Shown piece after piece: positions 1 to 64,000 of a DNA stretch of 64,000 nucleotides. Position 1 is the first letter of the stretch, and each line of letters begins with the position of its first letter. This DNA comes from Lentisphaera profundi. GTDB taxonomy: Bacteria > Verrucomicrobiota > Lentisphaeria > Lentisphaerales > Lentisphaeraceae. The stretch covers positions 1,984,001 to 2,048,000 of the forward strand of contig NZ_CP117812.1 of assembly GCF_028728065.1 (NCBI RefSeq). The letters are read 5' to 3'. A program made the translations under genes and the position numbers. The notes below the pieces were generated by a model. That model ran no database searches and was not told the DNA's origin. It worked only from the letters and a program-made list of their open reading frames with translations.

Positions 1-2951
1 AATTCTCCTACTTGCCAATTTTGAACTCCCAAACCAAAACAAACAAATGAAAATCCTAGGCAAATGCCCCAACGCTTGATGAAGGCTAGTACCAAAGCTG
101 TCAAAGCAAGTAATAGGTAGATATAGTTCTTCAACGTAGCTTTTCCGGCCACAGGCTGATCATTAACATTACTAATACTTGATTTGATATAAGGACTCGC
201 CATTTCTTTGAGCGACGTTCCTCTAAATGTATACACTTCTTGAGCAATGGCCATGCCTCGCTGAGGCATTATTTTTACTGATGAAAAATACGCCAAGGAG
301 ATGAAAAAAACTGTCAGCACTAATACCACGCGCAAGAATGATAAACGTCCTTTCAAAGCGGGCAATGCATTGAGCGCAAAACACAGCAAGCTGACGACTA
401 ATAAACTTAAATAATTGATCCTGCTTAAAACCATTTTACACTTGCCTAAAAAATCCAAGCCTCCACCTCGCTCATAATGTCCCTGAGGTAGAATATTACT
501 ATCGATATCACTCAGCAAATACGATTGGGGCAAACTCAGCTCCCACTCAGAATGCAAGCTTACGGCATCCAAACTCGGCCCCTGTAGTGAAAGCTCCAAA
601 TCTTTTGTCAAAGGATTTTTCTTTTCAGTCCAATTCATTTCAACTTTCAAAGGTTTATTCGGATCCGTATTGCGCTTCAAAGGAATCATTAAGAACTCAC
701 CATCCGCAATGGGACGCACCTGCACGCCTTCCACTTTGCATCTACCCAAGTTACTCTCCTTAGGCAAGCGTACCGACAAAAACTGCTTATTGCGATTGCG
801 AAGCATAAAAATGGCTTTGTGACTAATCGACCCATCTTCTGTAAGCGCACTTTTGATGGCACTACTAGATACTACATTGCCCATCAATTCGGAATCTTCC
901 AAAGTCTGTACCTTCACTTTCACACGGTGCGGTGCCGCTGTATAGCGAAAGAGGCGAATCAATGGGTTTGAATGAAGAATCCTATAAGCCTCGGGAAGTT
1001 GATTTTCTTCGATCTCAAAAACAGAATCTAGGGATTCAAATGCACCACTACGAATCGTATTGGCACCACTTAAAGTAATGTAGCCGTTCTCACTCTCTGC
1101 ATTGAGTATACTTACTTCACCGCAGTCTAAATCTAGACCTTTTAATGTCGCCGGAAAATCATAACTAAGCAGAAGGTTATAATCCCCCATAATCCTTTTA
1201 TTTAAGCTGACTTCGTACTCCTCATCGGCAATCTTTTTTAATTGCGGGCGATGATCCCCGGTAATTTCAGGATTTTTAATTGTAGCAGGAATATATAAGC
1301 GAATACTATTGCTTGGAGCCGCTGAAATCTTCATTGTAAATAAGGCACTGACATAGACGGTATTTTCGCCTATGGAGTACATATGCAGTGCCTCTGCGCT
1401 AATTCTTGGCTTGAGTTTTTCTACTTTAAACTTCGTCTCCCAGCCACTTTTTCTAAACCTCCATGTCGAGAGTTGCCCCTTAAGCCTTTGTGCAAGAGCA
1501 TCTTTCGGGAGTCTCAAGAGTCCTTTACTTTCGATGAAATCTATAGAAAAACCCTTTGTCGCCGCGGTACTAATCACTCCTCGCTCAGATCGAACATTCA
1601 AACAAGTCACACTTGGATAAACAAGGCTCTCTTCCCACGAAGATACCGCGCGCTCCTGTTCGATACTTATGTTATGACTTCCTTTCACTTCTGCCAAGCG
1701 AGCATGTAACACCTTATGTGTACCCATATTTTCAATTTCGTAGGACGTCACTCCTTTCACCACAACGGGAATAAAATCACCCTTAATTAAAAATTTTATT
1801 TCACTTAAGGCTGCCTCACGTATATCTAACTTAAAACTAGATAAATGGCGTACTTCATTTTCATTAACCACTAAATCATGGAAAGTATTAACATCGACAA
1901 TGGGGCTTATTTCTTTCAGTTTCAGGTCCAATTTTACGGGTAAAGATGGATAAGAATAAAGATACGTGCCTTTGTTTTGCTTATGCTCAACACGAATCAG
2001 CCCTTCACTTTTTTCTGGAATGATTTTCACCGGAATTGACGTATTCACCCGCAAGAATCCCGAGCTCTTAAGTACTTTTTGCGGAAGCGGCAAAAGTATC
2101 TGATAATTCGCAGGAATTTGATCCACGGTAAGTTCACCTTTGAGTTTTATGATGATCTCATTCTGAGCCTCATCACCGTAGATAAGTAAATAACGCGCCC
2201 CATCAATTTCTTCTTCTTTGGCTTCAAAATTTTCTGCCGCAAAATTTGTGAGTACAAAATTCGCAGGCAATTCTAGACGCATCATTTTTCTTTTGCCATT
2301 AATCACTGACCAATCATATTGGAGATCATATTGCAAGGCGCCTGAGACTAAAGTCACTTGAGCTTTAACTTTGACCACATCCAAGGCTTTGGAATCCACC
2401 ACCGCAACTGCTTTTTCTGCCCAAGCAAAGGAAAAAAACTTTTGTAGCGGCAAGGCACCCGAATAAATCTTTTCACTTTCATGCTCACGAAGCCTCTCAG
2501 CTTCTAATAAAGTATTATTAAAATGAAGTTTCTCTAAAACTTTCGGGTAATGCAGTTCAAAGGGACGCAAGGCCTGCGCAGGCAAACTCATTGAGTCCAC
2601 TCGATAATCCTTGCCCCGTAGTAAGGCTGCCTTTTGGTACTTCACGAAGTACGCTTGTGCTTTCACATTTTTCTTCAGTTTAAGCCAATAAGTCGTCTTT
2701 TTTTTAGTGATTTCTAGATCTTCATGATAAGAAAATGATTGCGCTTCCATACCACTCGCCAATTCAAATTCATGCCCCTTCATCCCACTCACCAAATACT
2801 TAACATCCGTGTAGAGTTGCTGTTCTGCAATTTTAAATTTGAGCTCGCTAATGCTTAGTTTATTAGCTATCTTCTCATTATCTTGGCTCCAAGGCCAAAA
2901 GGCATCTGCACTCAGGCAGAGACTAAAAATTAATATCACTAGTGTTTTCAT
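1..2951 (-). CDS. Large exported membrane protein, partial (C-terminus beyond window)
   Basis: An open frame runs leftward without a stop from an ATG at 2951 to the window edge, giving about 983 residues. A GGAG lies 6 nt before this ATG. An in-frame ATG at 2963 is possible, but the GGAG would then be inside the gene. The first 18 or so residues (MKTLVILIFSLCLSADA) are a signal peptide. A long beta-rich extracytoplasmic region follows, and near the visible end there are at least three hydrophobic segments (around LSLLVVSLLCFAL, VVLVLTVFFISLAYF and YLLLALTALVLAF). I recognise no domain. It is the third gene of the sigma factor-VWA operon, 30 nt after the VWA gene, so it is probably an envelope component of that system. 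The function is unknown. Confidence 0.8.
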   Translation of the reverse strand, partial: MKTLVILIFSLCLSADAFWPWSQDNEKIANKLSISELKFKIAEQQLYTDVKYLVSGMKGHEFELASGMEAQSFSYHEDLEITKKKTTYWLKLKKNVKAQAYFVKYQKAALLRGKDYRVDSMSLPAQALRPFELHYPKVLEKLHFNNTLLEAERLREHESEKIYSGALPLQKFFSFAWAEKAVAVVDSKALDVVKVKAQVTLVSGALQYDLQYDWSVINGKRKMMRLELPANFVLTNFAAENFEAKEEEIDGARYLLIYGDEAQNEIIIKLKGELTVDQIPANYQILLPLPQKVLKSSGFLRVNTSIPVKIIPEKSEGLIRVEHKQNKGTYLYSYPSLPVKLDLKLKEISPIVDVNTFHDLVVNENEVRHLSSFKLDIREAALSEIKFLIKGDFIPVVVKGVTSYEIENMGTHKVLHARLAEVKGSHNISIEQERAVSSWEESLVYPSVTCLNVRSERGVISTAATKGFSIDFIESKGLLRLPKDALAQRLKGQLSTWRFRKSGWETKFKVEKLKPRISAEALHMYSIGENTVYVSALFTMKISAAPSNSIRLYIPATIKNPEITGDHRPQLKKIADEEYEVSLNKRIMGDYNLLLSYDFPATLKGLDLDCGEVSILNAESENGYITLSGANTIRSGAFESLDSVFEIEENQLPEAYRILHSNPLIRLFRYTAAPHRVKVKVQTLEDSELMGNVVSSSAIKSALTEDGSISHKAIFMLRNRNKQFLSVRLPKESNLGRCKVEGVQVRPIADGEFLMIPLKRNTDPNKPLKVEMNWTEKKNPLTKDLELSLQGPSLDAVSLHSEWELSLPQSYLLSDIDSNILPQGHYERGGGLDFLGKCKMVLSRINYLSLLVVSLLCFALNALPALKGRLSFLRVVLVLTVFFISLAYFSSVKIMPQRGMAIAQEVYTFRGTSLKEMASPYIKSSISNVNDQPVAGKATLKNYIYLLLALTALVLAFIKRWGICLGFSFVCFGLGVQNWQVGE

Positions 2952-2981
2952 TTGCTTCTCCATTTTGAATTTTCCGCAGTC

Positions 2982-5504
2982 CTAATACAAGGATTGACTG
3001 CGTATGATTAAATCTTTAAGTTCCTGAATTTTTTTGTCGTAGGGACGTGCCTGACGAAGTTTCTCTACTTCAGCACCCAGTTGATCAAAGGTGATTTCAC
3101 CCTTGCCATTATTTTTTAATAAGCGTGCAAAACTCGCTGCACACCAAGCTAAGCGTGTCGAAACATGGCTTTGTGCAAAACTTTTTCTCGCACCAATTTT
3201 TACGTCTTGCTTAATCTCAGTAACTAATTCATTTTCCAATTGCTTATAGCGCAAATTGATTGTCCCTAATTTATTGATTGGCTCAGAATTTTCCTCAAGC
3301 ACTAACTCATATAAAGCGGTAACACTTTGCCCTGCACCCACTTCACCTGCATCGACTTTATCATTGCGAAAATCTTTATTCGCCAATCGTCTTTTTTCGT
3401 ATCCCAATAAACGGTAGGAACGCACCATGCTAGGATTGAACTCAAGCTGGATTTTCACATCTCGGGCAATTGTTTTGAATGAGGCATCAAAATTATCGAC
3501 TAAAATTCGCTGCATTTCTGCTTTACTATCGGCAAAGTAATAAGCTCCATCACCCTTATTCGCCAGCGTTTCTAAAAAGTCGTCATTAAAGTCTTTCGCA
3601 CCCACGCCGATTACCGTATTGCCGATCCCCTGGCGACGATAGACATCCACAGTTTTTAATATTTCTTGGGCTTCTTCTTGCCCCATACTAGCAATGCCAT
3701 CAGAAAGTAAAATCACTCTATTGACCGCGCCAGAGCGAAAGTTTTTCGCCGCTAATTTATAGGCTTGTGTGATCCCTTGGCTCAAGTTGGCAACTGCACC
3801 TGCCTCAACACTTTTGATAATAGCTTCTAATTTATCATGCTCATGCGCTTTCACTTGATTCGCTAGATTCACAACGCCATCCTCACAAGTCAAAATCGTC
3901 ACTTCATCATTCGCATTCATGGCCTTAAACATTTTCGGCAGGGTTTTTTGAATGAGTGGCAAACGATCTTCCGCAGCCATTGAGCCACTATTATCTATCA
4001 CAAAAGTATAAGAACCTGATTTCTTAGCGTCAGCACCAATGCGCTGGCCCTGAACTCCGACACGTAGAATATTAATCCCTTGATACACTTTGTGTTCCAA
4101 AAGTTCACTCTCAATACTAAACGCATCCGTTTTTGGCAAGGTATAATGATAATCAAAGTGATTGATAAATTCTTCTAAGCGAATCTGCTTGGGCGGCACT
4201 TTTTTTCCTGCATAGATCTCCGCTCGTGCCGCGGTATAACTCGCCGTATCCACATCAATGGCAAAGGTACTCAAGTTCGTCTCTTTACTATCGATCATAC
4301 CTTCAAAAAAGATCGGTGCTGGCAAAGATACATTAGGCAAGGCGGAACTTTGCTTCTGCAAAGCTCTTTGGCGCTCAAGTGCGTGCGCTGATGAACGCCT
4401 TATATTTCCATCATCCAAATCTTTTGAGATTTCTTTAAGCTCCATTAAGGGCTCATCCAAACTCGCGTCCTGAAGCTCGAGTTTATTGAGCATAATACTT
4501 TGATCTTGATTCTTTTTTTCATTCGAAGCCAAAGTCGAAGGCCGATTGAAACGCGCTTCACTTGTCCCGACATCTCTTCCGACACTTGCCTCACGCTTAG
4601 CTCGATCATCCTTGCTCCCCTTATCCCGAGAACTAATCACAGGTATTTCATCACTGAAAATATCATTATCTTCTTCGCCTAAAGCAAATTCTTTTGCTTT
4701 ACTACTTCTCGCAGAAAACACTTTTGAAGAACGTAATGGGGAGGTCGATGGCTTAATATTTGAAATCATTTCCGCGGCTGGTGGTTCATCTGAAACTGCC
4801 TCTATTTCTACTAAAAGATCCTCTACTTCACTACTAAATATCTGTTCTTCTAAAATCATATCACCCTCAGTCATCAAAGCCGGTGCTGGCGGTGGTGATG
4901 GCGAATGAAACTGATTTTTTTTCTTACTTTTTTTAGCTTCAAACCTATCCGCATGAAGACTTTGATAATTGCTTTCATAAGCTGGTTCTTCCACCGATTC
5001 TTCCATTTTTGGAGCCACCTTCACTTGCCTCATACTCACTTGTGTCACTACATCTTTGCGCGCTGTGCCTAAACTAGGTAGTAGTAGCGAGGCCATGACA
5101 AAGGCTGTTGCAAAAAGTGCTACGAGAGCGCCCCAAGAAAAGCTTCTTTTCTTTTCTAAAATCTCTTCCTCTGATTTAGCTTGTTTATGTATTTTTTTAG
5201 CTTTTACGGCAACTTCTTCTTTTGCGTTTTGCGCAAAGTCATTATTTTCAATTTTGAGTTCTGCGGCCCAGGCTACTTTGCGAATTTCACTTCGTTGATT
5301 TTTATTTAAGCTCAAGTCTGCTTCATCAAAACTTTGCTTGGATTTCTCCAAGGCTAAAGCTAGGGATAAGTATTCTTCCATGCATTGATCGCAATCCGCC
5401 AAGTGATCATGGGTTTCATCTTGCTCTGCATTTTCGAGTTCACAAAAGCACAAAGCTGGTAATAAAGCAGAGATTTCTTCACAATTTAATTTATCTTTTT
5501 TCAT
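2982..5504 (-). CDS. Anti-sigma-type zinc-binding head fused to YfbK-like VWA protein
   Basis: 840 residues. The N-terminus has an H34-x3-C38-x2-C41 arrangement like the zf-HC2 head of zinc-binding anti-sigma factors. One membrane segment follows at about residues 122-146, then a long low-complexity linker with proline and charged runs. From about 388 comes the YfbK-type N-terminal domain (LSTFAIDVDTASY), then a VWA domain with an intact MIDAS D504-x-S506-x-S508, then the C-terminal DUF3520-like part. The start codon overlaps the stop of the upstream sigma factor gene (ATGA), so the two are translationally coupled. Inference: the cytoplasmic head binds the sigma factor and the outer VWA domain senses or binds an envelope partner. 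The zinc-binding assignment rests only on the short motif and the context. Confidence 0.85.
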   Translation of the reverse strand: MKKDKLNCEEISALLPALCFCELENAEQDETHDHLADCDQCMEEYLSLALALEKSKQSFDEADLSLNKNQRSEIRKVAWAAELKIENNDFAQNAKEEVAVKAKKIHKQAKSEEEILEKKRSFSWGALVALFATAFVMASLLLPSLGTARKDVVTQVSMRQVKVAPKMEESVEEPAYESNYQSLHADRFEAKKSKKKNQFHSPSPPPAPALMTEGDMILEEQIFSSEVEDLLVEIEAVSDEPPAAEMISNIKPSTSPLRSSKVFSARSSKAKEFALGEEDNDIFSDEIPVISSRDKGSKDDRAKREASVGRDVGTSEARFNRPSTLASNEKKNQDQSIMLNKLELQDASLDEPLMELKEISKDLDDGNIRRSSAHALERQRALQKQSSALPNVSLPAPIFFEGMIDSKETNLSTFAIDVDTASYTAARAEIYAGKKVPPKQIRLEEFINHFDYHYTLPKTDAFSIESELLEHKVYQGINILRVGVQGQRIGADAKKSGSYTFVIDNSGSMAAEDRLPLIQKTLPKMFKAMNANDEVTILTCEDGVVNLANQVKAHEHDKLEAIIKSVEAGAVANLSQGITQAYKLAAKNFRSGAVNRVILLSDGIASMGQEEAQEILKTVDVYRRQGIGNTVIGVGAKDFNDDFLETLANKGDGAYYFADSKAEMQRILVDNFDASFKTIARDVKIQLEFNPSMVRSYRLLGYEKRRLANKDFRNDKVDAGEVGAGQSVTALYELVLEENSEPINKLGTINLRYKQLENELVTEIKQDVKIGARKSFAQSHVSTRLAWCAASFARLLKNNGKGEITFDQLGAEVEKLRQARPYDKKIQELKDLIIRSQSLY

Positions 5505-6037
5505 CTGAGCACCTCGCTCATTTCTGATTTTAGTTGTCCCGAAAGTTTTCTTAAGCTCCTATGTAAGATCACCCCGACATGACTCACTTTTATATCCATT
5601 TCTTCCGCAATGACTTGATAGCTATATTCGCGGTAAACGCGCAACTGAAAAACTCGCTGTTCTAGTTCGTTTAATTTCTTCACTTCTTCTTTTAGATTTT
5701 CTTTCATGGTCTTCATTTCCAACTCTCTTGAGGGGCTGTGCGGATCGTGTAATGATTGACTTGCTATGACTTCATCTGCATATTTTTGTTTGAGTTTGTT
5801 TTTGCGTAAATCATCCATAATCGAGTTATACACGACTCGAAAAAGCCAAGCTTTTGGATTTTCGACTTTCTTATCTGCCTGAGAACAAAACTGCACATAT
5901 TTTATAAAGGCGCACTGGGCCGCATCACGTGCTTGCTCTAAATCGCTGCACAGAGAAAAGCCATATGCCACGAGTCCTCGCTCTAGCTGAGTCATCAAGA
6001 CTTCTATTTCTTCAGCATGTACCATATTCATTATCAC
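5501..6037 (-). CDS. ECF-type RNA polymerase sigma factor
   Basis: 178 residues, the usual ECF length. Region 2 is visible around AWLFRVVYNSIMDDLRKN. Region 4 with its helix-turn-helix is around QVIAEEMDIKVSHVGVILHR. A GTG at 6037 is the most upstream start; in-frame ATGs at 6031 and 6025 are alternatives, and an AGGA about 11 nt before the GTG favours the longer form only weakly. The next gene starts on its stop codon, and that gene's N-terminus looks like an anti-sigma factor, so this is a sigma/anti-sigma pair. Its targets are unknown. The divergent operon starting at 6578 is the obvious candidate by position, but I see no matching promoter pair. Confidence 0.9.
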   Translation of the reverse strand: MIMNMVHAEEIEVLMTQLERGLVAYGFSLCSDLEQARDAAQCAFIKYVQFCSQADKKVENPKAWLFRVVYNSIMDDLRKNKLKQKYADEVIASQSLHDPHSPSRELEMKTMKENLKEEVKKLNELEQRVFQLRVYREYSYQVIAEEMDIKVSHVGVILHRSLRKLSGQLKSEMSEVLR

Positions 6038-6577
6038 TCATCAATTTTTCCTGTTTATCTAAAGCTAAGACGAAGAACTTCGAGCTTTATTACAAGCTTT
6101 TGCAAAAAAAGTTACGATTAATCATTTTAGTACGAAGTACTCAATCCGCCGAGTTAAGGGCCGGCAGGTCCTTGCAGGGAGCTCGAGGGGCAGAGCTCCC
6201 TCGTGTGCGAAGCACCAGACCATAAATCGACGGCATCATCTAACTCATCGTAAAAAATAAAAAACTTTTCTTTTAAAGCTACTGACTGAAATCGAATGAG
6301 TGCAATTTTTCGCCCAATTCCTCTGAGGCTAGTCATCGTTTTTATCTATCTTCTCTTCATTCTAAGAAAAAATCGTCTACTCTAAAAGAAATTAAGCTTC
6401 CCGCTGAAGATAGCTAATAACCGTAGCTCGAACTGAAGCCAAAGCCCACGCTGACTTAAACAATAAATTTCACACAAGCTTTACACAATTATTACAATCC
6501 TTCATTGGTAAAAGCTAAAAAATTAAGCTAGGCTCACTCCACGATTTTTGGAGACATAACATTTAATGGGAGTTAAA
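6038..6577. other. Divergent intergenic region with several small hairpins
   Basis: No gene is seen in this 540-nt gap between two divergent operons. It holds four inverted repeats: AAAGCT-CGAAG-AA-CTTCG-AGCTTT (6061-6088), AGTAC-GAA-GTACT (6129-6141), GGGAGCTC/GAGCTCCC (6177-6200) and GTGC-GAA-GCAC (6205-6215). The part from about 6150 to 6216 resembles another element at 24.34-24.40 kb. The real gene to the right starts at ATG 6578, with GGGAG 5 nt upstream; the ATG at 6566 overlaps that ribosome binding site and is unlikely. No convincing promoter could be fixed for either direction. Confidence 0.6.
6150..6216 (-). repeat. REP-like intergenic element, copy 1
   Basis: Read on the minus strand, the element begins with a small hairpin (GGTGCTTCGCAC), then ACGAGG, then the GGGAGCTC stem, and ends with ACCTGCCGGCCC. 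The element at 24334-24403 has the same order: a small hairpin (CGTCTGGCAGACG), ACGAGC, a variable part, then CCTGCCAGTCC. The matching ends and changing middle suggest two diverged copies of one small repeat. With only two copies in the window this is tentative. Confidence 0.35.
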
Positions 6578-9500
6578 ATGGATATCAAATTTACACTACG
6601 CACTTTATTTATAGCCTTATTTATGGGCACGATTGCTCAAGCTGAAGTTTCGAGCAAAACTGATAAGTACCTATCAATACTCATTAAGCGGCCTAGCTCG
6701 GATTACTTATTCGATAAATTCTATAGTTCTTGGCTAGAAAATGCTACGAGTGTGGACCTCGAAGAATTCTTAAATGAAAAATTTGAAGAAAGTAAACTGC
6801 CCATCTACAAGCAAATTAAAGCTTACTACCTAGAAGCCGAAGGCAATAATGACGCAGCCTTAGATATCTATAACGAGATCATATCAACTCAAAGTTCTGC
6901 CTCACTACTTTTTCGCCGAGCCAAACTCCAAGTGGGTACGCTTGAATTTGATAAAGCGATTGCCGACCTAAAAAAGGCTAGTGCGCTCTCGACTAATGAA
7001 AAATTCACGATCCAAATCAACAAGCTTCTGGGAAAAATCTATATTCGTGATGAAAAAAAGGTAGAAGGTTTAAAAGTTTGGACGGAGATGGCGACTAAAA
7101 CTGGCGATGAAGACCTCTTAGAAGAAATCGTTGAACTCATGATTGATGAAGGTTTATTTAGCGAAGCTCGCACACAAATTACTAGCTTATTAGAAGAGAC
7201 TAAAGATAAGCATAAAAAAATCACCCTCACTTTACGCTTGGGAGATATTTACAGAATTCAGGGAAATAAAAATGAAGCCCTGAAAAAATATACCGCAACG
7301 CTTGATAGCATCGGCACGGGCTCGTGGTTAGAAAAAGAAATTTTGTCTCAAATCGAACAAGTGTTTCGCTCAGAAGATAACCTTCACGGACTCGCGGAAT
7401 ATTTTGGCAAAATTATCAAAACCAAGAAAAATAATATCGAGATACTGAAACGTCAGGCAGGACTACTCTTCGAACTCGGCGAAAAAGACAAGTCTCTCCA
7501 GGCTTACCTACAGATCGTCAAACTCACTCCCACAAGTAAAGAGAACAAAGAAACTTACGCAGCTCAACTCAGCAAGGCAAAAAAATACAAAGAGGCCCTT
7601 GAGCTTCTCAATGCACTCATCACACAATACCCCGATGATCAAGAGCTCTACATCAATCAGGCGAAGCTCTACAAAGAACTCAAAGATAATAAGCAGTGCC
7701 TAGCCTCATTTTTGGCCTACATCAAAAAAGATAAGTCTTCAGAATACTCCTACATGAGATCAGCTAACCTTTTGAGAAGTTTTGATTTGAAAAACGAAGC
7801 CGACAAAATCTATCAACAATTGATCACTAAATTTCCCGAGAGTCGTGAAGGAAAAACTCTCAACGCACTCAACCTCTATGAATTGGGTAAAAAAGACGAA
7901 GCCATAAAAGAGTATATAGCTCTAGGGGCAACAAAAAACATCGCCGAAATCCAACGTTTAATCAGCACTCTTAATACTTTAAAAGAACAAGCTAATTCCT
8001 ACAAAATCTTACTGGCGCAGCACAAGAATTTTGAAAGTAGTTACAAATACAATGACTTGCTCTTTAGTAGCGCAAATGCACTCAAAGAAGTCGAAGTGGC
8101 AAAAAAAGCCTCTGCGCTCATGCTCCAATCGGCAAGTACTATTAGCGAACTTAGCAAAGCCACGAACAATATCATTTTCACTGCTAAGAAAGAACAGCAA
8201 TTAGCTAAGCTCCAAGAAGATTTAGAAAACAAATCATCCGCTAACAATAAAGACCTCATTTTACTTTCCACGATTTATGACCAAATGGGTGAAATTGATG
8301 CATCTTTCGATCTGATTGAAACTCAACTCAAACAAGATCCAGGACAAGAACTTCTGCTTGAACAGTTGCTCTACCTCTACAAGAAGAATAAAAAGTGGGA
8401 TCAAGCCATCCACACCCTTACTCAAATAAGTAAACTTTCTGCAAGGCACAAAGCCACGCGCATTAAAGATTTAGTCGACTTATCTCTTCGAGCAGATAAA
8501 ACGGCAGAAGCCCTCAAGTGGATTGCGATTTGGAAAAAAACCTCTGCTAGCTCAACCTCACCATATATTCAAGAAGCGGCCATCCATCGCAGTAAGATGG
8601 ATTATGAAAAATCGGTTGAAGTCTTGAAAAAAGCCATGTTTAAATTCGCCGATAACAAAACCCTCCCTCGAGTTCTAGCACAAGACCTTACTTATGCCGG
8701 AAAAATAAAAGATGCCAAAAGTGTCTACTGGCGCATGGCGAACAAAAGCGAAGATCTTTCTGAAAAACTGGCTCTTGTACGATCTATCATCCAACTCTCA
8801 CAAAATGATGATAGTACGGAAGAACTTTCGACCAAGCTACAAAATCGTCTAGAAAATAACCCAAAAAGCATCTTCCCTCCTCTCGCACTTGCCGAACTCA
8901 ATCGTTATTCAGGCGTTTACGAAGATAGACGTAAGTTTTTAATTAAAGCCACCGAAATTAAACCGAATGATATTGGCTTGCTCAAAGAAATTGCCCGTAT
9001 CGAGGAAGAAGAAGGCCAATACGACCGCGCCTTAGAGACCCTGAAAAAAGTCATTAGCTTAGATAAAACGAAAAAATCCAATGCCTTGCTTATTCAATTC
9101 TATATGCGCAATGGAGAAGAAGACCTTGCCTTCGAACAAATCATTGAAAATGCCGGAGGAAAAGATATGCCCGTCGAAGAGATCATTGCCACGACCATGT
9201 CCTTAATTAAATCGCACTCAGAGAAAACTATAGCTTTCCTCCGTCCTTACTTACTCAAGCACCCCGAGGATTACCGCATTGCTTTTCTCTACGCTATTGC
9301 CCTTGAAGAACAAGGTATAAATCAAGAGACAGCCTTAGCTTATATCAATGTTTTAAATGGCAGTAAGGAACTCAGTATTCCAAAGAAAAAAACATCTACA
9401 AATCCATCTCCCTATAGTCAAAATACTTCCTACTACTATAAAGAGCTTGGGGAATACCTCCCTCAAGAGGCCATCAAACTCATCATAAATAGCAATACGA

Positions 9501-12500
9501 TTCATAGTGCCTACTCTTATAGAAATAATCGTGGTAGGCACACTTCGATGATGGCTTATGGTTCACAGGCATCTTTCCCCATGCCACAAAAATATGAAGA
9601 TATAGAAAAATTCATTCTTCCCCACCTCTCCACAATTTATATGTCTCTCAATCCTGACGAGCAAAATGACTTAGCACAAAAGCTTGATGATGCGGGAGTC
9701 AAATATGCCAAACTAAAACTTTCAGTATTTAACCAAAGGAGTCGTCAACGCAACCAAATCGAAATTTGGAAGTCATTCATTGAAAGCTATAAAGGAGATA
9801 AAACGGTAGAAGCACTCTATGCCTACAACTTGAGTATGCAGAGTCGCACAAAAGAAGAGTTTATCGAACACTTCGATTACGTGAAAAATGCCCATCCCCT
9901 ACTCGCCGTCAATATGATTGTTAATGCGGCTAGGCGCAAAGTTGAAATCGACGATAAGCAACTACAATTTGCAGTCACTACATTACTTACGCGAGACCCT
10001 GCCAAATTAAGTAGTAACCGCATCGCTGGCTTAATGATGAATGAATCACTCGCAGATGAACAAATAGCTCAATTAAAGAAACTGCTCCTAAGCACTTACC
10101 TAAAGCAGGATAAAAAAGCTAATCCATGGGGCCCTTTCCAAATCATCCTCGCCCTCATTAAAATGAAAGATTATGCAACTATCACGACTATAGTGAACCA
10201 TGAGACTGAACTTCAAAAGACGAGCAAAGTTCAAGCAAGAAATTTTCTTTCTTATGGACATTCTTATGGTCGCAATAATCAATCCACTTTAATCACCGCT
10301 ATTAAATTCCCCCCCAAGAATATTAAAACTATCCCTGCTTTTGTCATCCAACTCTTTAATGACCAAAGCTATTACAATCAGAATCAACCGATTGATAAAG
10401 AACTTTTATCAAAGCAACTTCCCAAGATCAACGATCCTCTCGTGCGTTTATTCATTGCTGACTATTGTGAAGACCTAGAGAATGCCAGCGAAATAATTAA
10501 CACCATCCTCAAAGAACAAAAAACTCTCGAAACGACCTTCATGATTGCCGCCTGGTACGGCAAAAATGATAAGCTAAAAGAAACTGTCACTACCCTTATC
10601 CAAGCACGAAAATTATGTTCGAAAAAAAGTGAGCACAAAAAATTAAATGGCTCACTCATTTATTACATCGAACTTAGTGAAGATAAATCTCTGCAGACGG
10701 AAGTTAAAATGGCTGCCGAAAAGCTCATTGCCCTGCGTTTAAGTGTCCAAGAGAAAGGCCAACTGGCTTCATCACTGGAAAACTTAGGCTATAAGGACTT
10801 AGCTGAAAAATTAGACAAAGAAATCGATAAAGTCGTCAGCCGTACCAACACCACGAGCAGAACATCTTTTTCTTCAAGCAATAGAAATACGGACCCCACA
10901 CAGAAAGTCCGTGAGCTCTTCAAGAAAGATGAGACTGAGAAAGCTTTAGAACTCGCCATCAGGGAATATAGAAAGCTGGCTAAGAGTGAACTCAATATCA
11001 ATGCACAACGAATGGGCAATAGTTCTTGGCATCTCAAAAACCTCATGCGCTTCATTTTAGAGAAACGTCTCAATGACAAATTCACTCAAGCTTTAACACC
11101 CGAAAGCGAAGATACCTTTGCACGTATACTCCTAGAACGTGCCCTCGCTCACGAACTCTTGAAACAAAAAGATCTGGCTATCGTCGACTACAAAGCCGTA
11201 TTAGAAAAAAATGAGGATAACAAAGCTGCCAGCCTCAGGCTGGCATTTCTAATTGCTGATTCAGATGCCGCCAGTGCAAAAGCTCACCTGCTTAAAGCCA
11301 CGGGGAGCAACATCAATTTTGTGGGGCCTGTCATTAGCTCAATCATCAATAATATGCGTAGCAATCTCAGTCTTTATGATATCTATCCAATCATTGTCGA
11401 TATTTTGAAAGAGGCCAAAGTTTCTCCGAATCAAGATCAATATTGGATAAATAATATTTTGAGCCAACTTGAAAATAACCTTCATTCGAGTGAAGTTCAA
11501 CTACCCCACCTTTTTGATCCCCAGCAAAGCATTGGCCGTTCCAGAAACAAAGAAAAAGCCAAAATCATTTTAGCCAAGCGTGAAAAAACTTACGTAGATC
11601 TCTGTAAGGTCTCACTCAAATTCCCAAATGTTTCAAACTATGCTTTTGGTCGCTTAGAATACTTAATCAGTAAAGGTAGGCTCAAAACAGAAAATAGTTA
11701 TGACTTAGCTAAACAAGTTTTAAAAACGTCCAGCCAAGGTCAACACTACCAAAACCACTCTCAAAGCTTCTATGTCAATAATTTGCAGATCCAAGCTAAA
11801 TCAGCAGAACAAGTCTATCTTAATCATGTGCTCTCGAATAATTTACTGGAGAAAGAAAAAGCTTTTATTGACTCACTTAATTTCATCGGCAATATCATTC
11901 GCGAGAAAATCAAAAAAACAAAAATCCTTTACGAGTGTACTGATGACAAATTCATAGCAACTGCCGAAATTTTCATCAAAGACAACAAAAGCAATAATCA
12001 GCTGAAAGCGAGTGAAATGCTGATTCAGGCTCATCAAAGTCGAGCTATTAGTCACTCCTTATCTGCTCTCATTATAAGTCAATTTGAAAATGATATCAAT
12101 TCTAATGTGATCTACGGAAATAATCCAAACTACTTAGCTTCCTGGACACGAGTACTCATTAAAAAAGACAATGATGAGCTCAATGATTTCTTTGACAAAA
12201 TCTGCCTCATTTACGCGACTAAAATCAAAAAACTCCCTAAGCAAAATGATACAAATAGGCATTCACCGATCAATAACTGGCTCGGATCTTCTATGCAGCT
12301 TATCTTTGCTGAATGCCTCAACTCAGATTTAAGTAATACCATTACTTTGCTCAAACAACTCAGCCAGCATCAGCTCAGTCAAGAAAGTATTCTTTTTAAA
12401 AACTCTAATATCTCCTACTCACTTCGAAATATTTTTGGCAAGGGTAATGATATTTATGATGATTTAAAACTCACTCCATTCTTTGCGGACCTCGCAAACT

Positions 12501-15500
12501 TTGATAGCATTGAACTACCCAAATCACGCGATGCGAGTTCTCTATTCAAAGAGTTTATCTATAAGACGAAAAACAATAGTTCTTTGAAAAAAACCTACCT
12601 CGCAAAGTTAAAAAAAGAGCCCAAGCAGACTTTTGGTATTCAGTATATGACTCACCTACTTGAGCATCAGTCACCACAAAAAATCTATGCCTTCCTTGAT
12701 AATCAATTAGCCGCTATCAAAGCCTTGCCCAAGTCACAACAAGCGGGCATTTTAGCGTCACTCGATCAAATCATGAAGCAATACCCCTTTAAAAACAATA
12801 TGAATAATATCAAAGGCTCTTTTCGTGAATACCAAACTAAGTTCACTTCCTCAAATTCAGGCGATACCTACACCAATTTTCTCGAACTAAAAGTAGGTGA
12901 TGATTCCTACGCTTACACAAATGAGGCGGGCAATATCATCAGTCAATTTATCAACAAGGATATCAACAAAGCCAAAATACTCTGGGATCATAGCTTAAAG
13001 CAATTACGAAAATTTCAGCTGCGTAGTAATTCACAGTCCCATGGCGGCAACTCATTCTCTGAGCAATTATTTAATGAAATCCGTAATGAAAATAGCTATA
13101 GCATCAAAAAATTAAGCTTTTTAACATCCATTATTCCAGTCGTGAAATTTAGTCAACGCAAGCGCTCCAATATTCACAATACTCTCGATCAAATCTATTC
13201 TCAGACAATAAATGACTTGTGCAATGCCTACCGTAGTGATAGCAAAACAAAAGCAGAAGCTAATTATCTCGCATTAAGCGAGATACTCAATAATACCGAA
13301 CTTATACAGAACCTTGAAACTCCTTATGCGAAGCTCTTCGATCGTACACTCAGGAATTCCTCTAGCGCGGAGCTCCAAAAAATACTCAGCTACTTAAAAA
13401 GTAATGAACTTCATAAGCAGAACACCGAGCTCCGCTTACTTTGTGATTATCTTATCCTACTGAAGAAAAATCGTAAGACTCCTGTCCCAAATGAATTGAT
13501 TACTTTTTATTCAGATTACTTAAAAGATGAAAAAATTGCCCTTAATACCAGATTCAAAGCGATTAATAAAATCTTCACTTCCTTCTTTAATGAGGCCCCA
13601 CAAACTAAAGAACTCAATCAACTATTTTATCAACTTTGTGATTCTGGCTCAAAAACTAAGAATTCTGAGTATGACTATTATCATCAACCCTTACTGGAAC
13701 ACATTTTTGTCATCACCGAAAAGGATGATGCTTGGAAAAAAGCAGCTAAACAAGTCGTCACTCTAAGCGAGATGAAATTAAAACAAGATCCCGATTCCTT
13801 TAATACTCACCAAAATTCCTTTAATGCATCACTCTTCGCGTTCCTAGACACCCTTTATAGACTTGATGAAGATAGCAAGGCAAAAATTTATCTTAATAAA
13901 TCCGCTCTCAGATTAAAGGATCGCTTCGAAACTTTATGGATCCTGATCCTCAACGACCGTATCGAAGAGGCAGTAAGTCTCGCTAAATCTAATCTGCACT
14001 CGATGGATTCACCTAACAATTTCTGGGATCAATTACGCAAGTTTAAAATTGATGAAAAACTCCCGAAGTTTTATTCGGCCCTAGCTGACAAAGAACGTAT
14101 CTACACAACAAAAGTTTTCTCCGCTTTCGCTTCACGAAATAGTAAAACTCAGCTAGAGCTTGTTAAAGAATTTGAAAAAGAAAACCCTCAAAACAAAGCC
14201 CTCCGAAAAGTTCTCATTGAAGCCTTTAATAAAAATAATCAAACGAAAGTTTTGATCAAAAAACATAATGCAGAACTTTTTGATTCCATCGATCCCCTAC
14301 CCATCATCTACTCTGATGATCACAATAAAAATGAGTCTTATGTGAATTACATAATGACTCAAATCAGCAAGCTAAGTAGTGCCGACCTGGATACCATTAG
14401 CAAAAAAATTAAAGAAGCCCGATTAGATGATGATTATGCCTACAAAGCACTCAACCTAGTCAGATCTTTTTCCGGAGCTTATGACCAATTTATTGATAGT
14501 AAATCAAGTTCAGAAGATTTTGAAACTCAGGCAAAACAACTCATGCTTTTAGGGCAGAAACTGGTTCCACTCGCCGAAAACTCCAATAATATAGCTGACT
14601 TATTTTCGGTGACGTATATCATCATGAATCACTATGAAGGTAGCGAAGCTACCAATACTTGGTTAAAGAGCCTCCCAGAAGAGTTTTTCTCAAACTCGCG
14701 CAGCTCTAATCTTCGTGATGCACTTAAGTTTTATACTAAAATCTATGACGAAAAAATCCCCGCTCAGAATACTGAAATTATCAAAGCCAAAAGCTCCTAC
14801 CTCACCAGCCCTCACCTAGAGATCATTTTCACTACCGAGATAAGCAGAAAGAAAGCAAAAGAAGACATTTCATCGCAACTCGTTAATAGCATTAAGAAAT
14901 TCAAGGACCTCCAAGCGTATCCCCCTGAGCTTGCGACTCAGTTGGTGAAAGCAAAGCAGTCATATAAACTTTGGCAGCTGCTCAAAGGCCTTTATAAAGA
15001 AAATAGTAAGAAAGCTGATATTGACCCCTTTGAAGTCACCATTAATACCGCGTATAAATCGCTCACAAATTGTGAGAACCTATCTGCGAAAAGCATGCGT
15101 AGCTTCATTCAGTCACTCAATAAAAATCTACTCGACAAGAATATCGCCTACCTCGCGACGCTAGAGAACAAAGCTGATTACTTACAAGAATTAGAAATTA
15201 ACCTGATTTACCAAAAAGCCATTAATGCAAAAGCGGCACAATGTCCCCCTGCTTTTATCAAGTACTACCAGAACTATTTTGCCAATGCAAAAACACCTGT
15301 AAACGAACGCTTAACAGCTTTCTACAATAATTACTCAAGCTTTACACAATGCCCCATCATCATCGACAGTATCACACCCCTATTTAAGCAGAGTACTGCT
15401 GAAAGCCATGTTCAAAACAGAGCGTTTCATGAGCTGCTTTTGCTTGCTATGCATTATACATCTACGACTAGCCACAAGACAACTTTAAATAACTTATTGG

Positions 15501-16630
15501 CGCTCCAAGTGAACAAGCCCGACTTGGGTTCCGATCAAGGTCAAATCAATGAGATTTTACTGCGAGATATAAAAATCCTACTGAATAAACCTTATGAAAA
15601 TTCCGAAGATATCCTCAGTTTCAAGGAGACTTATTTATCCTTAATCTATAACGGTAAGCATCAAGAATTTGCCGAACTCTTTTCTACCAACTGGCAGAAA
15701 ATCAAGCTTTTCAAGCATCTCACAAATGCTTTCAAACCAAGTAAAGAGCGCGATCCAGACTTTATTGCCAGTATTGAAATGCTTCCGTCCCCAGAGCTCA
15801 AACTGCTCGCGAAAGCCATCTACTACAACGAATCAAGACTCATATACAAAGACTTCTCCTTTTACCGCTACAACCATACCCAAGGTACAGGCAACACTCT
15901 AGACCAAGTCGCAGTAGAATTCAGTAAAACTCAATTTACTCAGCCTAAAATAAAACAAACTATTGCACTCCTATTGATGCTGCGAACTAAGGGCCGTGAA
16001 CTGGCAAAAGATGACGTGATCGACTATTTAAAGACCTTAAGTCTAGAAGAAATTGTCAAACAACAAAATCACCACTACCGCGTTGGCTATTCACTCTATA
16101 TTCAAAATCTCATTGATACTAAAAAAAGCGCTATCGCTATACAAAAAATCGAAGATATTAACAACTTGGCCAATAGCAACCGTCAATTGAAAAACTCCTG
16201 TCATTCCTTCTTACAAGAGATCTCAACCATGCTAGTTAAAGAGATCTGTTCAGGAAATATGAAATTTTCCGCTCAAGAGGGACATACACAAGTAAAGCAA
16301 CTGGCTAATGCCCTATTCAAATCCAATGACCACCCCTACCACTTCACTTCCTTAATACAGCTTATGTCAGTTAAAAACATTATTAACAATACACCCGTAG
16401 ATGCCCAAAACTGGATTAAGAAAATGCCGAAGAAATACCAAAAACGTTTTACTGAATACGAACTCTACAAAATCCTGAATTCCCTGCCAAAGTGGTCTGA
16501 GGCTATTAGCCAAGAAAACTTAAAAGCCACACAGATAAAAGTTCTTGAATCCCCCGCATGTAAACTTATGTTCAAGAAGCGTTTAAAAGAAATTGACAAA
16601 GTTAAAAAACGTCTAAAAATCACAAATTAG
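6578..16630 (+). CDS. Giant exported TPR-repeat protein
   Basis: About 3350 residues counted from the ATG at 6578, chosen because GGGAG lies 5 nt before it. It begins with a signal peptide cleaved after TIAQA. The first ~900 residues are tandem TPR-like helical pairs (for example AALDIYNEIIS and EALKKYTATLDSI); helical repeats continue more weakly to the end. No enzyme domain or C-terminal membrane anchor is recognised. It is the first gene of a run whose next members encode a coiled-coil membrane protein, a MoxR ATPase, DUF58 and two VWA proteins. TPR proteins are common partners of MoxR/VWA (Bat-type) systems, but this size is exceptional. Inference: a periplasmic scaffold or client-binding partner of that complex. 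The frame stays open over 10 kb with normal composition, so it is not an artefact. Confidence 0.9.
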   Translation: MDIKFTLRTLFIALFMGTIAQAEVSSKTDKYLSILIKRPSSDYLFDKFYSSWLENATSVDLEEFLNEKFEESKLPIYKQIKAYYLEAEGNNDAALDIYNEIISTQSSASLLFRRAKLQVGTLEFDKAIADLKKASALSTNEKFTIQINKLLGKIYIRDEKKVEGLKVWTEMATKTGDEDLLEEIVELMIDEGLFSEARTQITSLLEETKDKHKKITLTLRLGDIYRIQGNKNEALKKYTATLDSIGTGSWLEKEILSQIEQVFRSEDNLHGLAEYFGKIIKTKKNNIEILKRQAGLLFELGEKDKSLQAYLQIVKLTPTSKENKETYAAQLSKAKKYKEALELLNALITQYPDDQELYINQAKLYKELKDNKQCLASFLAYIKKDKSSEYSYMRSANLLRSFDLKNEADKIYQQLITKFPESREGKTLNALNLYELGKKDEAIKEYIALGATKNIAEIQRLISTLNTLKEQANSYKILLAQHKNFESSYKYNDLLFSSANALKEVEVAKKASALMLQSASTISELSKATNNIIFTAKKEQQLAKLQEDLENKSSANNKDLILLSTIYDQMGEIDASFDLIETQLKQDPGQELLLEQLLYLYKKNKKWDQAIHTLTQISKLSARHKATRIKDLVDLSLRADKTAEALKWIAIWKKTSASSTSPYIQEAAIHRSKMDYEKSVEVLKKAMFKFADNKTLPRVLAQDLTYAGKIKDAKSVYWRMANKSEDLSEKLALVRSIIQLSQNDDSTEELSTKLQNRLENNPKSIFPPLALAELNRYSGVYEDRRKFLIKATEIKPNDIGLLKEIARIEEEEGQYDRALETLKKVISLDKTKKSNALLIQFYMRNGEEDLAFEQIIENAGGKDMPVEEIIATTMSLIKSHSEKTIAFLRPYLLKHPEDYRIAFLYAIALEEQGINQETALAYINVLNGSKELSIPKKKTSTNPSPYSQNTSYYYKELGEYLPQEAIKLIINSNTIHSAYSYRNNRGRHTSMMAYGSQASFPMPQKYEDIEKFILPHLSTIYMSLNPDEQNDLAQKLDDAGVKYAKLKLSVFNQRSRQRNQIEIWKSFIESYKGDKTVEALYAYNLSMQSRTKEEFIEHFDYVKNAHPLLAVNMIVNAARRKVEIDDKQLQFAVTTLLTRDPAKLSSNRIAGLMMNESLADEQIAQLKKLLLSTYLKQDKKANPWGPFQIILALIKMKDYATITTIVNHETELQKTSKVQARNFLSYGHSYGRNNQSTLITAIKFPPKNIKTIPAFVIQLFNDQSYYNQNQPIDKELLSKQLPKINDPLVRLFIADYCEDLENASEIINTILKEQKTLETTFMIAAWYGKNDKLKETVTTLIQARKLCSKKSEHKKLNGSLIYYIELSEDKSLQTEVKMAAEKLIALRLSVQEKGQLASSLENLGYKDLAEKLDKEIDKVVSRTNTTSRTSFSSSNRNTDPTQKVRELFKKDETEKALELAIREYRKLAKSELNINAQRMGNSSWHLKNLMRFILEKRLNDKFTQALTPESEDTFARILLERALAHELLKQKDLAIVDYKAVLEKNEDNKAASLRLAFLIADSDAASAKAHLLKATGSNINFVGPVISSIINNMRSNLSLYDIYPIIVDILKEAKVSPNQDQYWINNILSQLENNLHSSEVQLPHLFDPQQSIGRSRNKEKAKIILAKREKTYVDLCKVSLKFPNVSNYAFGRLEYLISKGRLKTENSYDLAKQVLKTSSQGQHYQNHSQSFYVNNLQIQAKSAEQVYLNHVLSNNLLEKEKAFIDSLNFIGNIIREKIKKTKILYECTDDKFIATAEIFIKDNKSNNQLKASEMLIQAHQSRAISHSLSALIISQFENDINSNVIYGNNPNYLASWTRVLIKKDNDELNDFFDKICLIYATKIKKLPKQNDTNRHSPINNWLGSSMQLIFAECLNSDLSNTITLLKQLSQHQLSQESILFKNSNISYSLRNIFGKGNDIYDDLKLTPFFADLANFDSIELPKSRDASSLFKEFIYKTKNNSSLKKTYLAKLKKEPKQTFGIQYMTHLLEHQSPQKIYAFLDNQLAAIKALPKSQQAGILASLDQIMKQYPFKNNMNNIKGSFREYQTKFTSSNSGDTYTNFLELKVGDDSYAYTNEAGNIISQFINKDINKAKILWDHSLKQLRKFQLRSNSQSHGGNSFSEQLFNEIRNENSYSIKKLSFLTSIIPVVKFSQRKRSNIHNTLDQIYSQTINDLCNAYRSDSKTKAEANYLALSEILNNTELIQNLETPYAKLFDRTLRNSSSAELQKILSYLKSNELHKQNTELRLLCDYLILLKKNRKTPVPNELITFYSDYLKDEKIALNTRFKAINKIFTSFFNEAPQTKELNQLFYQLCDSGSKTKNSEYDYYHQPLLEHIFVITEKDDAWKKAAKQVVTLSEMKLKQDPDSFNTHQNSFNASLFAFLDTLYRLDEDSKAKIYLNKSALRLKDRFETLWILILNDRIEEAVSLAKSNLHSMDSPNNFWDQLRKFKIDEKLPKFYSALADKERIYTTKVFSAFASRNSKTQLELVKEFEKENPQNKALRKVLIEAFNKNNQTKVLIKKHNAELFDSIDPLPIIYSDDHNKNESYVNYIMTQISKLSSADLDTISKKIKEARLDDDYAYKALNLVRSFSGAYDQFIDSKSSSEDFETQAKQLMLLGQKLVPLAENSNNIADLFSVTYIIMNHYEGSEATNTWLKSLPEEFFSNSRSSNLRDALKFYTKIYDEKIPAQNTEIIKAKSSYLTSPHLEIIFTTEISRKKAKEDISSQLVNSIKKFKDLQAYPPELATQLVKAKQSYKLWQLLKGLYKENSKKADIDPFEVTINTAYKSLTNCENLSAKSMRSFIQSLNKNLLDKNIAYLATLENKADYLQELEINLIYQKAINAKAAQCPPAFIKYYQNYFANAKTPVNERLTAFYNNYSSFTQCPIIIDSITPLFKQSTAESHVQNRAFHELLLLAMHYTSTTSHKTTLNNLLALQVNKPDLGSDQGQINEILLRDIKILLNKPYENSEDILSFKETYLSLIYNGKHQEFAELFSTNWQKIKLFKHLTNAFKPSKERDPDFIASIEMLPSPELKLLAKAIYYNESRLIYKDFSFYRYNHTQGTGNTLDQVAVEFSKTQFTQPKIKQTIALLLMLRTKGRELAKDDVIDYLKTLSLEEIVKQQNHHYRVGYSLYIQNLIDTKKSAIAIQKIEDINNLANSNRQLKNSCHSFLQEISTMLVKEICSGNMKFSAQEGHTQVKQLANALFKSNDHPYHFTSLIQLMSVKNIINNTPVDAQNWIKKMPKKYQKRFTEYELYKILNSLPKWSEAISQENLKATQIKVLESPACKLMFKKRLKEIDKVKKRLKITN

Positions 16631-16639
16631 GGTGAATCT

Positions 16640-18181
16640 ATGAATGAAATAAATCACTTTATTGATCAAGTAAAAGCAAGGCTCCTGAAAGCCCGCTTTG
16701 CGACCTTGCTCGGCCCTAGTCTACTCGGCTTATGTATCATCAACTTATTAATCGCCCTCTACTTTGTCTCCCAGGGTTATAAAGTTGAGACCAAGCTACT
16801 GCTCTTGCCTACAGTCCTTATTGCTCTAGGCTATATTATTTTTAGTGTATTAAAGAAGCCTACTAAAAAAGAAGCGGCTGATTATGCGGATTCATTCTTT
16901 GATTTGCGCAATGCTTTAAGCTCCCATTTGGATTTCCTCTCTCGTGAAGCCACTGACGACACTCAAAAACAATTTCATCAGCTCCAGCTCCAGCAAACCA
17001 GTCAGCTTTGCCAAGGTCAAAAAATAGCCGCTATTCCCGTACGTTTTTCAGCCAAAAAAATAATTGCTTCATTACTCTTAATCATCACCACTTTAGTCCT
17101 TTGTTCATTTGATGACTCAGATGAAATCAAAGCACAAAAACTCTTGGCACAAAGCACTTTAGAAACCAGTACTCAAAACAAAAAAGATCTTGAAGAAACT
17201 ATCGAAGAACTGCAAGAAAGCATGACTGAAGAAGAACGGAAACTCTTTAAATCTACCAAGATCAAGCAAGTCCTCAAGAATATTGAATCCACTGAGAATA
17301 AACTCGACGCTTTGCGCCAATACGCAAAATTAGAAAAAGAGATCTCCTCGCTCGGGGATAAAATGAATACCAAAAATGATAAAAAACTTCTCGATGAAAT
17401 CTCTCGTGAACTCGAGAAAAATCGCGCCACAAACAAAATGGGCAAGATGTTCGCTAATAAGCAATACAAGGATGCCGCCAAAGAACTCAAAGATAAAATG
17501 AAGGCGCTTCAAGATGCACTTAAAAAGAGCGAACAAAATCAAGCCTCGAAAGAAGCTCAGAAATTAGCGAATGAAATGAAAAACATGAGTCAAAAGATGC
17601 AAGAGGCCGCCAAAAATCTCAAGGCTAATAATAGCACAATGAAGATGGATATTAGTAAAATGGCTGAGCTCAGTAAAAAGCTATCGGATAATATCTGTAA
17701 AAATCCCAAGCAGTGCAATATGGGTGAAGCGAAAGAATGTAGTGGAGATATGAAAAAAGCTGTACTTAGTCTTTGCGATAAATTAGACGAAAATGAAACG
17801 AAGAATCTCTTTATGGCAAAACTCGACAAAATGCAAGAAGCCTTAGCCATGTCACAAGCCAAAATGAATGGCATGTCACAAATGCAAGGCATGCAAATGG
17901 CGAAAGGCGTGGGTGCAGGAAGTCAGGACTCAAAAAACACCACCACACAAACGATTGATACCGCTTACGATACTCAACTAAAAGGGCAACAGGGAGAAGG
18001 CAGTTCTTTAACTCAAATAGAACAAGCCAGTAGTGGAACAGGCATTTCTCGAACCACTGACCCTTCCAATAAACAGATCGAATACAAGCGCCAAATGGAA
18101 TCCTTTATTGAACAAGAAAATATACCCGAAGCCATGAAGTCCGGCGTCAAAGAATACTTTAAACGAATTCACAAAGATTAG
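16640..18181 (+). CDS. Coiled-coil membrane protein of the MoxR operon
   Basis: 513 residues. Two hydrophobic segments lie at about residues 20-42 and 48-70 and a third at about 137-155 (IIASLLLIITTLVLCSF). After that comes a long, highly charged coiled-coil region (about 165-340), a Met/Gln-rich stretch, and a conserved-looking end (MESFIEQENIPEAMKSGV). It starts 10 nt after the giant TPR gene with GGTGA as ribosome binding site, and ends 8 nt before the MoxR gene. The layout resembles uncharacterised DUF4175-like proteins of MoxR/VWA operons, but I cannot assign it firmly. It probably anchors the machinery in the inner membrane with its coiled coil on the outer face. Confidence 0.8.
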   Translation: MNEINHFIDQVKARLLKARFATLLGPSLLGLCIINLLIALYFVSQGYKVETKLLLLPTVLIALGYIIFSVLKKPTKKEAADYADSFFDLRNALSSHLDFLSREATDDTQKQFHQLQLQQTSQLCQGQKIAAIPVRFSAKKIIASLLLIITTLVLCSFDDSDEIKAQKLLAQSTLETSTQNKKDLEETIEELQESMTEEERKLFKSTKIKQVLKNIESTENKLDALRQYAKLEKEISSLGDKMNTKNDKKLLDEISRELEKNRATNKMGKMFANKQYKDAAKELKDKMKALQDALKKSEQNQASKEAQKLANEMKNMSQKMQEAAKNLKANNSTMKMDISKMAELSKKLSDNICKNPKQCNMGEAKECSGDMKKAVLSLCDKLDENETKNLFMAKLDKMQEALAMSQAKMNGMSQMQGMQMAKGVGAGSQDSKNTTTQTIDTAYDTQLKGQQGEGSSLTQIEQASSGTGISRTTDPSNKQIEYKRQMESFIEQENIPEAMKSGVKEYFKRIHKD

Positions 18182-18189
18182 GAGATCAC

Positions 18190-19185
18190 ATGTCAGTTAC
18201 ATTTGAAAACGAAGCGGTAGAAAAAGAAGTCCAAGCATTCAGAACAACCTTCAGCTCATTAAAAGAGGAAATTGGCAAGTTTATTGTCGGTCAAGATGAG
18301 GTAGTCAATCACGTTCTCATTTCAATCATTGCTGGTGGTCACGTGCTGTTGGAAGGTGTTCCAGGCTTGGGCAAGACCGCTTTAGTCAATACCATCTCAA
18401 AAGTCCTTCATTTGGACTCCAAACGCATTCAGTTCACTCCAGATCTTTTGCCTGCCGATATTCTCGGGACCAATATCCTCGTGGAGCGCAATGGCGAAAA
18501 AGTATTCGAATTCCAAAAGGGCCCTATTTTCACCAATATCTTATTAGCCGATGAAATCAATCGTGCCACACCCAAGACTCAATCGGCACTTCTTGAAACC
18601 ATGCAAGAAAAAACCGTGACCGTCGCTAATAAAACTCATATTCTTGATAAACCTTATTTTGTTTTGGCCACGCAAAACCCTCTCGAAATGGATGGCACCT
18701 ATCCTCTCCCTGAAGCTCAATTAGACCGTTTCTTTTTTAAGTTAAATGTCGAAATGCCCAATCATCAGGAGTTCTCCGAAATCCTCGATCGTACCACGGG
18801 ACTCACACAACCAGAGATTAACGCAATTACCGACGGTGCACGCATCATTGAGATGGGTAAAACCGCCTGCCAAGTTCCCATTGCCGAGGACATCAAAAAC
18901 TACTTAATTAAGCTCGCCATTTCAACTCATCCAGAAAAGGACGAGTCTCCAAAGGTCGTCAAACAGTATATCCGCTACGGTGTTTCTCCCCGTGCCGCGC
19001 AAGCTATTTTATTAGCGGCTCGTATTCACGCACTCATCTCCGGGCGTTATCACGTCGCCAAGGAAGACATCAACGCCGTTGCGATCCCCGCAATGAGGCA
19101 CCGTATGTTACTCAGTTTCGAAGGTGAAGCCGAAGGTATTACTACTGAGAAAATTATTAAAGACATCATTCAATTACTCAATTAA
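18190..19185 (+). CDS. MoxR-family AAA+ ATPase
   Basis: 331 residues. Walker A is GVPGLGKT (about 56-63), Walker B is ILLADE with the acidic pair at 121-122, and the sensor region is ATQNPLEMDGTYPLPEAQ, all typical of MoxR (AAA_3). The C-terminal lid domain includes YGVSPRAAQAI. GGAG precedes the ATG. MoxR ATPases act as cytosolic chaperones with VWA partners, activating or assembling them; the three genes that follow encode DUF58 and VWA partners. It is the most confidently identified member of the operon. Confidence 0.96.
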   Translation: MSVTFENEAVEKEVQAFRTTFSSLKEEIGKFIVGQDEVVNHVLISIIAGGHVLLEGVPGLGKTALVNTISKVLHLDSKRIQFTPDLLPADILGTNILVERNGEKVFEFQKGPIFTNILLADEINRATPKTQSALLETMQEKTVTVANKTHILDKPYFVLATQNPLEMDGTYPLPEAQLDRFFFKLNVEMPNHQEFSEILDRTTGLTQPEINAITDGARIIEMGKTACQVPIAEDIKNYLIKLAISTHPEKDESPKVVKQYIRYGVSPRAAQAILLAARIHALISGRYHVAKEDINAVAIPAMRHRMLLSFEGEAEGITTEKIIKDIIQLLN

Positions 19186-19189
19186 TCTG

Positions 19190-20056
19190 ATGCTCTTAAC
19201 TGACCCACAATTCATTAAACGCCTCGAAATGCTCGCGCTTTTGGCTCGTAAAGTTCTCAATGGAGAACTCAAAGCCGATCGCAAAAGTAATAAAAAGGGC
19301 AGTGGTACAACTTTTGCCGATTATCAAGAGTACACACAAGGCGATGACTTGCGTAATATTGATTGGAATATTGCCGCGCGCTTAGAGCAACTCGTGATTA
19401 AATTATTTGAAGTTGAAGAAGACGTACAAATTAACATTCTTCTTGACCTCAGTCACTCGATGGCTTCGAAACAACTTTACGCCAAGCAGCTTGCTGCGGC
19501 ACTCTCCTACATAACCCTCAGCAATACCGATCGTCTCACAGTCTACGGCATTGCCGATTCACTGCAAACCATCCTCAAGCCAAGCCATGGAAAAAGCAAA
19601 ATCTTCCCGATGTTGAATAGCCTTGAAAATTCGACTTTATTCGGCCAGGATACAAAGTTTTTGACTTCAATCAAAACTTTACAGGCACAGAAAAAACGTC
19701 CCGCGGTATGTGTTGTCATTTCAGATTTCTTAGTGGAAGAAGGTTATAAAAAAGCTCTCGATTTACTACGTTGGGCAAAAAATGATGTCTTCTGTATTCA
19801 AGTCCTTGACCCCAGCGAAGTCAACTGTGATTTACGAGGTGATTTAGAGCTCGAATGCGTCGAGTCAAAAGCCTTAAAAAAAGTCACTGTGAGTCCTGCT
19901 GAAGCGGCAAAATATAATCAACTCATGGCCCAATGGAATGAAACGCTCAAGCACGATTGTGCCAAAGCAGGCATCGGCCTTATTCAAACGACTACGGAAA
20001 CTTCTTTTGAAACTGTCATTCAAAGTATCTTACGTCGTGGAGGCCTTGTCGCATGA
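19190..20056 (+). CDS. DUF58-family protein
   Basis: 288 residues from the ATG at 19190, 5 nt after the MoxR stop. An in-frame ATG at 19124 lies inside the MoxR gene and is unlikely. The DUF58 signature GDDLRNIDWNIAAR is present, followed by a VWA-like strand with an apparently intact metal site (D-L-S-H-S). DUF58 proteins are constant partners of MoxR ATPases and are thought to be VWA-type adaptors. The stop overlaps the next start (ATGA), indicating coupling. No membrane segment is seen, so the protein is probably cytosolic. Confidence 0.94.
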   Translation: MLLTDPQFIKRLEMLALLARKVLNGELKADRKSNKKGSGTTFADYQEYTQGDDLRNIDWNIAARLEQLVIKLFEVEEDVQINILLDLSHSMASKQLYAKQLAAALSYITLSNTDRLTVYGIADSLQTILKPSHGKSKIFPMLNSLENSTLFGQDTKFLTSIKTLQAQKKRPAVCVVISDFLVEEGYKKALDLLRWAKNDVFCIQVLDPSEVNCDLRGDLELECVESKALKKVTVSPAEAAKYNQLMAQWNETLKHDCAKAGIGLIQTTTETSFETVIQSILRRGGLVA

Positions 20057-21804
20057 CCTTTGCGAATCCCGCAGCTCTCTGGGCATTTTTATCTATCTTT
20101 CCGCTTATTGCTCTCTATTTTTTCAAAGTACGTCCACAAAAGAAATCGACTTCGGCGCTTTTTTTATGGAATCAAATTTTTGAAGAAAAAAAACAAAATG
20201 GTTTATTCAAGAATCTGCGTGACCTCATCAGTCTTTTGATTCTGCTCTTGGCCTTTGCCGCGATCATTTTAGCCATGGCAAAACCCACTATCAATTGGGA
20301 TGACCAAACACAAAACCTCGTCATCATTATTGATAATAGTGCCAGTATGGCAAATCTTGAAGAAGGTAAGTCACGCTTAGATCTCGCTAAAGCACGTGCC
20401 GAAAATATCGTCAAGAGTCTTTCCAGCTCACAGACGGCACTCATCACCTCAATCTCCGACTCTTTACAAATCAATGTGGACTCCACTAGCAATCGCCGCA
20501 GTTTATTAAAGGGGATCGATGGCATTGCTCAAAGTCAGGCTCCCTTAAAATCTCAAGAACTCAGTGCCATTACAAAAAATAAAGGCATCATTCCAAATTC
20601 GCGTTTTATCTTTATTTCAGACAGCTGCTTTCAGGGCTACCAAGAAACAGCTGAGCTTGAGCTCTTGAAAATTGGCTCTAAAACTTCGAATATTGGTATT
20701 ACGGCTTTCGATATCAGGCCCATCCCTGGAAAACAAAATCAATTAGGCATCTTTTTTCAAGTCTTTAGTAGCTATGAACAAAGACAAGAGCTGGAACTTC
20801 ACCTTGCTCAAGGTGAAGCCGACCAAATCGTGAAAATCATCCCTATCACTATCGAACCAGGACTTAATGCCGCTAAGGTTCTCTACCTCAAAGATTCGCG
20901 TTATGGCGCTTGGTTTCTCAAACTTCTTGTTAGTGATTCCCTAGCATCAGATAATATTGCCTACGCTCAAGTCGATCCACCTTCACCGGTGCGCATTCAA
21001 TTAGACCTCGATAAAAATGAAGCCTTTTTCCAACGTTGCGTTGACTCATTCCATAGTGCCGGACAAGTTATGAAAGCCGTTAATCAATCCCCCGAGATTA
21101 TCATTTCTTCCAATGGCAAGAATACCGGCGTCAATAAAATAATTTTTGCGCCCAAGGGTAAGTCCCCCTTTTGGGAAGGAGACGCCAGTCCACTAGAATC
21201 GGCCACACCAAGAGTGCTTTTAGCTGATCACCCCGCCATCAAATTTTGTCCTTTAGATACGCTAGATTTTGAAGGTGCCCAGAAAATCTCCGCTCCCGAA
21301 AATTCAATTATTCTTGTTGAAAGTACCGACCACACTCCCTTGCTCTATAAAACTACGGTCGATAATACCACCGCCTTTGTCATCAACATGGATCCTGCCA
21401 AAGCACAGCTCTACTTCAATATCTATTTCCCCGTTATGATTTATTCACTCTCCTATGATTTGATTGGCCGTGATACGCTTAAAAAATCTAATTACTTAAC
21501 GGGAGAAATCCTAAATATTTCTAGTCCGCAAAAGCTCATCGGTCCCAAAGGTCCCAAAGATACAATCAATAACCTCGCCAAACTCAATGAGGCCGGCTTC
21601 TACTCCATCACTTCAGATAAGAAAGAAGAACAAATTGCCGTCTCTTTAAACAACAAATTTGAATCACGTATTTTTAATACACTGAGTCAATCAACGGTGA
21701 AAGCCATTGATTCCAGCTTCCCCATAAGTGACGCCCTCATGATTCTCGCACTCGTACTCATTTGCAGTGAAGCTATGCTCTACCACAGAAGGAAGCTCGG
21801 ATAA
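20053..21804 (+). CDS. BatA-like membrane VWA protein
   Basis: 583 residues. The N-terminus has two membrane segments (about 8-26 and 60-80) in the form of the aerotolerance-regulator N-terminal domain, then a VWA domain with an intact metal site (IIIDNSASM). A C-terminal membrane segment (ALMILALVLICSEAMLY) ends the protein, so the bulk sits outside the cytoplasm between anchors. It overlaps DUF58 by 4 nt and the next gene by one base (TAATG). It belongs to the Bat/MoxR-associated VWA group. The substrate is unknown. Confidence 0.9.
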   Translation: MTFANPAALWAFLSIFPLIALYFFKVRPQKKSTSALFLWNQIFEEKKQNGLFKNLRDLISLLILLLAFAAIILAMAKPTINWDDQTQNLVIIIDNSASMANLEEGKSRLDLAKARAENIVKSLSSSQTALITSISDSLQINVDSTSNRRSLLKGIDGIAQSQAPLKSQELSAITKNKGIIPNSRFIFISDSCFQGYQETAELELLKIGSKTSNIGITAFDIRPIPGKQNQLGIFFQVFSSYEQRQELELHLAQGEADQIVKIIPITIEPGLNAAKVLYLKDSRYGAWFLKLLVSDSLASDNIAYAQVDPPSPVRIQLDLDKNEAFFQRCVDSFHSAGQVMKAVNQSPEIIISSNGKNTGVNKIIFAPKGKSPFWEGDASPLESATPRVLLADHPAIKFCPLDTLDFEGAQKISAPENSIILVESTDHTPLLYKTTVDNTTAFVINMDPAKAQLYFNIYFPVMIYSLSYDLIGRDTLKKSNYLTGEILNISSPQKLIGPKGPKDTINNLAKLNEAGFYSITSDKKEEQIAVSLNNKFESRIFNTLSQSTVKAIDSSFPISDALMILALVLICSEAMLYHRRKLG

Positions 21805-24311
21805 TGACTCTCACCACTTACACTCCCCTGCTCTGGCTAGCACTCTTAATTCCTTTAGCCTATTTTATTTATACTAGCTTAGTGACCCGCCCGCTTAAAA
21901 AACGCTTCGCGGCTAATAGCTTTCGGATCTTAGCCATCATTTCTGTGATCTTAGCCCTCTGTCACCCTTATTTTTCGAGTTCTTCAAAAGATCTCCACGT
22001 GGTTTACTTAGTAGATGTCTCACAATCAATTGATTTAGAGGATGCCAAAAAAGCTCTTGCTTCCATCGAAAAGAATATCGCAGTCCTAAAAGCCAATGAT
22101 TCTTATTCACTCTACATGTTTGCCAATGGCGTCAAAAAAATAAGTCCTAGTAATTTGAGCAAGACACTCAATGACTGGAGCACTAAATTTGCTGATGATG
22201 AATTCAGAAGTCAATCCTCTATTGGTTCAGCACTCGAAGTCGTCAAAATGGTCTATCCCGCCAATAAAATCAAAAAACTCTTGCTCTTTTCAGATGGTGT
22301 CTCCACCGGCGATAAAGTGCTCTCATCTATTGCGAGTCTGAAAGATGAACAAATCGAGATTAGCTTTTCCGACTTACAAAAAATCCAACGCCCCGAAATT
22401 TCAGTCGTTTCACTTAAGACCAGTACACCCATTTCCTATCGTGGTGAAGTGGTGAGAATGAGCGCTACCGTGCTGAGTAATTATAGCACCAAAGCACAAG
22501 TGAAATTCATTTCTCAGGGTGTGATTGTTCATACTGTCGATATTGCGCTTGAGAAAGATAAAGAAAAGCAAATCAATTTTCAGGTCACAAGTAACGAAAC
22601 CACGAGTGGCATTTGGGAAGCCGAAATCGCCGCACCCAAGGATTACTTCCCGATTAATAATATCGCTCGTTGCTCACTCATCATGCAAGGAGAAGCCAAA
22701 GTTCTCGCACTGCATAAGACTCCAAGTAAATTACGGGAACTCAAAAAAGCTCTTGCTAAGCAAGGTGTTTCCATGGATGTTCGCGGTAAATACGGTCTCC
22801 CTGCCTCTCTTCAAGATCTCAATGAATTCGACGCCATCATGTTTGCCAATATCGAAGCCACAAGTTTAAGTTCTCGTCAAATGGATAACGTCCGTAAATA
22901 CGTCACTGAATTTGGTGGTGGCTTAATTATGACCGGTTCAGAAAATAGTTTTGGCCTCGGCGGATATTACAAAACTCCCATTGAGGAAGTTTTACCCGTC
23001 ACTTCTCGTTATGAAAAAGAAAAAGAGCAACCCTCTTTAGCTTTAATGCTCATCATCGATAAATCCGGCAGCATGGGCGGCGCTCCTATTGCTTTAGCCC
23101 GTGAAGCCTCAAAAGCTGCGGTGGAACTGCTCTCTTCCCGCGATCAAGTTGCGGTCATCGCATTTGATGGCAATGCCAAACTCGTTTCAGATTTAACTTC
23201 CGCCGCCAATAAAGGCGACGTCCTCTCACAAATTGACGGCATTGGCGCTGGTGGCGGCACTAACCTTTATCCCGCAATGGCCATGGGCAGAGATATGCTC
23301 GGCCTTGCCAGTTCCAAAATCAAACACATGATTGTCTTAAGTGATGGCCAAAGCCAAGGTGGCGATTTCGAGGGTGTCACTTCTGAACTCTCCGAAATGG
23401 GCGTCACGGTCTCCACGGTCTCATTAGGTCAGGGGGCCGCAGTAGATTTAATGGCGGCCATTGCTCAAATTGGCAATGGTCGTGCTTACGTCACCAATAA
23501 TGCCGAAGAAATGCCACGCATCTTCACCAAAGAAACCATGGAAGCTTCTCGCTCCGCCATCAAAGAAGAGCCCTTTATACCCATAAAAATCAATGACTCG
23601 GATTACCTGCAGGGTATCAATATCGACGAAACTCCGCTTTTGCTTGGTTATGTCATGACCAAGCTAAAAGCGAGTGCGCAAATCCAGCTGCTTACCGAAA
23701 ACGGTGATCCCTTGCTCGCCTCAGGTCGCTATGGCTTAGGCCAATCAGTTGCCTTCACTTCGGATACCACTGAGCTCTGGGCAGGTGAATGGCTTGAATG
23801 GAATAACTTTGGTAAATTTTGGGCGCAAGTAATTCGCTCCATTGTTCGCAACAAATCAGCTCAGGGCTTCACGAGTGAACTCCTGGCTAGTGACAAAGAA
23901 ATGAACTTACAAATTTATCGTAGTAATGAAAATGGCACTCCCGAAAATCACATCTCATGGGAAGCCACCCTCATGGATAACAATGGCAAAGTTCAGCCCC
24001 TTACGATTCAACAAACTGGCTTCGGTACTTACCAAAGTTATTTTGCTAAACCCAAAGATGAAAACTACACCATTCGCCTCCATGATCAGACTAATAATCG
24101 CATCAAAACCCTCAGTCAAATATCCGCCTACCCAAAAGAATATTTACTCGCCTCCAATAAAGCGGATATCTTTGATAAACTCACACCCCTTAATGATCAA
24201 TCATTCACAGAAAAACGCGAAGCCATCCAAACTCAAGAAAGTGCTCTTAATATCTTTGCCCTCTTCGCTTTAATCAGTATCATTTTAAGCACCCTATTCC
24301 GTCGAATTTAA
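21804..24311 (+). CDS. Membrane protein with two VWA-like domains and a GATase1-like domain
   Basis: 835 residues. Two N-terminal membrane segments are followed by a first VWA-like domain (VVYLVDVSQSI). Then comes a beta-rich part, a class I glutamine amidotransferase-like fold (around YVTEFGGGLIMTGSENSFG, with no catalytic Cys visible there), a second VWA domain with an intact metal site (LIIDKSGSMGGAP), and a last membrane segment near the C-terminus. This arrangement is known from VWA membrane proteins of planctomycetes and related bacteria. It is the last gene of the operon. Inference: an integrin-like envelope component loaded or remodelled by the MoxR ATPase. Confidence 0.92.
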   Translation: MTLTTYTPLLWLALLIPLAYFIYTSLVTRPLKKRFAANSFRILAIISVILALCHPYFSSSSKDLHVVYLVDVSQSIDLEDAKKALASIEKNIAVLKANDSYSLYMFANGVKKISPSNLSKTLNDWSTKFADDEFRSQSSIGSALEVVKMVYPANKIKKLLLFSDGVSTGDKVLSSIASLKDEQIEISFSDLQKIQRPEISVVSLKTSTPISYRGEVVRMSATVLSNYSTKAQVKFISQGVIVHTVDIALEKDKEKQINFQVTSNETTSGIWEAEIAAPKDYFPINNIARCSLIMQGEAKVLALHKTPSKLRELKKALAKQGVSMDVRGKYGLPASLQDLNEFDAIMFANIEATSLSSRQMDNVRKYVTEFGGGLIMTGSENSFGLGGYYKTPIEEVLPVTSRYEKEKEQPSLALMLIIDKSGSMGGAPIALAREASKAAVELLSSRDQVAVIAFDGNAKLVSDLTSAANKGDVLSQIDGIGAGGGTNLYPAMAMGRDMLGLASSKIKHMIVLSDGQSQGGDFEGVTSELSEMGVTVSTVSLGQGAAVDLMAAIAQIGNGRAYVTNNAEEMPRIFTKETMEASRSAIKEEPFIPIKINDSDYLQGINIDETPLLLGYVMTKLKASAQIQLLTENGDPLLASGRYGLGQSVAFTSDTTELWAGEWLEWNNFGKFWAQVIRSIVRNKSAQGFTSELLASDKEMNLQIYRSNENGTPENHISWEATLMDNNGKVQPLTIQQTGFGTYQSYFAKPKDENYTIRLHDQTNNRIKTLSQISAYPKEYLLASNKADIFDKLTPLNDQSFTEKREAIQTQESALNIFALFALISIILSTLFRRI

Positions 24312-24763
24312 GTCTCTGTTAAAGTTAGTATTGCCTGGTCCAGGACTGGCAGGGTTTTTAGGAACATTTTTGCGCAGCTCGTCTGCCAGACGTAGAATCC
24401 TAATGGAACGGGACTTAAGAACATGCCTTTTCATAATCATGAGAAATTGTGTTATTTCATCTTATTCTAGGGCGAATTCCCTTCAAATAATATTGTAAAG
24501 AAAAGCTCATCATATTACTTTAAAGATCATCAAGATATGGAACTGGAGGTCAATTATCATATATAAATCACTGCGTTTTTTTTTCTCAGATAAGTTTTCA
24601 CGCGGATCATGTTTTACCCAATAACATCATTAGTTCAGTACTCATCAACAAGGTCAGAAAACACATTTCTTCACTAAGTTTAAGTACGGACCCTAAAACA
24701 CAGCAGTTCACATGAGCTCGCTACCAATTATAATTGTTAGGCTAACTTAAAATAATAAATCCA
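24312..24763. other. Intergenic region at the left edge of the accessory island
   Basis: No gene is seen. The left part holds a REP-like element (see the repeat entry). The rest is AT-rich, with a T9 run near 24580 and a small inverted repeat GTTAG-G-CTAAC (24736-24746) just before the HEPN-like gene, which could be an operator. Composition changes visibly here, from the MoxR operon to AT-richer DNA. Confidence 0.5.
24334..24403 (-). repeat. REP-like intergenic element, copy 2
   Basis: Contains CCTGG-T-CCAGG (24334-24344), CGTCT-GCC-AGACG (24380-24392), and the pair TTAGGA/TCCTAA (24358-24363 and 24398-24403) enclosing the second hairpin. CTGGCAG (24346-24352) can also pair with CTGCCAG (24383-24389). 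On the minus strand the order hairpin, ACGAG, variable part, CCTGCC matches the element at 6150-6216. It could also act as a terminator for the VWA operon, but there is no clean T-run on the plus strand. Confidence 0.4.
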
Positions 24764-25561
24764 ATGCATATAAAGCCTCATAACATAAAGACCATGATAA
24801 TTTTCGTAAATGGAGTGTCAATTGACAATTCTTTCACCTTTTTCAATGGCTTCACAATATCTAAATTGAATGATTTACCCGATAAGGCTATCTCAAATGA
24901 GGTTCAGAATATTATTAGAAATAATGATTCTTATGTTTTATATAAATCAGTTGAAAAAGAAAATTACACGGCTGAATTATTTGAACAAGGAGTTTTTACT
25001 TCCGAAATAATCTCTTTAAACCTTAGAGGCACTATTGGTGTAGAAATTTTAGCGGCGTCTGATTATTGTACATGGAGTGTTCCTAACATTTTAAACTATG
25101 GTATAAGACAAAGGTTAGAAGTAACTGATTTGACAAACATAAATGAAAACATAAAGGAGTTTACGAAGAGAACTCCTGAGGAAAAAGTTTGTATTGAGGT
25201 TGCACTTATGTATTTAAACAAATCTAAGATTTGTATAAAAAGGGTGAACGGTAACTATGAACATGCTATATTTTTCAGGGTCGCTTTAGAAAACTGTTTT
25301 AATGCTCCCAAAGAAAAGAAAGAAGCAGTAATTGCCCAGAGGGCTACAGTTCTTTTAAACCAATTTGAATCTAGTAAAGTAAAACAAAAATTTAAACGGA
25401 TTTACGCTCAAACTTCTGTGGCTGTACACTCCGGAAAAGTCCCTAAAGCCCCAAGAAATAATAGTAAAGAAAGAAAAGTCAAAATTGGCGACTACTACAT
25501 GTACGATATACTAGTAATGTCTATTTCAAAAATTATAAATAATGGATTCCCAAATTGGTAA
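24764..25561 (+). CDS. Putative HEPN-like protein
   Basis: 265 residues, visibly richer in A+T than its neighbours. No signal peptide or membrane segment. The C-terminal third contains RIYAQTSVAVHSG (R212 to H222), followed by a helical end, which resembles the R-Y-x-R-x-x-x-x-H-G region of ApeA-like HEPN domains. HEPN proteins are often RNases in defence or toxin systems. The spacing between the Arg and His is longer than the classical R-x4-6-H, so catalytic activity is uncertain. The start is unclear: ATG 24764 and ATG 24794 both lack a good ribosome binding site. It stands alone, followed by a terminator-like hairpin (25781-25797) and repeats. The nature of the gene is inferred. Confidence 0.55.
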   Translation: MHIKPHNIKTMIIFVNGVSIDNSFTFFNGFTISKLNDLPDKAISNEVQNIIRNNDSYVLYKSVEKENYTAELFEQGVFTSEIISLNLRGTIGVEILAASDYCTWSVPNILNYGIRQRLEVTDLTNINENIKEFTKRTPEEKVCIEVALMYLNKSKICIKRVNGNYEHAIFFRVALENCFNAPKEKKEAVIAQRATVLLNQFESSKVKQKFKRIYAQTSVAVHSGKVPKAPRNNSKERKVKIGDYYMYDILVMSISKIINNGFPNW

Positions 25562-25596
25562 ATAAATAATTTGAAAATAACCTAAATATCTATACT

Positions 25597-25672
25597 TTAC
25601 CTACGGACCTGTCGTCTAATTTGAAAAGACACTGTGAATGCAGAGATCTCGGTTTGATTCCGAGTAGGTAAA
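25597..25672 (+). pseudogene. Degenerate tRNA (Gln/Glu-like remnant)
   Basis: The 3' half has a proper T-arm (CTCGG-TTTGATT-CCGAG, 25648-25664) followed by TAGGTAA. The 5' part has TCGTCTAA followed by GACAC (25612-25632), as in bacterial tRNA-Gln and tRNA-Glu D-arms. The arm between D and T is 16 nt instead of about 22 and offers no 5-bp anticodon stem or clear anticodon. TTTACCTA (25596-25603) pairs perfectly with TAGGTAAA (25665-25672), but sits about 8 nt too far from the D-arm for a normal tRNA. The result is a tRNA-like but broken molecule, perhaps left by integration of a mobile element. No 3' CCA is encoded. Confidence 0.4.
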
Positions 25673-25700
25673 GAGTATTAATTCAATAAAAAATAGAGTA

Positions 25701-25761
25701 AAAAATAGAGGACAGGCCTTCTTGGATAATAAAATAAAAAATAGAGGACAGGCCTTCTTGG
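25701..25761 (+). repeat. Two tandem copies of the AGAGGACAGGCCTTCT repeat (35-bp period)
   Basis: AAAAATAGAGGACAGGCC followed by TTCTTGGA occurs at 25701-25726 and again at 25736-25761. This is the start of the repeat family that separates the island genes; all copies in the window point the same way. The copies here end in TTCTTGGA, unlike the TTCTACGAGAG form found further right. Confidence 0.85.
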
Positions 25762-25775
25762 AGAGTTGATTTGAA

Positions 25776-25857
25776 CGCGCCTCAAACCTAGGCTCTTTTT
25801 TCATTTTAAGAGGTTCAAAATAAATGCTAAAATCCACTTTTTCTTTTAGCTGCTAGA
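25776..25857 (+). repeat. Long repeat unit with terminator-like hairpin, copy A1
   Basis: Starts with GCCT-CAAACCT-AGGC followed by CTCTTTTTTC, a hairpin plus T-run that could terminate the HEPN-like gene. It continues through TGCTAAAATCCACTTTTTC to TGCTAGACAG. It matches unit A2 (25968-26052) with scattered substitutions. In A2 the hairpin bases differ but part of the pairing is kept, which suggests that the RNA structure matters. Confidence 0.75.
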
Positions 25858-25872
25858 CAGAAAATAGAGGAC

Positions 25873-25962
25873 CAGAAAATAGAGGACAGGCCTTCTACGA
25901 GAGCTGGTTTAAAATGGCAGAAAATAGAGGACAGGCCTTCTACGAGAGCTGGTTTAAAATGG
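25873..25962 (+). repeat. Perfect tandem duplication of a 45-bp unit
   Basis: 25873-25917 and 25918-25962 are identical, each running from CAGAAAATAGAGGACAGG to GGTTTAAAATGG. A truncated third start (AGAAAATAGAGGAC) lies just upstream at 25859-25872. A perfect tandem indicates a recent duplication and gives a likely site of copy-number variation between strains. Confidence 0.9.
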
Positions 25963-25967
25963 TTTAA

Positions 25968-26110
25968 ATAGCCTCAAACCTTGGCGATTTTTTCGTTTTA
26001 AGAGTGTCAAAGTGAATGCTAAAATCCACTTTTTCGTTTAGTTGCTAGAGAGCTAAGAAAACTAATCAAATTACTAGTCGATTGAGTACTAATGCGCCTA
26101 AAATAAAAAC
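25968..26110 (+). repeat. Long repeat unit, copy A2, with extended right part
   Basis: Begins like A1 (AGCC-TCAAACCTT-GGC plus T-run) and continues through TGAATGCTAAAATCCAC, GTTGCTAGAGAGCTAAG and CTAATCAAATTACTAGTCG to about 26110. The right part from CGTTTAGTTGCTAGA onward recurs at 28570-28645 after the GH18 gene. It ends about 85 nt before the stop of the leftward transposase gene. Confidence 0.8.
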
Positions 26111-26194
26111 GAAGAACTCAAGACGGTTGTAAATCAGTGCTGCCACACAGGCGGATATATTGAAGGTTGTCTACTAAAAGTTGATGAGATGCAT

Positions 26195-27163
26195 TCAGCC
26201 AACGGAGGCTCTCCGTCGTCGAGGCTTGAGAGAATAAATATCATTCCATTCAGCCTCAGTGTAAGGCTCATGAATTCTCTTCCATTTCATCTTGCCTGAG
26301 AACTTAGCCAACTTCTCCCGAACAAACGCTTCCGAACCAATGACCAGGCATTTGGTGAAGAACCTGCATTTGTGAATAAAAAGATCATCCCACTGGAGAG
26401 CCTCCGGAAGCGAACTAGATTCTGTTAGCAGATATTCCTTTACAGTTTTTGAATCGGCATTCTTATAACACCGTAAGCCGAGCATATAAGCCCTCAAAAC
26501 CTCTCTAAAATGCTTTTGCTTATCTCTAGTGACATGAGCTTCAATTCCACGACAAAACACATCAAAGAACTCGTGATCTAATTTTCCAACATCTCCTCCT
26601 GCCAAACGATCTGAATATCCACAGAAATGAAAGTCTTTTGGATCTAAAACAATTCCAGCTCGTACTGGATTCAAAGATATATAAGCCATGACCCGAAGTA
26701 AAGAATCCGATTGAGCTGAAACCTCAATCATTTCCGAATCAAATCGTTGTCCAAACAAGCGCCCCCAAGAGCTGTGCTCTTTGTTGAACCATTGAACGAA
26801 TCTCTGTTCAAAGTTTCCAATAATAAATGAAATATCGTGGATCTTTTCCCTGAAATCATTTCTTTGTATTGAGCTAATAAAATTAATCTCATCATTCTGT
26901 TTATGAAGACGATAACGCTCTAACAATTCTACCTTACTCATTTCAGCAGTAGCTGGAATTTTAATCAATAAATGAAAATGATTATCCATAAAGACATAAT
27001 CAATTACTTGATAACTGAATCTTGCGCATCCCGCAAAAAGTAATTCTTTAAGCTTCAGTTTTTCCTGATCTTTGATTAACATGCGACCACCAGCAACACG
27101 ATTAGTTACTAAATAATAAACTGCTTGATCCGAACAAGATTCCTTAACGCGATTGTGAGCCAT
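26195..27163 (-). CDS. REP-associated tyrosine transposase (RAYT, Y1/TnpA_REP family)
   Basis: 322 residues. The HUH metal motif is H62-F-H64 (DNHFHLLI), and the catalytic tyrosine is Y161 in MAYISLNPVRAGI, both diagnostic of Y1 (IS200/TnpA_REP-type) transposases. AAGGAG precedes the ATG. The protein has a C-terminal extension of about 150 residues, as many RAYTs do. RAYTs are single-copy domesticated relatives of IS200 transposases linked to REP repeats. Here the gene lies inside a cluster of short repeats (25.7-26.1 and 27.2-27.4 kb), so these repeats are candidate substrates, though they lack a classical long palindrome. No terminal inverted repeats are seen, as expected for this family. 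Confidence 0.93.
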   Translation of the reverse strand: MAHNRVKESCSDQAVYYLVTNRVAGGRMLIKDQEKLKLKELLFAGCARFSYQVIDYVFMDNHFHLLIKIPATAEMSKVELLERYRLHKQNDEINFISSIQRNDFREKIHDISFIIGNFEQRFVQWFNKEHSSWGRLFGQRFDSEMIEVSAQSDSLLRVMAYISLNPVRAGIVLDPKDFHFCGYSDRLAGGDVGKLDHEFFDVFCRGIEAHVTRDKQKHFREVLRAYMLGLRCYKNADSKTVKEYLLTESSSLPEALQWDDLFIHKCRFFTKCLVIGSEAFVREKLAKFSGKMKWKRIHEPYTEAEWNDIYSLKPRRRRASVG

Positions 27164-27229
27164 AACTATCTCCTTACCACAGTACAGAGACTATAAAACA
27201 CAATAGAGACAAAAGCAAAAAACATAAAA

Positions 27230-27386
27230 TCCAAAGGACAGACTTTCTGCGAGAGATAAATAAAGGGACCATTAATGGACAAACCTTCTAACCAGGGCTG
27301 ATTTGAAAGAGTCTCTAGCTAGGCTCTTTTTTCGTTTTAAAAGGGTTAAAAAATAAATAAAAATAGAGAACAGGCCTTCTTGGAAC
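27230..27386 (+). repeat. Degenerate repeat cluster between transposase and GH18 gene
   Basis: Holds three versions of the family: AAAGGACAGACTTTCTGCG (about 27234-27252), ATGGACAAACCTTCT with CTGATTTGAAAGAGTC (about 27277-27314), and AAAAATAGAGAACAGGCC (about 27360-27377). The middle one ends in the hairpin AGAGTC-TCTAGCTA-GGCTCT followed by T's (27309-27333). The substitutions suggest older copies than those at 25.9 kb. Confidence 0.75.
27309..27333 (+). terminator. Terminator-like hairpin in repeat
   Basis: AGAGTC (27309-27314) pairs with GGCTCT (27323-27328, one G-U pair) around an 8-nt loop and runs into six T's. No plus-strand gene ends just before it, so it probably insulates the GH18 gene from upstream transcription or is simply part of the repeat. 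Confidence 0.5.
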
Positions 27387-27459
27387 GTTTATTTCGCTCT
27401 CAAGTGCAGTATGCTTTTTCAGTTCATCACACAAAATCTTAAAAGGGGCAAATAAGAAT

Positions 27460-28404
27460 ATGAAACAGCAAATCAGAGTTTTCCTGAGAATGGGGCTTTT
27501 GCTTATCTGTGGCATCTGCAGTGCCAAAGAGAAGTTTAAACACGTGGAATACTACGTTTGGAATAGGCTCGCGGAAAAAGCGATTGATAAGAAGGCTATT
27601 AAAAATGTCAGCATACTCTACTACTTTAAGCTTGTCCCGGATAAGGAAGGACACCTTAAACCGAGTAAGGAATATGTCGCGCAGCTGGCCAAGCTCAAGA
27701 GTGCTAAGGGTATAAAAACCGAACTCTGGCTTGGATTGGGTACCCTTGACAATATCGCGAAAGACCCAGAAAAACAGGATGTGTTTATCAAGGATCTTCA
27801 CTCTTTGTGCAGGACCTACCTCTTCCAAGGTATTGATGTCGACTGGGAAGGTGAGCATATTGACAACGATGACTACACGCGAATTCTCAAACGACTGTCG
27901 AAGGAGTTCAGACCCTCCAGAAAGATAGCGATCTCGGTCGGCACCTACGGGCATTACATCGTCAAAGCGAGGATGACAAAGGAGTATGCGGATTACGTAA
28001 ATATTCAGTGCTACTACAGCACTACCAACAGCTGGTCGGTGAAGCAGATGGGAGATATCCTGCAGTCGTTTCACTCCAAATCTTCCGTGCCGAAATCCAG
28101 GATTCTACTTGGTCTTCCACTCTATGGTGCACTCGATGCCCGCAAGCACGGCAGCGAAGGTGGTACTGCTTATCGCACCATGATTGAGCAGGGGGCTGAT
28201 TCCAGAAAGAATACATGGAAGGAACCGTCTTCAGGAAAGGTCAATCACTACAGCGGTGTTCCTCTGATAAAGGAAAAGACCCGCTACGCCAGAGATAACG
28301 GATATGCAGGTGTTTTTACCTGGGAGATCTCTTTGGATGTTCCCTATGAATCGAAAGATTCCATTCTTAAGGCTATCGACGAGGTGATACAGAAAGGTAG
28401 ATAG
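27460..28404 (+). CDS. Secreted GH18-family (chitinase-like) protein
   Basis: 314 residues. N-terminal signal peptide (VFLRMGLLLICGICSA). The GH18 barrel shows GIDVDWE with D126, D128 and the catalytic acid E130. The first Asp of the usual D-x-x-D-x-D-x-E is Q123 here. Further barrel strands include ILLGLPLYG and GVFTWEISLD. Family members cleave chitin or peptidoglycan-type GlcNAc linkages; the first Asp is not strictly required, so activity is plausible but unproven. The gene is visibly GC-richer than its neighbours, which suggests separate acquisition. Its ribosome binding site (AAGGGG, about 12 nt before the ATG) is loosely placed. A repeat with a terminator-like hairpin follows it. Confidence 0.85.
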   Translation: MKQQIRVFLRMGLLLICGICSAKEKFKHVEYYVWNRLAEKAIDKKAIKNVSILYYFKLVPDKEGHLKPSKEYVAQLAKLKSAKGIKTELWLGLGTLDNIAKDPEKQDVFIKDLHSLCRTYLFQGIDVDWEGEHIDNDDYTRILKRLSKEFRPSRKIAISVGTYGHYIVKARMTKEYADYVNIQCYYSTTNSWSVKQMGDILQSFHSKSSVPKSRILLGLPLYGALDARKHGSEGGTAYRTMIEQGADSRKNTWKEPSSGKVNHYSGVPLIKEKTRYARDNGYAGVFTWEISLDVPYESKDSILKAIDEVIQKGR

Positions 28405-28503
28405 AGCGTGTCTTTCTTCCTGAGAGAAATCATCAGCTATATCTATTTACTGTTCCTGGCGGAGCTTTGGCCTGCGTCCACGGAAAATTGAAAATAAAGG
28501 ATG

Positions 28504-28645
28504 AAAAATAAAGGACAGGCCTTCTGGGAGGGCTGGTTTAAATAAAAGAGTCTCTAACTAGGCTCTTTTTCGTTTAGTTGCTAGATAGCTAAGAAAACTA
28601 ATCAAATTACTAGTCGATTGAGTTAAAAGCGTCTAAAATAAAAAT
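28504..28645 (+). repeat. Island repeat copy after the GH18 gene
   Basis: GAAAAATAAAGGACAGGCC, then CTGGTTTAAATAAAAGAG, the hairpin, CGTTTAGTTGCTAGATAGC and CTAATCAAATTACTAGTCG. Compared with unit A2 it lacks the segment between two TTTTTCGTTT direct repeats, as if deleted by recombination between them. The sequence diverges after about 28645. Confidence 0.85.
28547..28570 (+). terminator. Rho-independent terminator-like hairpin after GH18 gene
   Basis: AGAGTC (28547-28552) pairs with GGCTCT (28561-28566) around TCTAACTA, followed by T's. It lies about 140 nt after the GH18 stop in the right orientation to end its transcript, and it is part of the repeat. Confidence 0.6.
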
Positions 28646-28652
28646 GCATTCC

Positions 28653-28705
28653 TAAGTATGAGCTTTAGTGAGATTTTGCTTAGACTCAAATCTCGGTCAT
28701 TACTA
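28653..28705 (+). repeat. parDE-flanking direct repeat, left copy
   Basis: An imperfect ~54-bp direct repeat shared with 29473-29527. Common blocks are TAAG-ATG-GCT--AGTGA and CTCAAATCTCGGTC-TTA. It lies about 130 nt before parD. Nothing else in the window matches it. Confidence 0.7.
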
Positions 28706-28784
28706 TAAAAATTAAAAAATCACCCCAACACAATGAACTACGTATATAGATTTACCTATTGAACTTTATGAGAATAATTAGTAA

Positions 28785-28801
28785 TTGGCAATTATTGACA
28801 A
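28785..28801. promoter_or_regulatory. Probable parDE operator/promoter
   Basis: TTGGCAATTATTGACAA is a near-perfect inverted repeat (7 of 8 pairs around a central T). It contains TTGACA (28795-28800), a perfect -35 box, with AT-rich DNA at the -10 position. ParD antitoxins usually repress their own operon by binding palindromes over the promoter, so this is the natural operator. The -10 box is weak, so the exact start is not fixed. Confidence 0.5.
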
Positions 28802-28836
28802 TATATTAAAGCAATTAAAAATAATAGGTATTAACT

Positions 28837-29112
28837 ATGTCTACACGAAATATCAGCCTTACTGAACACTACGACCAATTCGTAGCAAGTTCGGTAACCA
28901 CAGGTCGTTACCAAAATGCAAGCGAAGTAGTTCGTGCGGGTTTACGCTTACTAGAAGATAGAGAAAACGAACAACAACTAAAGTTGAAAAATTTACAAAA
29001 TATAACTCAAGCATCCTTTAAGGCTATGGATAAGGGTGAATTTTCTTCTCGTTCATTCGATGATATTGCTGATAGTATTGTATGTCTATCGATCAATGAG
29101 AAACATGGATGA
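28837..29112 (+). CDS. parD: ParD-family antitoxin
   Basis: 91 residues. The N-terminus MSTRNISLTEHYDQFV and the following YQNASEVVRAGLRLLEDRE are the ribbon-helix-helix DNA-binding domain of type II ParD (CC2985-like) antitoxins. The C-terminal half (SFKAMDKGEFSSRSFDDI) is the toxin-binding tail. The stop overlaps the start of the toxin gene by 4 nt (ATGA), so the two are coupled. The operon is probably autoregulated through the inverted repeat at 28785-28801. Confidence 0.95.
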   Translation: MSTRNISLTEHYDQFVASSVTTGRYQNASEVVRAGLRLLEDRENEQQLKLKNLQNITQASFKAMDKGEFSSRSFDDIADSIVCLSINEKHG

Positions 29113-29447
29113 GTTACACACTTGTTCTTTCAAAACAAGCTGAAGTCGATTTACTAGATGTATTACAATATACATTTGACAGTTTTGGCGAACGTCAATA
29201 CTGGATTTACCGTGATTTAATTAAAGAAACCATAGCTCTCATTACTGAAACCCCTTTACATGTAGCTTCTCGTTCACGCCATGAATTGGCTGCAGATGCT
29301 AGAACTTATCATATCAGTAACCCTAAATCCAGGGCTTCTCATTTTTTACTTTACCGTATCAACGAAAATGAACAGCAAATAGAATTAGGCCGTATTCTTC
29401 ATGAAACTGTTGATATTGAAAGACAGTTACCTACTAATTTCGAATAG
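29109..29447 (+). CDS. parE: ParE-family toxin
   Basis: 112 residues. The RelE/ParE fold is indicated by YTLVLSKQAEVDLLDVLQYT, the conserved Arg/His-rich middle (HVASRSRHELAADARTYHI) and the strand RILHETVDIERQLP. ParE toxins usually poison DNA gyrase. The gene directly follows and overlaps the parD-like antitoxin. Both lie between two imperfect direct repeats, which suggests that the pair moves or was acquired as a unit. Confidence 0.94.
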   Translation: MSYTLVLSKQAEVDLLDVLQYTFDSFGERQYWIYRDLIKETIALITETPLHVASRSRHELAADARTYHISNPKSRASHFLLYRINENEQQIELGRILHETVDIERQLPTNFE

Positions 29448-29472
29448 TAGATTTATCTCCTAAAAACAATGT

Positions 29473-29527
29473 TAAGCATGGGCTACAGTGAAAAGTTTCG
29501 CTTCGCTCAAATCTCGGTCGTTAAATT
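29473..29527 (+). repeat. parDE-flanking direct repeat, right copy
   Basis: Matches 28653-28705: TAAGCATGGGCTACAGTGA and CTCAAATCTCGGTCGTTA here against TAAGTATGAGCTTTAGTGA and CTCAAATCTCGGTCATTA there. It starts 26 nt after the parE stop and ends just before the ATG at 29532. It therefore decides against the upstream ATGs at 29469 and 29478 as starts of the next gene. Confidence 0.7.
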
Positions 29528-29531
29528 TAAA

Positions 29532-30128
29532 ATGCCATCAATAAGAACAGATGTATTAGTGGATCGAGATTATCGTGAGTGGCATGGTGGAATTGCTCTT
29601 TACGGCTTTTGGTGTGTTCAAATTGAGGATAGTTCTTGGATTGATCGCTTAAATTGTGTAAAATCCTCGTTCAAGCCATTTCTTCAAGATGGCTATCAGC
29701 GCTTTCCGCATGTCACCATTGCAACTGTTGGCTTGATGAACGATGAGAATTGGCGTGTTGCTAATCGTCAGATAAAATTGTTACGGATGCTGAAGCTAAG
29801 TAAAATCGGTTTGTCTTGGAAGGCTGTCTCTTCTTATATTCACTCTCCAATTGTTCGTGTTTCTTCATCGAAGAACTATTTATCGAAGATTAGAGAGCAA
29901 CTTCATTTGATTTCACTTGGTGATGATTCAAGTGATTTCGACCCGCATATTACCTTGGGGTACTATTCTTCTATTACATCCATAGATAGTACTCTAATGA
30001 CGGGCGAGGAAAGCTGCGTACAAAAATTTGATAGCCTGGAAATCGGAGAAATTAAGTTTTGTACCTATGAAACACATACTATCAAGGGCTCTCTTTCCGT
30101 TCAGTCTAGCATTGATCTGCGTGGATAA
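29532..30128 (+). CDS. 2H phosphoesterase (LigT/2'-5' RNA ligase-like)
   Basis: 198 residues from ATG 29532; a frame opening at 29469 would translate the intergenic repeat. Two H-x-T motifs are present: H60-V-T62 (FPHVTIATVG) and H139-I-T141 (DPHITLGYY). These are the catalytic pair of the 2H superfamily, whose members hydrolyse or form 2',5' or cyclic phosphodiester bonds in RNA or nucleotides. About 80 residues separate the motifs, normal for the family. No obvious ribosome binding site precedes it. Its position beside parDE and close to a HEPN-like gene is suggestive of RNA-related defence or stress, but there is no direct evidence. Confidence 0.75.
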   Translation: MPSIRTDVLVDRDYREWHGGIALYGFWCVQIEDSSWIDRLNCVKSSFKPFLQDGYQRFPHVTIATVGLMNDENWRVANRQIKLLRMLKLSKIGLSWKAVSSYIHSPIVRVSSSKNYLSKIREQLHLISLGDDSSDFDPHITLGYYSSITSIDSTLMTGEESCVQKFDSLEIGEIKFCTYETHTIKGSLSVQSSIDLRG

Positions 30129-30152
30129 AATTTAACAAAGCCATCAAAGAAT

Positions 30153-30193
30153 AGAAAATAGAGGACAGGCCTTCTACGAGAAGCTGATTTAAA
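30153..30193 (+). repeat. Last copy of the island repeat
   Basis: AGAAAATAGAGGACAGGCC, then TTCTACGAGAAGCTGATTT. It matches the 45-bp units at 25.9 kb with one inserted A and one substitution. It lies between the converging 2H and rhomboid genes and marks the right end of the repeat-bearing island. Confidence 0.85.
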
Positions 30194-30216
30194 AGCAAAA
30201 TACATAGCTGCTAAAA

Positions 30217-30789
30217 CTAACGTTGACGTTTCCCTAATATCTTGGCAAATAAAACCCCTGCGATCATTCCAAATAAATGACTCTCCCATGAGATAAAGCC
30301 CTCGGTGGGCAAGACTTGAAAGACCATGCCTCCATAGAGTAAGCCAATCAAAATTGCCAGAAAAAAGGCTTTCCAATTTTTAGCAAACCATCCCGAAGCG
30401 ACGACAAAGCCAAAATAAGCAAAGATCAATAGACTCGAACCCGCATGAACTGAAGCGGGTCGCCCCACACACCACACTGCGAGTCCCGCAAAAAAACAGC
30501 TAAAGAGCGTTAGCTTAACAAAAATACGGCGATCTTCTAAGACTACCAAGCCACCCAATATGGCGAATGAAATACTATTGAGTAAATAATGTTCTGGAGA
30601 GAAATGTAAAAAGGGTGCGCTAAATATTGCCCACAGTCGTGAAGGCTCACGGGGGATAATCCCACCATTGACACTCAAGGCATAATGAGTCATGTGATTC
30701 ACAAACTCTAATAGGCCCATAAAAACCAGGAGTGAGGCTACCCAACGAAAAGATATTTTAAACCTTTCCCAAAACTTCATTTTCGCCAT
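30217..30789 (-). CDS. Rhomboid-family intramembrane serine protease
   Basis: 190 residues, six predicted membrane helices. The catalytic serine is S119 in HAGSSLLIF and the histidine H171 in WESHLFGMIAGV, the two rhomboid signatures. The HF region at 62-63 and N71 also fit family positions. AGGAG lies 6 nt before the ATG. Rhomboids cut membrane-spanning substrates; nothing nearby reveals the target. It is the first ordinary gene right of the accessory island. Confidence 0.9.
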   Translation of the reverse strand: MAKMKFWERFKISFRWVASLLVFMGLLEFVNHMTHYALSVNGGIIPREPSRLWAIFSAPFLHFSPEHYLLNSISFAILGGLVVLEDRRIFVKLTLFSCFFAGLAVWCVGRPASVHAGSSLLIFAYFGFVVASGWFAKNWKAFFLAILIGLLYGGMVFQVLPTEGFISWESHLFGMIAGVLFAKILGKRQR

Positions 30790-30848
30790 TACTCACTCCT
30801 TGCTAGTATCATTCACTGGACAGTAAATTTCATATTGTGGCTAATGTA

Positions 30849-31223
30849 TTAAAGCCAGTTAATTAAATACGAAATCCATATAGCACAGGCCATTAAAATC
30901 GTAAGCATTACGGCTGCAGAGCCGATATCTTTGGCTCGCTTAGAGAGTGGATGTAACTCGGGACCAATACGATCAATAGCCGCTTCAATTGCTGAGTTTA
31001 ATAATTCAACGATAAGCAAGAACCATAGGCTACCCAAGAGTAGTACATAATCGATAAGAGTATTGCCTAAAAAAAAGGCGAAAGGACTTAGAACTAGAAA
31101 GCCGATGGCTTCTTGACGAAAGGATTCTTCATATTTCCAGGCATCTTTAAGGCCATCAATAGAGTAACGAATAGTGTGGGTAAAACGAAGAAAACCTTTA
31201 TTAGGAGGTTTATTATGATGCAT
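30849..31223 (-). CDS. dgkA: Diacylglycerol/undecaprenol kinase (DgkA family)
   Basis: 124 residues with three membrane helices. The family signature ELLNSAIEAAIDRIGPELH and the following KRAKDIGSAAV carry the catalytic and metal-binding Glu/Asp residues. An N-terminal amphipathic part (GLKDAWKYEESFRQEA) also matches. The length is that of the short prokaryotic kinases. It phosphorylates diacylglycerol or undecaprenol at the inner membrane. Whether this one prefers lipid or undecaprenol cannot be told from sequence. It may be cotranscribed with the rhomboid gene 60 nt downstream. Confidence 0.93.
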   Translation of the reverse strand: MHHNKPPNKGFLRFTHTIRYSIDGLKDAWKYEESFRQEAIGFLVLSPFAFFLGNTLIDYVLLLGSLWFLLIVELLNSAIEAAIDRIGPELHPLSKRAKDIGSAAVMLTILMACAIWISYLINWL

Positions 31224-31681
31224 AAAAGACCTTGTAGTTATTTAAGTTCTGCAAACACTAAGTGCCCATTCACAAATATTTTATAGATAGCTAAACTATA
31301 AGGTTTTACTTTATTTACTCCTTCATTTGATGAAGAATCCACTACTTGTTCGAAGAACAAGTAGCTCTTAGTTTAGTTAACTAACTACAATTCACCATGA
31401 GTAGTGTTTATCCTCTGGTGCTAGAAGTACTAGCTTATTTAAAGTCATGCTGACTCTCCATTTTAATAGCCATGTCTTATTTAATTTGATGAATTTACTC
31501 TAGGATCCTAGGGCTCCAGAGAGGTGAATTCTGACCTTTACAAAGGTAACAAATCTTCATTTATTTTCACCACAGTAAAGTTAGCTTCTTCTTTTTATTG
31601 CTTAGGTCAAGTACTTTGTCACATGATCAAATTCGTAATTTCATTAAAAATGTTAAAGCAGGCTTAAAAAAGGATCTCTTT
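31224..31681. other. Hairpin-rich intergenic region before the ACR3 gene
   Basis: No gene is recognised in 458 nt between divergent genes. Inverted repeats: CTTCA-TTTGA-TGAAG (31321-31335); CTACTTGTTC-GAA-GAACAAGTAG (31342-31364), perfect with a 10-bp stem; GCTAG-AAGTA-CTAGC (31420-31434); the palindrome CTAGGATCCTAG near 31500; and ACCTTT-AC-AAAGGT near 31535. None is followed by a T-run that would make it a standard terminator. Codons 31598-31681 are open in frame with the ACR3 gene, but they lack an ATG start and probably are leader. Confidence 0.5.
31342..31364. repeat. Perfect 10-bp stem inverted repeat with GAA loop
   Basis: CTACTTGTTC pairs fully with GAACAAGTAG around GAA. Smaller inverted repeats with the same GAA centre occur at 6129-6141 and 6205-6215. 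It could be an operator for either divergent gene or an RNA hairpin; sequence alone does not decide. Confidence 0.6.
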
Positions 31682-32878
31682 ATGACTAGCGATATACCTT
31701 GTGAACCTAAAATGACTAGCCTTTTTGAACGCTATCTAAGTTTATGGATTGTTCTTTGTATTGTCCTTGGCATCATCATTGGTAAGCTGGCTCCAAATCT
31801 GGCAAAAACGCTCGATTCATTATCCATCAATGTTAATGGTGCACCTGTAGTTTCTATCCCTATTGCGATATGCCTCTTCTTTATGATGTATCCTATCATG
31901 GTAAAAATCGATTTTTCTAGTGTGGTAAAAGCAGGAAAAAGTGGCAAACCAGTTTTCCTTACGCTATTCATCAACTGGTGTATCGCACCATTCACCATGT
32001 ACGCCATATCTTGGCTATTTCTCGGTTTTTTACTAAAAGGAATGATTGGTGCCGAGGCTATGGATATAGTGAAGATGCCTTTCGGTCTTAATCTATCCGT
32101 AGGTGCTCAACATGGCGCGGGAACTGTCGTTCTTCAAGAAGGCATTAAAATGCTTGAGATCCCCCTGTGGCGCAGTTATTTTGCTGGCTGTGTTTTACTG
32201 GGGATTGCTCCCTGTACTGCCATGGTACTAGTGTGGGGCTATCTGGCAAAGGCTAATAATGGATTAACCTTAGTGATGGTAGCGATCAACTCTTTAGCTA
32301 TGCTGCTTCTATATGGCTTTCTAAGTAGTTTTTTACTAGGACTTGGTAAGCTTCCTATTCCCTGGCAGGCACTGTTTCTGTCAGTGACAATTTATGTAGC
32401 CTTACCACTCATCGCGGGCTACTTTTCAAGAAAGTGGATTATCGCCAAGAAGGGTATTGATTGGTTTAATGAGAAGTTCCTACACAGACTGACTCCGATT
32501 ACAATTTCAGCCTTGCTCTTAACACTGGTTCTATTGTTCAGCTTCAAAGGCGAAACCATACTTGCCAATCCCTTAACTATTCTATGGATTTCTATTCCAC
32601 TTTTTTTACACACTGTGCTTATCTTTACGTTTGGATATATCTTGGCTAAATTCTTTAAGCTCAAGTATGAAGATGCTGCACCCGTGGCGATGATTGGTGC
32701 CTCGAATCATTTTGAAGTCGCAATTGCCACCGCGGCCATGCTCTTTGGACTTGCTTCCGGTGCCGCACTAGCCACAGTAGTTGGCGTTCTGATTGAGGTG
32801 CCGCTCATGCTGATGCTAGTCAAAGTCTGTCGCTCAAGTCAAGGATGGTTTAAGTATGGGAAAAATAAAGACTCATAA
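31682..32878 (+). CDS. ACR3-family arsenite efflux transporter
   Basis: 398 residues from ATG 31682, chosen because AAAGGA lies 7 nt upstream. Ten hydrophobic segments. The ACR3 hallmark [16 protein letters not shown] with its conserved Cys is present, as are [11 protein letters not shown] in an earlier helix and [18 protein letters not shown] near the end. ACR3 carriers export arsenite (and sometimes antimonite) using the proton gradient. No arsR or arsenate reductase gene lies nearby, so this is an isolated resistance gene, possibly controlled from the hairpin-rich leader. Confidence 0.94.
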
Positions 32879-32976
32879 TCCTTCCATCTTAATGTTTTAT
32901 TATCCGCCGCCATATCGCAATGAAGTTATCAAATTTTACCGCCCATAAATCGATTCACAAATACACATGCTTATTT

Positions 32977-32996
32977 GTACCCGCATAGGAGGGTAC
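32977..32996. repeat. GTACCC/GGGTAC inverted repeat
   Basis: GTACCC (32977-32982) and GGGTAC (32991-32996) around an 8-nt loop, in the gap between the converging ACR3 and cysN genes. No T-run follows, so its role as a terminator is doubtful. Confidence 0.4.
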
Positions 32997-33053
32997 GGAA
33001 TTAAACTCTATAAAAGATAAGCGTCTCCGTCTTTTTAGACTAAACTCGGAAAC

Positions 33054-33080
33054 AAAAAAAGCACCCGCCGAAGTGGGTGC
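33054..33080 (-). terminator. Rho-independent terminator of cysDN
   Basis: On the minus strand GCACCC-ACTTCGGC-GGGTGC is followed by seven T's, 25 nt after the cysN stop. This is a textbook terminator for the leftward operon. Confidence 0.93.
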
Positions 33081-33104
33081 ATTTTTAAAGACTGGAAGTT
33101 AAAC

Positions 33105-34535
33105 TTACTTAAGTTTACTTATGTCAATACATTCCCAGTGAGGGTATTGTTCACGTACGTAAGCATTAAGTGTTAATTCATCTTCGCTAAATTCACGTCT
33201 GATCTCTGCTTCAGAAGAACTGAGTACAGAGGCAATCATGCCAGCTGCCATAGTTGTGTTACTGAGGCGATCAATAATAATGAAAGCCCCCGTTGCACGG
33301 CAAGTTTTATATTCGTCAACAGCCATTTTTTCACTGAGATTAACAACACAGCGAGCAATTTCGTTTAACTGTAATGAATCAACTGACTGCTTTTCCCAAG
33401 TATTCACATCAGTACGATACTCAATGTGACTAATGGTACCAGAGACAGTCTTTGTACCCACTTTGAAGTAGTACTCACGACCAGGCTCAAGAGCTTTTTC
33501 TGCCATCCAAACAAGATCGGCAGTAAAAGCATTTGTCACTTCAGGCTGATCATCTTTTTTCACGAGCATATTTCCACGACTGATGTCAATTTCGTCTTCA
33601 GTTGTGAGTGTTACTGCTTGACCCGCAAAACCGCATTCGAGTTCACCATCATAAGTGACAATGCTTTTGACTTTGCTTGTCATGCCCGAAGGAAGTGAAA
33701 CAATCTCATCACCTGGCTTAATTTCGCCTGAGGAAATTGTTCCGCAGAAACCACGGAAGTTTAAGTTGGGACGATTCACATACTGCACTGGGAAGCGGAA
33801 GTTTTCAAAATTCTTATCTTCAGAAATTTTAACTGTCTCAAGGACTTCCATCAATGATTGACCCTTGTACCATGGTGTCTGTGTACTCTTGTTCACTACG
33901 TTATCACCTTTGAGAGCGGACATAGGAACATAAATGGGATCTTTGATACCAAGCTCAGCGGCAATGCTTGTGTAGTCGGAAACGATTTTGTTATAAACAT
34001 CTTCGTTGAAAACTTCACCATCAATCTCGATATCCATCTTGTTTACCGCAATCACAACATGCTTAATGCCAAGTAGTGAAACGATGTAACTATGACGTCT
34101 AGTCTGAGTTTGAATACCATGACGAGCATCAATCAGAATAATGGCTAAATCACAAGTAGAAGCACCTGTAGCCATATTGCGAGTGTATTGCTCGTGACCA
34201 GGAGTATCACCAATGATAAACTTGCGATTATTTGTAGAGAAATAGCGATAGGCTACATCAATTGTAATCCCCTGCTCACGCTCAGCTTGTAAGCCGTCTG
34301 TAAGGAGTGCTAAGTCAAAGTCTTCATTGGTCGTGTTATACTTACTGGAATCTTTCTGAATCGCAGCTAACTGATCCTCATAAATCATTTTTGAATCATA
34401 CAATAAACGACCAATGAGAGTTGATTTCCCATCATCTACGCTACCACAAGTCAAAAAACGGAGAAGCTCTTTGTTTTCGTGCTCTTTAAGATAAGCGTGA
34501 ATATCTTCTGCAATAAGATCTGAACTATGTGACAT
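33105..34535 (-). CDS. cysN: Sulfate adenylyltransferase subunit 1 (GTPase CysN)
   Basis: 476 residues. GTPase motifs are GSVDDGKSTLIGRLLYDSK (G1), DTPGHEQYTRNMATGAS (G3) and NKMD (G4), followed by the EF-Tu-like beta-barrel domains. With CysD it forms ATP sulfurylase, using GTP hydrolysis to drive APS synthesis from sulfate. The start shares one base with the cysD stop (TAATG), so translation is coupled. No fused CysC kinase domain follows. The length equals stand-alone CysN. Confidence 0.97.
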   Translation of the reverse strand: MSHSSDLIAEDIHAYLKEHENKELLRFLTCGSVDDGKSTLIGRLLYDSKMIYEDQLAAIQKDSSKYNTTNEDFDLALLTDGLQAEREQGITIDVAYRYFSTNNRKFIIGDTPGHEQYTRNMATGASTCDLAIILIDARHGIQTQTRRHSYIVSLLGIKHVVIAVNKMDIEIDGEVFNEDVYNKIVSDYTSIAAELGIKDPIYVPMSALKGDNVVNKSTQTPWYKGQSLMEVLETVKISEDKNFENFRFPVQYVNRPNLNFRGFCGTISSGEIKPGDEIVSLPSGMTSKVKSIVTYDGELECGFAGQAVTLTTEDEIDISRGNMLVKKDDQPEVTNAFTADLVWMAEKALEPGREYYFKVGTKTVSGTISHIEYRTDVNTWEKQSVDSLQLNEIARCVVNLSEKMAVDEYKTCRATGAFIIIDRLSNTTMAAGMIASVLSSSEAEIRREFSEDELTLNAYVREQYPHWECIDISKLK

Positions 34536-35449
34536 TAGAAATACCCTTCGATTTTTTTCTTTTCCATGGAACCAGATGAATCGCTATCGATGACACGGCC
34601 CTGCCTCTCAGAAGTCTTAGTGAGAAGCATTTCCTGAATAATTTCCGGAAGCGTTGCTGCTTCGGATTCAACTGCACCCGTAAGTGGGTAGCAACCTAAA
34701 GTCCTAAAGCGTACGCTCTCCATAGTAGCTTGCTCACCTTCTGCCAATTCAAGACGGTCATCATCAATAAGGATTTTTACACCGTCGCGAACGACTACTG
34801 GACGTGGCTTAGAATAATAAAGTGGGACAATCTCGATATTTTCGAGATAGATGTATTGCCAGATATCTAACTCTGTCCAGTTGGACATTGGGAAGACACG
34901 GATACTCTCGCCTTTGCGAACGCGCGGGTTATAGAGGTTCCAAAGTTCAGGACGCTGATTTTTTGGGTCCCAACGGTGATTACGATCACGAAAAGAGAAT
35001 ATGCGTTCTTTTGCACGAGACTTTTCTTCGTCGCGACGAGCACCACCAAAAGCGGCATCAAAACCGTAAATATCTAAAGCTTTTTTCAAACCCTGAGTTT
35101 TCATGATATCAGTGTGAACTGCACTACCGTGAACAAAGGGGTTGATATTCATTTCAAGACCCTCAGGGTTCTTGTATACGATGAGGTCAAGATCTTTCTT
35201 CTTGATGAATTCATCACGAAATTGAATCATTTCTTTAAACTTCCAGTTGGTATCAACGTGGAGAAGTTTAAAGGGAAGTTTTGCGGGAAAAAAGGCTTTG
35301 AGTGCCAAGTGAAGCAGAACTGAAGAATCCTTGCCTACTGAGTAGAGCATGACAGGATTATCGAATTCAGCTGCAACTTCACGGAAAATGTGAATACTTT
35401 CCGCTTCTAGCGCCTTCAGGTGTGTAACACGATGCTCAGGAAGTGACAT
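34535..35449 (-). CDS. cysD: Sulfate adenylyltransferase subunit 2 (CysD)
   Basis: 304 residues. The PAPS-reductase-type PP-loop [14 protein letters not shown], the motif [18 protein letters not shown] and the typical end ([21 protein letters not shown]-like) identify CysD. AGGA lies 8 nt before the ATG. It catalyses adenylyl transfer from ATP to sulfate in the cytosol, with CysN. No cysC, cysH or sulfite reductase genes are in the window, so the rest of the pathway is elsewhere or APS serves another use. Confidence 0.97.
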
Positions 35450-35594
35450 GTGAAATTCCTATTATTTTAGCTTTATAAATTAAATCAGCCCAACTATTGA
35501 CCGATCCAACAAAATTCCAAGCTAGGACAGTTAAAAAGACCTTATAATTTTGCCATCCTAAGATGGCTAACCTAGGCCTTCAAAGGAGTTAAAA

Positions 35595-38555
35595 TCAATG
35601 ACTTGTGTAAAAATCTTCGTCGTCATCTTCATCATCTTCGTCCCCTCCTGCTCCCGCGAGGTAATCAATCTTATCAAAAAGCTCACTTGCTTTCTCAACT
35701 CGACTATGGCCCCCATGAACACAGACTTGCCCCTCCACATTTAATTTATCGAACCAAGGTGCCAGGGTTTTAATATCTTCTAAAGTACAATCAAGGAGGA
35801 TATCTCGTCGACTTTGCAAAAACTCATCATCTATCCCGGCAATATAGCGACTCAACAAGACCCCCGCTTTTTGCGATACGGTCATCGGAGAATCTATGCG
35901 TCCAAAAGTACCAATGAAGATCTTATCAAATTCTTCTTCGCTTAAATCGAGTTCACGAATGAAGTCGGCTATGCCTTTATAAACGTCTAAAGTCTCTTCT
36001 AAATTGGGATCCCTATATGAGCAAACGTTTAGTACGCCATCGAATTTCTCATAACTGAGGAAACAACCATACGCGCCCCCTTGTACACGGACTTTTTCCC
36101 AAAGGTAGCCAGTGGAAAGTAATTGACTTAAGAGCACAAAGCGTGGATCATCTTCTACGCCATATTCTTTTAAGTTCACGCCCACACTCACATACTGAAC
36201 TTGACCCTCAGTGGCGAGGCCTACATTAGTCTTTGTTAAAGTGATCTTGGGTGTAACTAACTTTTTAGGCGTATCTGAAAGGACTTCTGTAAAAGCTTTT
36301 AAGTTTTCAATACCTGTGTCGAGGGTATCTTCCTCTCCTGTCAGGCTCACGAGTAAATTATTACGATTAAAAACACGTGCTTTCAAGGCTAAGAGTTCTT
36401 TACCAAGTTCACCGCTTTCAACGCGCTTTAAGCAAGCTTGCAAAAACTTTAAAAAACTCGGTCCACTGACTTTTTCATCTAAGTAATCAGCTTCATTAAT
36501 ACCGCTATTAAGAATGAGACGCGAAATCCATTCTCCGCCTCTAATAAAGGAGGATTGAACTTTCGATATCTGCTGAGTCAACAATTCCTTGAGACGCACT
36601 GAATCGGAGAAGTCTAAATCTTCAACAATCTCTTTCAGTAAAGCTAGAAATTCATTCTCGCGGGCCTGCATTACTTTCGCACTAATGAACATGCTTCGCT
36701 TATGCTCACTCTCTAGAGTGCTAGGCAAACTAAAATAAGCACCCACGCCACCAGCACAAGTTGCCAGTTCAGTCGTTAATTCTTCAAAGCTTTTCTTTGC
36801 TGTTCCACAACTCAAGCAAGACAAGGCAAAAAGTTTTGCCATGGGCAATTCTTCTACAGAGAAATCATTTAAATCAAAGGCCCATTTTACATACTGGATC
36901 CCGCCAGAGTTTTGCGCACTTCGCAAATACTCAACACCTGAGGTTTTTTCAACAGAAAAAGGTATTGTATTGATTTCTCGACGCAGATCTTTTCGCGATA
37001 ACTGCGGAATTGTCGCTAAGTCTTCTACTGAATCAGCTTCTGCCTGTGCTTTTAAAAGCGTACTTGCCTCTTCATTGACAGCTTTCTTTTCCGCCTCACT
37101 AAAATCTGACCATGACTTATTTAGACGCTCTTGCTCTTCTGCAGCTTCTTTTTCTCCCAAACCTTCTTCAGGTTCACAGACTAAAGTCACACGATGAGAA
37201 TTTTCAATGAAATACTTTTTAATCAAATCTTCTAAATACGGACCTTTAGCTAATGATTCACGCAATTGCTTCAATTGCTTTTCATAGTAAAAACGCTCCA
37301 GAGGATCATCTCCATAATTCCAAGATGAAATCGCATTGAGCGCATAAACTACACCTTTGGGAGTCGAACCATAATTAGCTTCCCGCAAACGGAACTCAAT
37401 AGAATTAATCGCCGCATCAATCAAATCTTGTTGAATGCCATTTGTTGCCAGGTTCGCAAATACATCGTCCACAACTTTGATAAAATCATCCCGACGCGAT
37501 TCTAAACTATCGCGAATCCCAACGGTCCAAGTCAACTGTAAACTTTGATCACTAATGCCGTAACCAATCACGTCACCACCAAGACCAGAACTATTGAGTG
37601 CTTTACGCAAAGGCGATGCTGAGGTACCCGTCAAGACATGCTCTAAAACTTGTAAGCCCATGAGCTCATCGAGTTCACCACTCGGACACAATAAATAAGC
37701 CATTGCCAAAAAAGTTTGCTCAGCTCCTTCTTTTAAAGATCCTGAGGCATAAGTCAGTTTGCCTTTGCGCTCTTCGCTAAAAAATTCTTGATAGAGCTGA
37801 TCTTCCTTGCTCGCGGCTTTCTTTTCATAATGATTGAAGTAATCATTATGTAGCTGTGTTAAGCAACGCTCTTCGTCTACGTCGCCGTAGATCACTGTCC
37901 ATGAATTACTGGGGTGATATTTTTCTTTGTGAAAGTCGCAGTACTCTTCATAACTTAAAGACGGAATAGCAGAGGGCTTTCCACCTGAATCAAAACGGTA
38001 AGCCGTATCAGGACATAAGTGGGTATCTAAATCTTGGAACAAAATACTTTCTGGCGACGAGTACACACCCTTCATTTCATTGTAAACCACGCCTTTATAA
38101 TAAGGCTTGCCTGATTCATCACATTCATAATGCCAACCTTCCTGTAAAAATGCCCCTTTATCCAATTTAGGAAAAAAGACACTATCAAGATAGACATCCA
38201 TTAAATTATGGAAGTCTTCTTCGTTGCAACTCGCTATCGGATAAACTGTCTTATCGGGATAAGTCATCGCATTTAGAAAAGTGTTTAAGCTGCCTTTCAT
38301 CAATTCGACAAAAGGTTCCTTAACAGGATATTTGCGAGAACCGCACAATACAGAGTGTTCCATTATATGTGCGACTCCGTTATCACTGCTCGGAGCCGTA
38401 CGAAAACCTATACAAAAGGCTTTATTATCATCATCATTCTTTAGAAAGAGTACCTTTGCACCACTTTTCGGGTGCTCATATATCTTAGCTTCACTAGCAA
38501 TTTCATTTATGTATGTGCAACTCTTTTCGTGGTAAAACTGGCTATTAATCGACAT
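35595..38555 (-). CDS. M16C family zinc metallopeptidase (PreP/Cym1-like)
   Basis: 986 residues, the usual length of presequence-protease-type M16C enzymes. The inverted zinc motif is H63-I-M-E66-H67 (VAHIMEHSVLCGSRKYP), with the downstream Glu region EEDFHNLMDVYLDSVFFP. The second half is the inactive homologous domain. There is no signal peptide, so it probably degrades peptides in the cytosol. The C-terminus has an unusual Asp/Glu-rich tail (about 20 residues). The gene stands alone. Confidence 0.95.
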   Translation of the reverse strand: MSINSQFYHEKSCTYINEIASEAKIYEHPKSGAKVLFLKNDDDNKAFCIGFRTAPSSDNGVAHIMEHSVLCGSRKYPVKEPFVELMKGSLNTFLNAMTYPDKTVYPIASCNEEDFHNLMDVYLDSVFFPKLDKGAFLQEGWHYECDESGKPYYKGVVYNEMKGVYSSPESILFQDLDTHLCPDTAYRFDSGGKPSAIPSLSYEEYCDFHKEKYHPSNSWTVIYGDVDEERCLTQLHNDYFNHYEKKAASKEDQLYQEFFSEERKGKLTYASGSLKEGAEQTFLAMAYLLCPSGELDELMGLQVLEHVLTGTSASPLRKALNSSGLGGDVIGYGISDQSLQLTWTVGIRDSLESRRDDFIKVVDDVFANLATNGIQQDLIDAAINSIEFRLREANYGSTPKGVVYALNAISSWNYGDDPLERFYYEKQLKQLRESLAKGPYLEDLIKKYFIENSHRVTLVCEPEEGLGEKEAAEEQERLNKSWSDFSEAEKKAVNEEASTLLKAQAEADSVEDLATIPQLSRKDLRREINTIPFSVEKTSGVEYLRSAQNSGGIQYVKWAFDLNDFSVEELPMAKLFALSCLSCGTAKKSFEELTTELATCAGGVGAYFSLPSTLESEHKRSMFISAKVMQARENEFLALLKEIVEDLDFSDSVRLKELLTQQISKVQSSFIRGGEWISRLILNSGINEADYLDEKVSGPSFLKFLQACLKRVESGELGKELLALKARVFNRNNLLVSLTGEEDTLDTGIENLKAFTEVLSDTPKKLVTPKITLTKTNVGLATEGQVQYVSVGVNLKEYGVEDDPRFVLLSQLLSTGYLWEKVRVQGGAYGCFLSYEKFDGVLNVCSYRDPNLEETLDVYKGIADFIRELDLSEEEFDKIFIGTFGRIDSPMTVSQKAGVLLSRYIAGIDDEFLQSRRDILLDCTLEDIKTLAPWFDKLNVEGQVCVHGGHSRVEKASELFDKIDYLAGAGGDEDDEDDDEDFYTSH

Positions 38556-38781
38556 AAAATATGCTTATATTTATTAGTTATTTATCTACAATCTCTCGAT
38601 CTTTCGACTTAATTCTCAAAAACTTAGTCCTAATTTTTGATAATACTAGATAAGAAAAAAAAGGGCCGATACCTCAAACCTCCGTTTGTGCAAGCCTTAA
38701 AAGGGCCGAATTGATAACTTTATCCGCTTTTTTTAAGCTTTTTGCCAGTTCCTGTAGACTCAAAAGGCACTTTACTACCTC

Positions 38782-38797
38782 ACACTAGATACAGTGT
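38782..38797. promoter_or_regulatory. NrdR box 1
   Basis: ACACTAGATACAGTGT, a near-palindrome matching the NrdR box consensus (acaCwAtATaTwgtgt type). It lies 31 bp (start to start) from box 2, the three-helical-turn spacing typical of NrdR operators. NrdR represses ribonucleotide reductase operons when dATP is plentiful; the nrdA gene lies downstream. Confidence 0.88.
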
Positions 38798-38812
38798 CTA
38801 TTTTCGGTACTG

Positions 38813-38828
38813 ACACTAGATATAGTGG
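38813..38828. promoter_or_regulatory. NrdR box 2
   Basis: ACACTAGATATAGTGG. It contains TATAGT (38821-38826), a plausible -10 box, so NrdR bound here would block RNA polymerase. If that promoter is used, the nrdA leader is about 250 nt long. Its spacing to box 1 is as expected. Confidence 0.88.
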
Positions 38829-39086
38829 TTTTGTTAAAAATTTGTTTTTTTTTGATTTTCCTAATATTTGACTATTGACCATTTTTCAGAGCATGATAAG
38901 CTTAATACGGGATGACCAGAGCTGTCAAAACTCTTCATAACTTTTCATCGCGAAAATCCGTTGTCAGTTAGGCTGACTATGAAGACTTTTTTCTTGCTAA
39001 AAGTCACCCATGCAACACGAAATCAAGCACTTAAAAAGAAACAGGCTTATTTTTAATAGCCATAAAAAGAAGAGAGCACAGGAACT

Positions 39087-41360
39087 ATGACTTCAAACAT
39101 CCAAGTCACAAAGAGAGATGGCACTCGCGAGCCAATCGATCTTGAAAAAATCCATCGAGTTATCGATTGGGCCGCAAAAGATCTAAACAATGTAAGTGTC
39201 TCTCTAGTAGAGTTACGATCACATGTCCAATTCTACGATGGTGTTACAACTGAAGACATCCATGAGACTATGATCAAATCCGCGGCAGATTTGATTTCCG
39301 AAGAGAGCCCCGATTACCAATACCTATCTGCTCGCCTAGCCATTTTTCACTTACGCAAAAAAGCATACGGCCAATTTGATCCTCCCCCACTTTTTGATCA
39401 CGTCACTAAATTAGTTGAATCAGGTAAGTACGATAAACATTTACTCGAAGACTACACCGAAGACGAATTCAACGAAATGGAAAACTCGCTTGATCACTGG
39501 CGCGACCTCAACTTCTCCTACGCCGCAGTTAAACAACTCGAAGGCAAATACCTCGTTCAGAATCGTGTTACTGGCGAGATCTACGAAAGCCCGCAATTTC
39601 TCTACATGCTAGTTGGCGCCTGCCTCTTCTCCAAGTATCCAAAAGAAACACGCATGGATTACATCGTCCGTTTCTATGATGCCGCCTCAAGCTTCAAGCT
39701 CTCCCTCCCTACGCCTATCATGGCGGGGGTACGTACGCCGACTCGTCAATTTAGCTCATGTGTATTAATCGAATGTGGTGACTCACTTGACTCCATCAAT
39801 GCCTCGGCTAGTGCTGTCGTCAAATATGTAAGTCAGCGCGCAGGAATCGGCCTCAATGCTGGTCGCATCCGTGCTCTTGGCAGTCCCATTCGTAATGGCG
39901 AAGCCTTTCACACTGGCTGCATCCCCTTTTACAAACACTTTCAAACGGCCGTCAAAAGCTGTTCTCAAGGCGGTGTTCGTGGTGGCGCTGCAACTGTGTT
40001 CTACCCTCTTTGGCACCGTGAAGTTGAGTCACTCTTAGTCCTCAAAAACAACCGTGGCGTTGAAGAAAACCGTGTCCGCCACCTTGATTATGGTGTTCAA
40101 TTCAACAAACTCATGTATGAGCGCTTAGTCAAAAAAGGCGATATCACCCTCTTCAGTCCTGGCGATGTCCCTGGCCTCTACGATGCGTTCTTCGAGGATC
40201 AAGATAAATTCGAAGAGCTCTACGTTAAATACGAAAACGATCCTACGATTCAAAAAGAAACAATGAAAGCGATTGAGCTTTTCTCACTCTTTGCATCAGA
40301 GCGTGCGAGTACAGGACGTATTTATCTGCAAAATGTTGATCACTGCAATACTCACAGTCCTTTCCAAGCCGACAAAGCTCCTATTAGACAAAGTAACCTT
40401 TGTCTAGAAATCGCTTTACCCACCAAGCCTCTAGAAAGTATCAATGACCCCAATGGCGAAATCGCACTCTGTACACTTTCAGCGATCAACCTTGGCGCCT
40501 TGGATAGCTTAGACGAAATGGAAGAGCTAACAGAACTAGCCGTCAGAGCTTTAGACAGTCTTCTTGACTATCAAGATTACCCTGTCGAAGCAGCTCGCAA
40601 CTCATCTATTAACCGCCGCACACTCGGCATTGGGGTCATTAACTTTGCTTATTACCTCGCTAAAAATGGTGTGTTTTACTCCAATGGCAGTGCAAATAGC
40701 CTCGTGCACAAAACATTTGAGTCACTTCAATACAACCTTATCAAAGCTTCCTGTAAATTGGCTCAAGAACTTGGCCCATGTCCTAAGTTTAATGAAACAA
40801 CTTACTCACAAGGAATCATGCCCACAGACACTTACAAAAAGACTGTTGATAGCTTTTGTAATGAAGAGCTCCAACTCGACTGGGACAAACTCGCTGCAGA
40901 CGTCAAAGAACATGGCATGCGTAATAGTACGCTATCTGCACTCATGCCTTCTGAGACTTCTAGCCAAATCTCTAATGCAACTAATGGCATTGAACCACCT
41001 CGTGGCCTCATTACTGTTAAGCAAAGTAAAGATGGCATTCTCAAGCAAGTCGTTCCTGAAATCGACAAGTATAAATCTTACTATGAACTCCTTTGGCAGA
41101 TGCCCAACAACACTGGTTACCTCCAGTTAGTTGCCATTATGCAAAAGTTCATCGACCAAACAATTTCTGCCAATACAAACTACGACCCCTCCAAATTTGA
41201 CGGTGGCATGGTTCCTATGAAAACACTTCTTACGGATATCCTCACTGCCTACAAATATGGCGTCAAAACTTTGTATTATCACAATACCCGCGACGGTGCT
41301 GGCGATAATCAAGAAGAAGAAGAAGACGACGACTGTGCTGGCGGCGCATGCAAAATTTAA
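39087..41360 (+). CDS. nrdA: Ribonucleoside-diphosphate reductase class Ia, alpha subunit
   Basis: 757 residues. An ATP-cone at about 5-90 allows activity control by dATP. The active-site region shows CVLIECGDSLDSINAS, CSQGGVRGGAATVFYP, SNLCLEIALPT and the C-terminal redox pair in CAGGACKI (Cys-x4-Cys). The sequence is very close in wording to enterobacterial NrdA. It reduces ribonucleoside diphosphates to deoxy forms using the radical from NrdB. It is followed 20 nt later by nrdB and then a ferredoxin, the gene order of gammaproteobacterial nrdAB-yfaE. Control by NrdR is indicated by two upstream boxes. Confidence 0.98.
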   Translation: MTSNIQVTKRDGTREPIDLEKIHRVIDWAAKDLNNVSVSLVELRSHVQFYDGVTTEDIHETMIKSAADLISEESPDYQYLSARLAIFHLRKKAYGQFDPPPLFDHVTKLVESGKYDKHLLEDYTEDEFNEMENSLDHWRDLNFSYAAVKQLEGKYLVQNRVTGEIYESPQFLYMLVGACLFSKYPKETRMDYIVRFYDAASSFKLSLPTPIMAGVRTPTRQFSSCVLIECGDSLDSINASASAVVKYVSQRAGIGLNAGRIRALGSPIRNGEAFHTGCIPFYKHFQTAVKSCSQGGVRGGAATVFYPLWHREVESLLVLKNNRGVEENRVRHLDYGVQFNKLMYERLVKKGDITLFSPGDVPGLYDAFFEDQDKFEELYVKYENDPTIQKETMKAIELFSLFASERASTGRIYLQNVDHCNTHSPFQADKAPIRQSNLCLEIALPTKPLESINDPNGEIALCTLSAINLGALDSLDEMEELTELAVRALDSLLDYQDYPVEAARNSSINRRTLGIGVINFAYYLAKNGVFYSNGSANSLVHKTFESLQYNLIKASCKLAQELGPCPKFNETTYSQGIMPTDTYKKTVDSFCNEELQLDWDKLAADVKEHGMRNSTLSALMPSETSSQISNATNGIEPPRGLITVKQSKDGILKQVVPEIDKYKSYYELLWQMPNNTGYLQLVAIMQKFIDQTISANTNYDPSKFDGGMVPMKTLLTDILTAYKYGVKTLYYHNTRDGAGDNQEEEEDDDCAGGACKI

Positions 41361-41380
41361 AGAGTTCAATAGGATAAATA

Positions 41381-42511
41381 ATGAAGTATTCAATTTTCAA
41401 TCCGGTCGCAAATGACCCCCTCAAAGAACCCATGTTCTTTGGCAATAACGTGAATGTCTCACGTTATGATCAACAAAAACATCCTGTTTTCGAGCAACTC
41501 ATCGAAAAACAACTCTCTTTTTTCTGGAGACCTGAAGAAGTCGATCTCAGTCGTGATCGCTCGGATTTCAAAAAGCTCCCTCCCCATGAAAAGCATATTT
41601 TTCTCTCAAATCTTAAGTATCAAACGCTTCTCGATAGTATCCAAGGACGTTCACCCAACGTGGCTTTCCTACCTGTCATATCTATCCCGGAGCTCGAAAC
41701 TTGGGTAGAAACCTGGGCTTTTTCCGAGACAATTCACTCGCGTAGTTACACTCATATTATTCGCAATATTGTAAATGATCCATCAGAAATATTTGATGAT
41801 ATCGTCAATAATGAGAATATCATCCAGCGTGCATCTTCGGTCTCGCATTACTATGATAGCTTCATTGAATTACAGGGTTATTACAACCTTCTTGGCGAAG
41901 GCACACACATGATAAATGACGTCCCTGTAGTCGTCAGTATGCGTGAACTAAAACGCCGCTTATTTTTAACTGTTGTTTCCGTCAATGTTCTCGAAGCCAT
42001 ACGTTTCTATGTCAGCTTTGCCTGCAGTTTTGCTTTTGCTGAACGTGCGGTAATGGAAGGCAATGCAAAGATCATAAAGCTCATTGCCCGCGACGAAGCA
42101 CTTCACCTCACTGGTACTCAACAGATGATTCAAATTTTCCGCGATGGAAAAGATGACCCTGAGATGGCTGAAATTGCCGCTGAATGTGAAGGCCAAGTCT
42201 ATCAGATTTTCTCTTCTGCCGCTGAGCAAGAAAAAGAATGGGCGAAATACCTCTTCCGAGATGGCTCTATGATCGGACTAAACGCTGATATCCTCGGTGA
42301 CTATGTCGAGTATATCACTAATGTTCGCCTCAAAGCCTCTGGATATAAAAATGTCTTCCCTACGACTCAAAATCCACTTCCATGGATGAATAGCTGGCTC
42401 TCATCCGACGCCGTTCAAGTGGCTCCTCAAGAAGTTGAATTGAGTTCATATCTCGTCGGGCAAATTGATAACGAAGTCTCAGAAGATGCCTTCGACGATT
42501 TCGATTTCTAA
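41381..42511 (+). CDS. nrdB: Ribonucleoside-diphosphate reductase class Ia, beta subunit
   Basis: 376 residues. Iron ligands and the radical tyrosine are in the typical places: [18 protein letters not shown] (Glu, His, Tyr) and [11 protein letters not shown] (Glu, His). The C-terminal tail [12 protein letters not shown] binds the alpha subunit. It holds the diiron-tyrosyl radical needed by NrdA. Close similarity to the enterobacterial form runs over the whole length. It ends 2 nt before the ferredoxin gene. Confidence 0.98.
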
Positions 42512-42513
42512 GT

Positions 42514-42807
42514 ATGGCAAAAATTTACATAGAAGATAATTTGTGCTTCGAAGCACAAGGAAAAACTAGTCTCCTTGAAGAACTCGAAGCTCAAGACCTC
42601 GACGTGAATTACAGCTGCCGCTCAGGCTTTTGCGGCGCCTGCAAAGCCACTGTAATCAAAGGTGATGTCGAGAATACCGAATCTAGCATGTACAAACTTG
42701 CCAAGGACGAGATCCTCACTTGTTGTGCAAAAGCTATTGGCGATGTTGAACTTTCCTTCAAAGAAAAAGTAAATATCTTCCAATCTGCTTATGCACTCAA
42801 CATTTAA
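42514..42807 (+). CDS. 2Fe-2S ferredoxin (YfaE-like, NrdB cofactor maintenance)
   Basis: 97 residues. Cluster ligands are seen in YSCRSGFCGACKATV (Cys-x4-Cys-x2-Cys) and EILTCCAKA. In enterobacteria YfaE sits in the same place after nrdB and keeps the diiron-tyrosyl radical reduced and assembled, so the same role is likely. The start lies 2 nt after the nrdB stop. Codons near the start contain a perfect 18-bp palindrome (42541-42558). A strong terminator follows. Confidence 0.93.
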   Translation: MAKIYIEDNLCFEAQGKTSLLEELEAQDLDVNYSCRSGFCGACKATVIKGDVENTESSMYKLAKDEILTCCAKAIGDVELSFKEKVNIFQSAYALNI

Positions 42808-42842
42808 GCGATTGAATTAGTCCCAACTTACACTTATTTTGC

Positions 42843-42877
42843 AGAAGGCTCCTCTCTTGGAGCCTTCTCTTTTTTTA
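42843..42877 (+). terminator. Rho-independent terminator of nrdAB-ferredoxin operon
   Basis: AGAAGGCTCC pairs with GGAGCCTTCT (10 bp) around TCTCTT, followed by a run of T's. It ends the operon. Its T-run reaches an ATG at 42877, which is one reason to prefer a later start for the next gene. Confidence 0.96.
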
Positions 42878-42903
42878 TGAAAAACCTAATTAGGATCTAT
42901 TAC

Positions 42904-45129
42904 GTGAGCAAGTTTTTCACTTCATTGACACTTTCTATCATTTTCTTTCTTTTTTTATCATGCGATAACCAAAGCACGAAAGGCCCTTCTTCTGCCAAAC
43001 TGAACACAGTAGGCACTCAAAATTCTGAAATAGCGGCAAACCCCAATGACCCTCATGCTAACTTTGTCGGCCATCAAGCCTGCGCAGAATGCCACAAGAC
43101 AGAACATGAAGAATGGCTTGGTTCCGACCATAAGAATGCCATGGCCCCCGCCACCGAGAAATCAGTCTTAGGGAATTTCGATAATCAAAGTCTTGAAATC
43201 AATGGTGTCACTCACCGTTTTTATCGCGCCAAAAATGGCGATTTCATGGTAGAAGCCGATAGTGAAAAAGGTGAAATGACGAGCTATAAAGTTGAATACG
43301 TCTTAGGCTATGAACCTTTACAGCAATATATGGTAAAACTGCCTGGCAATAGAATCCAATGCCTACACACTGCTTGGAACACCACGAAAAAAGAATGGTA
43401 CCACCTCTACAAAGACGAAAATCCTCCTGCAGGAGACTGGTTACACTGGACAGGCCAAGGCATGACATGGAATTCACAGTGTGCCGATTGCCACACAACC
43501 AACACTCAAATTAATTACGATAGAGCAAGCAATTCCTTCAATACCAATTATTCCGAAGGCAACGTTTCTTGTGAAGCCTGTCATGGCCCTGGGAAAAATC
43601 ATGTAAATCACTATAAAGGCGATACATCAATTGTTGATGACCTCATAAAACTCACTAAAAAATCCGGCGCAACTCAACAAGAAGAACTCAACCGCTGTGC
43701 TCCATGCCACGGTCTTCGTAGCCGCTTAGACCAAGCAGTTAATCCTCATGGCTCAATTGGTGATTCTTATGCAATGAACCTAGCCCGCAATGGTCAATAC
43801 CAAGCTGATGGTCAAATTTTAACGGAAGTATTTGTCTATGGATCTTTCACTCAGAGTCGTCACCATCGCTTTGGTTTGCGCTGCTCTGATTGTCACAACC
43901 CACATACAGGTAAAATTAAATTCCCTGGAAATAAAACCTGTACTGAATGTCACCTTCCAGATCAATACGATACCCCGAAGCACACATTCCATACTGATCC
44001 TGAAGGATCTAAATGTATTAGTTGCCACATGCCGGGACGTTTCTACATGGGTGTCGACTTCCGTCACGACCACTCCTTCCGTGTCCCTCGCCCCGACCTT
44101 AGTCGCCGCTACAGTACTTCTAATGCCTGTAATGACTGCCATACCGATCGCAACTTCACATGGGCTGCTCAAGCTATCGAAAAAAATTATGGCCCTACTA
44201 GAAAAGCACATTTCAGTGAAGTCTTACTAAGCTTACGCAATAATGAACCTGGCTCAGTTGAAAAAGCCATTCAATTACTCAAAACGCCTGAACTCACACC
44301 CGTCATGGGACGCGCCGCTATTCTTTCAGAATTACCCGCGACTTATTCACCTGAGGTCATCATGACAATCGAAAAGCAATTAAAGGATGCTTCTTCACTT
44401 GTACGCCATGCGGCTGTTGAAATTTGCGACCCTCTTTCTAATCCCGAAAAATTGCGTCTCTTAGTCCCTATACTTAAAGATAAAGCTCGTAGTGTTCGAC
44501 AAGAAGTCGCCTTTATTCTTTCGGCAATTCCAGATCAAGACTTCCCAAGCGCAAGTCAATCTGAGCGAAAAAATGCCGAAGATGAATTTATACTCGCCTC
44601 CGAAAGTACTGCTGACTCACCTGGCAGCCTCCTTCGTTTTGGTATTTTCGAAGAACGTAAAGGCAATCACGCTAAGGCTCTTGAACTCTACCAAGCATCC
44701 TTAAAAGTCGACATTCTTTTCCATCCCGCTCGTAGCTCAATGGCCACACTTTATTCTCGCCAAGGAAAAAATGATCTCGCAGAGAAGGAACTAAGAATCA
44801 TTGTTTCTCAGTATCCACAACTCGCACAATTCCAATACATGCTTGGCCAACTTCTCGCTGAGGAAAAACGCTACATGGAAGCACAAAAATCTTTTGCGAA
44901 AGCCGCAGCTCTGCCCAACTGTCCTCCACAGGTTTTTCGTAACTGGGGCTTAAGCATGGAAAAAATGGGACAACACGATCAAGCCCTAAAAATCTATCGT
45001 AGTGGTTTACAGGTCTATCCTGGTTATGGCGAGCTACAAGCCTTTATTCAACGTATTGAAGGTGCAAGAAAGCAACAACAAGAGCGCGAACAACGCCGTC
45101 AACAACAGCAGCAGCAAGCGCCTCAGTAA
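42904..45129 (+). CDS. Octaheme c-type cytochrome lipoprotein with HEAT/TPR-like C-terminus
   Basis: About 741 residues from GTG 42904, chosen because AGGA lies 8 nt before it; the ATG at 42877 sits in the T-run of the preceding terminator. The N-terminus is a lipoprotein signal with lipobox FLSC. Eight Cys-x-x-Cys-His heme sites follow: CAECH, CADCH, CEACH, CAPCH, CSDCH, CTECH, CISCH and CNDCH. Next come a HEAT-like helical part (MTIEKQLKDASSLVRHAAV) and TPR repeats (KALELYQASLKVD, QALKIYRSGLQVY). The end is Gln/Arg-rich. Family members are periplasmic electron carriers or reductases; the TPR tail suggests protein docking. No partner reductase is adjacent. Confidence 0.9.
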   Translation: MSKFFTSLTLSIIFFLFLSCDNQSTKGPSSAKLNTVGTQNSEIAANPNDPHANFVGHQACAECHKTEHEEWLGSDHKNAMAPATEKSVLGNFDNQSLEINGVTHRFYRAKNGDFMVEADSEKGEMTSYKVEYVLGYEPLQQYMVKLPGNRIQCLHTAWNTTKKEWYHLYKDENPPAGDWLHWTGQGMTWNSQCADCHTTNTQINYDRASNSFNTNYSEGNVSCEACHGPGKNHVNHYKGDTSIVDDLIKLTKKSGATQQEELNRCAPCHGLRSRLDQAVNPHGSIGDSYAMNLARNGQYQADGQILTEVFVYGSFTQSRHHRFGLRCSDCHNPHTGKIKFPGNKTCTECHLPDQYDTPKHTFHTDPEGSKCISCHMPGRFYMGVDFRHDHSFRVPRPDLSRRYSTSNACNDCHTDRNFTWAAQAIEKNYGPTRKAHFSEVLLSLRNNEPGSVEKAIQLLKTPELTPVMGRAAILSELPATYSPEVIMTIEKQLKDASSLVRHAAVEICDPLSNPEKLRLLVPILKDKARSVRQEVAFILSAIPDQDFPSASQSERKNAEDEFILASESTADSPGSLLRFGIFEERKGNHAKALELYQASLKVDILFHPARSSMATLYSRQGKNDLAEKELRIIVSQYPQLAQFQYMLGQLLAEEKRYMEAQKSFAKAAALPNCPPQVFRNWGLSMEKMGQHDQALKIYRSGLQVYPGYGELQAFIQRIEGARKQQQEREQRRQQQQQQAPQ

Positions 45130-45147
45130 ATCATTAGGACTCATAAG

Positions 45148-45177
45148 AGCCAAACTTCGCATTCAGAAGTTCTGGCT
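45148..45177 (+). terminator. Hairpin terminator after the cytochrome gene
   Basis: AGCCA-AACTTC pairs with GAAGTT-C-TGGCT around GCATTCA (one bulged C), followed by TCTTTCT. It lies 18 nt after the stop codon. The T-run is interrupted, so efficiency may be moderate. Confidence 0.65.
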
Positions 45178-45259
45178 TCTTTCTAAAGTAAGTAAAATTT
45201 CTCCTCAGGTATTGCCCAATTCCTCCTTTTACTATTCATTAATAGTAAAGGAGTTTATC

Positions 45260-45838
45260 ATGAATCATCTTCATTTAAGCAATAGTGAGTTTTCCATACT
45301 CTCAAGTTCAGGTCACTTCCATAGCGAAGACCTGCTTTCTCATCTACTTGATATTGGAGCTCGACTTCTACCCGCACACAAACCTGACCTCTCTCATGTT
45401 ATGAAAGAATTGAAAACGGAAGAAGGACTCGGTCATGAAACTGATTGGGAAGCTTGGTACAAAGAGCAAATGCACGATTCTCTAGAAAGTGAAACTCAAC
45501 GAATGACACTGATGATTGAGTGTATGATTACATCTCTCTCACAACTCAAACAAGAAGACATTTCTAATTACTGTCGCGAACGCTTAATCACTGACTCTTT
45601 CATTGGAACTGAAGCTAAACATGCCATTCTACAAAAACTGGCTCTTGAACACCACAGCGCACTTAAAATGGCTAACAAAGATTCGGCTTACGATGGCTAT
45701 ATCAATAATCAGCCGGTCATAATCAAGCACTACCATACCGCTCACGATGATTCTCTTGAAGAAATGACTCAAGCGAGTACAATCTTCTACGAGCTTCATG
45801 AAGATGAGATTGAACTGATGTATGAGATCGCTTGCTGA
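45260..45838 (+). CDS. Unknown protein, possible PD-(D/E)XK-like fold
   Basis: 192 residues from ATG 45260, set by AAAGGAG 6 nt upstream; the frame is open further left only inside the cytochrome gene. No signal peptide or membrane segment. Most of the protein is acidic and helical. Near the C-terminus, TEAKHAILQKLA followed by YDGYINNQPVIIKHY has the D...(x)IxK look of a PD-(D/E)XK nuclease core as found in some restriction enzymes. No methyltransferase is nearby, so a restriction role is unlikely. The assignment is weak; treat it as hypothetical. Confidence 0.75.
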   Translation: MNHLHLSNSEFSILSSSGHFHSEDLLSHLLDIGARLLPAHKPDLSHVMKELKTEEGLGHETDWEAWYKEQMHDSLESETQRMTLMIECMITSLSQLKQEDISNYCRERLITDSFIGTEAKHAILQKLALEHHSALKMANKDSAYDGYINNQPVIIKHYHTAHDDSLEEMTQASTIFYELHEDEIELMYEIAC

Positions 45839-45910
45839 ACGCCTAATCACAAACTATAAAGCCATGTACTTCTCCTTGAGATAAATTCATGTTTTTCTCT
45901 ATCCTGCTAT

Positions 45911-45994
45911 CCGTTTATGAACGAAGTATCCATAAACGGACTCTTAAAACCGAGCCTTGATTAATACACAAATAACTTATCAAGAATAAGTTAT
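45911..45994. repeat. Two hairpins before the nitronate monooxygenase-like gene
   Basis: CCGTTTATG/CATAAACGG (45911-45919 and 45931-45939, extending by one A-T pair) and ATAACTTAT-CAAGA-ATAAGTTAT (45972-45994). Both stems are perfect. Neither has a T-run. They may be operators or leader structures for the gene starting at 46062. Confidence 0.55.
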
Positions 45995-46061
45995 ACACTA
46001 TTACCTCATCTATGTAATCAAAATTGCTATCCTCATTTTATTTTATTAACATGAGGAATTT

Positions 46062-47480
46062 ATGAAAAACATTAACTTACCAAAAATAATCCAAGGTGGC
46101 ATGGGCATTGCCGTATCTGATTGGAAACTTGCCCAGTCTGTAGCTCAAGCAGGACAACTAGGCGTTGTTTCAGGAACTGCCATTGAAAATGTTATGATTC
46201 GTCGCTTACAAGACGGCCATACAGAGACAGTAAAAGCACTAGAGGCTTTCCCCATAGAAACATTAAGTCAAAAGATCATCGCGAAATACTATATTGCCGA
46301 AGGCAAAGCCGCAGACAAACCCTATCGTCTTGCTCCGCTCACATCCATTCCACTTAAGCCAGAGCTAACTGAGCTCTTAATCGTAGCTAATTTTTGTGAA
46401 ATTTACATGGCTAAACAAAGCGGTGGTCAGGTTGGTATTAACTATCTAGAAAAAATCACTATGCCTTTACTTCCCTCACTCTATGGAGCCATGCTTGCAG
46501 GGGTTGATGCCGTATTGATGGGCGCAGGTATCCCCATCGCCATACCTGGCATCCTAGACCAACTTAGTAAAGGGGAGGCATGCCGCTTATCTGTACCCGT
46601 AACTGGAAAAAGTAATGATCAAGATTTTTCCCTAGATTTTGACCCGAAACAGTATTCATATAAAATTGGACTGGCACGCCCTGCATTTTTGGGGATTATC
46701 AGTAGTGAAATCGTGGCTAAAACAATGATTAAACGCGCCACTGGTTCTATCGAAGGCTTTATTATTGAATCTCATTTTGCAGGTGGCCATAACGCTCCTC
46801 CTAGAAAAGTAAAAGGACAAAGCCATGATGCCTTCAGCGATAAAGATTCCGTCGACCTTGAACGTTTCAAGAAACTCGATTATCCATTTTGGCTAGCGGG
46901 TAATTTTGGCAAACACAATGCTTTGCAGCAAGCTCAAGAATTGGGTGCTTATGGCATTCAAGTGGGCTCAGCCTTTGCCTATTGCGACGAATCGGGAATT
47001 AAGCCCGAAATCAAAGAACAAGTCATTAAAGAAAATGCAGCTAAAGGTCTCAATATTTATACTGACTTCAAAGCTTCTCCTACTGGCTATCCCTTTAAAA
47101 TCATCAAGCAGACTTGGAAGAAAGCAGAACATGCACCTGAACGCAGACGAGTCTGTGACCTCGGCTATCTACGGGAAGCCACTGTCGACGACAAAGGTAA
47201 GCTTGAATACCGTTGCCCTGCTGAGTCCACAAAGAATTATCTCGCAAAAGGCGGCACCCTAGAAGAAACCGAAGGACGACAATGCTTATGTAATTCTCTT
47301 TTTGCCACCGTAGGTCTCGGTCAAGTGCGTAAAGACTTTATTGAGCCCCCACTCTTAACCGGCGGAGAAGATTTTTCTTTTTTAAATGAATTAACAAACG
47401 CAACAAAACTAAGCTACTCAGCCAAAGAAATTATCGAATTACTTTCCTCAGAAAATGAGCCTCTTAGTTCAAATCAATAA
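46062..47480 (+). CDS. Nitronate monooxygenase-like flavoprotein
   Basis: 472 residues. The N-terminal IIQGGMGIAVSDWKLAQSVAQAG is typical of FMN-binding nitronate monooxygenase (2-nitropropane dioxygenase) proteins. FMN-site features are GFIIESHFAGGHNAPP and the phosphate-binding GIQVGSAFAYC. A Cys-rich C-terminal part (CDLGYLREATV, YRCPAE, RQCLCN) characterises the longer bacterial subgroup, whose substrates are unknown. GAGGA lies 5 nt before the ATG. It converges with and overlaps the DUF1552 gene by 17 nt. Confidence 0.88.
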   Translation: MKNINLPKIIQGGMGIAVSDWKLAQSVAQAGQLGVVSGTAIENVMIRRLQDGHTETVKALEAFPIETLSQKIIAKYYIAEGKAADKPYRLAPLTSIPLKPELTELLIVANFCEIYMAKQSGGQVGINYLEKITMPLLPSLYGAMLAGVDAVLMGAGIPIAIPGILDQLSKGEACRLSVPVTGKSNDQDFSLDFDPKQYSYKIGLARPAFLGIISSEIVAKTMIKRATGSIEGFIIESHFAGGHNAPPRKVKGQSHDAFSDKDSVDLERFKKLDYPFWLAGNFGKHNALQQAQELGAYGIQVGSAFAYCDESGIKPEIKEQVIKENAAKGLNIYTDFKASPTGYPFKIIKQTWKKAEHAPERRRVCDLGYLREATVDDKGKLEYRCPAESTKNYLAKGGTLEETEGRQCLCNSLFATVGLGQVRKDFIEPPLLTGGEDFSFLNELTNATKLSYSAKEIIELLSSENEPLSSNQ

Positions 47481-48792
47481 GGCCATCTGAATCGCCAAAC
47501 TTTTGAATGGCTGTCCCCAGCGCTGAGGACATCCCCAAAAATAAATTGGCAAGAGGTGTTTTTTCATTAAAGACTCGTGATTCACCTGTTTTGACTTTAC
47601 CGCCTGCATTGCCCGCTAAGATTACAGGTAGATCATGATGATCATGGCGGTTGCCATCACGGATACATGAACCAAACAAAACTAAGGAATTATCTAACAA
47701 GTTGGACGAACCTTCTTGTACTTCTTTAAGCCTAGATAGGAAGTACGAAAAATTCTCAATATGAAAGCGATCAATTTTCTTCAATTGCTCAATTTTGTTT
47801 TCATCATTCTTATGGTGGGAAAGTGTGTGATGCCCTTCTTTAATACCGATTGAACCAAAGCGTAAATTCGAGCCTCCACGCCCTAACATCAAGGAACAAA
47901 CCTGGGTTTTATTAGTCTGTAAAGCCAAAGTCATTACATCATAAAACAATTTAACTTTACGTTCATAATCCATTATTTGATGACGCGTAAAATCGGGAGT
48001 TTTAAAATCTTTATCAAATTCGATTTTATCTAAATTTTGCACACGCTTTTCTAGTGAACGTAAAGAGTCTTGATATTCGACGATCTTTTCACGATCTGAT
48101 TTTGAAAGCCTTTTCATTAGATCATTACTCTCACTTCGTACTAAATCTAATACCGACGACTCGCGCATCCTCGCTTGCGCTTGCTGCTTTTTACCTAAGT
48201 GAGCTTCAGGATCACCAAACAATCTTTCAAATGCATCGCGCACCCGACTTTCGCGGGACATCGGTAGCTGAGCATTTTTCCATGATATGTTATTGACATA
48301 GGCACAGCTGTAACCTGAATCACATTGGCCTGCAATTCCACCATCTTCCATCGAATACTCTAGTGAATCAAAAGCACACAGACCTCTTTTTTTAGCCGCT
48401 AAAACCTGATCAAATGAAACCCCTGCGCGAATATTCTTGCCCGATGTTTTACGGATTTGCTGTGCCGTTAAAAAAGTACCACTGCTGCGGGCGTGATCCC
48501 CTGCTCCATCTCCGTTTGCGCGAGCTTTTTCATGACCTAAATTACTGAAAAAATTAAGTTGGCCTTTGTGATCCGCTAGGCTTTCCAAACTTCTCGGAAG
48601 CTGAAAATCAGCCCCTGTTTCCTGTACTTTCCAATCGGGATCCCAGACTCCATTGGGAGCAAAAATAAATACGGCACGCTTTTTTGACTCGATAGCTTTT
48701 GCGGAAGCAACACTCTCCAAGTACGGAAAACTCATTGCGACTCCACCAGCCTTAATCAATTGACGCCTACTAAAATGATCATAGGTATTCAT
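47464..48792 (-). CDS. DUF1552 protein with Tat-type signal
   Basis: 442 residues. The N-terminus SRRQLIKAGGVAMSFPYLESVASA is a twin-arginine-type export signal. The rest follows the DUF1552 pattern (APNGVWDPDW, SNLGHEKARANGDGAGDHARSSGTFLT, GRGGSNLRFGSIGI, LVLFGSCIRDGNRHDHHDLPVILAG). DUF1552 genes regularly sit beside DUF1592-type cytochromes in planctomycetes, Verrucomicrobia and Lentisphaerae, as here. The biochemical role is unknown. The fold is thought to be related to alkaline-phosphatase/DUF1501-like proteins. Confidence 0.95.
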   Translation of the reverse strand: MNTYDHFSRRQLIKAGGVAMSFPYLESVASAKAIESKKRAVFIFAPNGVWDPDWKVQETGADFQLPRSLESLADHKGQLNFFSNLGHEKARANGDGAGDHARSSGTFLTAQQIRKTSGKNIRAGVSFDQVLAAKKRGLCAFDSLEYSMEDGGIAGQCDSGYSCAYVNNISWKNAQLPMSRESRVRDAFERLFGDPEAHLGKKQQAQARMRESSVLDLVRSESNDLMKRLSKSDREKIVEYQDSLRSLEKRVQNLDKIEFDKDFKTPDFTRHQIMDYERKVKLFYDVMTLALQTNKTQVCSLMLGRGGSNLRFGSIGIKEGHHTLSHHKNDENKIEQLKKIDRFHIENFSYFLSRLKEVQEGSSNLLDNSLVLFGSCIRDGNRHDHHDLPVILAGNAGGKVKTGESRVFNEKTPLANLFLGMSSALGTAIQKFGDSDGLIDLN

Positions 48793-48830
48793 TATTCACC
48801 TCTTCTTCAAAATGACTTGGTTTTTAAAAT

Positions 48831-51029
48831 TCATGACTTCTCCCGAAATGTTTTGGAGTGCACTAATTGAAGAATGATTTGGGATAAGCGGCAATCGTTT
48901 ACCTTTGTGTCATTATAAATATTATAAAGAGTTTGATAATCCCCCTCTTCCAGCCCCCTTCCTAATGAGTATATCATTAATTTTTTAATGAAGTTAAACT
49001 GAAACACATCCTTATTTTTCAATAAATACTCTTGGACATCTTTCACACCATTCAGCTTCACACCATTAGGTAAAATACCTCCTGCATTGATAGCATGATA
49101 CTCATAAGATGCCCGCCACTTCCCAAGCGGGCCATAGTGCTCAAAACTTAGGCCGATAGGGTCCATCCGCACGTGACAGACTGCACAATTTGGATCTGCG
49201 CGATGAATGGCCATTTGCTCTGCAATAGTCTTCTTTTTATGATCAGCCTCCAAGTCCTCAAGCGAGGGTAGATCTGGCGGTGGTGATGGTGGCGAGAAGC
49301 CTAAAATCTCTTCTAGCACCCACTTACCGCGCTTTACTGGACTCGTTCGCGAAGCCTCCGAAGTGACCGTCAAGATTGCACTCGTTGTTAAAATACTATC
49401 TCTCCCTGTAATCGCTGATGTTTCTTTGAATTCTCCACTAAACTTGCCTCGTATACCATAGTGCTTGGCTAACTTGTCATTGACAAAAAGTTTATCTCCC
49501 CGGATAAAAAAATCTAAGGGCAAATCATTTTGTAAAACATAAGAAAAGTAATGATAAACCTCTTGCCCCATAGCATACTGCAAAGGCCCATTCCAATTAG
49601 GAAATTGTTTTTTATCAATATCTAAATAATCTAAGTTACGAACATAAAGCCATTGCCCTGAAAAGTTTTTTACAAAAGCCTTACTCTTACAGGATTTAAT
49701 CATGCGTTCGACTTCTGAGGACAAGACTTCATCATCAATCAATTTCCCTTGTTTAGCTAAAGAGAACAGCCTTTCATCAGGCATTGTAGACCATAAAAAA
49801 TATGATAAGCGAGAAGCCAATTCATAATTACTGATTGGCTCAATACCCTTTAGGGGTGGTTCTTCTATTCGAAACAGAAATTTTGGTGATACTAAGGCCG
49901 CTAAAAAACAAGTTTTCATTGCTAGTAAATGTTCTTGACCATTCGTTTTTAATTTGTGATATAGTTTCATATACTTACTTAACTCTGCTTCAGTTACAGG
50001 CCTACGATAGGCCCGTAATAAAAACCTCTTCAAGCTTTGTTCAGCTACTTCATCGTTAGGAACTAAAGCCAAATGGCTCTTCGTCAATAGAGGAAGTTTA
50101 TTCGGCCCAGAAACACTCAACTTATGAAAATGAAAGTTTCGATCACCTTTAATGAGGTGATTATAATCATTGACAAAGGCTAAGGCGATTTTATTTTTCC
50201 CTAGCTTAAAATCAACATTTAACTCATAATCTTGGGGTTGCCCTTTCATGGCAGAAACTTTTATTAATCCCACTGACTTTTCATTAATCATTACATTGAC
50301 GTGAACCGGCTCTTCACCTGCTTGATCACCTGCGGCTCTTAGTACTAGTTTATATTTCCCTGAGTATTCAATAGGAAATTCGGTACTCAGCTTGCCTAAG
50401 GACCAAATATAATGAACCCCGTTAATCACACGTCCACTATGCTCAGGTCGCCTATCCATGCCCTCTGCATCAAAGCTTAAGAGACTGCGCTTAGGCAGCT
50501 CATTTTTTATGGCTTTATCCAAATACTGCTTTGCGTAATGCAGATATTTTTCCATCGATAAAGGACTTACACTTAAAAGTTCCGCGATATTATCAAAGCC
50601 ATAGCCTGAATTATCGTTCGGAAGATTGATCTGTGGTTTTTCTTTTAAAAACAATAAATCTTGTAGAGTATTTATGTACTCCTTATTATTTAATCGCCGG
50701 GCTTGAGGAGTTTTAAGTTCTAAAGGCAATGCCGCGTAAGTTCGATATATGGCTGTATCTAACCAGCTTATCATTTTTTGGCGATCATCTATATCCAGGT
50801 GTTTACTATCAGCGGGCGGCATCTCATGACTTTTCAAGTAAACTAGAGCTTTACTCCATGTTTTTGGCGAAAGTAAACTTTTGTCCTTATCCGGTAATAT
50901 TGACTGTAAATCCATGCCACCCTTTTCTTTCCCTGGCTTGTGACAACGACAACACTTACTTTCAATTAAACTTTGGCCATCAGCCAAAATAAAATTGAGC
51001 GACACCATAAAAAGTAAATACTTAAGCAA
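48831..51029 (-). CDS. DUF1592-type (DUF1587/1595/1592/1588/1585) cytochrome protein
   Basis: About 732 residues from a TTG at 51029, chosen because GGAGGAG lies 6 nt upstream and the product then starts with a clean signal peptide (LLKYLLFMVSLNFILADG). A frame opening at 51065 would lack one. One heme site, C-C-R-C-H, follows the signal. Then come DUF1587-like AAGD region, DUF1592 (NYELASRLSYFLWSTMPDERL), DUF1588 (RTSPVKRGKWVLEEILG...CAVCHVRMDPIGL, with a second C-x-x-C-H) and DUF1585 at the end. It is partnered with the DUF1552 gene 38 nt downstream. It overlaps the preceding HAD gene by 8 nt. The function of these pairs is not established. Confidence 0.93.
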   Translation of the reverse strand: MLKYLLFMVSLNFILADGQSLIESKCCRCHKPGKEKGGMDLQSILPDKDKSLLSPKTWSKALVYLKSHEMPPADSKHLDIDDRQKMISWLDTAIYRTYAALPLELKTPQARRLNNKEYINTLQDLLFLKEKPQINLPNDNSGYGFDNIAELLSVSPLSMEKYLHYAKQYLDKAIKNELPKRSLLSFDAEGMDRRPEHSGRVINGVHYIWSLGKLSTEFPIEYSGKYKLVLRAAGDQAGEEPVHVNVMINEKSVGLIKVSAMKGQPQDYELNVDFKLGKNKIALAFVNDYNHLIKGDRNFHFHKLSVSGPNKLPLLTKSHLALVPNDEVAEQSLKRFLLRAYRRPVTEAELSKYMKLYHKLKTNGQEHLLAMKTCFLAALVSPKFLFRIEEPPLKGIEPISNYELASRLSYFLWSTMPDERLFSLAKQGKLIDDEVLSSEVERMIKSCKSKAFVKNFSGQWLYVRNLDYLDIDKKQFPNWNGPLQYAMGQEVYHYFSYVLQNDLPLDFFIRGDKLFVNDKLAKHYGIRGKFSGEFKETSAITGRDSILTTSAILTVTSEASRTSPVKRGKWVLEEILGFSPPSPPPDLPSLEDLEADHKKKTIAEQMAIHRADPNCAVCHVRMDPIGLSFEHYGPLGKWRASYEYHAINAGGILPNGVKLNGVKDVQEYLLKNKDVFQFNFIKKLMIYSLGRGLEEGDYQTLYNIYNDTKVNDCRLSQIILQLVHSKTFREKS

Positions 51030-51684
51030 GTGACTCTCCTCCACAATAATGAATACGATATTCATTCAAATCTTTCACTATGGATTCGCACATGACCTCT
51101 TCCTCTTTGCCTAGCTCCACCATATCAGGAATATGGATCACCTTCATTCCCGCCGAGTAAGCAGATCGCACTCCATAGCGTGAATCCTCAAAGGCTAAAC
51201 AATCTTTAGCTTCGACCCCTAACTGTCGCGCCGCTTCCAGATATATATCTGGCGCTGGTTTACTTTTACTTACTTGGTCGCCACCTACCAAAACCTGGAA
51301 GTATTTTCTCAAAGCTGTTTTTTGTAATTTCTTCTCTGCCCTTACTTTATCAGTTGAGGTAGCCACTGCCACGGGGATTTCTTGCACGCGAAAAGACTCT
51401 AACAAAGCGACTACACCTGCTTTTATGGGTGCCGCATTATCTACAGTTCTCAAGTGATACTCATCTTTCCAAACCTTGATAAAGCTATCTATATCAGTTG
51501 CAGGATTCAACTTTTGCTGAAGGCGCAAACGCACCTCTTTGCCATTCAGTCCAATCAGCTCTATAAATTCTTGACGACTCATTTCTTGATGATGTTGCTC
51601 AAAAGTTTTTAGTAAAACTTCACAGCAAATCCGCTCCGTATCCAAGAGCACTCCATCCATATCAAAAACTATCGCTTGTAGCAC
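51022..51684 (-). CDS. HAD-family phosphatase (beta-phosphoglucomutase-like)
   Basis: 220 residues. Motif I is FDMDGVLLDTE, motif II VAVATSTDK, motif III around KSKPAPDIYLEAA and motif IV CLAFEDSRYGVRSA, together typical of the beta-phosphoglucomutase/phosphatase subgroup with a helical cap. It starts at GTG 51684 with AGGGTG 4 nt upstream. It is probably a cytosolic sugar-phosphate or nucleotide phosphatase or mutase; the substrate is not predictable. It is the first gene of the leftward HAD-DUF1592-DUF1552 cluster. Confidence 0.93.
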   Translation of the reverse strand: MLQAIVFDMDGVLLDTERICCEVLLKTFEQHHQEMSRQEFIELIGLNGKEVRLRLQQKLNPATDIDSFIKVWKDEYHLRTVDNAAPIKAGVVALLESFRVQEIPVAVATSTDKVRAEKKLQKTALRKYFQVLVGGDQVSKSKPAPDIYLEAARQLGVEAKDCLAFEDSRYGVRSAYSAGMKVIHIPDMVELGKEEEVMCESIVKDLNEYRIHYCGGESLA

Positions 51685-51704
51685 TGTTCACCCTAAAATT
51701 AAAT

Positions 51705-51729
51705 CCCCTATACTCTATGTATACGGGGG
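51705..51729. repeat. CCCCTATAC hairpin in divergent promoter region
   Basis: CCCC-TATAC (51705-51713) pairs with GTATA-C-GGGG (51719-51728) around TCTAT, with one bulged base, and TTTT follows on the plus strand. It lies between the divergent HAD and first pseudopilin genes, about 20 nt upstream of the HAD start. It may be an operator or a leader structure. Confidence 0.5.
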
Positions 51730-51839
51730 TTTTCTAAAAAATTTACAAAAAACATTCAATAAGCTGTCAAGTCTACCAAAGCATTACTATTCATCTTATA
51801 CAAAACTTTATTAATTAAGATAATACTGGAGCCCATAAA

Positions 51840-52475
51840 ATGAATAAAAAATCATTCTCACTAATCGAACTTTTAGTCGTTATTGCTATAATTGGCATCC
51901 TCGCATCACTCATTCTTCCTGCTTTAGGTAAAGCTCGCGCCAAATCTCGTCAGGCTGTTTGTAACTCACAACATAAGCAAATGGGTATGGCTAGCTATAT
52001 GTATAATGACGACAACGAAAATTATATGCCCTCCGCATCTAGCAACGATACCAGCAGTCGTTTAGGCTGGAAAGATCACTTAGTCGTTTATCTTGCAGGT
52101 GAGGTACATCGTAACTACACTGGCGCCGCCCCCTTTCGTTGCCCTGACTCTGAAGTTAAAACAGGCTTTTCCAACCAAGAAGCTGGCACGACTTACAATA
52201 TTAAATTTGGTGACTTTCGATTTAATGCCAAACCAGCAGTAAAAATTACCGATATTGAATCAGCGGTAGAAACAGTTGTTATTGCAGATTCAATCGATGA
52301 TACTTCATGGGTTGATGTCTCTTATAACCTTCCTTCTGAAAATGCCATAGGAAATCGCCATAATGGATCTTTAAATCTTTTATGGGTTGATGGTCATGTT
52401 CAAAGCGCGACTCAAACAGTTATTTCCGCAGGAAAAAATGGTGAACAAGATTACTACTACCTTGTAACTAAATAG
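51840..52475 (+). CDS. Pseudopilin-type protein with H-X9-DG end (paralogue 1)
   Basis: 211 residues. The N-terminal prepilin signal [19 protein letters not shown] (cleavage before Phe, Glu at +5) is followed by a helix and a globular domain. The C-terminal RHNGSLNLLWVDGHV fits the H-X9-DG motif common in PVC bacteria. Such proteins are exported and probably assembled by, or pass through, a type II secretion/type IV pilus-like system. TGGAG lies about 8 nt before the ATG. Sequence is less similar to paralogues 2 and 3 than these are to each other. Confidence 0.94.
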   Translation: MNKKSFSLIELLVVIAIIGILASLILPALGKARAKSRQAVCNSQHKQMGMASYMYNDDNENYMPSASSNDTSSRLGWKDHLVVYLAGEVHRNYTGAAPFRCPDSEVKTGFSNQEAGTTYNIKFGDFRFNAKPAVKITDIESAVETVVIADSIDDTSWVDVSYNLPSENAIGNRHNGSLNLLWVDGHVQSATQTVISAGKNGEQDYYYLVTK

Positions 52476-52779
52476 TTTAATTGAGTCCTAACCTTTATCA
52501 TAGCCAAATGTACACCGCACTGTAGATACAGACATAATAATGCTCCTACCGCATACTCAAATTTCGGTCTCCAAAGGATGCATCCCCTTTTAACATAGTG
52601 ATTACACAAGCCTCTTGTGAATACATATTTTTGACTAAAAGTACAGATAATTCCTAACATCCTTGCAAATCGACTAAATCTTCATTAATTTAAATTAAGC
52701 TGTCAATAAACTTATACTTAATACGATTCTTTTTGTCACTACCTGCATTCGTATAATAAGTGCAACACTTCTGTTAATT

Positions 52780-52837
52780 GCTTATAGCATAAACATCTAT
52801 TGAGAATAACAAGACTCAGATGTACTCTGCTATAAGC
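52780..52837 (+). promoter_or_regulatory. Leader hairpin of IS30 transposase
   Basis: GCTTATAGCA (52780-52789) and TGCTATAAGC (52828-52837) are perfectly complementary. Inside, ACATCT-ATT-GAG (52793-52804) pairs with CTC-AGATGT (52815-52823). The segment CAAGACTCAGATGT (52810-52823) is also exactly complementary to ACATCTGAGTCTTG (52877-52890) in codons 4-8 of the transposase. The leader therefore has two mutually exclusive folds, one leaving and one covering the translation start region. Confidence 0.75.
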
Positions 52838-52865
52838 GACCAAACCTAAAACAGAGGAGTCAGAA

Positions 52866-53858
52866 ATGACATATGAACATCTGAGTCTTGAAGAAAGACA
52901 CTACCTTGAAATTGAATTAAAGGCAGGCACATCGATCACTAAAATAGCAAAAAACTTAAATCGTAGTACAAGCACACTTTCACGAGAACTTAAACGTAAT
53001 AAAGGTCTCCGTGGTTATCGAAACAAGCAAGCCAATGACTTTGCTCAAGAAAGACACAAAGTGAAACCAAAGGCTATTAAACTAACTGAAGAAGTTAAGG
53101 ACTATATAGATGAGCATTTACTCAAGGATTGGAGCCCCGAACAAATTGTAGGTCGACTAAAAGATGACCAATCCATCTTACTTCATCATGAAACAGTTTA
53201 TCAATATATTCTTAGAGATAAAGAATCAGGAGGTGAGCTATATAAGCTTCTACGTCATCAGAATAAAACTTATCGCAAACGTTATGGCAACCAGCATAGT
53301 CGTAATGGGATTCCCAATCGTGTGGATATAGACGAACGACCTGAGGCAGCTAATAAGCGAGAGCGTGTAGGCGACTGGGAGATGGATACTATTATAGGAA
53401 AAGCTCATAAAGGAGCCATTGTAACTATGGATGATCGAAAATCAAAACTGCGTCTAGCATTGCCTGTGTCTCATAAGAAAGCCACGCTTGTGAAAGATGC
53501 AATAATCTCTTTGCTAACACCGATCAAAGATTTGGTTCATACTCTTACATTTGATAATGGAAAAGAATTTACTCAGCATGAGACTATCTCCAAGGAATTG
53601 GAATGTAATAGTTATTTTGCTAAACCATATCACTCATGGGAACGAGGCCAAAACGAGAATGCTAATGGATTGTTACGGCAATACTTTCCTAAGTCTATGG
53701 CGCTTGATGGTATCAGTGAAAATGAAGTCATTATTGCGGTTGATAAACTTAATAGTAGACCTCGAAAATGTCTGAAATTTAAGACGCCATATGAAGTTTT
53801 TGAAAATTTAACTGGAATTAACTTAAGAAAATCAGTAGGTGTTGCACTTACTACTTGA
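52866..53858 (+). CDS. IS30-family transposase
   Basis: 330 residues. The N-terminal helix-turn-helix region (HLSLEERHYLEIELKAG, ITKIAKNLNRSTSTLSREL) is typical of IS30. The DDE core is seen in VGDWEMDTIIGK (first D), LTFDNGKEF (second D) and WERGQNENANGLLRQYFPK (E). The gene is intact with no frameshift. GAGGAG precedes the ATG. The last codons overlap the right inverted repeat. It runs in the same direction as the pseudopilin gene it precedes by 33 nt, so readthrough into that gene is possible. Confidence 0.97.
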   Translation: MTYEHLSLEERHYLEIELKAGTSITKIAKNLNRSTSTLSRELKRNKGLRGYRNKQANDFAQERHKVKPKAIKLTEEVKDYIDEHLLKDWSPEQIVGRLKDDQSILLHHETVYQYILRDKESGGELYKLLRHQNKTYRKRYGNQHSRNGIPNRVDIDERPEAANKRERVGDWEMDTIIGKAHKGAIVTMDDRKSKLRLALPVSHKKATLVKDAIISLLTPIKDLVHTLTFDNGKEFTQHETISKELECNSYFAKPYHSWERGQNENANGLLRQYFPKSMALDGISENEVIIAVDKLNSRPRKCLKFKTPYEVFENLTGINLRKSVGVALTT

Positions 53859-53890
53859 ATTCAGGCTAGATAAATACCGGAAAATGCAAA

Positions 53891-54550
53891 ATGAAAAAGA
53901 ATTTCACACTCATCGAACTCTTAGTCGTTATTGCTATCATCGGTATACTCGCATCACTTCTCCTCCCTGCACTTGGCAAGGCACGTAAAAAATCACAACA
54001 AGCTGTTTGTGCCTCGCAACAGAAGCAAATTGGCACGGCTATTTTCATGTACGTGGAAGATAATGATTACTATATGCCCACCGTTAATCACCCCACTGCC
54101 TCTACTCGTCTCGGATGGAAAATCTTTATCGCTCCTTACTTAAATTTAAAGACAAATAAACTCGGTGGCGCCCCTTTCCGTTGTCCAAGTAGTGAAATCG
54201 TTGCTGACTGGGAGAATCAAAGTGCTGGAACCTCTTATAACAGCAACTTTGGTGATACACGTTTTTATGATCCTAATGGAAGTGTATCGAATCATCGAAA
54301 ACATAAACCAAAAGAACTTAATGAAATAGAAGATACTGTAGAGACAGTTGTCACTGTAGACTCAATTGACGGTAATGATTGGGCAGAAGTTGCTAAATCA
54401 CTTCCTTCAAGTAACGCAGTGGGTTACAGGCACAATAATGGTCTGAATACATTATGGGTTGATGGTCACGTGACATGGAAGTCAACTGTCTATATGTCTG
54501 CGGGCCGCTATGGAGAGCAAAACTACTATTATATAATGGACAAACCTTAA
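53891..54550 (+). CDS. Pseudopilin-type protein with H-X9-DG end (paralogue 2)
   Basis: 219 residues. Prepilin signal [19 protein letters not shown], a globular domain with [15 protein letters not shown] and [15 protein letters not shown], and [16 protein letters not shown] at the end. Highly similar to paralogue 3 over the full length, showing a tandem duplication. It has a 10-residue insertion ([11 protein letters not shown] region) relative to paralogue 3. An IS30 element sits 25 nt before its start, so native promoter control is probably lost. Its ribosome binding site (GGAAAA) is weaker than that of paralogue 3 (GAGGAA). Confidence 0.94.
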
Positions 54551-54616
54551 GCTTTAAATATTTAACGAACACAGCTCATCACGACCTTATACACTCGGAA
54601 TATGTCCCCGCACGTA

Positions 54617-54640
54617 CTAGATAAATCATCTAGCTCTTTT
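54617..54640 (+). terminator. Terminator after pseudopilin 2
   Basis: CTAGAT-AAATC-ATCTAG followed by CTCTTTT, about 65 nt after the stop of paralogue 2. Together with a fresh leader before paralogue 3, it implies that the two genes are transcribed separately. Confidence 0.6.
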
Positions 54641-54783
54641 AAGGTCCACCATCCACACACCCCTTTCATATGCGTAAAAACTTGATAGTTAAACAAATAT
54701 AAATTTATTTGGACCTCTACTGTCAACAATAGAATAGCCACTGCGATTCCTCTAGTAACAAGATAAATCCCGAGGAATACAAA

Positions 54784-55425
54784 ATGAAAAAGAAATTTAC
54801 ACTTATCGAGCTTTTAGTCGTTATTGCTATCCTAGGTATACTAGCATCTCTCCTTCTCCCCGCACTTGGCAAGGCCCGCAAAAAATCACAACAAGCTGTT
54901 TGCGTATCTCAGCACAAACAATTGAGTGTGGCAATTCAAATGTATGCCGATGATAATAACGAATATATGCCCACTGTTAATCACCCCGACCAAAACAGTC
55001 GTCTCGGATGGACATTTTTTGTAGCTCCGTACTTAAATTTAAAGACCAACCAAATCGGCGAAGCCCCTTTCCATTGTCCAAGTAGTGAAATCGTTGCCAA
55101 CTGGGAGAGTCAAAAAGCCGGCACCACCTACAACAGTTATTTCGGTGATACACGTTTCAATCAAGCTAATGCAAGGAATACACCCAAACAACTCAGTGAA
55201 ATAGAAGACGCTGTAGAAACCGTTGTTACCGCTGACTCCATTGATGGCGACAACTGGGCTAACGCTGCTAAATCACTCCCTTCAAGCAATGCTATTGGCT
55301 ACCGTCATAATAATGGACTAAATGTATTGTGGGCGGATGGTCACGTTGCATGGAACTCGACTACATATATGTCCGCAGGAGCCAATGGTGAGCAGGACTA
55401 CTATTATATGGTTGATAAACCTTAA
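54784..55425 (+). CDS. Pseudopilin-type protein with H-X9-DG end (paralogue 3)
   Basis: 213 residues. Prepilin signal [19 protein letters not shown], then a globular domain almost parallel to paralogue 2 ([30 protein letters not shown]) and [21 protein letters not shown] lies 7 nt before the ATG. Its leader is intact and shows the sequence that was interrupted by IS30 before paralogue 2. It converges with the nucleotidase gene, 35 nt apart. Confidence 0.94.
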   Translation: MKKKFTLIELLVVIAILGILASLLLPALGKARKKSQQAVCVSQHKQLSVAIQMYADDNNEYMPTVNHPDQNSRLGWTFFVAPYLNLKTNQIGEAPFHCPSSEIVANWESQKAGTTYNSYFGDTRFNQANARNTPKQLSEIEDAVETVVTADSIDGDNWANAAKSLPSSNAIGYRHNNGLNVLWADGHVAWNSTTYMSAGANGEQDYYYMVDKP

Positions 55426-55459
55426 TCACTTACTTATTAGTACAACGATAGGCATTAAA

Positions 55460-56416
55460 TTAATTAAGGTATTTGTGGATCTCAGACTCACTTTTATAAA
55501 GAACCTTGCCTGAAGGCACATATTTGGCCGCTTCTTCTAAATGTAAGTCTTGATCCTCAAAGAAGATATGGGGACGAAAAGCTTTAAGGATTTTGGATTT
55601 ATCTAAACCTCCCAAAAAGAATACTTCGTCCACGTACACGCCCCAAGTCCTCAATGTTTTTATCACTCTCATTTCAGCTGGAGCACTACGTGCCGTTACA
55701 ATGGCAATTCTTACTGGTGATGATTTTACATTAAAAGGTAAGCGACGCTGCAACTGTGATATACTGCGAAGTAACTGTGCGTATGGTCCTTCTGGCATCG
55801 GCACATCTTGATGAGCATCTTCATGGTCAAAAAAGCTCTTCAAGCCTTCCGCTTTGAAAACAATTTCACTACTATCATCAAAAAGAACCGCATCACCATC
55901 GAAAGCTAATCTTACCTGATCAGCTTCAATATTTGAGTTTTTGGGTGGTCCTTGGACAATTGCTGAAGCACAAGTTTTTGCATCAATTACTTTTTGCGCA
56001 TCGCGCACATTAGTAGTCAAAAACAAGTCAACATCATAGGCATCTAAATAAGGCACCACCGATTCACCTCCTGTAAAAGCATGGCGAGTGATATTTAAGT
56101 TATGCCTCCTAATATTATTGAAGACAACCACTCCCGTTTCAGGACTATTTCGAGACATGACAACCACTTCAACAATAGGCGCATCACCCTCTTTTTGATA
56201 TTTATTCAGGCCCAACAAGGCTCTTACTAATGGCATCGCAGTACCATCATCCAAATCATCTTCTTCACGACTCAACATATAGCCACGATAGTTCTCAACT
56301 GCTGTTTCAGGATTTTTCATGAAGGCCTCCTGAAAAACACTATCCGCATCACTCATATCAAATAAAGCTGTCGCTGATACCGCTACGACTAAAGTTTGTC
56401 CTAAATCTACTTTCAC
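55460..56416 (-). CDS. 5'-nucleotidase, cytosolic cN-I type
   Basis: 318 residues. Features of the cN-I-type 5'-nucleotidase family (PF06189-like): LVVAVSATALFDMSDAD at the N-terminus, VVMSRNSPETGVVVFNNI, LAFDGDAVLFDD (HAD-like Asp pair), IVTARSAPAEMRVIKTLR and VFFLGGLDKSKILKAFRPHIFFEDQ. It hydrolyses nucleoside monophosphates in the cytosol. The start overlaps the stop of the MurU-AmgK-like gene (ATGA), so the two are coupled. The link might be nucleotide turnover during sugar activation, but this is only inference. Confidence 0.93.
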   Translation of the reverse strand: MKVDLGQTLVVAVSATALFDMSDADSVFQEAFMKNPETAVENYRGYMLSREEDDLDDGTAMPLVRALLGLNKYQKEGDAPIVEVVVMSRNSPETGVVVFNNIRRHNLNITRHAFTGGESVVPYLDAYDVDLFLTTNVRDAQKVIDAKTCASAIVQGPPKNSNIEADQVRLAFDGDAVLFDDSSEIVFKAEGLKSFFDHEDAHQDVPMPEGPYAQLLRSISQLQRRLPFNVKSSPVRIAIVTARSAPAEMRVIKTLRTWGVYVDEVFFLGGLDKSKILKAFRPHIFFEDQDLHLEEAAKYVPSGKVLYKSESEIHKYLN

Positions 56417-58254
56417 TTTTCCCTCGGATTTTTAGCTATCTTGAGTTTTTCTAGAGCCTGATTACTTAAAGTATATAGGGCCGGATAGCTATCTCTCTGT
56501 TGTTCTAAATCTTTGTTTAACATTAATAAGGCTACGGGGATATACTGCTCAAAACTTTTTTTGGCCTTTATTGTACTCAAAAAACCATACGCTCCCAAGG
56601 CTTGCATATGCCGCTGAATTGCACATAAGTCATAATCCTCATGCATGTTTTTTTGACTCTTATCTACGTCCAGCAATTTTTTAAAAAAGTAACTCTTCAA
56701 TTCCTTTTGCATTTCCACAGAATAATTCATATAGGGATCACCAATAAAGGATGCCGCATCATACAAGGATGGACCTTGGTGTGCCCCTTGAAAATCGATT
56801 AAGTAAGCTTGGTCTTTAACAATCATCACATTTTCCGACTGAAAATCTCGATGCATCACCACTTTATTCATATCATTAACTTTCTCTGCTAATGACAAGC
56901 ATTCACGATCGATCTCCGCTTTATTACTTTCATAAGCTTTTTTCAGACCCGCCACTCTAAATATAAAACGCTCTAAAAAATATGAGCTCTCCCATAGTAA
57001 TACATCAAGATCAAAAGGTTTATCATCAACGGGCGCTGGTGTATTCTGAAATTTCATCACTTCGTCTAGGCATGATTTCGCTCCAACAAGCAGCTCATCC
57101 TCAGATTTTCCTTGAGCCCATAGTCGAAAAGTATCATCTCCTAAATCTTCCAAAAGAACTTTCCTCTCTTTTGGATCATGAGAGAGCATTTTTGGTACTT
57201 TCACTCCAGATTTGACGAGCATCTCAGTTATTTTTTGTTGTCGTTCAATTGTCTTGTCAATTACAGAGTAGTGTAAAACCACACCTTCATTGCTACGCCT
57301 GTATATTCTATCCGAGCCCCCATTACCAATCTTTTTCACAGCTTCAAACTGAGGCATCTCTCCCAGTTCAAAGGGTACATTTAGATGGGGCCCCACGACG
57401 CAGTTTGTTAATCGACTGCCATCTGCGACTTTCGCACCACTTAGTAGAATAACATTTGAGAGTCTGACATCCTTTCCTATACTCACAGCTTTTTCGACCA
57501 CACAATAGGAATCAATACGGCAATCCCAGGGGATGCTCAAAGGTTCCGCAAAGAATCGTTGCTCAGACCCTAGACTTGCAAAAACTCCCTGTGCATAGGC
57601 ATTCACGTTCCCTAAATCTAGCCACTCAGATTTTTTCCCTATATCATATACGCCAATCCTTTCTCCGGCCTTAAGGGCTTCTTCCCAATAAGGCACCACA
57701 TGGGATTCTCCTGCCGGTAGATATCCCGAAAATCCTGGCTCATATAATGCCACACAAGCATAGCCATACCAATGAGTCGCACGAGGATCTTTCATCTCTT
57801 TATCAATACAAATGAATTGCTGATCGTCACTCGCACCCACACGTCTTTCATGTACCCTGTCCTGCACTGCTAAAGTCACTAAATTCCCTGAACTCTGATG
57901 GTAGTCTAACATCCCCTTCCAATCAAAATCGGTTAGCACATCACCATTAATTAACAGACTTGTATGTTTACTAAAAAAATCTTGTGCATTCCATAGTGCT
58001 CCACCTGTCCCCAAGAGTTCACGTTCTTCAAACAAGTCATAATCTTTATCCGCGTTCCATTGCTCAAACATTTCTTTTTTATAATGGACATTTAATCCTA
58101 TCTCATTTATATCTAAAGCAATACACACTCGATCAATCATTCGATCAATTAAGCTTTGACCCGCAATTGGTAGCAAAGGCTTAGGGTATAAATCAGTTAC
58201 CGGGCGCAAACGACTACCGTAGCCCGCTGATGCCACAAATAGGTTAATTGACAT
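56413..58254 (-). CDS. Fused sugar-1-phosphate nucleotidyltransferase and sugar kinase (MurU-AmgK-like)
   Basis: 613 residues. The N-terminal half is a nucleotidyltransferase: GYGSRLRPVTDLYPKPLLPI, then LLINGDVLTDFDW. A short left-handed beta-helix follows (about 245-300). The C-terminal half is an aminoglycoside-phosphotransferase-type kinase: VLLEDLGDDTF, VMHRDFQSENVMI and LIDFQGAHQGPSLYDAASF. In Pseudomonas the separate proteins AmgK and MurU phosphorylate MurNAc/GlcNAc at C1 and attach UDP, recycling cell-wall sugars past fosfomycin-sensitive MurA. DFQ-x-A-x-x-GP-x-x-YD is the AmgK hallmark. Here both steps are in one chain with the transferase first. An alternative is a kinase/nucleotidyltransferase for another sugar. 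Confidence 0.85.
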   Translation of the reverse strand: MSINLFVASAGYGSRLRPVTDLYPKPLLPIAGQSLIDRMIDRVCIALDINEIGLNVHYKKEMFEQWNADKDYDLFEERELLGTGGALWNAQDFFSKHTSLLINGDVLTDFDWKGMLDYHQSSGNLVTLAVQDRVHERRVGASDDQQFICIDKEMKDPRATHWYGYACVALYEPGFSGYLPAGESHVVPYWEEALKAGERIGVYDIGKKSEWLDLGNVNAYAQGVFASLGSEQRFFAEPLSIPWDCRIDSYCVVEKAVSIGKDVRLSNVILLSGAKVADGSRLTNCVVGPHLNVPFELGEMPQFEAVKKIGNGGSDRIYRRSNEGVVLHYSVIDKTIERQQKITEMLVKSGVKVPKMLSHDPKERKVLLEDLGDDTFRLWAQGKSEDELLVGAKSCLDEVMKFQNTPAPVDDKPFDLDVLLWESSYFLERFIFRVAGLKKAYESNKAEIDRECLSLAEKVNDMNKVVMHRDFQSENVMIVKDQAYLIDFQGAHQGPSLYDAASFIGDPYMNYSVEMQKELKSYFFKKLLDVDKSQKNMHEDYDLCAIQRHMQALGAYGFLSTIKAKKSFEQYIPVALLMLNKDLEQQRDSYPALYTLSNQALEKLKIAKNPREK

Positions 58255-58451
58255 TGTTAATCTCTCTTAAAGTTTTTACTGTAATAAAACCGAGTTGTAT
58301 AAAAAATAGCTTTTCTCATATAATAAAGAGTGTTTTGTAAGAAAGTATGCTTGAACTTAAGCATGGCTAGTCCAAAATATGACATGATTCAATTTAAAAC
58401 TTAATTTTTTCGTGTCACCAACTTAAGCCATTCATTTCAAGGATTAAAAAA

Positions 58452-61049
58452 ATGCTCATAGGAGATAAAGTTTTCGAAAGAAAATCTTTTGAAAAAACCG
58501 ACCAAATCATCAGTAACTTTTGTACTCAAGAGTTTCTAAACAAAAATAGCATTATCAGAAATGAGCGCGTTAACAAAACTCTTTTGGAGCTCATTGAATT
58601 GGCTCCCCGTAATTCTTTTTTATTGCGTGAAGTGATTGATTACACAGCCAAAATTACTGAAAGCCATATCTTGGATGGCAAATTTAACATCACCGCCTTT
58701 GAACGCTGGCTCAACCAGCATTCAGGTTTAAATGAAAGTGAGCAATTTGTTATTCGCGGAAAAGTCAGTGGCAAACATATTCCACGAGACGAATACCAGC
58801 TTTATTTCCCCATTGGTCACGACAAGTACTATCCCAATTCTCATTACGTCACCGCGCACAACCCACCTGACTTGGACAGTACCACTGGTTCATTCATTGG
58901 CTGGCTCGATGCGTTCTCATGTAAAGTAGGCCAAACACTTACTGTCTGGAATGTTCCTCAAGGTGAGCCAAGCCCATTAATATCTCATTACTTTAATAAA
59001 ATTTTCACCAATCATGTATTTAGTCGGGTCGCAAAACATAAATCCGTAATTTCTCCTGTGGCCATGGATATCGTGAATCAACACAAACTCATAAGAGTGA
59101 CTGGCGATTCTAACATCCGTGATTTCCAACATGATCGAAATACCAATCATATTATTGTCGTGGATGACGATGGTTACTTCCTTGGTGACTGGCGTGTTAC
59201 CGATGTAGATGCCGTCGGCAGAATCCAGCGTTTACTCAACATCACGATTCATTCCTATGAAAAAGTACTGATATCTACTTTCACTGAGCTCATGAGTCGC
59301 GAAAAGATCACCAGGCAAGAAATCCAAAGCTACCTCGATTCTAGCTTCAATTCTAACCTTAGCAATAGTCACATGAGCCTCCAACGCTATCACCATCATG
59401 ACTGTGAGTTACTAGACCTCTACCTCAAGAAAGCGCTCAAGCTCGAGCATGGTAGCAAAACTAGCTTTTTAGAGTTTTTCCGTTTTATGGACAAAGTTTC
59501 CAAATCCGAATATTGTGAATTTGTTGATTATATGAATTCTTTCCTTACGCCAGAAAATTTTGACTTTCAAAATGAAACTTTCTCACTCGCCACTTCAAAA
59601 ATATTCGCTACATTTAATAAAGCCTTTGATAAACTAAGTTCCTCTATTCAAGCTGGCCGTGATTACTACGACCGCATGGATCTTGCCTTGGCTATTAAAA
59701 AGGACGTCTTAGGTAATACGCCTAACTATGTAAGCACCAAAGCTGAACCTACTGAGATCAAGCATAAACTTCGAGGTTACCAGCACGTAACTGTTTGCTT
59801 TCCTGACAAGAAACAAAGAATTATACCCGTAGGCGTCATTCATCGCTCAGATATGGTTAATGATTCTTTAGGTTCGGTAACTTTACGTGATTTCTGTAAC
59901 CGCGATGAAATCAAAATTGGCCCTTCTGTCCGTACTATCTCAGCTATTGATCACCACAGAGCTGAAATCGACTCCAGAGAGTGTATGACTATCACCATTG
60001 CAGATGTTCAGTCAGTCAATGTGCTCATTGCTGAACAAGCTTTCACCATTAATGATCGTTACGGCTGCCAGAATCAGAGCCTTCACTCTATTGATGATCA
60101 AATGGATATGATTACCAACAAAACCGACCCTCATTCTAAAGATTTCTCACTCCTAAATCGTCTTGTCCAAAAGAAGCAAGCCATATATAAGTCTGGTGTG
60201 AAATACTTTATTAACCCCGAAAGAGAATTCATTGAATATTCTTTAATGCTTAATGCCATTATTGACGACACCGATTTATTTAACAAATGTGCATGGCGAG
60301 ACCTGACTGCCATTGCCAATCTTGTCAATCGAATGAAAAGCATTATCTGCCGCACAGAAATCCAAGTATTAAATCTTGATAAATATAACCGTTCTTCAAA
60401 AACCGACCTTAAAGCCGCGATTAATGAATTCCTCCACAACGAAGATGTCACATCTTTCTACAAAAATATTTTCGATCATAGAGAAGTTCTCATCAGTCAA
60501 TGGCTAAGTAATAGTAAAGAGCACCAGTTTTGTTATGAAGATAGAAAGATTCAAAATGAATTTTGCGCGATTAGCCAACTCAAATTATTCCCCAATAACC
60601 GAAAATGCTTTAAGCAACATCGTGATACATTACTCGCCAACTGGCTCAATAGTAACGAAGTGGTTGCAAGGAAATCTTCCGTAGTTGATTTCTACATGCA
60701 AATGAACTCCACGATTGAAACGAAAAGCAGCCAAAGCTCTAGCACTGATGAATATGATGAAATATGGATCCGTATAAGTTCAAATAGCGAACAAGCCGAG
60801 TCGCGTTTACGTCTATTCCTTAGTACATTTACTCAGTCAGCTAAGTACCCCGACATTATTGAACGAGTGACTATTGAAGGTGGCAATGCTGAAGAAAACA
60901 AGAGTCTCAAGCAAATCGTTACTAATCACTTAAAAATAGCCTGTACAATTAAAAAAACTGCAGACAAACGTTCTATCATTTGTCTCACAATAAAACAGAG
61001 CAGTCTAAATAGTCGGAAGGCAGACATTACCCCATTCTTACCTAAATAA
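58452..61049 (+). CDS. DHH-superfamily protein with very large internal insertion
   Basis: 865 residues. Motif I resembles that of DHH/Mn-pyrophosphatases: AHNPPDLDSTTG (H136, D140, D142, S143). Motif III is AIDHHRAEI (D500, H501, H502), with IADVQSVNVLIAE after it. Motif IV is MLNAIIDDTDLF (D605, D606). Between motifs I and III lie about 360 residues instead of the usual 70-100, including VVDDDGYFLGDWRVTDVDA at 236-254 and largely helical sequence. The last 250 residues are unrecognised. AAGGAT precedes the ATG. It probably hydrolyses a phosphoester or pyrophosphate-type bond with Mn2+, but the substrate is unknown. No neighbour helps. Confidence 0.7.
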   Translation: MLIGDKVFERKSFEKTDQIISNFCTQEFLNKNSIIRNERVNKTLLELIELAPRNSFLLREVIDYTAKITESHILDGKFNITAFERWLNQHSGLNESEQFVIRGKVSGKHIPRDEYQLYFPIGHDKYYPNSHYVTAHNPPDLDSTTGSFIGWLDAFSCKVGQTLTVWNVPQGEPSPLISHYFNKIFTNHVFSRVAKHKSVISPVAMDIVNQHKLIRVTGDSNIRDFQHDRNTNHIIVVDDDGYFLGDWRVTDVDAVGRIQRLLNITIHSYEKVLISTFTELMSREKITRQEIQSYLDSSFNSNLSNSHMSLQRYHHHDCELLDLYLKKALKLEHGSKTSFLEFFRFMDKVSKSEYCEFVDYMNSFLTPENFDFQNETFSLATSKIFATFNKAFDKLSSSIQAGRDYYDRMDLALAIKKDVLGNTPNYVSTKAEPTEIKHKLRGYQHVTVCFPDKKQRIIPVGVIHRSDMVNDSLGSVTLRDFCNRDEIKIGPSVRTISAIDHHRAEIDSRECMTITIADVQSVNVLIAEQAFTINDRYGCQNQSLHSIDDQMDMITNKTDPHSKDFSLLNRLVQKKQAIYKSGVKYFINPEREFIEYSLMLNAIIDDTDLFNKCAWRDLTAIANLVNRMKSIICRTEIQVLNLDKYNRSSKTDLKAAINEFLHNEDVTSFYKNIFDHREVLISQWLSNSKEHQFCYEDRKIQNEFCAISQLKLFPNNRKCFKQHRDTLLANWLNSNEVVARKSSVVDFYMQMNSTIETKSSQSSSTDEYDEIWIRISSNSEQAESRLRLFLSTFTQSAKYPDIIERVTIEGGNAEENKSLKQIVTNHLKIACTIKKTADKRSIICLTIKQSSLNSRKADITPFLPK

Positions 61050-61222
61050 TGGTCATTCCGCCCTGTAATGCGTCATTATGACGCCATTACTTAGACTGAA
61101 AGACTTGATAATAACCGTTTTTTAACACATAATTATCTATAGGGCAATATTTTATATACTAAAAAACATCTGATGGCACCACACGTGCTTTTACTTATGC
61201 CAAACAATTCACGGAGACATAT

Positions 61223-61612
61223 ATGTCACTAAAAAAATACATACTCCCACTTGGGGAAGTTTCCTCTGTGGCAGAAGCCGCGAGTCTACAAGAGGCATCT
61301 ATAAAGTTAGAAAAAGACCCACAAAGCTCTTTCTACATTGCACATCTTGATGATCAAATCTCACTTCCCGAGAACCTTCATATTTTAGAAATAAAAGAAT
61401 CTAAAATTAGCCCTGCCAATGAAGATAAATCTGGCGATGATAAAAATGCCGCACTAGCTCCCCAAGGAGATGGCAACATGCTCGACTTACATTTGCGCTT
61501 CCATCTTCCTCCCGGACTCGATCGTAGCTACTTTGAAACGGCACTTCACTCAAAGATCTCTCAAGCTATTGAAGCCATTATAAATGAAGGCGATTCTTCA
61601 GAGCAAGAATAA
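61223..61612 (+). CDS. Hypothetical protein, small and acidic
   Basis: 129 residues, GGAG 6 nt before the ATG. No signal peptide or membrane segment. There is a disordered, Asp/Lys-rich middle (about 70-88), then a well-formed C-terminal stretch (LDLHLRFHLPPGLDRSYFETALHSKI) that may be a small alpha-beta fold. I recognise no family. A strong terminator follows, so it is expressed alone. Confidence 0.75.
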   Translation: MSLKKYILPLGEVSSVAEAASLQEASIKLEKDPQSSFYIAHLDDQISLPENLHILEIKESKISPANEDKSGDDKNAALAPQGDGNMLDLHLRFHLPPGLDRSYFETALHSKISQAIEAIINEGDSSEQE

Positions 61613-61622
61613 AGCATTTCAG

Positions 61623-61656
61623 TCCTGCTCTTTATTAAGTCGCAGGATTTTTTTTT
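61623..61656 (+). terminator. Rho-independent terminator
   Basis: TCCTGC (61623-61628) pairs with GCAGGA (61642-61647) around a 13-nt loop, followed by nine T's. It ends the small hypothetical gene before it. Confidence 0.85.
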
Positions 61657-61744
61657 CTAAAGAAAATGACTATCCACTTTTACGGATTTAAAACTGGGTA
61701 TACTCTTAGTTCAAATATTTTCATAATATCAACTAGGAATCATC

Positions 61745-62224
61745 ATGCAAAGCGCCTCCATTACCGTTTGTATTGAAAAAGACACTGCCCACCTTGCCGT
61801 CAAAGGCAGAGGTACATTTGACAACAGTGAAGCCATTAGAAGCTTCTGCATGATGGCCATCGAAGGCGTGGCTAAAAAAATAGATATCAATATGTTAGAG
61901 TGCTCAGGAATGGACAGTACATTCATGGGCATACTCACGATGCTTTCTCGAATGGGATCCATGAAATCTTGTCCTGTTGAACTCAGTAACGTAAATGAAG
62001 CCAACAAAAAGAATTTTACCTCTCTAGGCATCAGCCAGATCCTCAATTTCACTAACACATCTACCCAACAAATGTCTATGCACACACTTCATAAACCGAA
62101 GATGAGCGAAGACGAAAAACACAAAAACATTCTCGATGCTCACCAGGAACTCATTGATGCCAACGACGCCAACCGACCTGTTTTCCAAGACATCATCACT
62201 TACTTAAAAGAAAATCAATCATAA
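61745..62224 (+). CDS. STAS-domain protein (anti-sigma factor antagonist-like)
   Basis: 159 residues. Residues 1-110 form a STAS domain: AHLAVKGRGTFDNSEAIRSF, then IDINMLECSGMDSTFMGIL, where the Ser/Thr after GMD is the usual phosphorylation position of SpoIIAA-like antagonists. A ~45-residue charged tail follows. In such systems the protein releases a sigma factor from its anti-sigma factor or scaffolds a signalling complex. No kinase or phosphatase partner is adjacent. The skp gene starts 17 nt later, so all three following genes may be cotranscribed. Confidence 0.9.
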   Translation: MQSASITVCIEKDTAHLAVKGRGTFDNSEAIRSFCMMAIEGVAKKIDINMLECSGMDSTFMGILTMLSRMGSMKSCPVELSNVNEANKKNFTSLGISQILNFTNTSTQQMSMHTLHKPKMSEDEKHKNILDAHQELIDANDANRPVFQDIITYLKENQS

Positions 62225-62241
62225 ATCCCTTAGGATAACAC

Positions 62242-62844
62242 ATGAAAAAAATCTTCCTCCTTGCTTTAATTCTCTCTGCACCACTCGTTCAAGCCCTAGA
62301 AATTGTCACTGTAGACATGAATAAAGTATTCGAAAACTACTACCGAACTTTAATCGAAAATAAAAAGCTAGCTAAAGAAAAAGATATCACCCAATCTCGT
62401 TTAAAAGAGATGCAAGCACAAGTCTATAAATTACAGACTGACTACCAAACGCTTATGCGTGAATCCATGAACCCCGCATTAAGCGAAGGTGCTCAGACTC
62501 AAAAAAAGCAAGATGCTGAAGCGAAAGCAACTGAAGGCCAATCCACAATCAAAAACCTTAAATTCTTCCAGCAAAACCTACAAAAAGAAGCGGTAGCTAA
62601 ACGACGCAGCATCACTGAAGAGCTCACTAAAGATATTAAAAAAGTAATCACTAAATATGCAAATGATAACGCCATCGATTTAGTTATTGATTCATCAGGA
62701 AAATCTGTGAACGGCATCAACCTTATTATTCACAGCAATCCTTCTTTAGCGATAACAGAAAAGATCCTCGCAACAGTAAACAAAGGCCACGAAGACTTCG
62801 TTAAAAAAATCCAAGACGACAAAAAATCTGAAACGAAAAAATAA
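62242..62844 (+). CDS. OmpH/Skp-like periplasmic chaperone
   Basis: 200 residues. A signal peptide ([17 protein letters not shown]) is followed by [16 protein letters not shown], a long coiled coil (about 40-120) and the conserved end [20 protein letters not shown]. Skp holds unfolded outer-membrane proteins in the periplasm. Its place directly before lpxD is the classic order in Gram-negative bacteria. AGGATAAC lies before the ATG. Confidence 0.94.
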
Positions 62845-62846
62845 AC

Positions 62847-63866
62847 ATGAAAGCCTTAAAGCTCAGTCAAATCCTAGCCATAAGTGAGGGCACAGCTAAC
62901 AGGGATAGTGATGTCATTATCAATGAAGTCAGTTCATTAATTGATGGTAACAATCACTCCATTTCTTTCCTTGGTAACAGAAGGTATATCTCTCAGATCA
63001 AAGATTCTAAAGCCGGGATTATACTGGTTGACAATGACTTTGATACTGCAGGATTTGATCGACTCTTTGTATCATGTGAAGATCCCTCTGCTTCTTTCAC
63101 CAAAATAGCCGACCATTTTGCTCCACCCATAATTGAATATACTCCTGGAATTGACTCCACTGCGCACATAGGACAAAACACCACTATCGGCGAAAATGTC
63201 TATATCGGCCCTGGCGCCATCATCATGGATGGCGCTTCGATTGACGACAATTCAGTCATCTGCGCCAATGCATATGTGGGACACCATGTGACCATAGGAG
63301 CTTATTCAATCCTCTATCCTAACTCAGCTGTTCGAGAACGCTGCGAAGTAGGACAAAGAGTCATTTTACATAGCTCATGCGTCATTGGCTCTGATGGATT
63401 TGGTTTTATACCCGGTAAAGATGGTCATAAGAAAATTCCACAAGTCGGCATCGTCCAGTTACAAGATGATGTAGAAGTCGGCTCATGCACTACAATTGAC
63501 CGCGCTCGTTTTGGTAAAACCATAATTGGCGAAGGTACAAAACTTGATAACCTCATACAAATTGGTCACAATGTCATCATTGGTAAGCATTGCTTTATTG
63601 TATCTCTAGTTGCCATCGCAGGCAGTGTACAAATTGGAAACTTTGTTACGATTGCTGGGCAAGCAGGTATTAGTGGCCATCTACAAATTGGCGACGGCTG
63701 TACCATCATGGGTAAAGCAGGTGTCACCAGAGACCTCAAGCCCGGCGAAGTTGTCATGGGAATGCCCGCGACATCTAGAAGGGAATTCATTGCCGACAGA
63801 ATTCAACTGCGGAAAATCTCTAAGCTTGAGAAACGTTTAAAAGAACTCGAAGATAAATTCAAGTAA
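62847..63866 (+). CDS. lpxD: UDP-3-O-acylglucosamine N-acyltransferase
   Basis: 339 residues. The N-terminal uridine-binding domain ([19 protein letters not shown]) precedes a left-handed beta-helix of hexapeptide repeats ([19 protein letters not shown] onward). Catalytic-type motifs include [21 protein letters not shown] and [11 protein letters not shown]-terminal helix ends it. LpxD adds the second acyl chain in lipid A synthesis, so the organism makes LPS. Start 2 nt after the skp stop. Confidence 0.97.
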
Positions 63867-63872
63867 ATAAGC

Positions 63873-64000
63873 ATGAATGAAGACCGTAAAAAAATATGGG
63901 CTCTGACTATATACATAGTTGGCATTTTCATCATCGGCAGTTTGATTTGTCCACTTTTATGGAACATAATCCATTCAAGCCCTCTTCAAAATATCGACTC
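63873..64000 (+). CDS. Membrane protein, N-terminal fragment cut by window edge
   Basis: 42 residues are visible: MNEDRKKIWALTIYIVGI followed by a hydrophobic stretch (FIIGSLICPLLWNII). It starts 4 nt after the lpxD stop. One membrane helix close to the N-terminus is clear. The pattern IGSLICPLLW recalls the start of CPBP/CAAX-type membrane proteases, but too little is visible to name it. Confidence 0.6.
   Translation, partial: MNEDRKKIWALTIYIVGIFIIGSLICPLLWNIIHSSPLQNID

What the first reader, a model, noticed from the sequence alone, without database searches (positions are those of the whole stretch)
25681..30193. Repeat-punctuated island: one repeat family separates unrelated genes
The core AGAGGACAGGCCTTCT occurs in recognisable form at least eight times, always in the same orientation, between the HEPN-like gene, RAYT, GH18 gene, parDE/2H block and rhomboid gene. 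Several copies include a hairpin followed by T's. Each boundary thus carries a same-sense repeat and often a terminator, reminiscent of cassette arrays, although no integron-type attC core is seen. This could be an undescribed cassette or RAYT-linked repeat system.
Basis: partly seen in the sequence, partly recalled or inferred. Interest (0 to 1): 0.65.

Follow-up and report, generated by a model that had tools for sequence, protein, structure and literature searches.

The report
Mobile RAYT element with stacked ends

Summary
Observation confirmed: five exact and three near-exact copies of AGAGGACAGGCCTTCT, all on the + strand, at 25707-30175 (chance 0.48). The core is the outer tip of the ~275-nt right end (RE) of a mobile RAYT element, not a cassette boundary. 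The genome (Lentisphaera) holds five full-length copies of this RAYT (82-85% identical), each with the same RE just after its stop codon; two congeners hold two and seven.

At 8 of 13 elements the RE is followed by a stack of RE fragments. They share one outer end, about 5-13 nt beyond a small tip hairpin, but start at variable points (10-123 nt long). One L. marina element lies inside a 271-bp direct duplication. Distant RAYTs (25-30% identity) in Verrucomicrobiota MAGs show the same stacking at their left tips (8 of 14, against 0.2% in controls). The best reading is RAYT nicking at a fixed distance from the hairpin, followed by repair that re-copies upstream sequence.

The island fills a junction that is 6 nt long in L. 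marina. Two attC-like sites, matching attC from the genome's own integron arrays, flank parDE, so the statement "no attC" is wrong.

A known kind (RAYT/TIRYT), with an apparently undescribed end-stacking behaviour.

The parts
24312..30216 (.). Insertion island between the VWA-domain gene (stop 24311) and the rhomboid gene (stop 30217); this gap is 6 nt in L. marina (G001) and about 635 nt with a different gene in G002
25918..26194 (-). Complete right end (RE) of the RAYT element, from the RAYT stop codon to the tip
25873..25917 (-). Stacked RE fragment, 45 nt, exact suffix of the RE
25858..25872 (-). Stacked RE fragment, 15 nt
25735..25857 (-). Stacked RE fragment, 123 nt, diverged; tip tail CTATTTTTTA instead of CTATTTTCTG
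25699..25734 (-). Stacked RE fragment, 36 nt
25687..25698 (-). Stacked RE fragment, 12 nt; genomic flank begins at 25686
26195..27163 (-). RAYT (Y1/HUH transposase, 322 aa, DNHFH and YISLNP motifs)
27164..27218 (-). Left end (LE) of the RAYT element: 55 nt starting TTGCTTTT and carrying the RBS; no inverted copy of the tip
27219..27395 (-). Older, diverged RE fragments directly outside the LE (RE 27263-27364, further tips on either side); terminator-like hairpin 27305-27330
27460..28404 (+). GH18 glycosidase gene, 46.5% G+C, absent from the other five family genomes
28485..28647 (-). Solo truncated RE with stacked tips; terminator-like hairpin 28544-28569
28650..28705 (+). attC-like site 1 (decayed R' box)
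   Evidence: E = 0.004
28837..29112 (+). parD antitoxin gene (integron cassette)
29109..29447 (+). parE/relE-like toxin gene (named from operon context with parD; no Pfam hit)
29470..29526 (+). attC-like site 2, R' box GTTAAAT
   Evidence: E = 1.1e-5
29532..30128 (+). 2H/LigT-like gene (weak match) starting 5 nt after attC 2; probable second cassette with R''-like ATTTAAC at 30131-30137
30146..30195 (-). RE tip fragment of about 50 nt abutting the end of the 2H cassette

Best explanation
The repeats are right ends, complete or 5'-truncated, of a mobile RAYT element (about 55-nt left end, 322-aa Y1/HUH transposase, about 275-nt right end). The element has a small hairpin near its outer tip (AAGG-CCTGT-CCTT). 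Shown: the RE is part of every RAYT copy examined; RE fragments stack outside the tip with one fixed outer end and variable inner ends; the tail beyond the hairpin differs between loci but is shared by neighbouring units; one element sits inside a 271-bp direct duplication. Inferred: the transposase cuts one strand at a fixed distance (about 7-10 nt) outside the hairpin, probably at C|T as known TnpA-REP enzymes do. The free 3' end is then extended or rejoined after the repair machinery has stepped back a variable distance, so each event adds a copy of the sequence just upstream of the cut. Repeated at the tip this builds the stacks; together with element insertion it gives long target duplications; elsewhere it leaves solo truncated ends. 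The gene-dense island is a tolerant convergent-gene junction where this element, a GH18 gene, a HEPN-like gene and integron cassettes accumulated. The same-sense pattern reflects repeated events at one nick site rather than cassette exchange.
For: RAYT paralogues and RE linkage in 13 of 13 copies. Stacks at 8 of 13 elements, 39 added units parsed, junctions mostly blunt with 0-1 nt shared. Scan for repeats of 10 nt or more: most right ends fall at +5 to +13 from the hairpin end, while left starts range from -231 to +3; at G002c all 11 right ends are identical with left starts from -112 to -3. 271-bp, 93%-identical duplication flanking an L. marina element, ending at the LE. Same stacking at left tips of distant RAYTs: 8 of 14 have an adjacent duplication of 7 nt or more, against 0.2% at control positions. 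Tip hairpin covaries across relatives: 8 cells changed on both sides, 0 of 500 shuffles reach the score. C|T lies at the stack boundary in 13 of 16 loci by my count, background 27%, matching published TnpA-REP cleavage 3' of REPs (PMC8266576).
Against: No cleavage was observed; the nick is inferred from sequence. Boundary positions in the Lentisphaera stacks were set by tail patterns that I chose, so the C|T count leans in my favour (the distant loci were placed automatically). Stack units in one locus are not independent. Only one clear long duplication was found among 12 elements with both flanks. Two arrays (G000c, G002a) lack C|T at the boundary. Some junctions carry 1-6 extra nucleotides.
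Confidence: 0.55

Rival explanations
1. One-ended single-strand transposition: the RE is still a RAYT element end, but each unit is the 3' end of the RE from another copy, joined precisely to a nicked tip, with its ragged 5' end sealed by host repair.
For: Explains the solo RE fragments with a fixed 3' tip and a variable 5' end at C1:235 kb, C1:2001 kb and G002 C9, and the stacks equally well.
Against: Tails beyond the hairpin are locus-specific and shared by neighbouring units, which favours copying in cis. It does not by itself explain the 271-bp duplication.
Confidence: 0.22
2. Ordinary replication slippage at hairpin-rich tandem repeats of the RAYT element ends, with no role for the transposase.
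For: Units are tandem and in one orientation; some junctions share 5 nt or more.
Against: Slippage would not fix one end of every unit while the other end wanders over 100 nt or more. Most junctions share 0-1 nt. The pattern recurs at tips of distant RAYTs and not at control positions.
Confidence: 0.14
3. A new cassette system in which the repeat is the recombination site moving GH18, parDE and 2H.
For: Repeats lie between unrelated genes in one orientation; gene content of the junction differs in congeners.
Against: Copies elsewhere are RAYT ends or solo fragments without evident cargo. parDE has its own attC sites. GH18 is single-copy and absent from congeners. No recombinase other than the RAYT is linked.
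Confidence: 0.06
4. Assembly artefact of repeat collapse or expansion.
For: Short tandem repeats are prone to misassembly.
Against: Unequal unit lengths, seen in three Lentisphaera genomes and several MAGs from different projects.
Confidence: 0.03

Closest known systems
TIRYT / TIRtron (Di Nocera et al. 2013, PMC3733652)
   Same: Y1 transposase related to RAYT, flanked not by GTAG REPs but by longer ends with a GGGGWSAS-like motif (here RGGACAG); end repeats occur as singles, dimers and groups
   Different: In Lentisphaera the tip is at the right end only, so there is no terminal inverted repeat. The passages I read there do not describe ordered truncation with a fixed outer end (the word 'truncated' occurs 0 times in the text)
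TnpA-Y1 subclass 2.3 (Quentin et al. 2018, PMC6006769)
   Same: About 325 aa, long C-terminal tail, Y---NP motif, several diverged copies per genome, no REP structures recognised by those authors
   Different: NHFH and YISLNP here, against NHYH and YVDLNP; clear element ends are identified here; assignment to the subclass was not tested with its HMM
Classical RAYT/REP (REPtron; Nunvar et al. 2010, PMC2817692)
   Same: HUH/Tyr transposase with a cognate short hairpin repeat in flanking and dispersed copies
   Different: No GTAG foot; a handful of copies instead of more than 100; RAYT itself multi-copy at different sites, whereas Nunvar et al. found no signs of such mobility
Chromosomal integron / CALIN (attC clusters lacking an integrase)
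   Same: parDE, and probably the 2H gene, are bounded by attC-like sites resembling the genome's own array attC
   Different: Only two decayed sites, no integrase at the locus; this is a separate feature from the RE repeats

Membership tests
RAYT / TnpA-Y1 class 2 | HUH motif plus catalytic Tyr in a Y---NP context | tested here: met
   NHFH and YISLNP invariant in 9 copies; Y1_Tnp E = 9e-7; NCBIfam REP_Tyr_transpos E = 7e-11 but 42 bits against a cut-off of 80
Classical RAYT with REP | GTAG tetranucleotide at the foot of flanking hairpins | tested here: not met
   No GTAG at the tip hairpin in any of 13 copies
TIRYT | Terminal inverted repeats flanking the gene | tested here: not met
   Tip only at the right end in Lentisphaera; left end starts TTGCTTTT
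TIRYT | GGGGWSAS-like motif in the ends | tested here: met
   RGGACAG in Lentisphaera (loosely), GGGGACAG in distant relatives
IS200/IS605 insertion sequence | Subterminal hairpins at both ends and multiple mobile copies | tested here: inconclusive
   Multi-copy at different sites; hairpins demonstrated for the right end only
IS200/IS605 insertion sequence | Insertion without target duplication through a single-stranded circle | tested here: inconclusive
   One element lies in a 271-bp duplication; the others show none within 4 kb that I can attribute to insertion
New cassette system | Repeat flanks varying cargo genes at several loci | tested here: not met
Integron cassette (parDE) | attC sites on both sides in one orientation | tested here: met
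   R1 matches at 28650 and 29470, the first with a decayed R' box; array attC and two IntI at C1:1.89 Mb
RAYT nicking at the stack boundary | In vitro cleavage at the inferred site | not testable with these tools
   needs purified protein

The most novel reading that the evidence does not exclude
A group of RAYT-like Y1 transposases generates, as a by-product of nicking at a fixed distance from a tip hairpin, stacks of variable-length copies of the DNA just upstream of the nick. This would be a transposase-driven tandem-duplication activity, also able to produce duplications of hundreds of bases in flanking genes, and conserved from Lentisphaera to distant Verrucomicrobiota.
Probability: 0.45. 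Interest if true: 0.7.

Novelty: new variant of a known kind. Interest (0 to 1): 0.52.

Why it matters
RAYTs are usually described as domesticated and immobile, and how they spread their repeats is poorly understood. Here is a RAYT that moves as an element, with definable ends, and whose tips carry a readable record of where the enzyme appears to cut. The stacks predict the cut site to within a few bases, so cleavage and end-growth can be tested directly. If the nick-and-recopy model is right it adds a way in which a small transposase can create tandem duplications.

Tried and rejected
A cassette reading was tested by looking for cargo beside other copies: none found. Empty sites for the other RAYT insertions could not be recovered because intergenic DNA of congeners is too diverged. 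A tRNA hypothesis for 25607-25669: ARAGORN finds nothing and Rfam gives 23.9 bits, below its gathering score of 29. Folding the two window attC sites alone gave no unusual stability, so their attC status rests on the model match, spacing and orientation. A structure model of the RAYT from 9 close homologues was poor (pLDDT 48) and was not used. No PDB chain matches by sequence. Near-exact core searches in 60 relatives gave, outside this genome, only single hits in two genomes.

Full report
Observation. The 16-mer AGAGGACAGGCCTTCT occurs eight times with up to three mismatches in the window, always on the + strand, between 25707 and 30175, against 0.48 expected. Longer repeats of 45 to 82 nt surround it.

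What the repeat is. In its own genome (5.46 Mb, two contigs) the exact core is found only here, but the longer unit has diverged copies elsewhere. The RAYT has four further full-length copies at 82-85% identity, and two congeners carry two and seven copies at 80-84% identity, some of them broken. One congener is Lentisphaera marina IMCC11369, so the window is from Lentisphaera. Aligning the copies in the RAYT sense shows a left end of only about 55 nt, starting TTGCTTTT, and a right end of about 250-280 nt running from the stop codon to a tip with the core; sequence outside is unrelated between copies. So the core is the outer tip of a mobile RAYT element. The 12-mer AGGACAGGCCTT occurs 13, 16 and 6 times in the three genomes and never in the reversed control. 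A covariance model of the RE finds only a few solo REs besides RAYT-linked ones, and those examined are truncated on the RAYT side, most keeping the tip.

Stacked ends. At 8 of 13 elements the first tip is followed by further RE fragments, 39 units in all by my parse, of about 10 to 123 nt. The unit ends nearest the genome flank coincide within each locus; the other ends wander. A repeat scan without the parsing patterns gives the same picture: most right ends fall 5 to 13 nt beyond the hairpin, while left starts range from -231 to +3. Most junctions are blunt. The tail between hairpin and boundary differs between loci (ATTTTC, AAAGGGCGT, CCGCCTT) but is the same in neighbouring units, so the units were probably copied locally. 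In the window the order, in the RAYT sense, is full RE, 45, 15, 123, 36 and 12 nt.

Long duplication. One L. marina element sits between two copies of a 271-bp segment (93% identical) holding the 3' end of a neighbouring gene and its terminator; the left copy ends at the LE and the right copy starts where the stack ends. This has the same geometry as a stack unit, with the element in between.

Generality. A scan of 84,980 species genomes returned, apart from L. marina, RAYT relatives mostly at 24-32% identity, chiefly in Verrucomicrobiota and Kiritimatiellae MAGs. Many have a tip hairpin upstream of the gene (GGGG-TCTGT-CCCC, AGTG-CCTGT-CACT and others). In 8 of 14 the tip is directly followed by a copy of its own outer part (7 nt or more), against 0.2% at control positions. 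The hairpin stem covaries; the tips were collected with a motif that fixed the loop and part of the 3' stem but not the pairing.

Mechanism. Known TnpA-REP enzymes cut C|T next to their hairpin, leaving a 3'-OH and a 5'-phosphotyrosine (PMC8266576). C|T lies at the stack boundary in 13 of 16 loci by my count, against 27% background, with the caveat that Lentisphaera boundaries were set by patterns I chose. I infer a nick at a fixed distance outside the hairpin followed by re-copying from a variable point upstream. One-ended transfer from another copy is a close rival and may account for the solo fragments. That the repeats are RAYT element ends is close to certain (about 0.95); the stated confidence of 0.55 is for the nick-and-recopy step.

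The island. Between the VWA gene and the rhomboid gene L. marina has 6 nt, the other congener a 635-nt stretch with a GxxExxY-like gene, and the window genome 5.9 kb. GH18 is absent from the other family genomes searched. The repeat at 28650 and 29470 belongs to the attC family of this genome's chromosomal integrons: two arrays on C1, two integron integrases above the TIGR02249 cut-off, and dozens of attC sites. A model built from array attC scores the two window sites at E = 0.004 and 1.1e-5 with nothing else convincing in 64 kb. They flank parDE, and the 2H gene starts 5 nt after the second site, as in a cassette. RE fragments abut this cassette block on both sides; whether that is causal is not known.

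Membership. The protein is a class 2 TnpA-Y1 by its motifs, resembling subclass 2.3 and TIRYTs by length, copy number and tip motif (PMC6006769, PMC3733652), but it fails the GTAG criterion of classical RAYTs and, in Lentisphaera, the inverted-repeat criterion of TIRYTs. In the literature passages I read I found no description of end stacks with one fixed end; I did not read every paper in full.

Noticed in passing
own genome C1:1885000-1919900 and C1:2778000-2808341 (L221-L224): Two chromosomal integron cassette arrays with many highly similar attC sites; the first has two adjacent integron integrase genes and transposase copies inserted in the array; one cassette is another parDE pair
   Followed up: partly
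L079:10544-11178 (congener G002): A GxxExxY-like gene (named by eye) with flanking CACAGAGG.. / ..CTCTGTGG inverted repeats occupies the same VWA-rhomboid junction: an independent insertion at the same spot
   Followed up: no
window 25607-25669: tRNA-like sequence after the HEPN-like gene, below the Rfam threshold; a decayed tRNA or tRNA mimic beside a HEPN-like gene
   Followed up: partly
window 30152-30200: The short RE fragment begins, in RAYT sense, TTTTGCTTTT like the left end, so it could be an internally deleted mini-element
   Followed up: no
L051:4715-5045: RAYT copy whose N-terminal part (about 74 residues) is fused directly to two RE tips: an internally deleted element
   Followed up: partly
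upstream flanks of elements G000b and G000c: Two other dispersed repeat families: a roughly 90-bp repeat with about 15 copies in each congener, and CAGGTAGGTAGTCCACTCTTTAGAGTGC in many copies
   Followed up: no
G002:C5:294528-295022: Tandem array of 17-nt units, one part of which matches the centre of the window attC query
   Followed up: no

Follow-up and report, generated by a model that had tools for sequence, protein, structure and literature searches.

The pair of NrdR boxes found upstream of nrdAB in the marine bacterium Lentisphaera profundi is very probably an NrdR operator serving the only ribonucleotide reductase (RNR) operon detected in this genome, at which a native repressor would control an apparently imported operon from sites just upstream of the probable promoter. 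The boxes lie within the window, i.e. the whole stretch of 64,000 nucleotides that was analysed, and positions without a prefix refer to it. The boxes and the genes that follow them are:
38782..38797, + strand: NrdR box 1, ACACTAGATACAGTGT (position, pattern match and pair score; counterpart in the congeneric genomes G001 and G002: ACACTAGATCTAGTGT)
38813..38828, + strand: NrdR box 2, ACACTAGATATAGTGG (31 bp from box 1; counterpart in G001 and G002: CCACTAGATCTAGTGG)
39087..41360, + strand: nrdA, large subunit of class Ia RNR, gammaproteobacterial type (ORF, domain and family matches, NrdA relatives, tree)
41381..42511, + strand: nrdB, small subunit of class Ia RNR (ORF, domain and family matches)
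42514..42807, + strand: YfaE-like 2Fe-2S ferredoxin, RNR cofactor maintenance (73.8 bits, marginally below the NCBIfam YfaE cut-off of 75 bits)

The box pair upstream of nrdA

An earlier note on this DNA had reported paired NrdR boxes at a 31-bp spacing upstream of nrdAB, and both 16-mers are indeed present, with a start-to-start distance of 31 bp, a 15-bp spacer and the gene order nrdA-nrdB-ferredoxin downstream of both. When scored against acaCwAtATaTwGtgt, which we take to be the NrdR consensus, the pair reached 39 of 44 (single boxes 19/22 and 20/22), while the runner-up in the window, at a spacing of 31 or 32, scored 30. None of 10 simulated genome-size sequences (order-3 Markov model trained on the window; spacings 31 and 32) contained a pair scoring at least 39, and the mean number of pairs at or above 37 was 0.1. 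The two boxes are also the only exact matches in the window to the degenerate single-box pattern, which with up to two mismatches gave 6 matches versus 4.86 expected (chance level). Taken as a pair, the nrdA boxes are thus far above chance. Single-box matches elsewhere in the genome were rejected as NrdR sites, since a genome-wide search with up to three mismatches yielded 84 matches versus 161 for the reversed pattern (both strands counted for palindromes), as expected by chance. With a 15-bp spacer the two centres are separated by about three helical turns, and the spacer falls within the range of 14–17 bp over which four tested NrdRs are reported to bind their boxes (PMC12051234). Between the boxes and a divergent M16C peptidase gene, AAAAGGGCCGA occurs twice at a distance of 40 bp (38659-38709), a repeat absent from G001 and G002.

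The box pair precedes nrdA in five of the six genomes of the family (L. profundi, G001, G002, G004 and G005). The sixth, G003, has the same operon without a clear pair before nrdA (33 of 100 shuffles were as good as its best pair). In G001 and G002 the boxes read ACACTAGATCTAGTGT and CCACTAGATCTAGTGG, both perfect palindromes, and they have been kept while the surrounding DNA diverged. Among 86 nrdA upstream regions (six from the family plus 80 loci, two of which, L003 and L059, have identical upstream sequences), the best pair exceeded all 100 shuffles in 76. Sixteen RNR loci of other members of the class Lentisphaeria were also inspected, and in 10 of them at most 3 of 200 shuffles matched the best pair. 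Two others belong to genomes without a detected NrdR, G039 and G045 (105/200 and 171/200 shuffles as good), and four of the 14 loci from NrdR-bearing members had no convincing pair (best pair equalled in 9, 18, 50 and 200 of 200 shuffles), the gene start being possibly misplaced at some of these four. The ATG of nrdA lies 258 nt past the end of box 2, and the distance from boxes to gene is similarly long in G004 (about 350 nt) and G005 (about 344 nt).

The repressor and the origin of the operon

The earlier note had suggested a search for nrdR, and the 5.46-Mb genome (two contigs) was found to contain one intact copy (L001:1156-1626), whose 156-residue product contains a Zn-ribbon and an ATP-cone domain. 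A gap-free alignment with the solved NrdR chain 9fxk (E 3.4e-34), presumably that of E. coli, shows that this protein retains the Zn cysteines as well as two features, R17 and the RRRR stretch, that contact DNA in the structure of Streptomyces NrdR (PMC9110341). Position 15 is occupied by Glu instead of the Asp (specificity residue) present in Streptomyces NrdR and chain 9fxk; among the 27 sequences examined, Glu15 was seen throughout the family (six genomes) and in four further class members, and was therefore rejected as a family-specific change. Control of NrdR over its own gene was likewise rejected, as no good box pair was found at six nrdR loci (best pairs 24–30 of 44). The NrdR Zn-ribbon was found in 55 of the 59 genomes searched (L. 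profundi and relatives from the genus, family and class), and conservation of NrdR in the PVC superphylum has already been reported (PMC4989314), so that the extension of NrdR regulation to this lineage, as put in the earlier note, is not supported as a novelty.

The operon is the sole RNR detected in the genome by two family searches: there is one RNR barrel domain (PF02867), and the search for class III RNR (PF13597) gave no match. Among named sequences, that of Lentisphaera marina is nearest to this NrdA (95% identity); Colwellia sequences are ~79% identical. All six family genomes carry this nrdA, and class I-type enzymes of other class relatives match it at only 29–32%. A tree of 36 NrdA rows (six from the family, 26 picked from the 80 nrdA loci and an outgroup of four very distant rows) placed the six sequences of the family among gammaproteobacterial ones, with an unsure finer placement, as two of them group with Psychrobacter. 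One of the 26 selected rows comes from a metagenome bin labelled Verrucomicrobia (L130:1-680), whose nrdA is of gammaproteobacterial type (75% identity) and has NrdR-like boxes; this may reflect either a second transfer or faulty binning. The NrdR tree comprised 37 rows, i.e. 27 of the 55 lentisphaeral sequences found and 10 from gammaproteobacterial-type genomes (a protein search was positive in all ten of these genomes), and it placed the six family NrdRs on the lentisphaeral side, the other ten forming their own group with 100/99 support. Since NrdA falls among gammaproteobacteria and NrdR on the lentisphaeral side, the nrdAB operon appears to have been imported from gammaproteobacteria and the repressor to be native to the lineage; we infer the direction of transfer from these affinities.

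An imported operon may have brought its boxes along, and these could now be unused by the host. Gammaproteobacterial nrdA genes do have paired NrdR boxes too, and NrdA nests among them. Such a relic is nevertheless very improbable, given that a host NrdR exists, that in G001 and G002 the boxes were kept, both being perfect palindromes, despite change in the surrounding DNA, and that they differ from the common Colwellia-type boxes, CCTCACTATCTTGTGT with ACCCTAGATATTGTGC.

Promoter, leader and proposed mode of repression

Downstream of the boxes two further candidate elements were recognized:
38868..38902, + strand: candidate nrdA promoter, TTGACT-18-CATGAT (38868-38897) or TTGACC-16-TAAGCT, the -10 being preceded by TG (38875-38902)
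38933..38984, + strand: candidate structured leader RNA, stem CTTCATA/TATGAAG enclosing two hairpins (two compensatory pairs, three sequences)

The promoter of nrdA is probably located just downstream of the boxes, as sequence conservation across three close genomes suggests. The candidate element lies about 40–46 bp past the boxes and is conserved in the genus: TTGACC and CATGATAA are identical across the three Lentisphaera, and TTGACT is altered in G002. The promoter scan at 38868-38902 gave one match versus 1.4 expected, which by itself is at chance level; similar hexamers, picked by eye, occur 30–31 bp past box 2 in G004 and G005 and lend weak support. Because this conserved promoter-like element sits downstream of the boxes, the nrdA leader would be roughly 180 nt long, counted from the candidate promoter, and not the approximately 250 nt proposed earlier. 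That longer estimate goes with a -10 box inside box 2, from which NrdR would repress a promoter overlapping its own site, as described for Listeria, where NrdR boxes overlap the RNA polymerase site (PMC12051234). The letters TATAGT do stand at 38821-38826 and resemble a -10, but they have no -35 to go with them, the promoter scan lists nothing there and the hexamer reads TCTAGT in both G001 and G002, which makes this arrangement unlikely. The core reading of the nrdA boxes in the earlier note is sound, with two details, the -10 in box 2 and the 250-nt leader, left unsupported.

With the promoter placed downstream of the boxes, a scheme can be drawn that takes nucleotide sensing, binding and repression from other species and joins them to the boxes, their conservation, the nrdR gene and the affinities of NrdA and NrdR observed here. 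When dATP accumulates, NrdR loaded with dATP and ATP (or ADP) would assemble into a tetramer, grip both boxes across three helical turns and repress nrdA-nrdB-ferredoxin; when dATP drops, NrdR would be released and RNR made. Rather than covering a -10 in box 2, NrdR would bend and mask the region upstream of the -35. Streptomyces NrdR binds box pairs as a tetramer (PMC9110341). The repression predicted in the earlier note agrees with the presence of nrdR and of a canonical, conserved pair, but the effector described in published work for binding to box pairs is dATP together with ATP or ADP, and not dATP alone (PMC9110341, PMC12176259). In E. coli the RNR operons nrdHIEF, nrdDG and nrdAB are likewise preceded by two boxes with 15 bp between them (PMC12176259). 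The E. coli boxes lie in the promoter region, whereas in Lentisphaera the probable promoter is downstream of them, and, unlike in E. coli, repressor and operon have different affinities. A parallel for the promoter is nrdHEF of S. pneumoniae, whose -35 and -10 are both downstream of box 2, although that operator has a third box and its spacers measure 24 and 26 bp, against 15 bp between the two boxes in Lentisphaera (PMC12051234). Control of nrdAB by NrdR is a well-supported prediction, but of a known kind of regulation.

The leader might also add a second layer of control beside NrdR, through an RNA element at 38933-38984. This block has 28 bases invariant across three Lentisphaera species and a three-stem fold with two compensatory pairs, in which 98% of cells are paired versus 31–45% when it is slid; the fold of the L. 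profundi sequence has a z of -2.35. However, the alignment holds three sequences only and 60 of 500 column shuffles were equally good, the best fold of G001 lacks the outer stem (z -1.27, not significant), that of G002 is weaker than its shuffles (z 0.65), and no Rfam match at or above the gathering score was obtained. The block was also not found in the three family genomes beyond the genus, and it could instead be a DNA site, so we regard an RNA control element as conceivable but rather doubtful. One copy of the block with three mismatches occurs elsewhere in the L. profundi genome. A leader peptide was considered and rejected, as the frames present in the leader (judged by eye) are not common to the three species.

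A second box pair, upstream of fic

According to scans requiring exact core bases (by which pairs with core mismatches are missed), the only other strong pair in the L. profundi genome lies at C1:1716024-1716071 (L205:1336-1383) and ends 117 nt before a gene encoding a Fic protein. It scores 37/44 with a 16-bp spacer, and the corresponding pair in G002 (L206:2761-2806) scores 40/44 with a 14-bp spacer (spacing 30); none of 1000 shuffles equalled the pair in either case. The scans used spacings of 31–32 in six genomes and 30–33 in five of them (all except G003). Of the 31 loci scored in the six genomes, six reached at least 37, i.e. five nrdA and the L. profundi fic, and the next scored 35. Eight further matches from the scan at 30–33 comprised the G002 fic (40), one in L. 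profundi and two in G001 (not above 32 and 34, respectively) and four in G004, with upper limits of 35, 35, 37 and 38. Besides nrdA, fic is thus the sole scored match of at least 37/44 in L. profundi and G002, and the evidence for the fic boxes comes from these two species.

The encoded protein has a Fic domain with HPFGNGNGRTGR, which we take to be the FIC motif, and the class II inhibitory motif SARIEG. The closest relative of solved structure is 7XUX, i.e. CccR (370 bits over residues 2-375 of 379), and because this match spans nearly the full length, the C-terminal part, for which Pfam gave no match, is presumed to be a DNA-binding domain like that of CccR. CccR of Yersinia pseudotuberculosis combines Fic and DNA-binding domains and has the SARIEG motif in common with the Lentisphaera protein (PMC9755527). 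The G002 orthologue is 72% identical to that of L. profundi, and the 420 bp upstream are just 49% identical (192 of 393 aligned positions). G001 has merely weak Fic relatives, and among ten places with such weaker relatives in the family, six loci have no pair (28–31). Fic matches at or below 1e-40 were found in 4 of 387 genomes of the phylum, namely L. profundi, G002, G039 (56%) and G157 (interrupted by stops). G039 yielded no NrdR match, and its fic is not preceded by boxes (823 of 1000 shuffles as good); this genome, the sole one available for the NrdR-absence comparison, is a 96%-complete draft of about 140 contigs, in which nrdR may have been missed. Plasmid-borne fic relatives (49%) likewise had no box pair (741 of 1000 shuffles as good in Pasteurella, best score 27/44 in Photobacterium). 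Phage records contained Fic in 23 cases, all below 60% identity (31% for the best listed), and none was confirmed on viral contigs.

The fic boxes may be bound by the DNA-binding domain of Fic itself and be merely NrdR-like, an explanation that is possible and deserves some weight. CccR, the nearest solved relative, represses its own promoter through a two-part operator (PMC9755527). Its footprint, however, covers two inverted 10-bp repeats 26 bp apart, half-sites and a gap unlike the paired palindromes before the Lentisphaera fic (PMC9755527), and no such pair precedes the fic relatives in G039 or on the Pasteurella and Photobacterium plasmids. By contrast, TGTTA-type direct repeats with a spacing of about 23 bp precede all three lentisphaeral fic genes studied:
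L205:1278-1487, L206:2669-2888 and L213:2742-2782: TGTTA-type direct repeats before fic
As G039 is included among these, the repeats are possibly better candidates than the boxes for Fic's own site.

Binding of NrdR before fic may occur, as the conserved pair suggests. Whether NrdR controls the sole detected RNR operon and the class II Fic gene jointly, so that a drop in dATP would raise both, is in our estimation evenly balanced. NrdR has been described as an RNR-specific repressor (PMC9110341), the exception encountered in the sources consulted being topA in Pseudomonas (PMC4409342). The topA gene of P. aeruginosa resembles the proposed fic case in being an NrdR target outside RNR, but it carries only one box and is upregulated by NrdR (PMC4409342), whereas the Lentisphaera fic has a full pair. 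A literature search covering few subscription journals returned no paper joining NrdR with a Fic domain or AMPylation. CccR modifies FtsZ in E. coli (PMC9755527). Secretion and FtsZ modification are features of CccR, to which the Lentisphaera Fic is likened from its sequence, and a division checkpoint run by NrdR via Fic is speculation.

The nrdA operator adds a lineage to a well-known scheme, with a native repressor over an operon seemingly acquired from another phylum. Of the two sites, that at fic is the more significant and the part worth following. If true, a paired and conserved NrdR site before an AMP-transferase gene would link the sensing of dNTPs to protein modification, and if Fic modifies a protein of division or replication, as CccR does FtsZ, Lentisphaera may have a nucleotide-triggered pause in division during which the dNTP pool is refilled.

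Follow-up and report, generated by a model that had tools for sequence, protein, structure and literature searches.

In the window, a 64,000-nucleotide stretch of the Lentisphaera profundi contig NZ_CP117812.1 (positions 1,984,001 to 2,048,000), an open reading frame encodes a protein of 865 aa which is probably (we would put it at about 0.8) a CBS-domain inorganic pyrophosphatase (CBS-PPase) of the Mn/Co-dependent family II that has strongly diverged, and not a new class of DHH enzyme. Its pyrophosphatase function, its regulation by nucleotides and its substrate are those that we infer from sequence comparison. The host genome comprises two contigs (5.46 Mb) and belongs to the same genus as Lentisphaera marina. 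Full-length homologues with 48-83% identity to the window protein occur as one copy per genome in all six genomes (86-96% complete) of the marine family Lentisphaeraceae and the motif residues are invariant among the six, which together mark the frame as a real gene and not a chance one. Outside the Lentisphaeraceae, no homologue was found in the genomes sampled from the phylum or in the viral contigs searched, and a wider contig search, which covered other phyla by the strict patterns of a single-protein query, recovered only the close L. marina homologue. PDB searches gave nothing useful. None of the curated family models of Pfam and NCBIfam reaches its cut-off on the window protein or on any other of the six members, and the Pfam matches to BHD_1 and IraP obtained for the former were dismissed as weak and unsupported. 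The gene, its parts and the gene that follows it are located as listed below.

58452-61049, + strand: the 865-aa protein, diverged CBS-domain family II pyrophosphatase-like, an open reading frame with homologues in 6/6 Lentisphaeraceae genomes and a CBS-PPase profile match
58452-58847, + strand: N-terminal extension of no known family (residues 1-132), without Pfam match and without counterpart in the ordinary CBS-PPases of the joint alignment
58854-58880, + strand: DHH motif I, AHNPPDLDS (residues 135-143, with H136, D140 and D142), invariant and aligned with GHRNPDIDS of the CBS-PPases in both alignment modes
59085-59207, + strand: CBS1-like domain (residues 212-252, VVDDDGYFLGDWRVTD), co-aligned with CBS1 of the CBS-PPases
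59208-59696, + strand: inter-CBS block (residues 253-415), which the joint alignment puts where DRTGG would lie, helical in low-confidence models
59718-59861, + strand: CBS2-like domain (residues 423-470, PVGVIHRSD), Pfam CBS in five of the six members (best E 0.0043)
59880-59903, + strand: motif II equivalent VTLRDFCN (residues 477-484, with the invariant D480), DHN changed to DFC, placed by the hhalign alignment and spanned by the hmmsearch range
59943-59957, + strand: DHH motif AIDHH (residues 498-502), invariant, from the joint alignment
59958-60254, + strand: stretch from DHH to motif IV (residues 503-601), longer than in ordinary CBS-PPases
60255-60281, + strand: motif IV, AIIDDTDLF (residues 602-610, with D606), invariant, co-aligned in E-INS-i and not in L-INS-i
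60366-61046, + strand: DHHA2-like C-terminal half (residues 639-865) with K699 in EDRKIQN and R855 and K856 in NSRKADITPFLP, invariant, aligned with GDRKDY and SRKKQ only in E-INS-i
61223-61612, + strand: small protein of 129 aa and of no recognised type, directly downstream of the pyrophosphatase-like gene and adjoining it in all of the five further Lentisphaeraceae loci examined

Canonical family II pyrophosphatases have a length of about 310 aa and no CBS insert. With such an enzyme, e.g., PpaC of Bacillus subtilis (DHH + DHHA2), the Lentisphaeraceae protein shares the catalytic motifs and the substrate-binding residues K and SRK. With the CBS-PPases (PRK14869 / NF011442, e.g., of Clostridium perfringens and Desulfitobacterium hafniense), which as a class are tetramers under allosteric control by AMP, ADP, ATP and ApnA, it has the whole order of DHH-N, CBS1, insert, CBS2, motif II, DHH, motif IV and DHHA2 in common, as well as eleven active-site residues and the spacing from motif I through DHH. 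In contrast to them, it is about 300 residues longer due to the N-terminal extension and to expansions after DHH and in DHHA2, it features no DRTGG match, DFC instead of DHN, SRKAD instead of SRKKQ and an altered CBS1 loop, and it lies beyond the reach of the curated models. The DRTGG domain is usually situated between the CBS domains of CBS-PPases and is missing in some of them (PMC11172384), and no high-resolution structure of a full-length CBS-PPase was available according to a paper of 2020 (PMC7226116) and a review of 2024 (PMC11210485). A long CBS-PPase of 670 aa was described for Giardia intestinalis (XP_001709328.2); with its reported 30-37% identity to bacterial CBS-PPases (PMC11210485) it is far less diverged than the Lentisphaeraceae family, a distinction drawn from the published description.

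The relationship to CBS-PPases was assessed against 36 ordinary representatives drawn from the DHHA2 proteins of the phylum, which occur in 140 of its 289 genomes, mostly as open frames of about 550-620 aa. Residues 418-560 matched the profile of these 36 sequences in hhalign with E 2.4e-5 and a score of 34.4, against at most 20.9 in 30 column shuffles, in a single run across CBS2, motif II and DHH. The slices around motif I and CBS1 also exceeded the shuffles over short stretches, with the CBS1-like slice scoring 21.9 against a column-shuffled maximum of 14.2 over only 10 columns. Slices of DHHA2 were marginal or not above the shuffles, and that of residues 640-865, only marginally above them, is unconvincing by profile alone. 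The comparison of the whole family profile with that of the CBS-PPases yielded no match, which is explained by the shallow family profile (Neff 1.8) and its long insertions. An HMM of the same 36 sequences recognized the best member with E 1.1e-6 at model positions 251-374, spanning CBS2, motif II and DHH; all six members outscored 1800 shuffled copies, with the window protein being the weakest of them (E 0.13). Much of this signal stems from CBS2 and part of it is a CBS signal, as two MgtE CBS proteins score among the members. The best matches of the family profile outside the Lentisphaeraceae are the CBS domains of proteins which we take, from reading their sequences, to be MgtE-like, and they fall on the CBS2 region. 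Among the NCBIfam matches of the six members, the best was to PRK14869, a putative Mn-dependent inorganic diphosphatase, at an E of 0.071 that is far from a curated match.

Alignment of the six members with the 36 reference sequences by MAFFT E-INS-i placed all ten landmarks, nearly all of which had been listed beforehand, in common columns, and L-INS-i retained seven of them while motif IV, K and SRK were lost. The resulting order is motif I, CBS1, CBS2, motif II, DHH, motif IV, DHHA2-type K and SRK. The motifs on which the sequence-only reading was based are present in the frame as quoted (AHNPPDLDS at residues 135-143, VVDDDGYFLGDW at 236-247, AIDHH at 498-502 and AIIDDTDLF at 602-610), and so is the large block that it described between motif I and DHH, with 358 residues separating the D of DHH from the final Asp of motif I. 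Its idea of an insert, presumably regulatory, at this position holds; what does not hold is the new kind, since the insert corresponds to a diverged CBS...CBS arrangement at the usual site of CBS-PPases, for which the median separation in the phylum is 322. The ends of the block called unrecognised are two weak CBS domains, and the Asp-rich stretch attributed to the block itself turned out to be the VVDxDGxxxG turn of CBS1. The second CBS domain is identified by Pfam as well as by profile comparison, and slices around residues 415-520 of two divergent members matched Pfam CBS with E 0.00097 and 0.0018. The first one is weaker and is placed by the alignment and a short profile match, with residues 212-252 giving no Pfam match of their own and the nucleotide motif being altered to GDWRVxD. 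A family scan of residues 253-415 revealed neither DRTGG nor any other match. Compared with the canonical medians, the distances in the window protein are 103 and 97 residues (motif I to CBS1), 216 and 185 (CBS1 to CBS2), 19 and 19 (CBS2 to motif II) and 20 and 21 (motif II to III), and this close agreement renders the block from motif I to DHH near normal for a CBS-PPase. Beyond it, the distances rise to 104 residues from DHH to the Asp of motif IV (median 51), 93 from motif IV to K (56) and 156 from K to SRK (89). Judged from the alignment, what is unusual is the added length at the N-terminus (130 residues), after DHH and in the DHHA2 half.

The active site was compared by means of the residues modelled for a family II enzyme of Shewanella in a computational study of 2026, namely His8, Asp12, Asp14, Asp72, Asp93, His94, His95, Asp146, Lys203, Arg293 and Lys294 (PMC13219714). 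The equivalents in the joint alignment are H136, D140, D142, D480, D500, H501, H502, D606, K699, R855 and K856, the Shewanella numbers being assigned to the motifs by motif order without aligning the Shewanella sequence. All eleven residues are identical in 6/6 members and in 36/36 reference CBS-PPases, and the proposed kinship of the DHH phosphoesterase with Mn-dependent pyrophosphatases stands. Moreover, the roughly 255 residues C-terminal of motif IV, earlier taken to be of unknown type, carry the DHHA2 signature residues K699, R855 and K856; an SRK within the last 25 residues occurred in only 2 of 268 decoy open reading frames. Pfam DHH was matched in two of the six members (best E 0.043), and Pfam DHHA2 (PF02833) had no match in the proteins or elsewhere in the six genomes, for which reason the assignment to family II rests on motifs, order and architecture. 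Co-location of the motifs is likewise a matter of homology, as AF2 gave unusable models both for the single sequence of 865 aa (pLDDT 34) and, with the L. marina homologue added, for residues 119-642 (pLDDT 30).

According to this assignment, the DHH domain would contain a binuclear or trinuclear Mn/Co site with ligands among H136, D140, D142, D480, D500, H501 and D606, and K699, R855 and K856 of the C-terminal DHHA2-like domain would close over PPi, which a metal-bridging water or hydroxide would split into two phosphates. The CBS pair within the DHH domain may sense adenine nucleotides or dinucleotides and thus raise or lower the activity with the energy state, while the DRTGG domain would have been lost or another block have taken its place. 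In cells running PPi-dependent phosphofructokinase and PPDK, a pyrophosphatase gated in this way might keep PPi from being wasted at low energy. The former enzyme scored above its cut-off in 6/6 genomes and the latter in 5/6, with a partial match in the sixth. A regulated pyrophosphatase fits such a PPi-using glycolysis, and these cells could also cope without one. Standard searches for DHHA2, family I and membrane pyrophosphatases gave no match in any of the six genomes, in which HAD-type (family III) pyrophosphatases may occur. The argument from the absence of another pyrophosphatase is weakened by the fact that PPi-dependent phosphofructokinase and PPDK could deal with PPi.

Two readings keep the CBS-PPase descent and alter the function. 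Since DHN became DF(C/L) in 6/6 members, DFL in one of them, and SRKKQ became SRKAD in 6/6, with SRK kept and KQ replaced by AD, the preference for substrate or metal may have shifted. In the wider form, which taken as a whole is a tentative and rather unlikely proposal, the CBS-PPase lineage would have been rebuilt within one bacterial family by a new N-terminal domain, a new block replacing DRTGG, the DFC and SRKAD changes and a dedicated partner gene, and would hydrolyse or sense something other than the ordinary pair of PPi and adenine nucleotide. In the narrower form, the main substrate of the descendant would be a different phosphoanhydride or phosphodiester (polyphosphate, dinucleotides or a sugar nucleotide), with the CBS pair still being regulatory. 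The fixed substitutions, the large expansions in the substrate-binding half, the conserved family-specific downstream gene of no assigned function and the possible consumption of PPi by phosphofructokinase and PPDK all speak for such a shift; the retention of every pyrophosphatase active-site residue and the lack of another recognisable pyrophosphatase in the six genomes speak against it and make it improbable. A diverged CBS-PPase acting on PPi is also preferred over the new DHH class with an unrelated regulatory insert which the sequence-only reading had put forward. Curated models below cut-off, 130 unassigned N-terminal residues and long unassigned blocks would suit that proposal, and it nevertheless appears very unlikely in view of the CBS-PPase profile matches, the conserved order and spacing of the landmarks and the C-terminal SRK. 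A member of the DHH-DHHA1 branch (exonuclease or phosphodiesterase of the RecJ, NrnA or GdpP type) would have the DHH motifs in common and is hardly credible, given that no DHHA1 family matched, that conservation at the C-terminus concerns the K and SRK typical of DHHA2 and that each genome already features one other strong DHH match of about 570-590 aa, which is the size of RecJ (one of the genomes has a further weak match).

If the main reading is true, it fills an apparent gap in six genomes which lack a pyrophosphatase in standard searches and yet feature PPi-using glycolytic enzymes. It would further illustrate how far a CBS-PPase can drift with every active-site residue kept, and the naturally altered DHN, SRKKQ, CBS nucleotide loops and DRTGG would offer a ready comparison for studying how the CBS domains exert their control on the active site.

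With regard to the surroundings of the gene, the downstream protein of 129 aa has no Pfam match and was not found outside the Lentisphaeraceae in the 289 genomes of the phylum; two further paralogues occur in genome G004. On the other side, window positions 55460-58254 (- strand), divergent from the pyrophosphatase-like gene, carry a fusion of nucleotidyltransferase and APH kinase, MurU-AmgK-like by domain content, next to a 5'-nucleotidase (PF06189); this fusion is kept in the genus Lentisphaera and is not located beside the gene in the examined loci of genus g3. Farther upstream, tandem paralogues at 51840-52475, 53891-54550 and 54784-55425 (+ strand) encode type IV pilin-like secreted proteins, and this run varies in the loci of L. 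marina and genome G002 too. Finally, a short-period repeat at positions 17847-18173 of locus L002, reading VRLQVRLQ / VPLQ on the - strand, lies within a + strand open frame of 836 aa of L. marina which is DNA polymerase III tau-like by its start.
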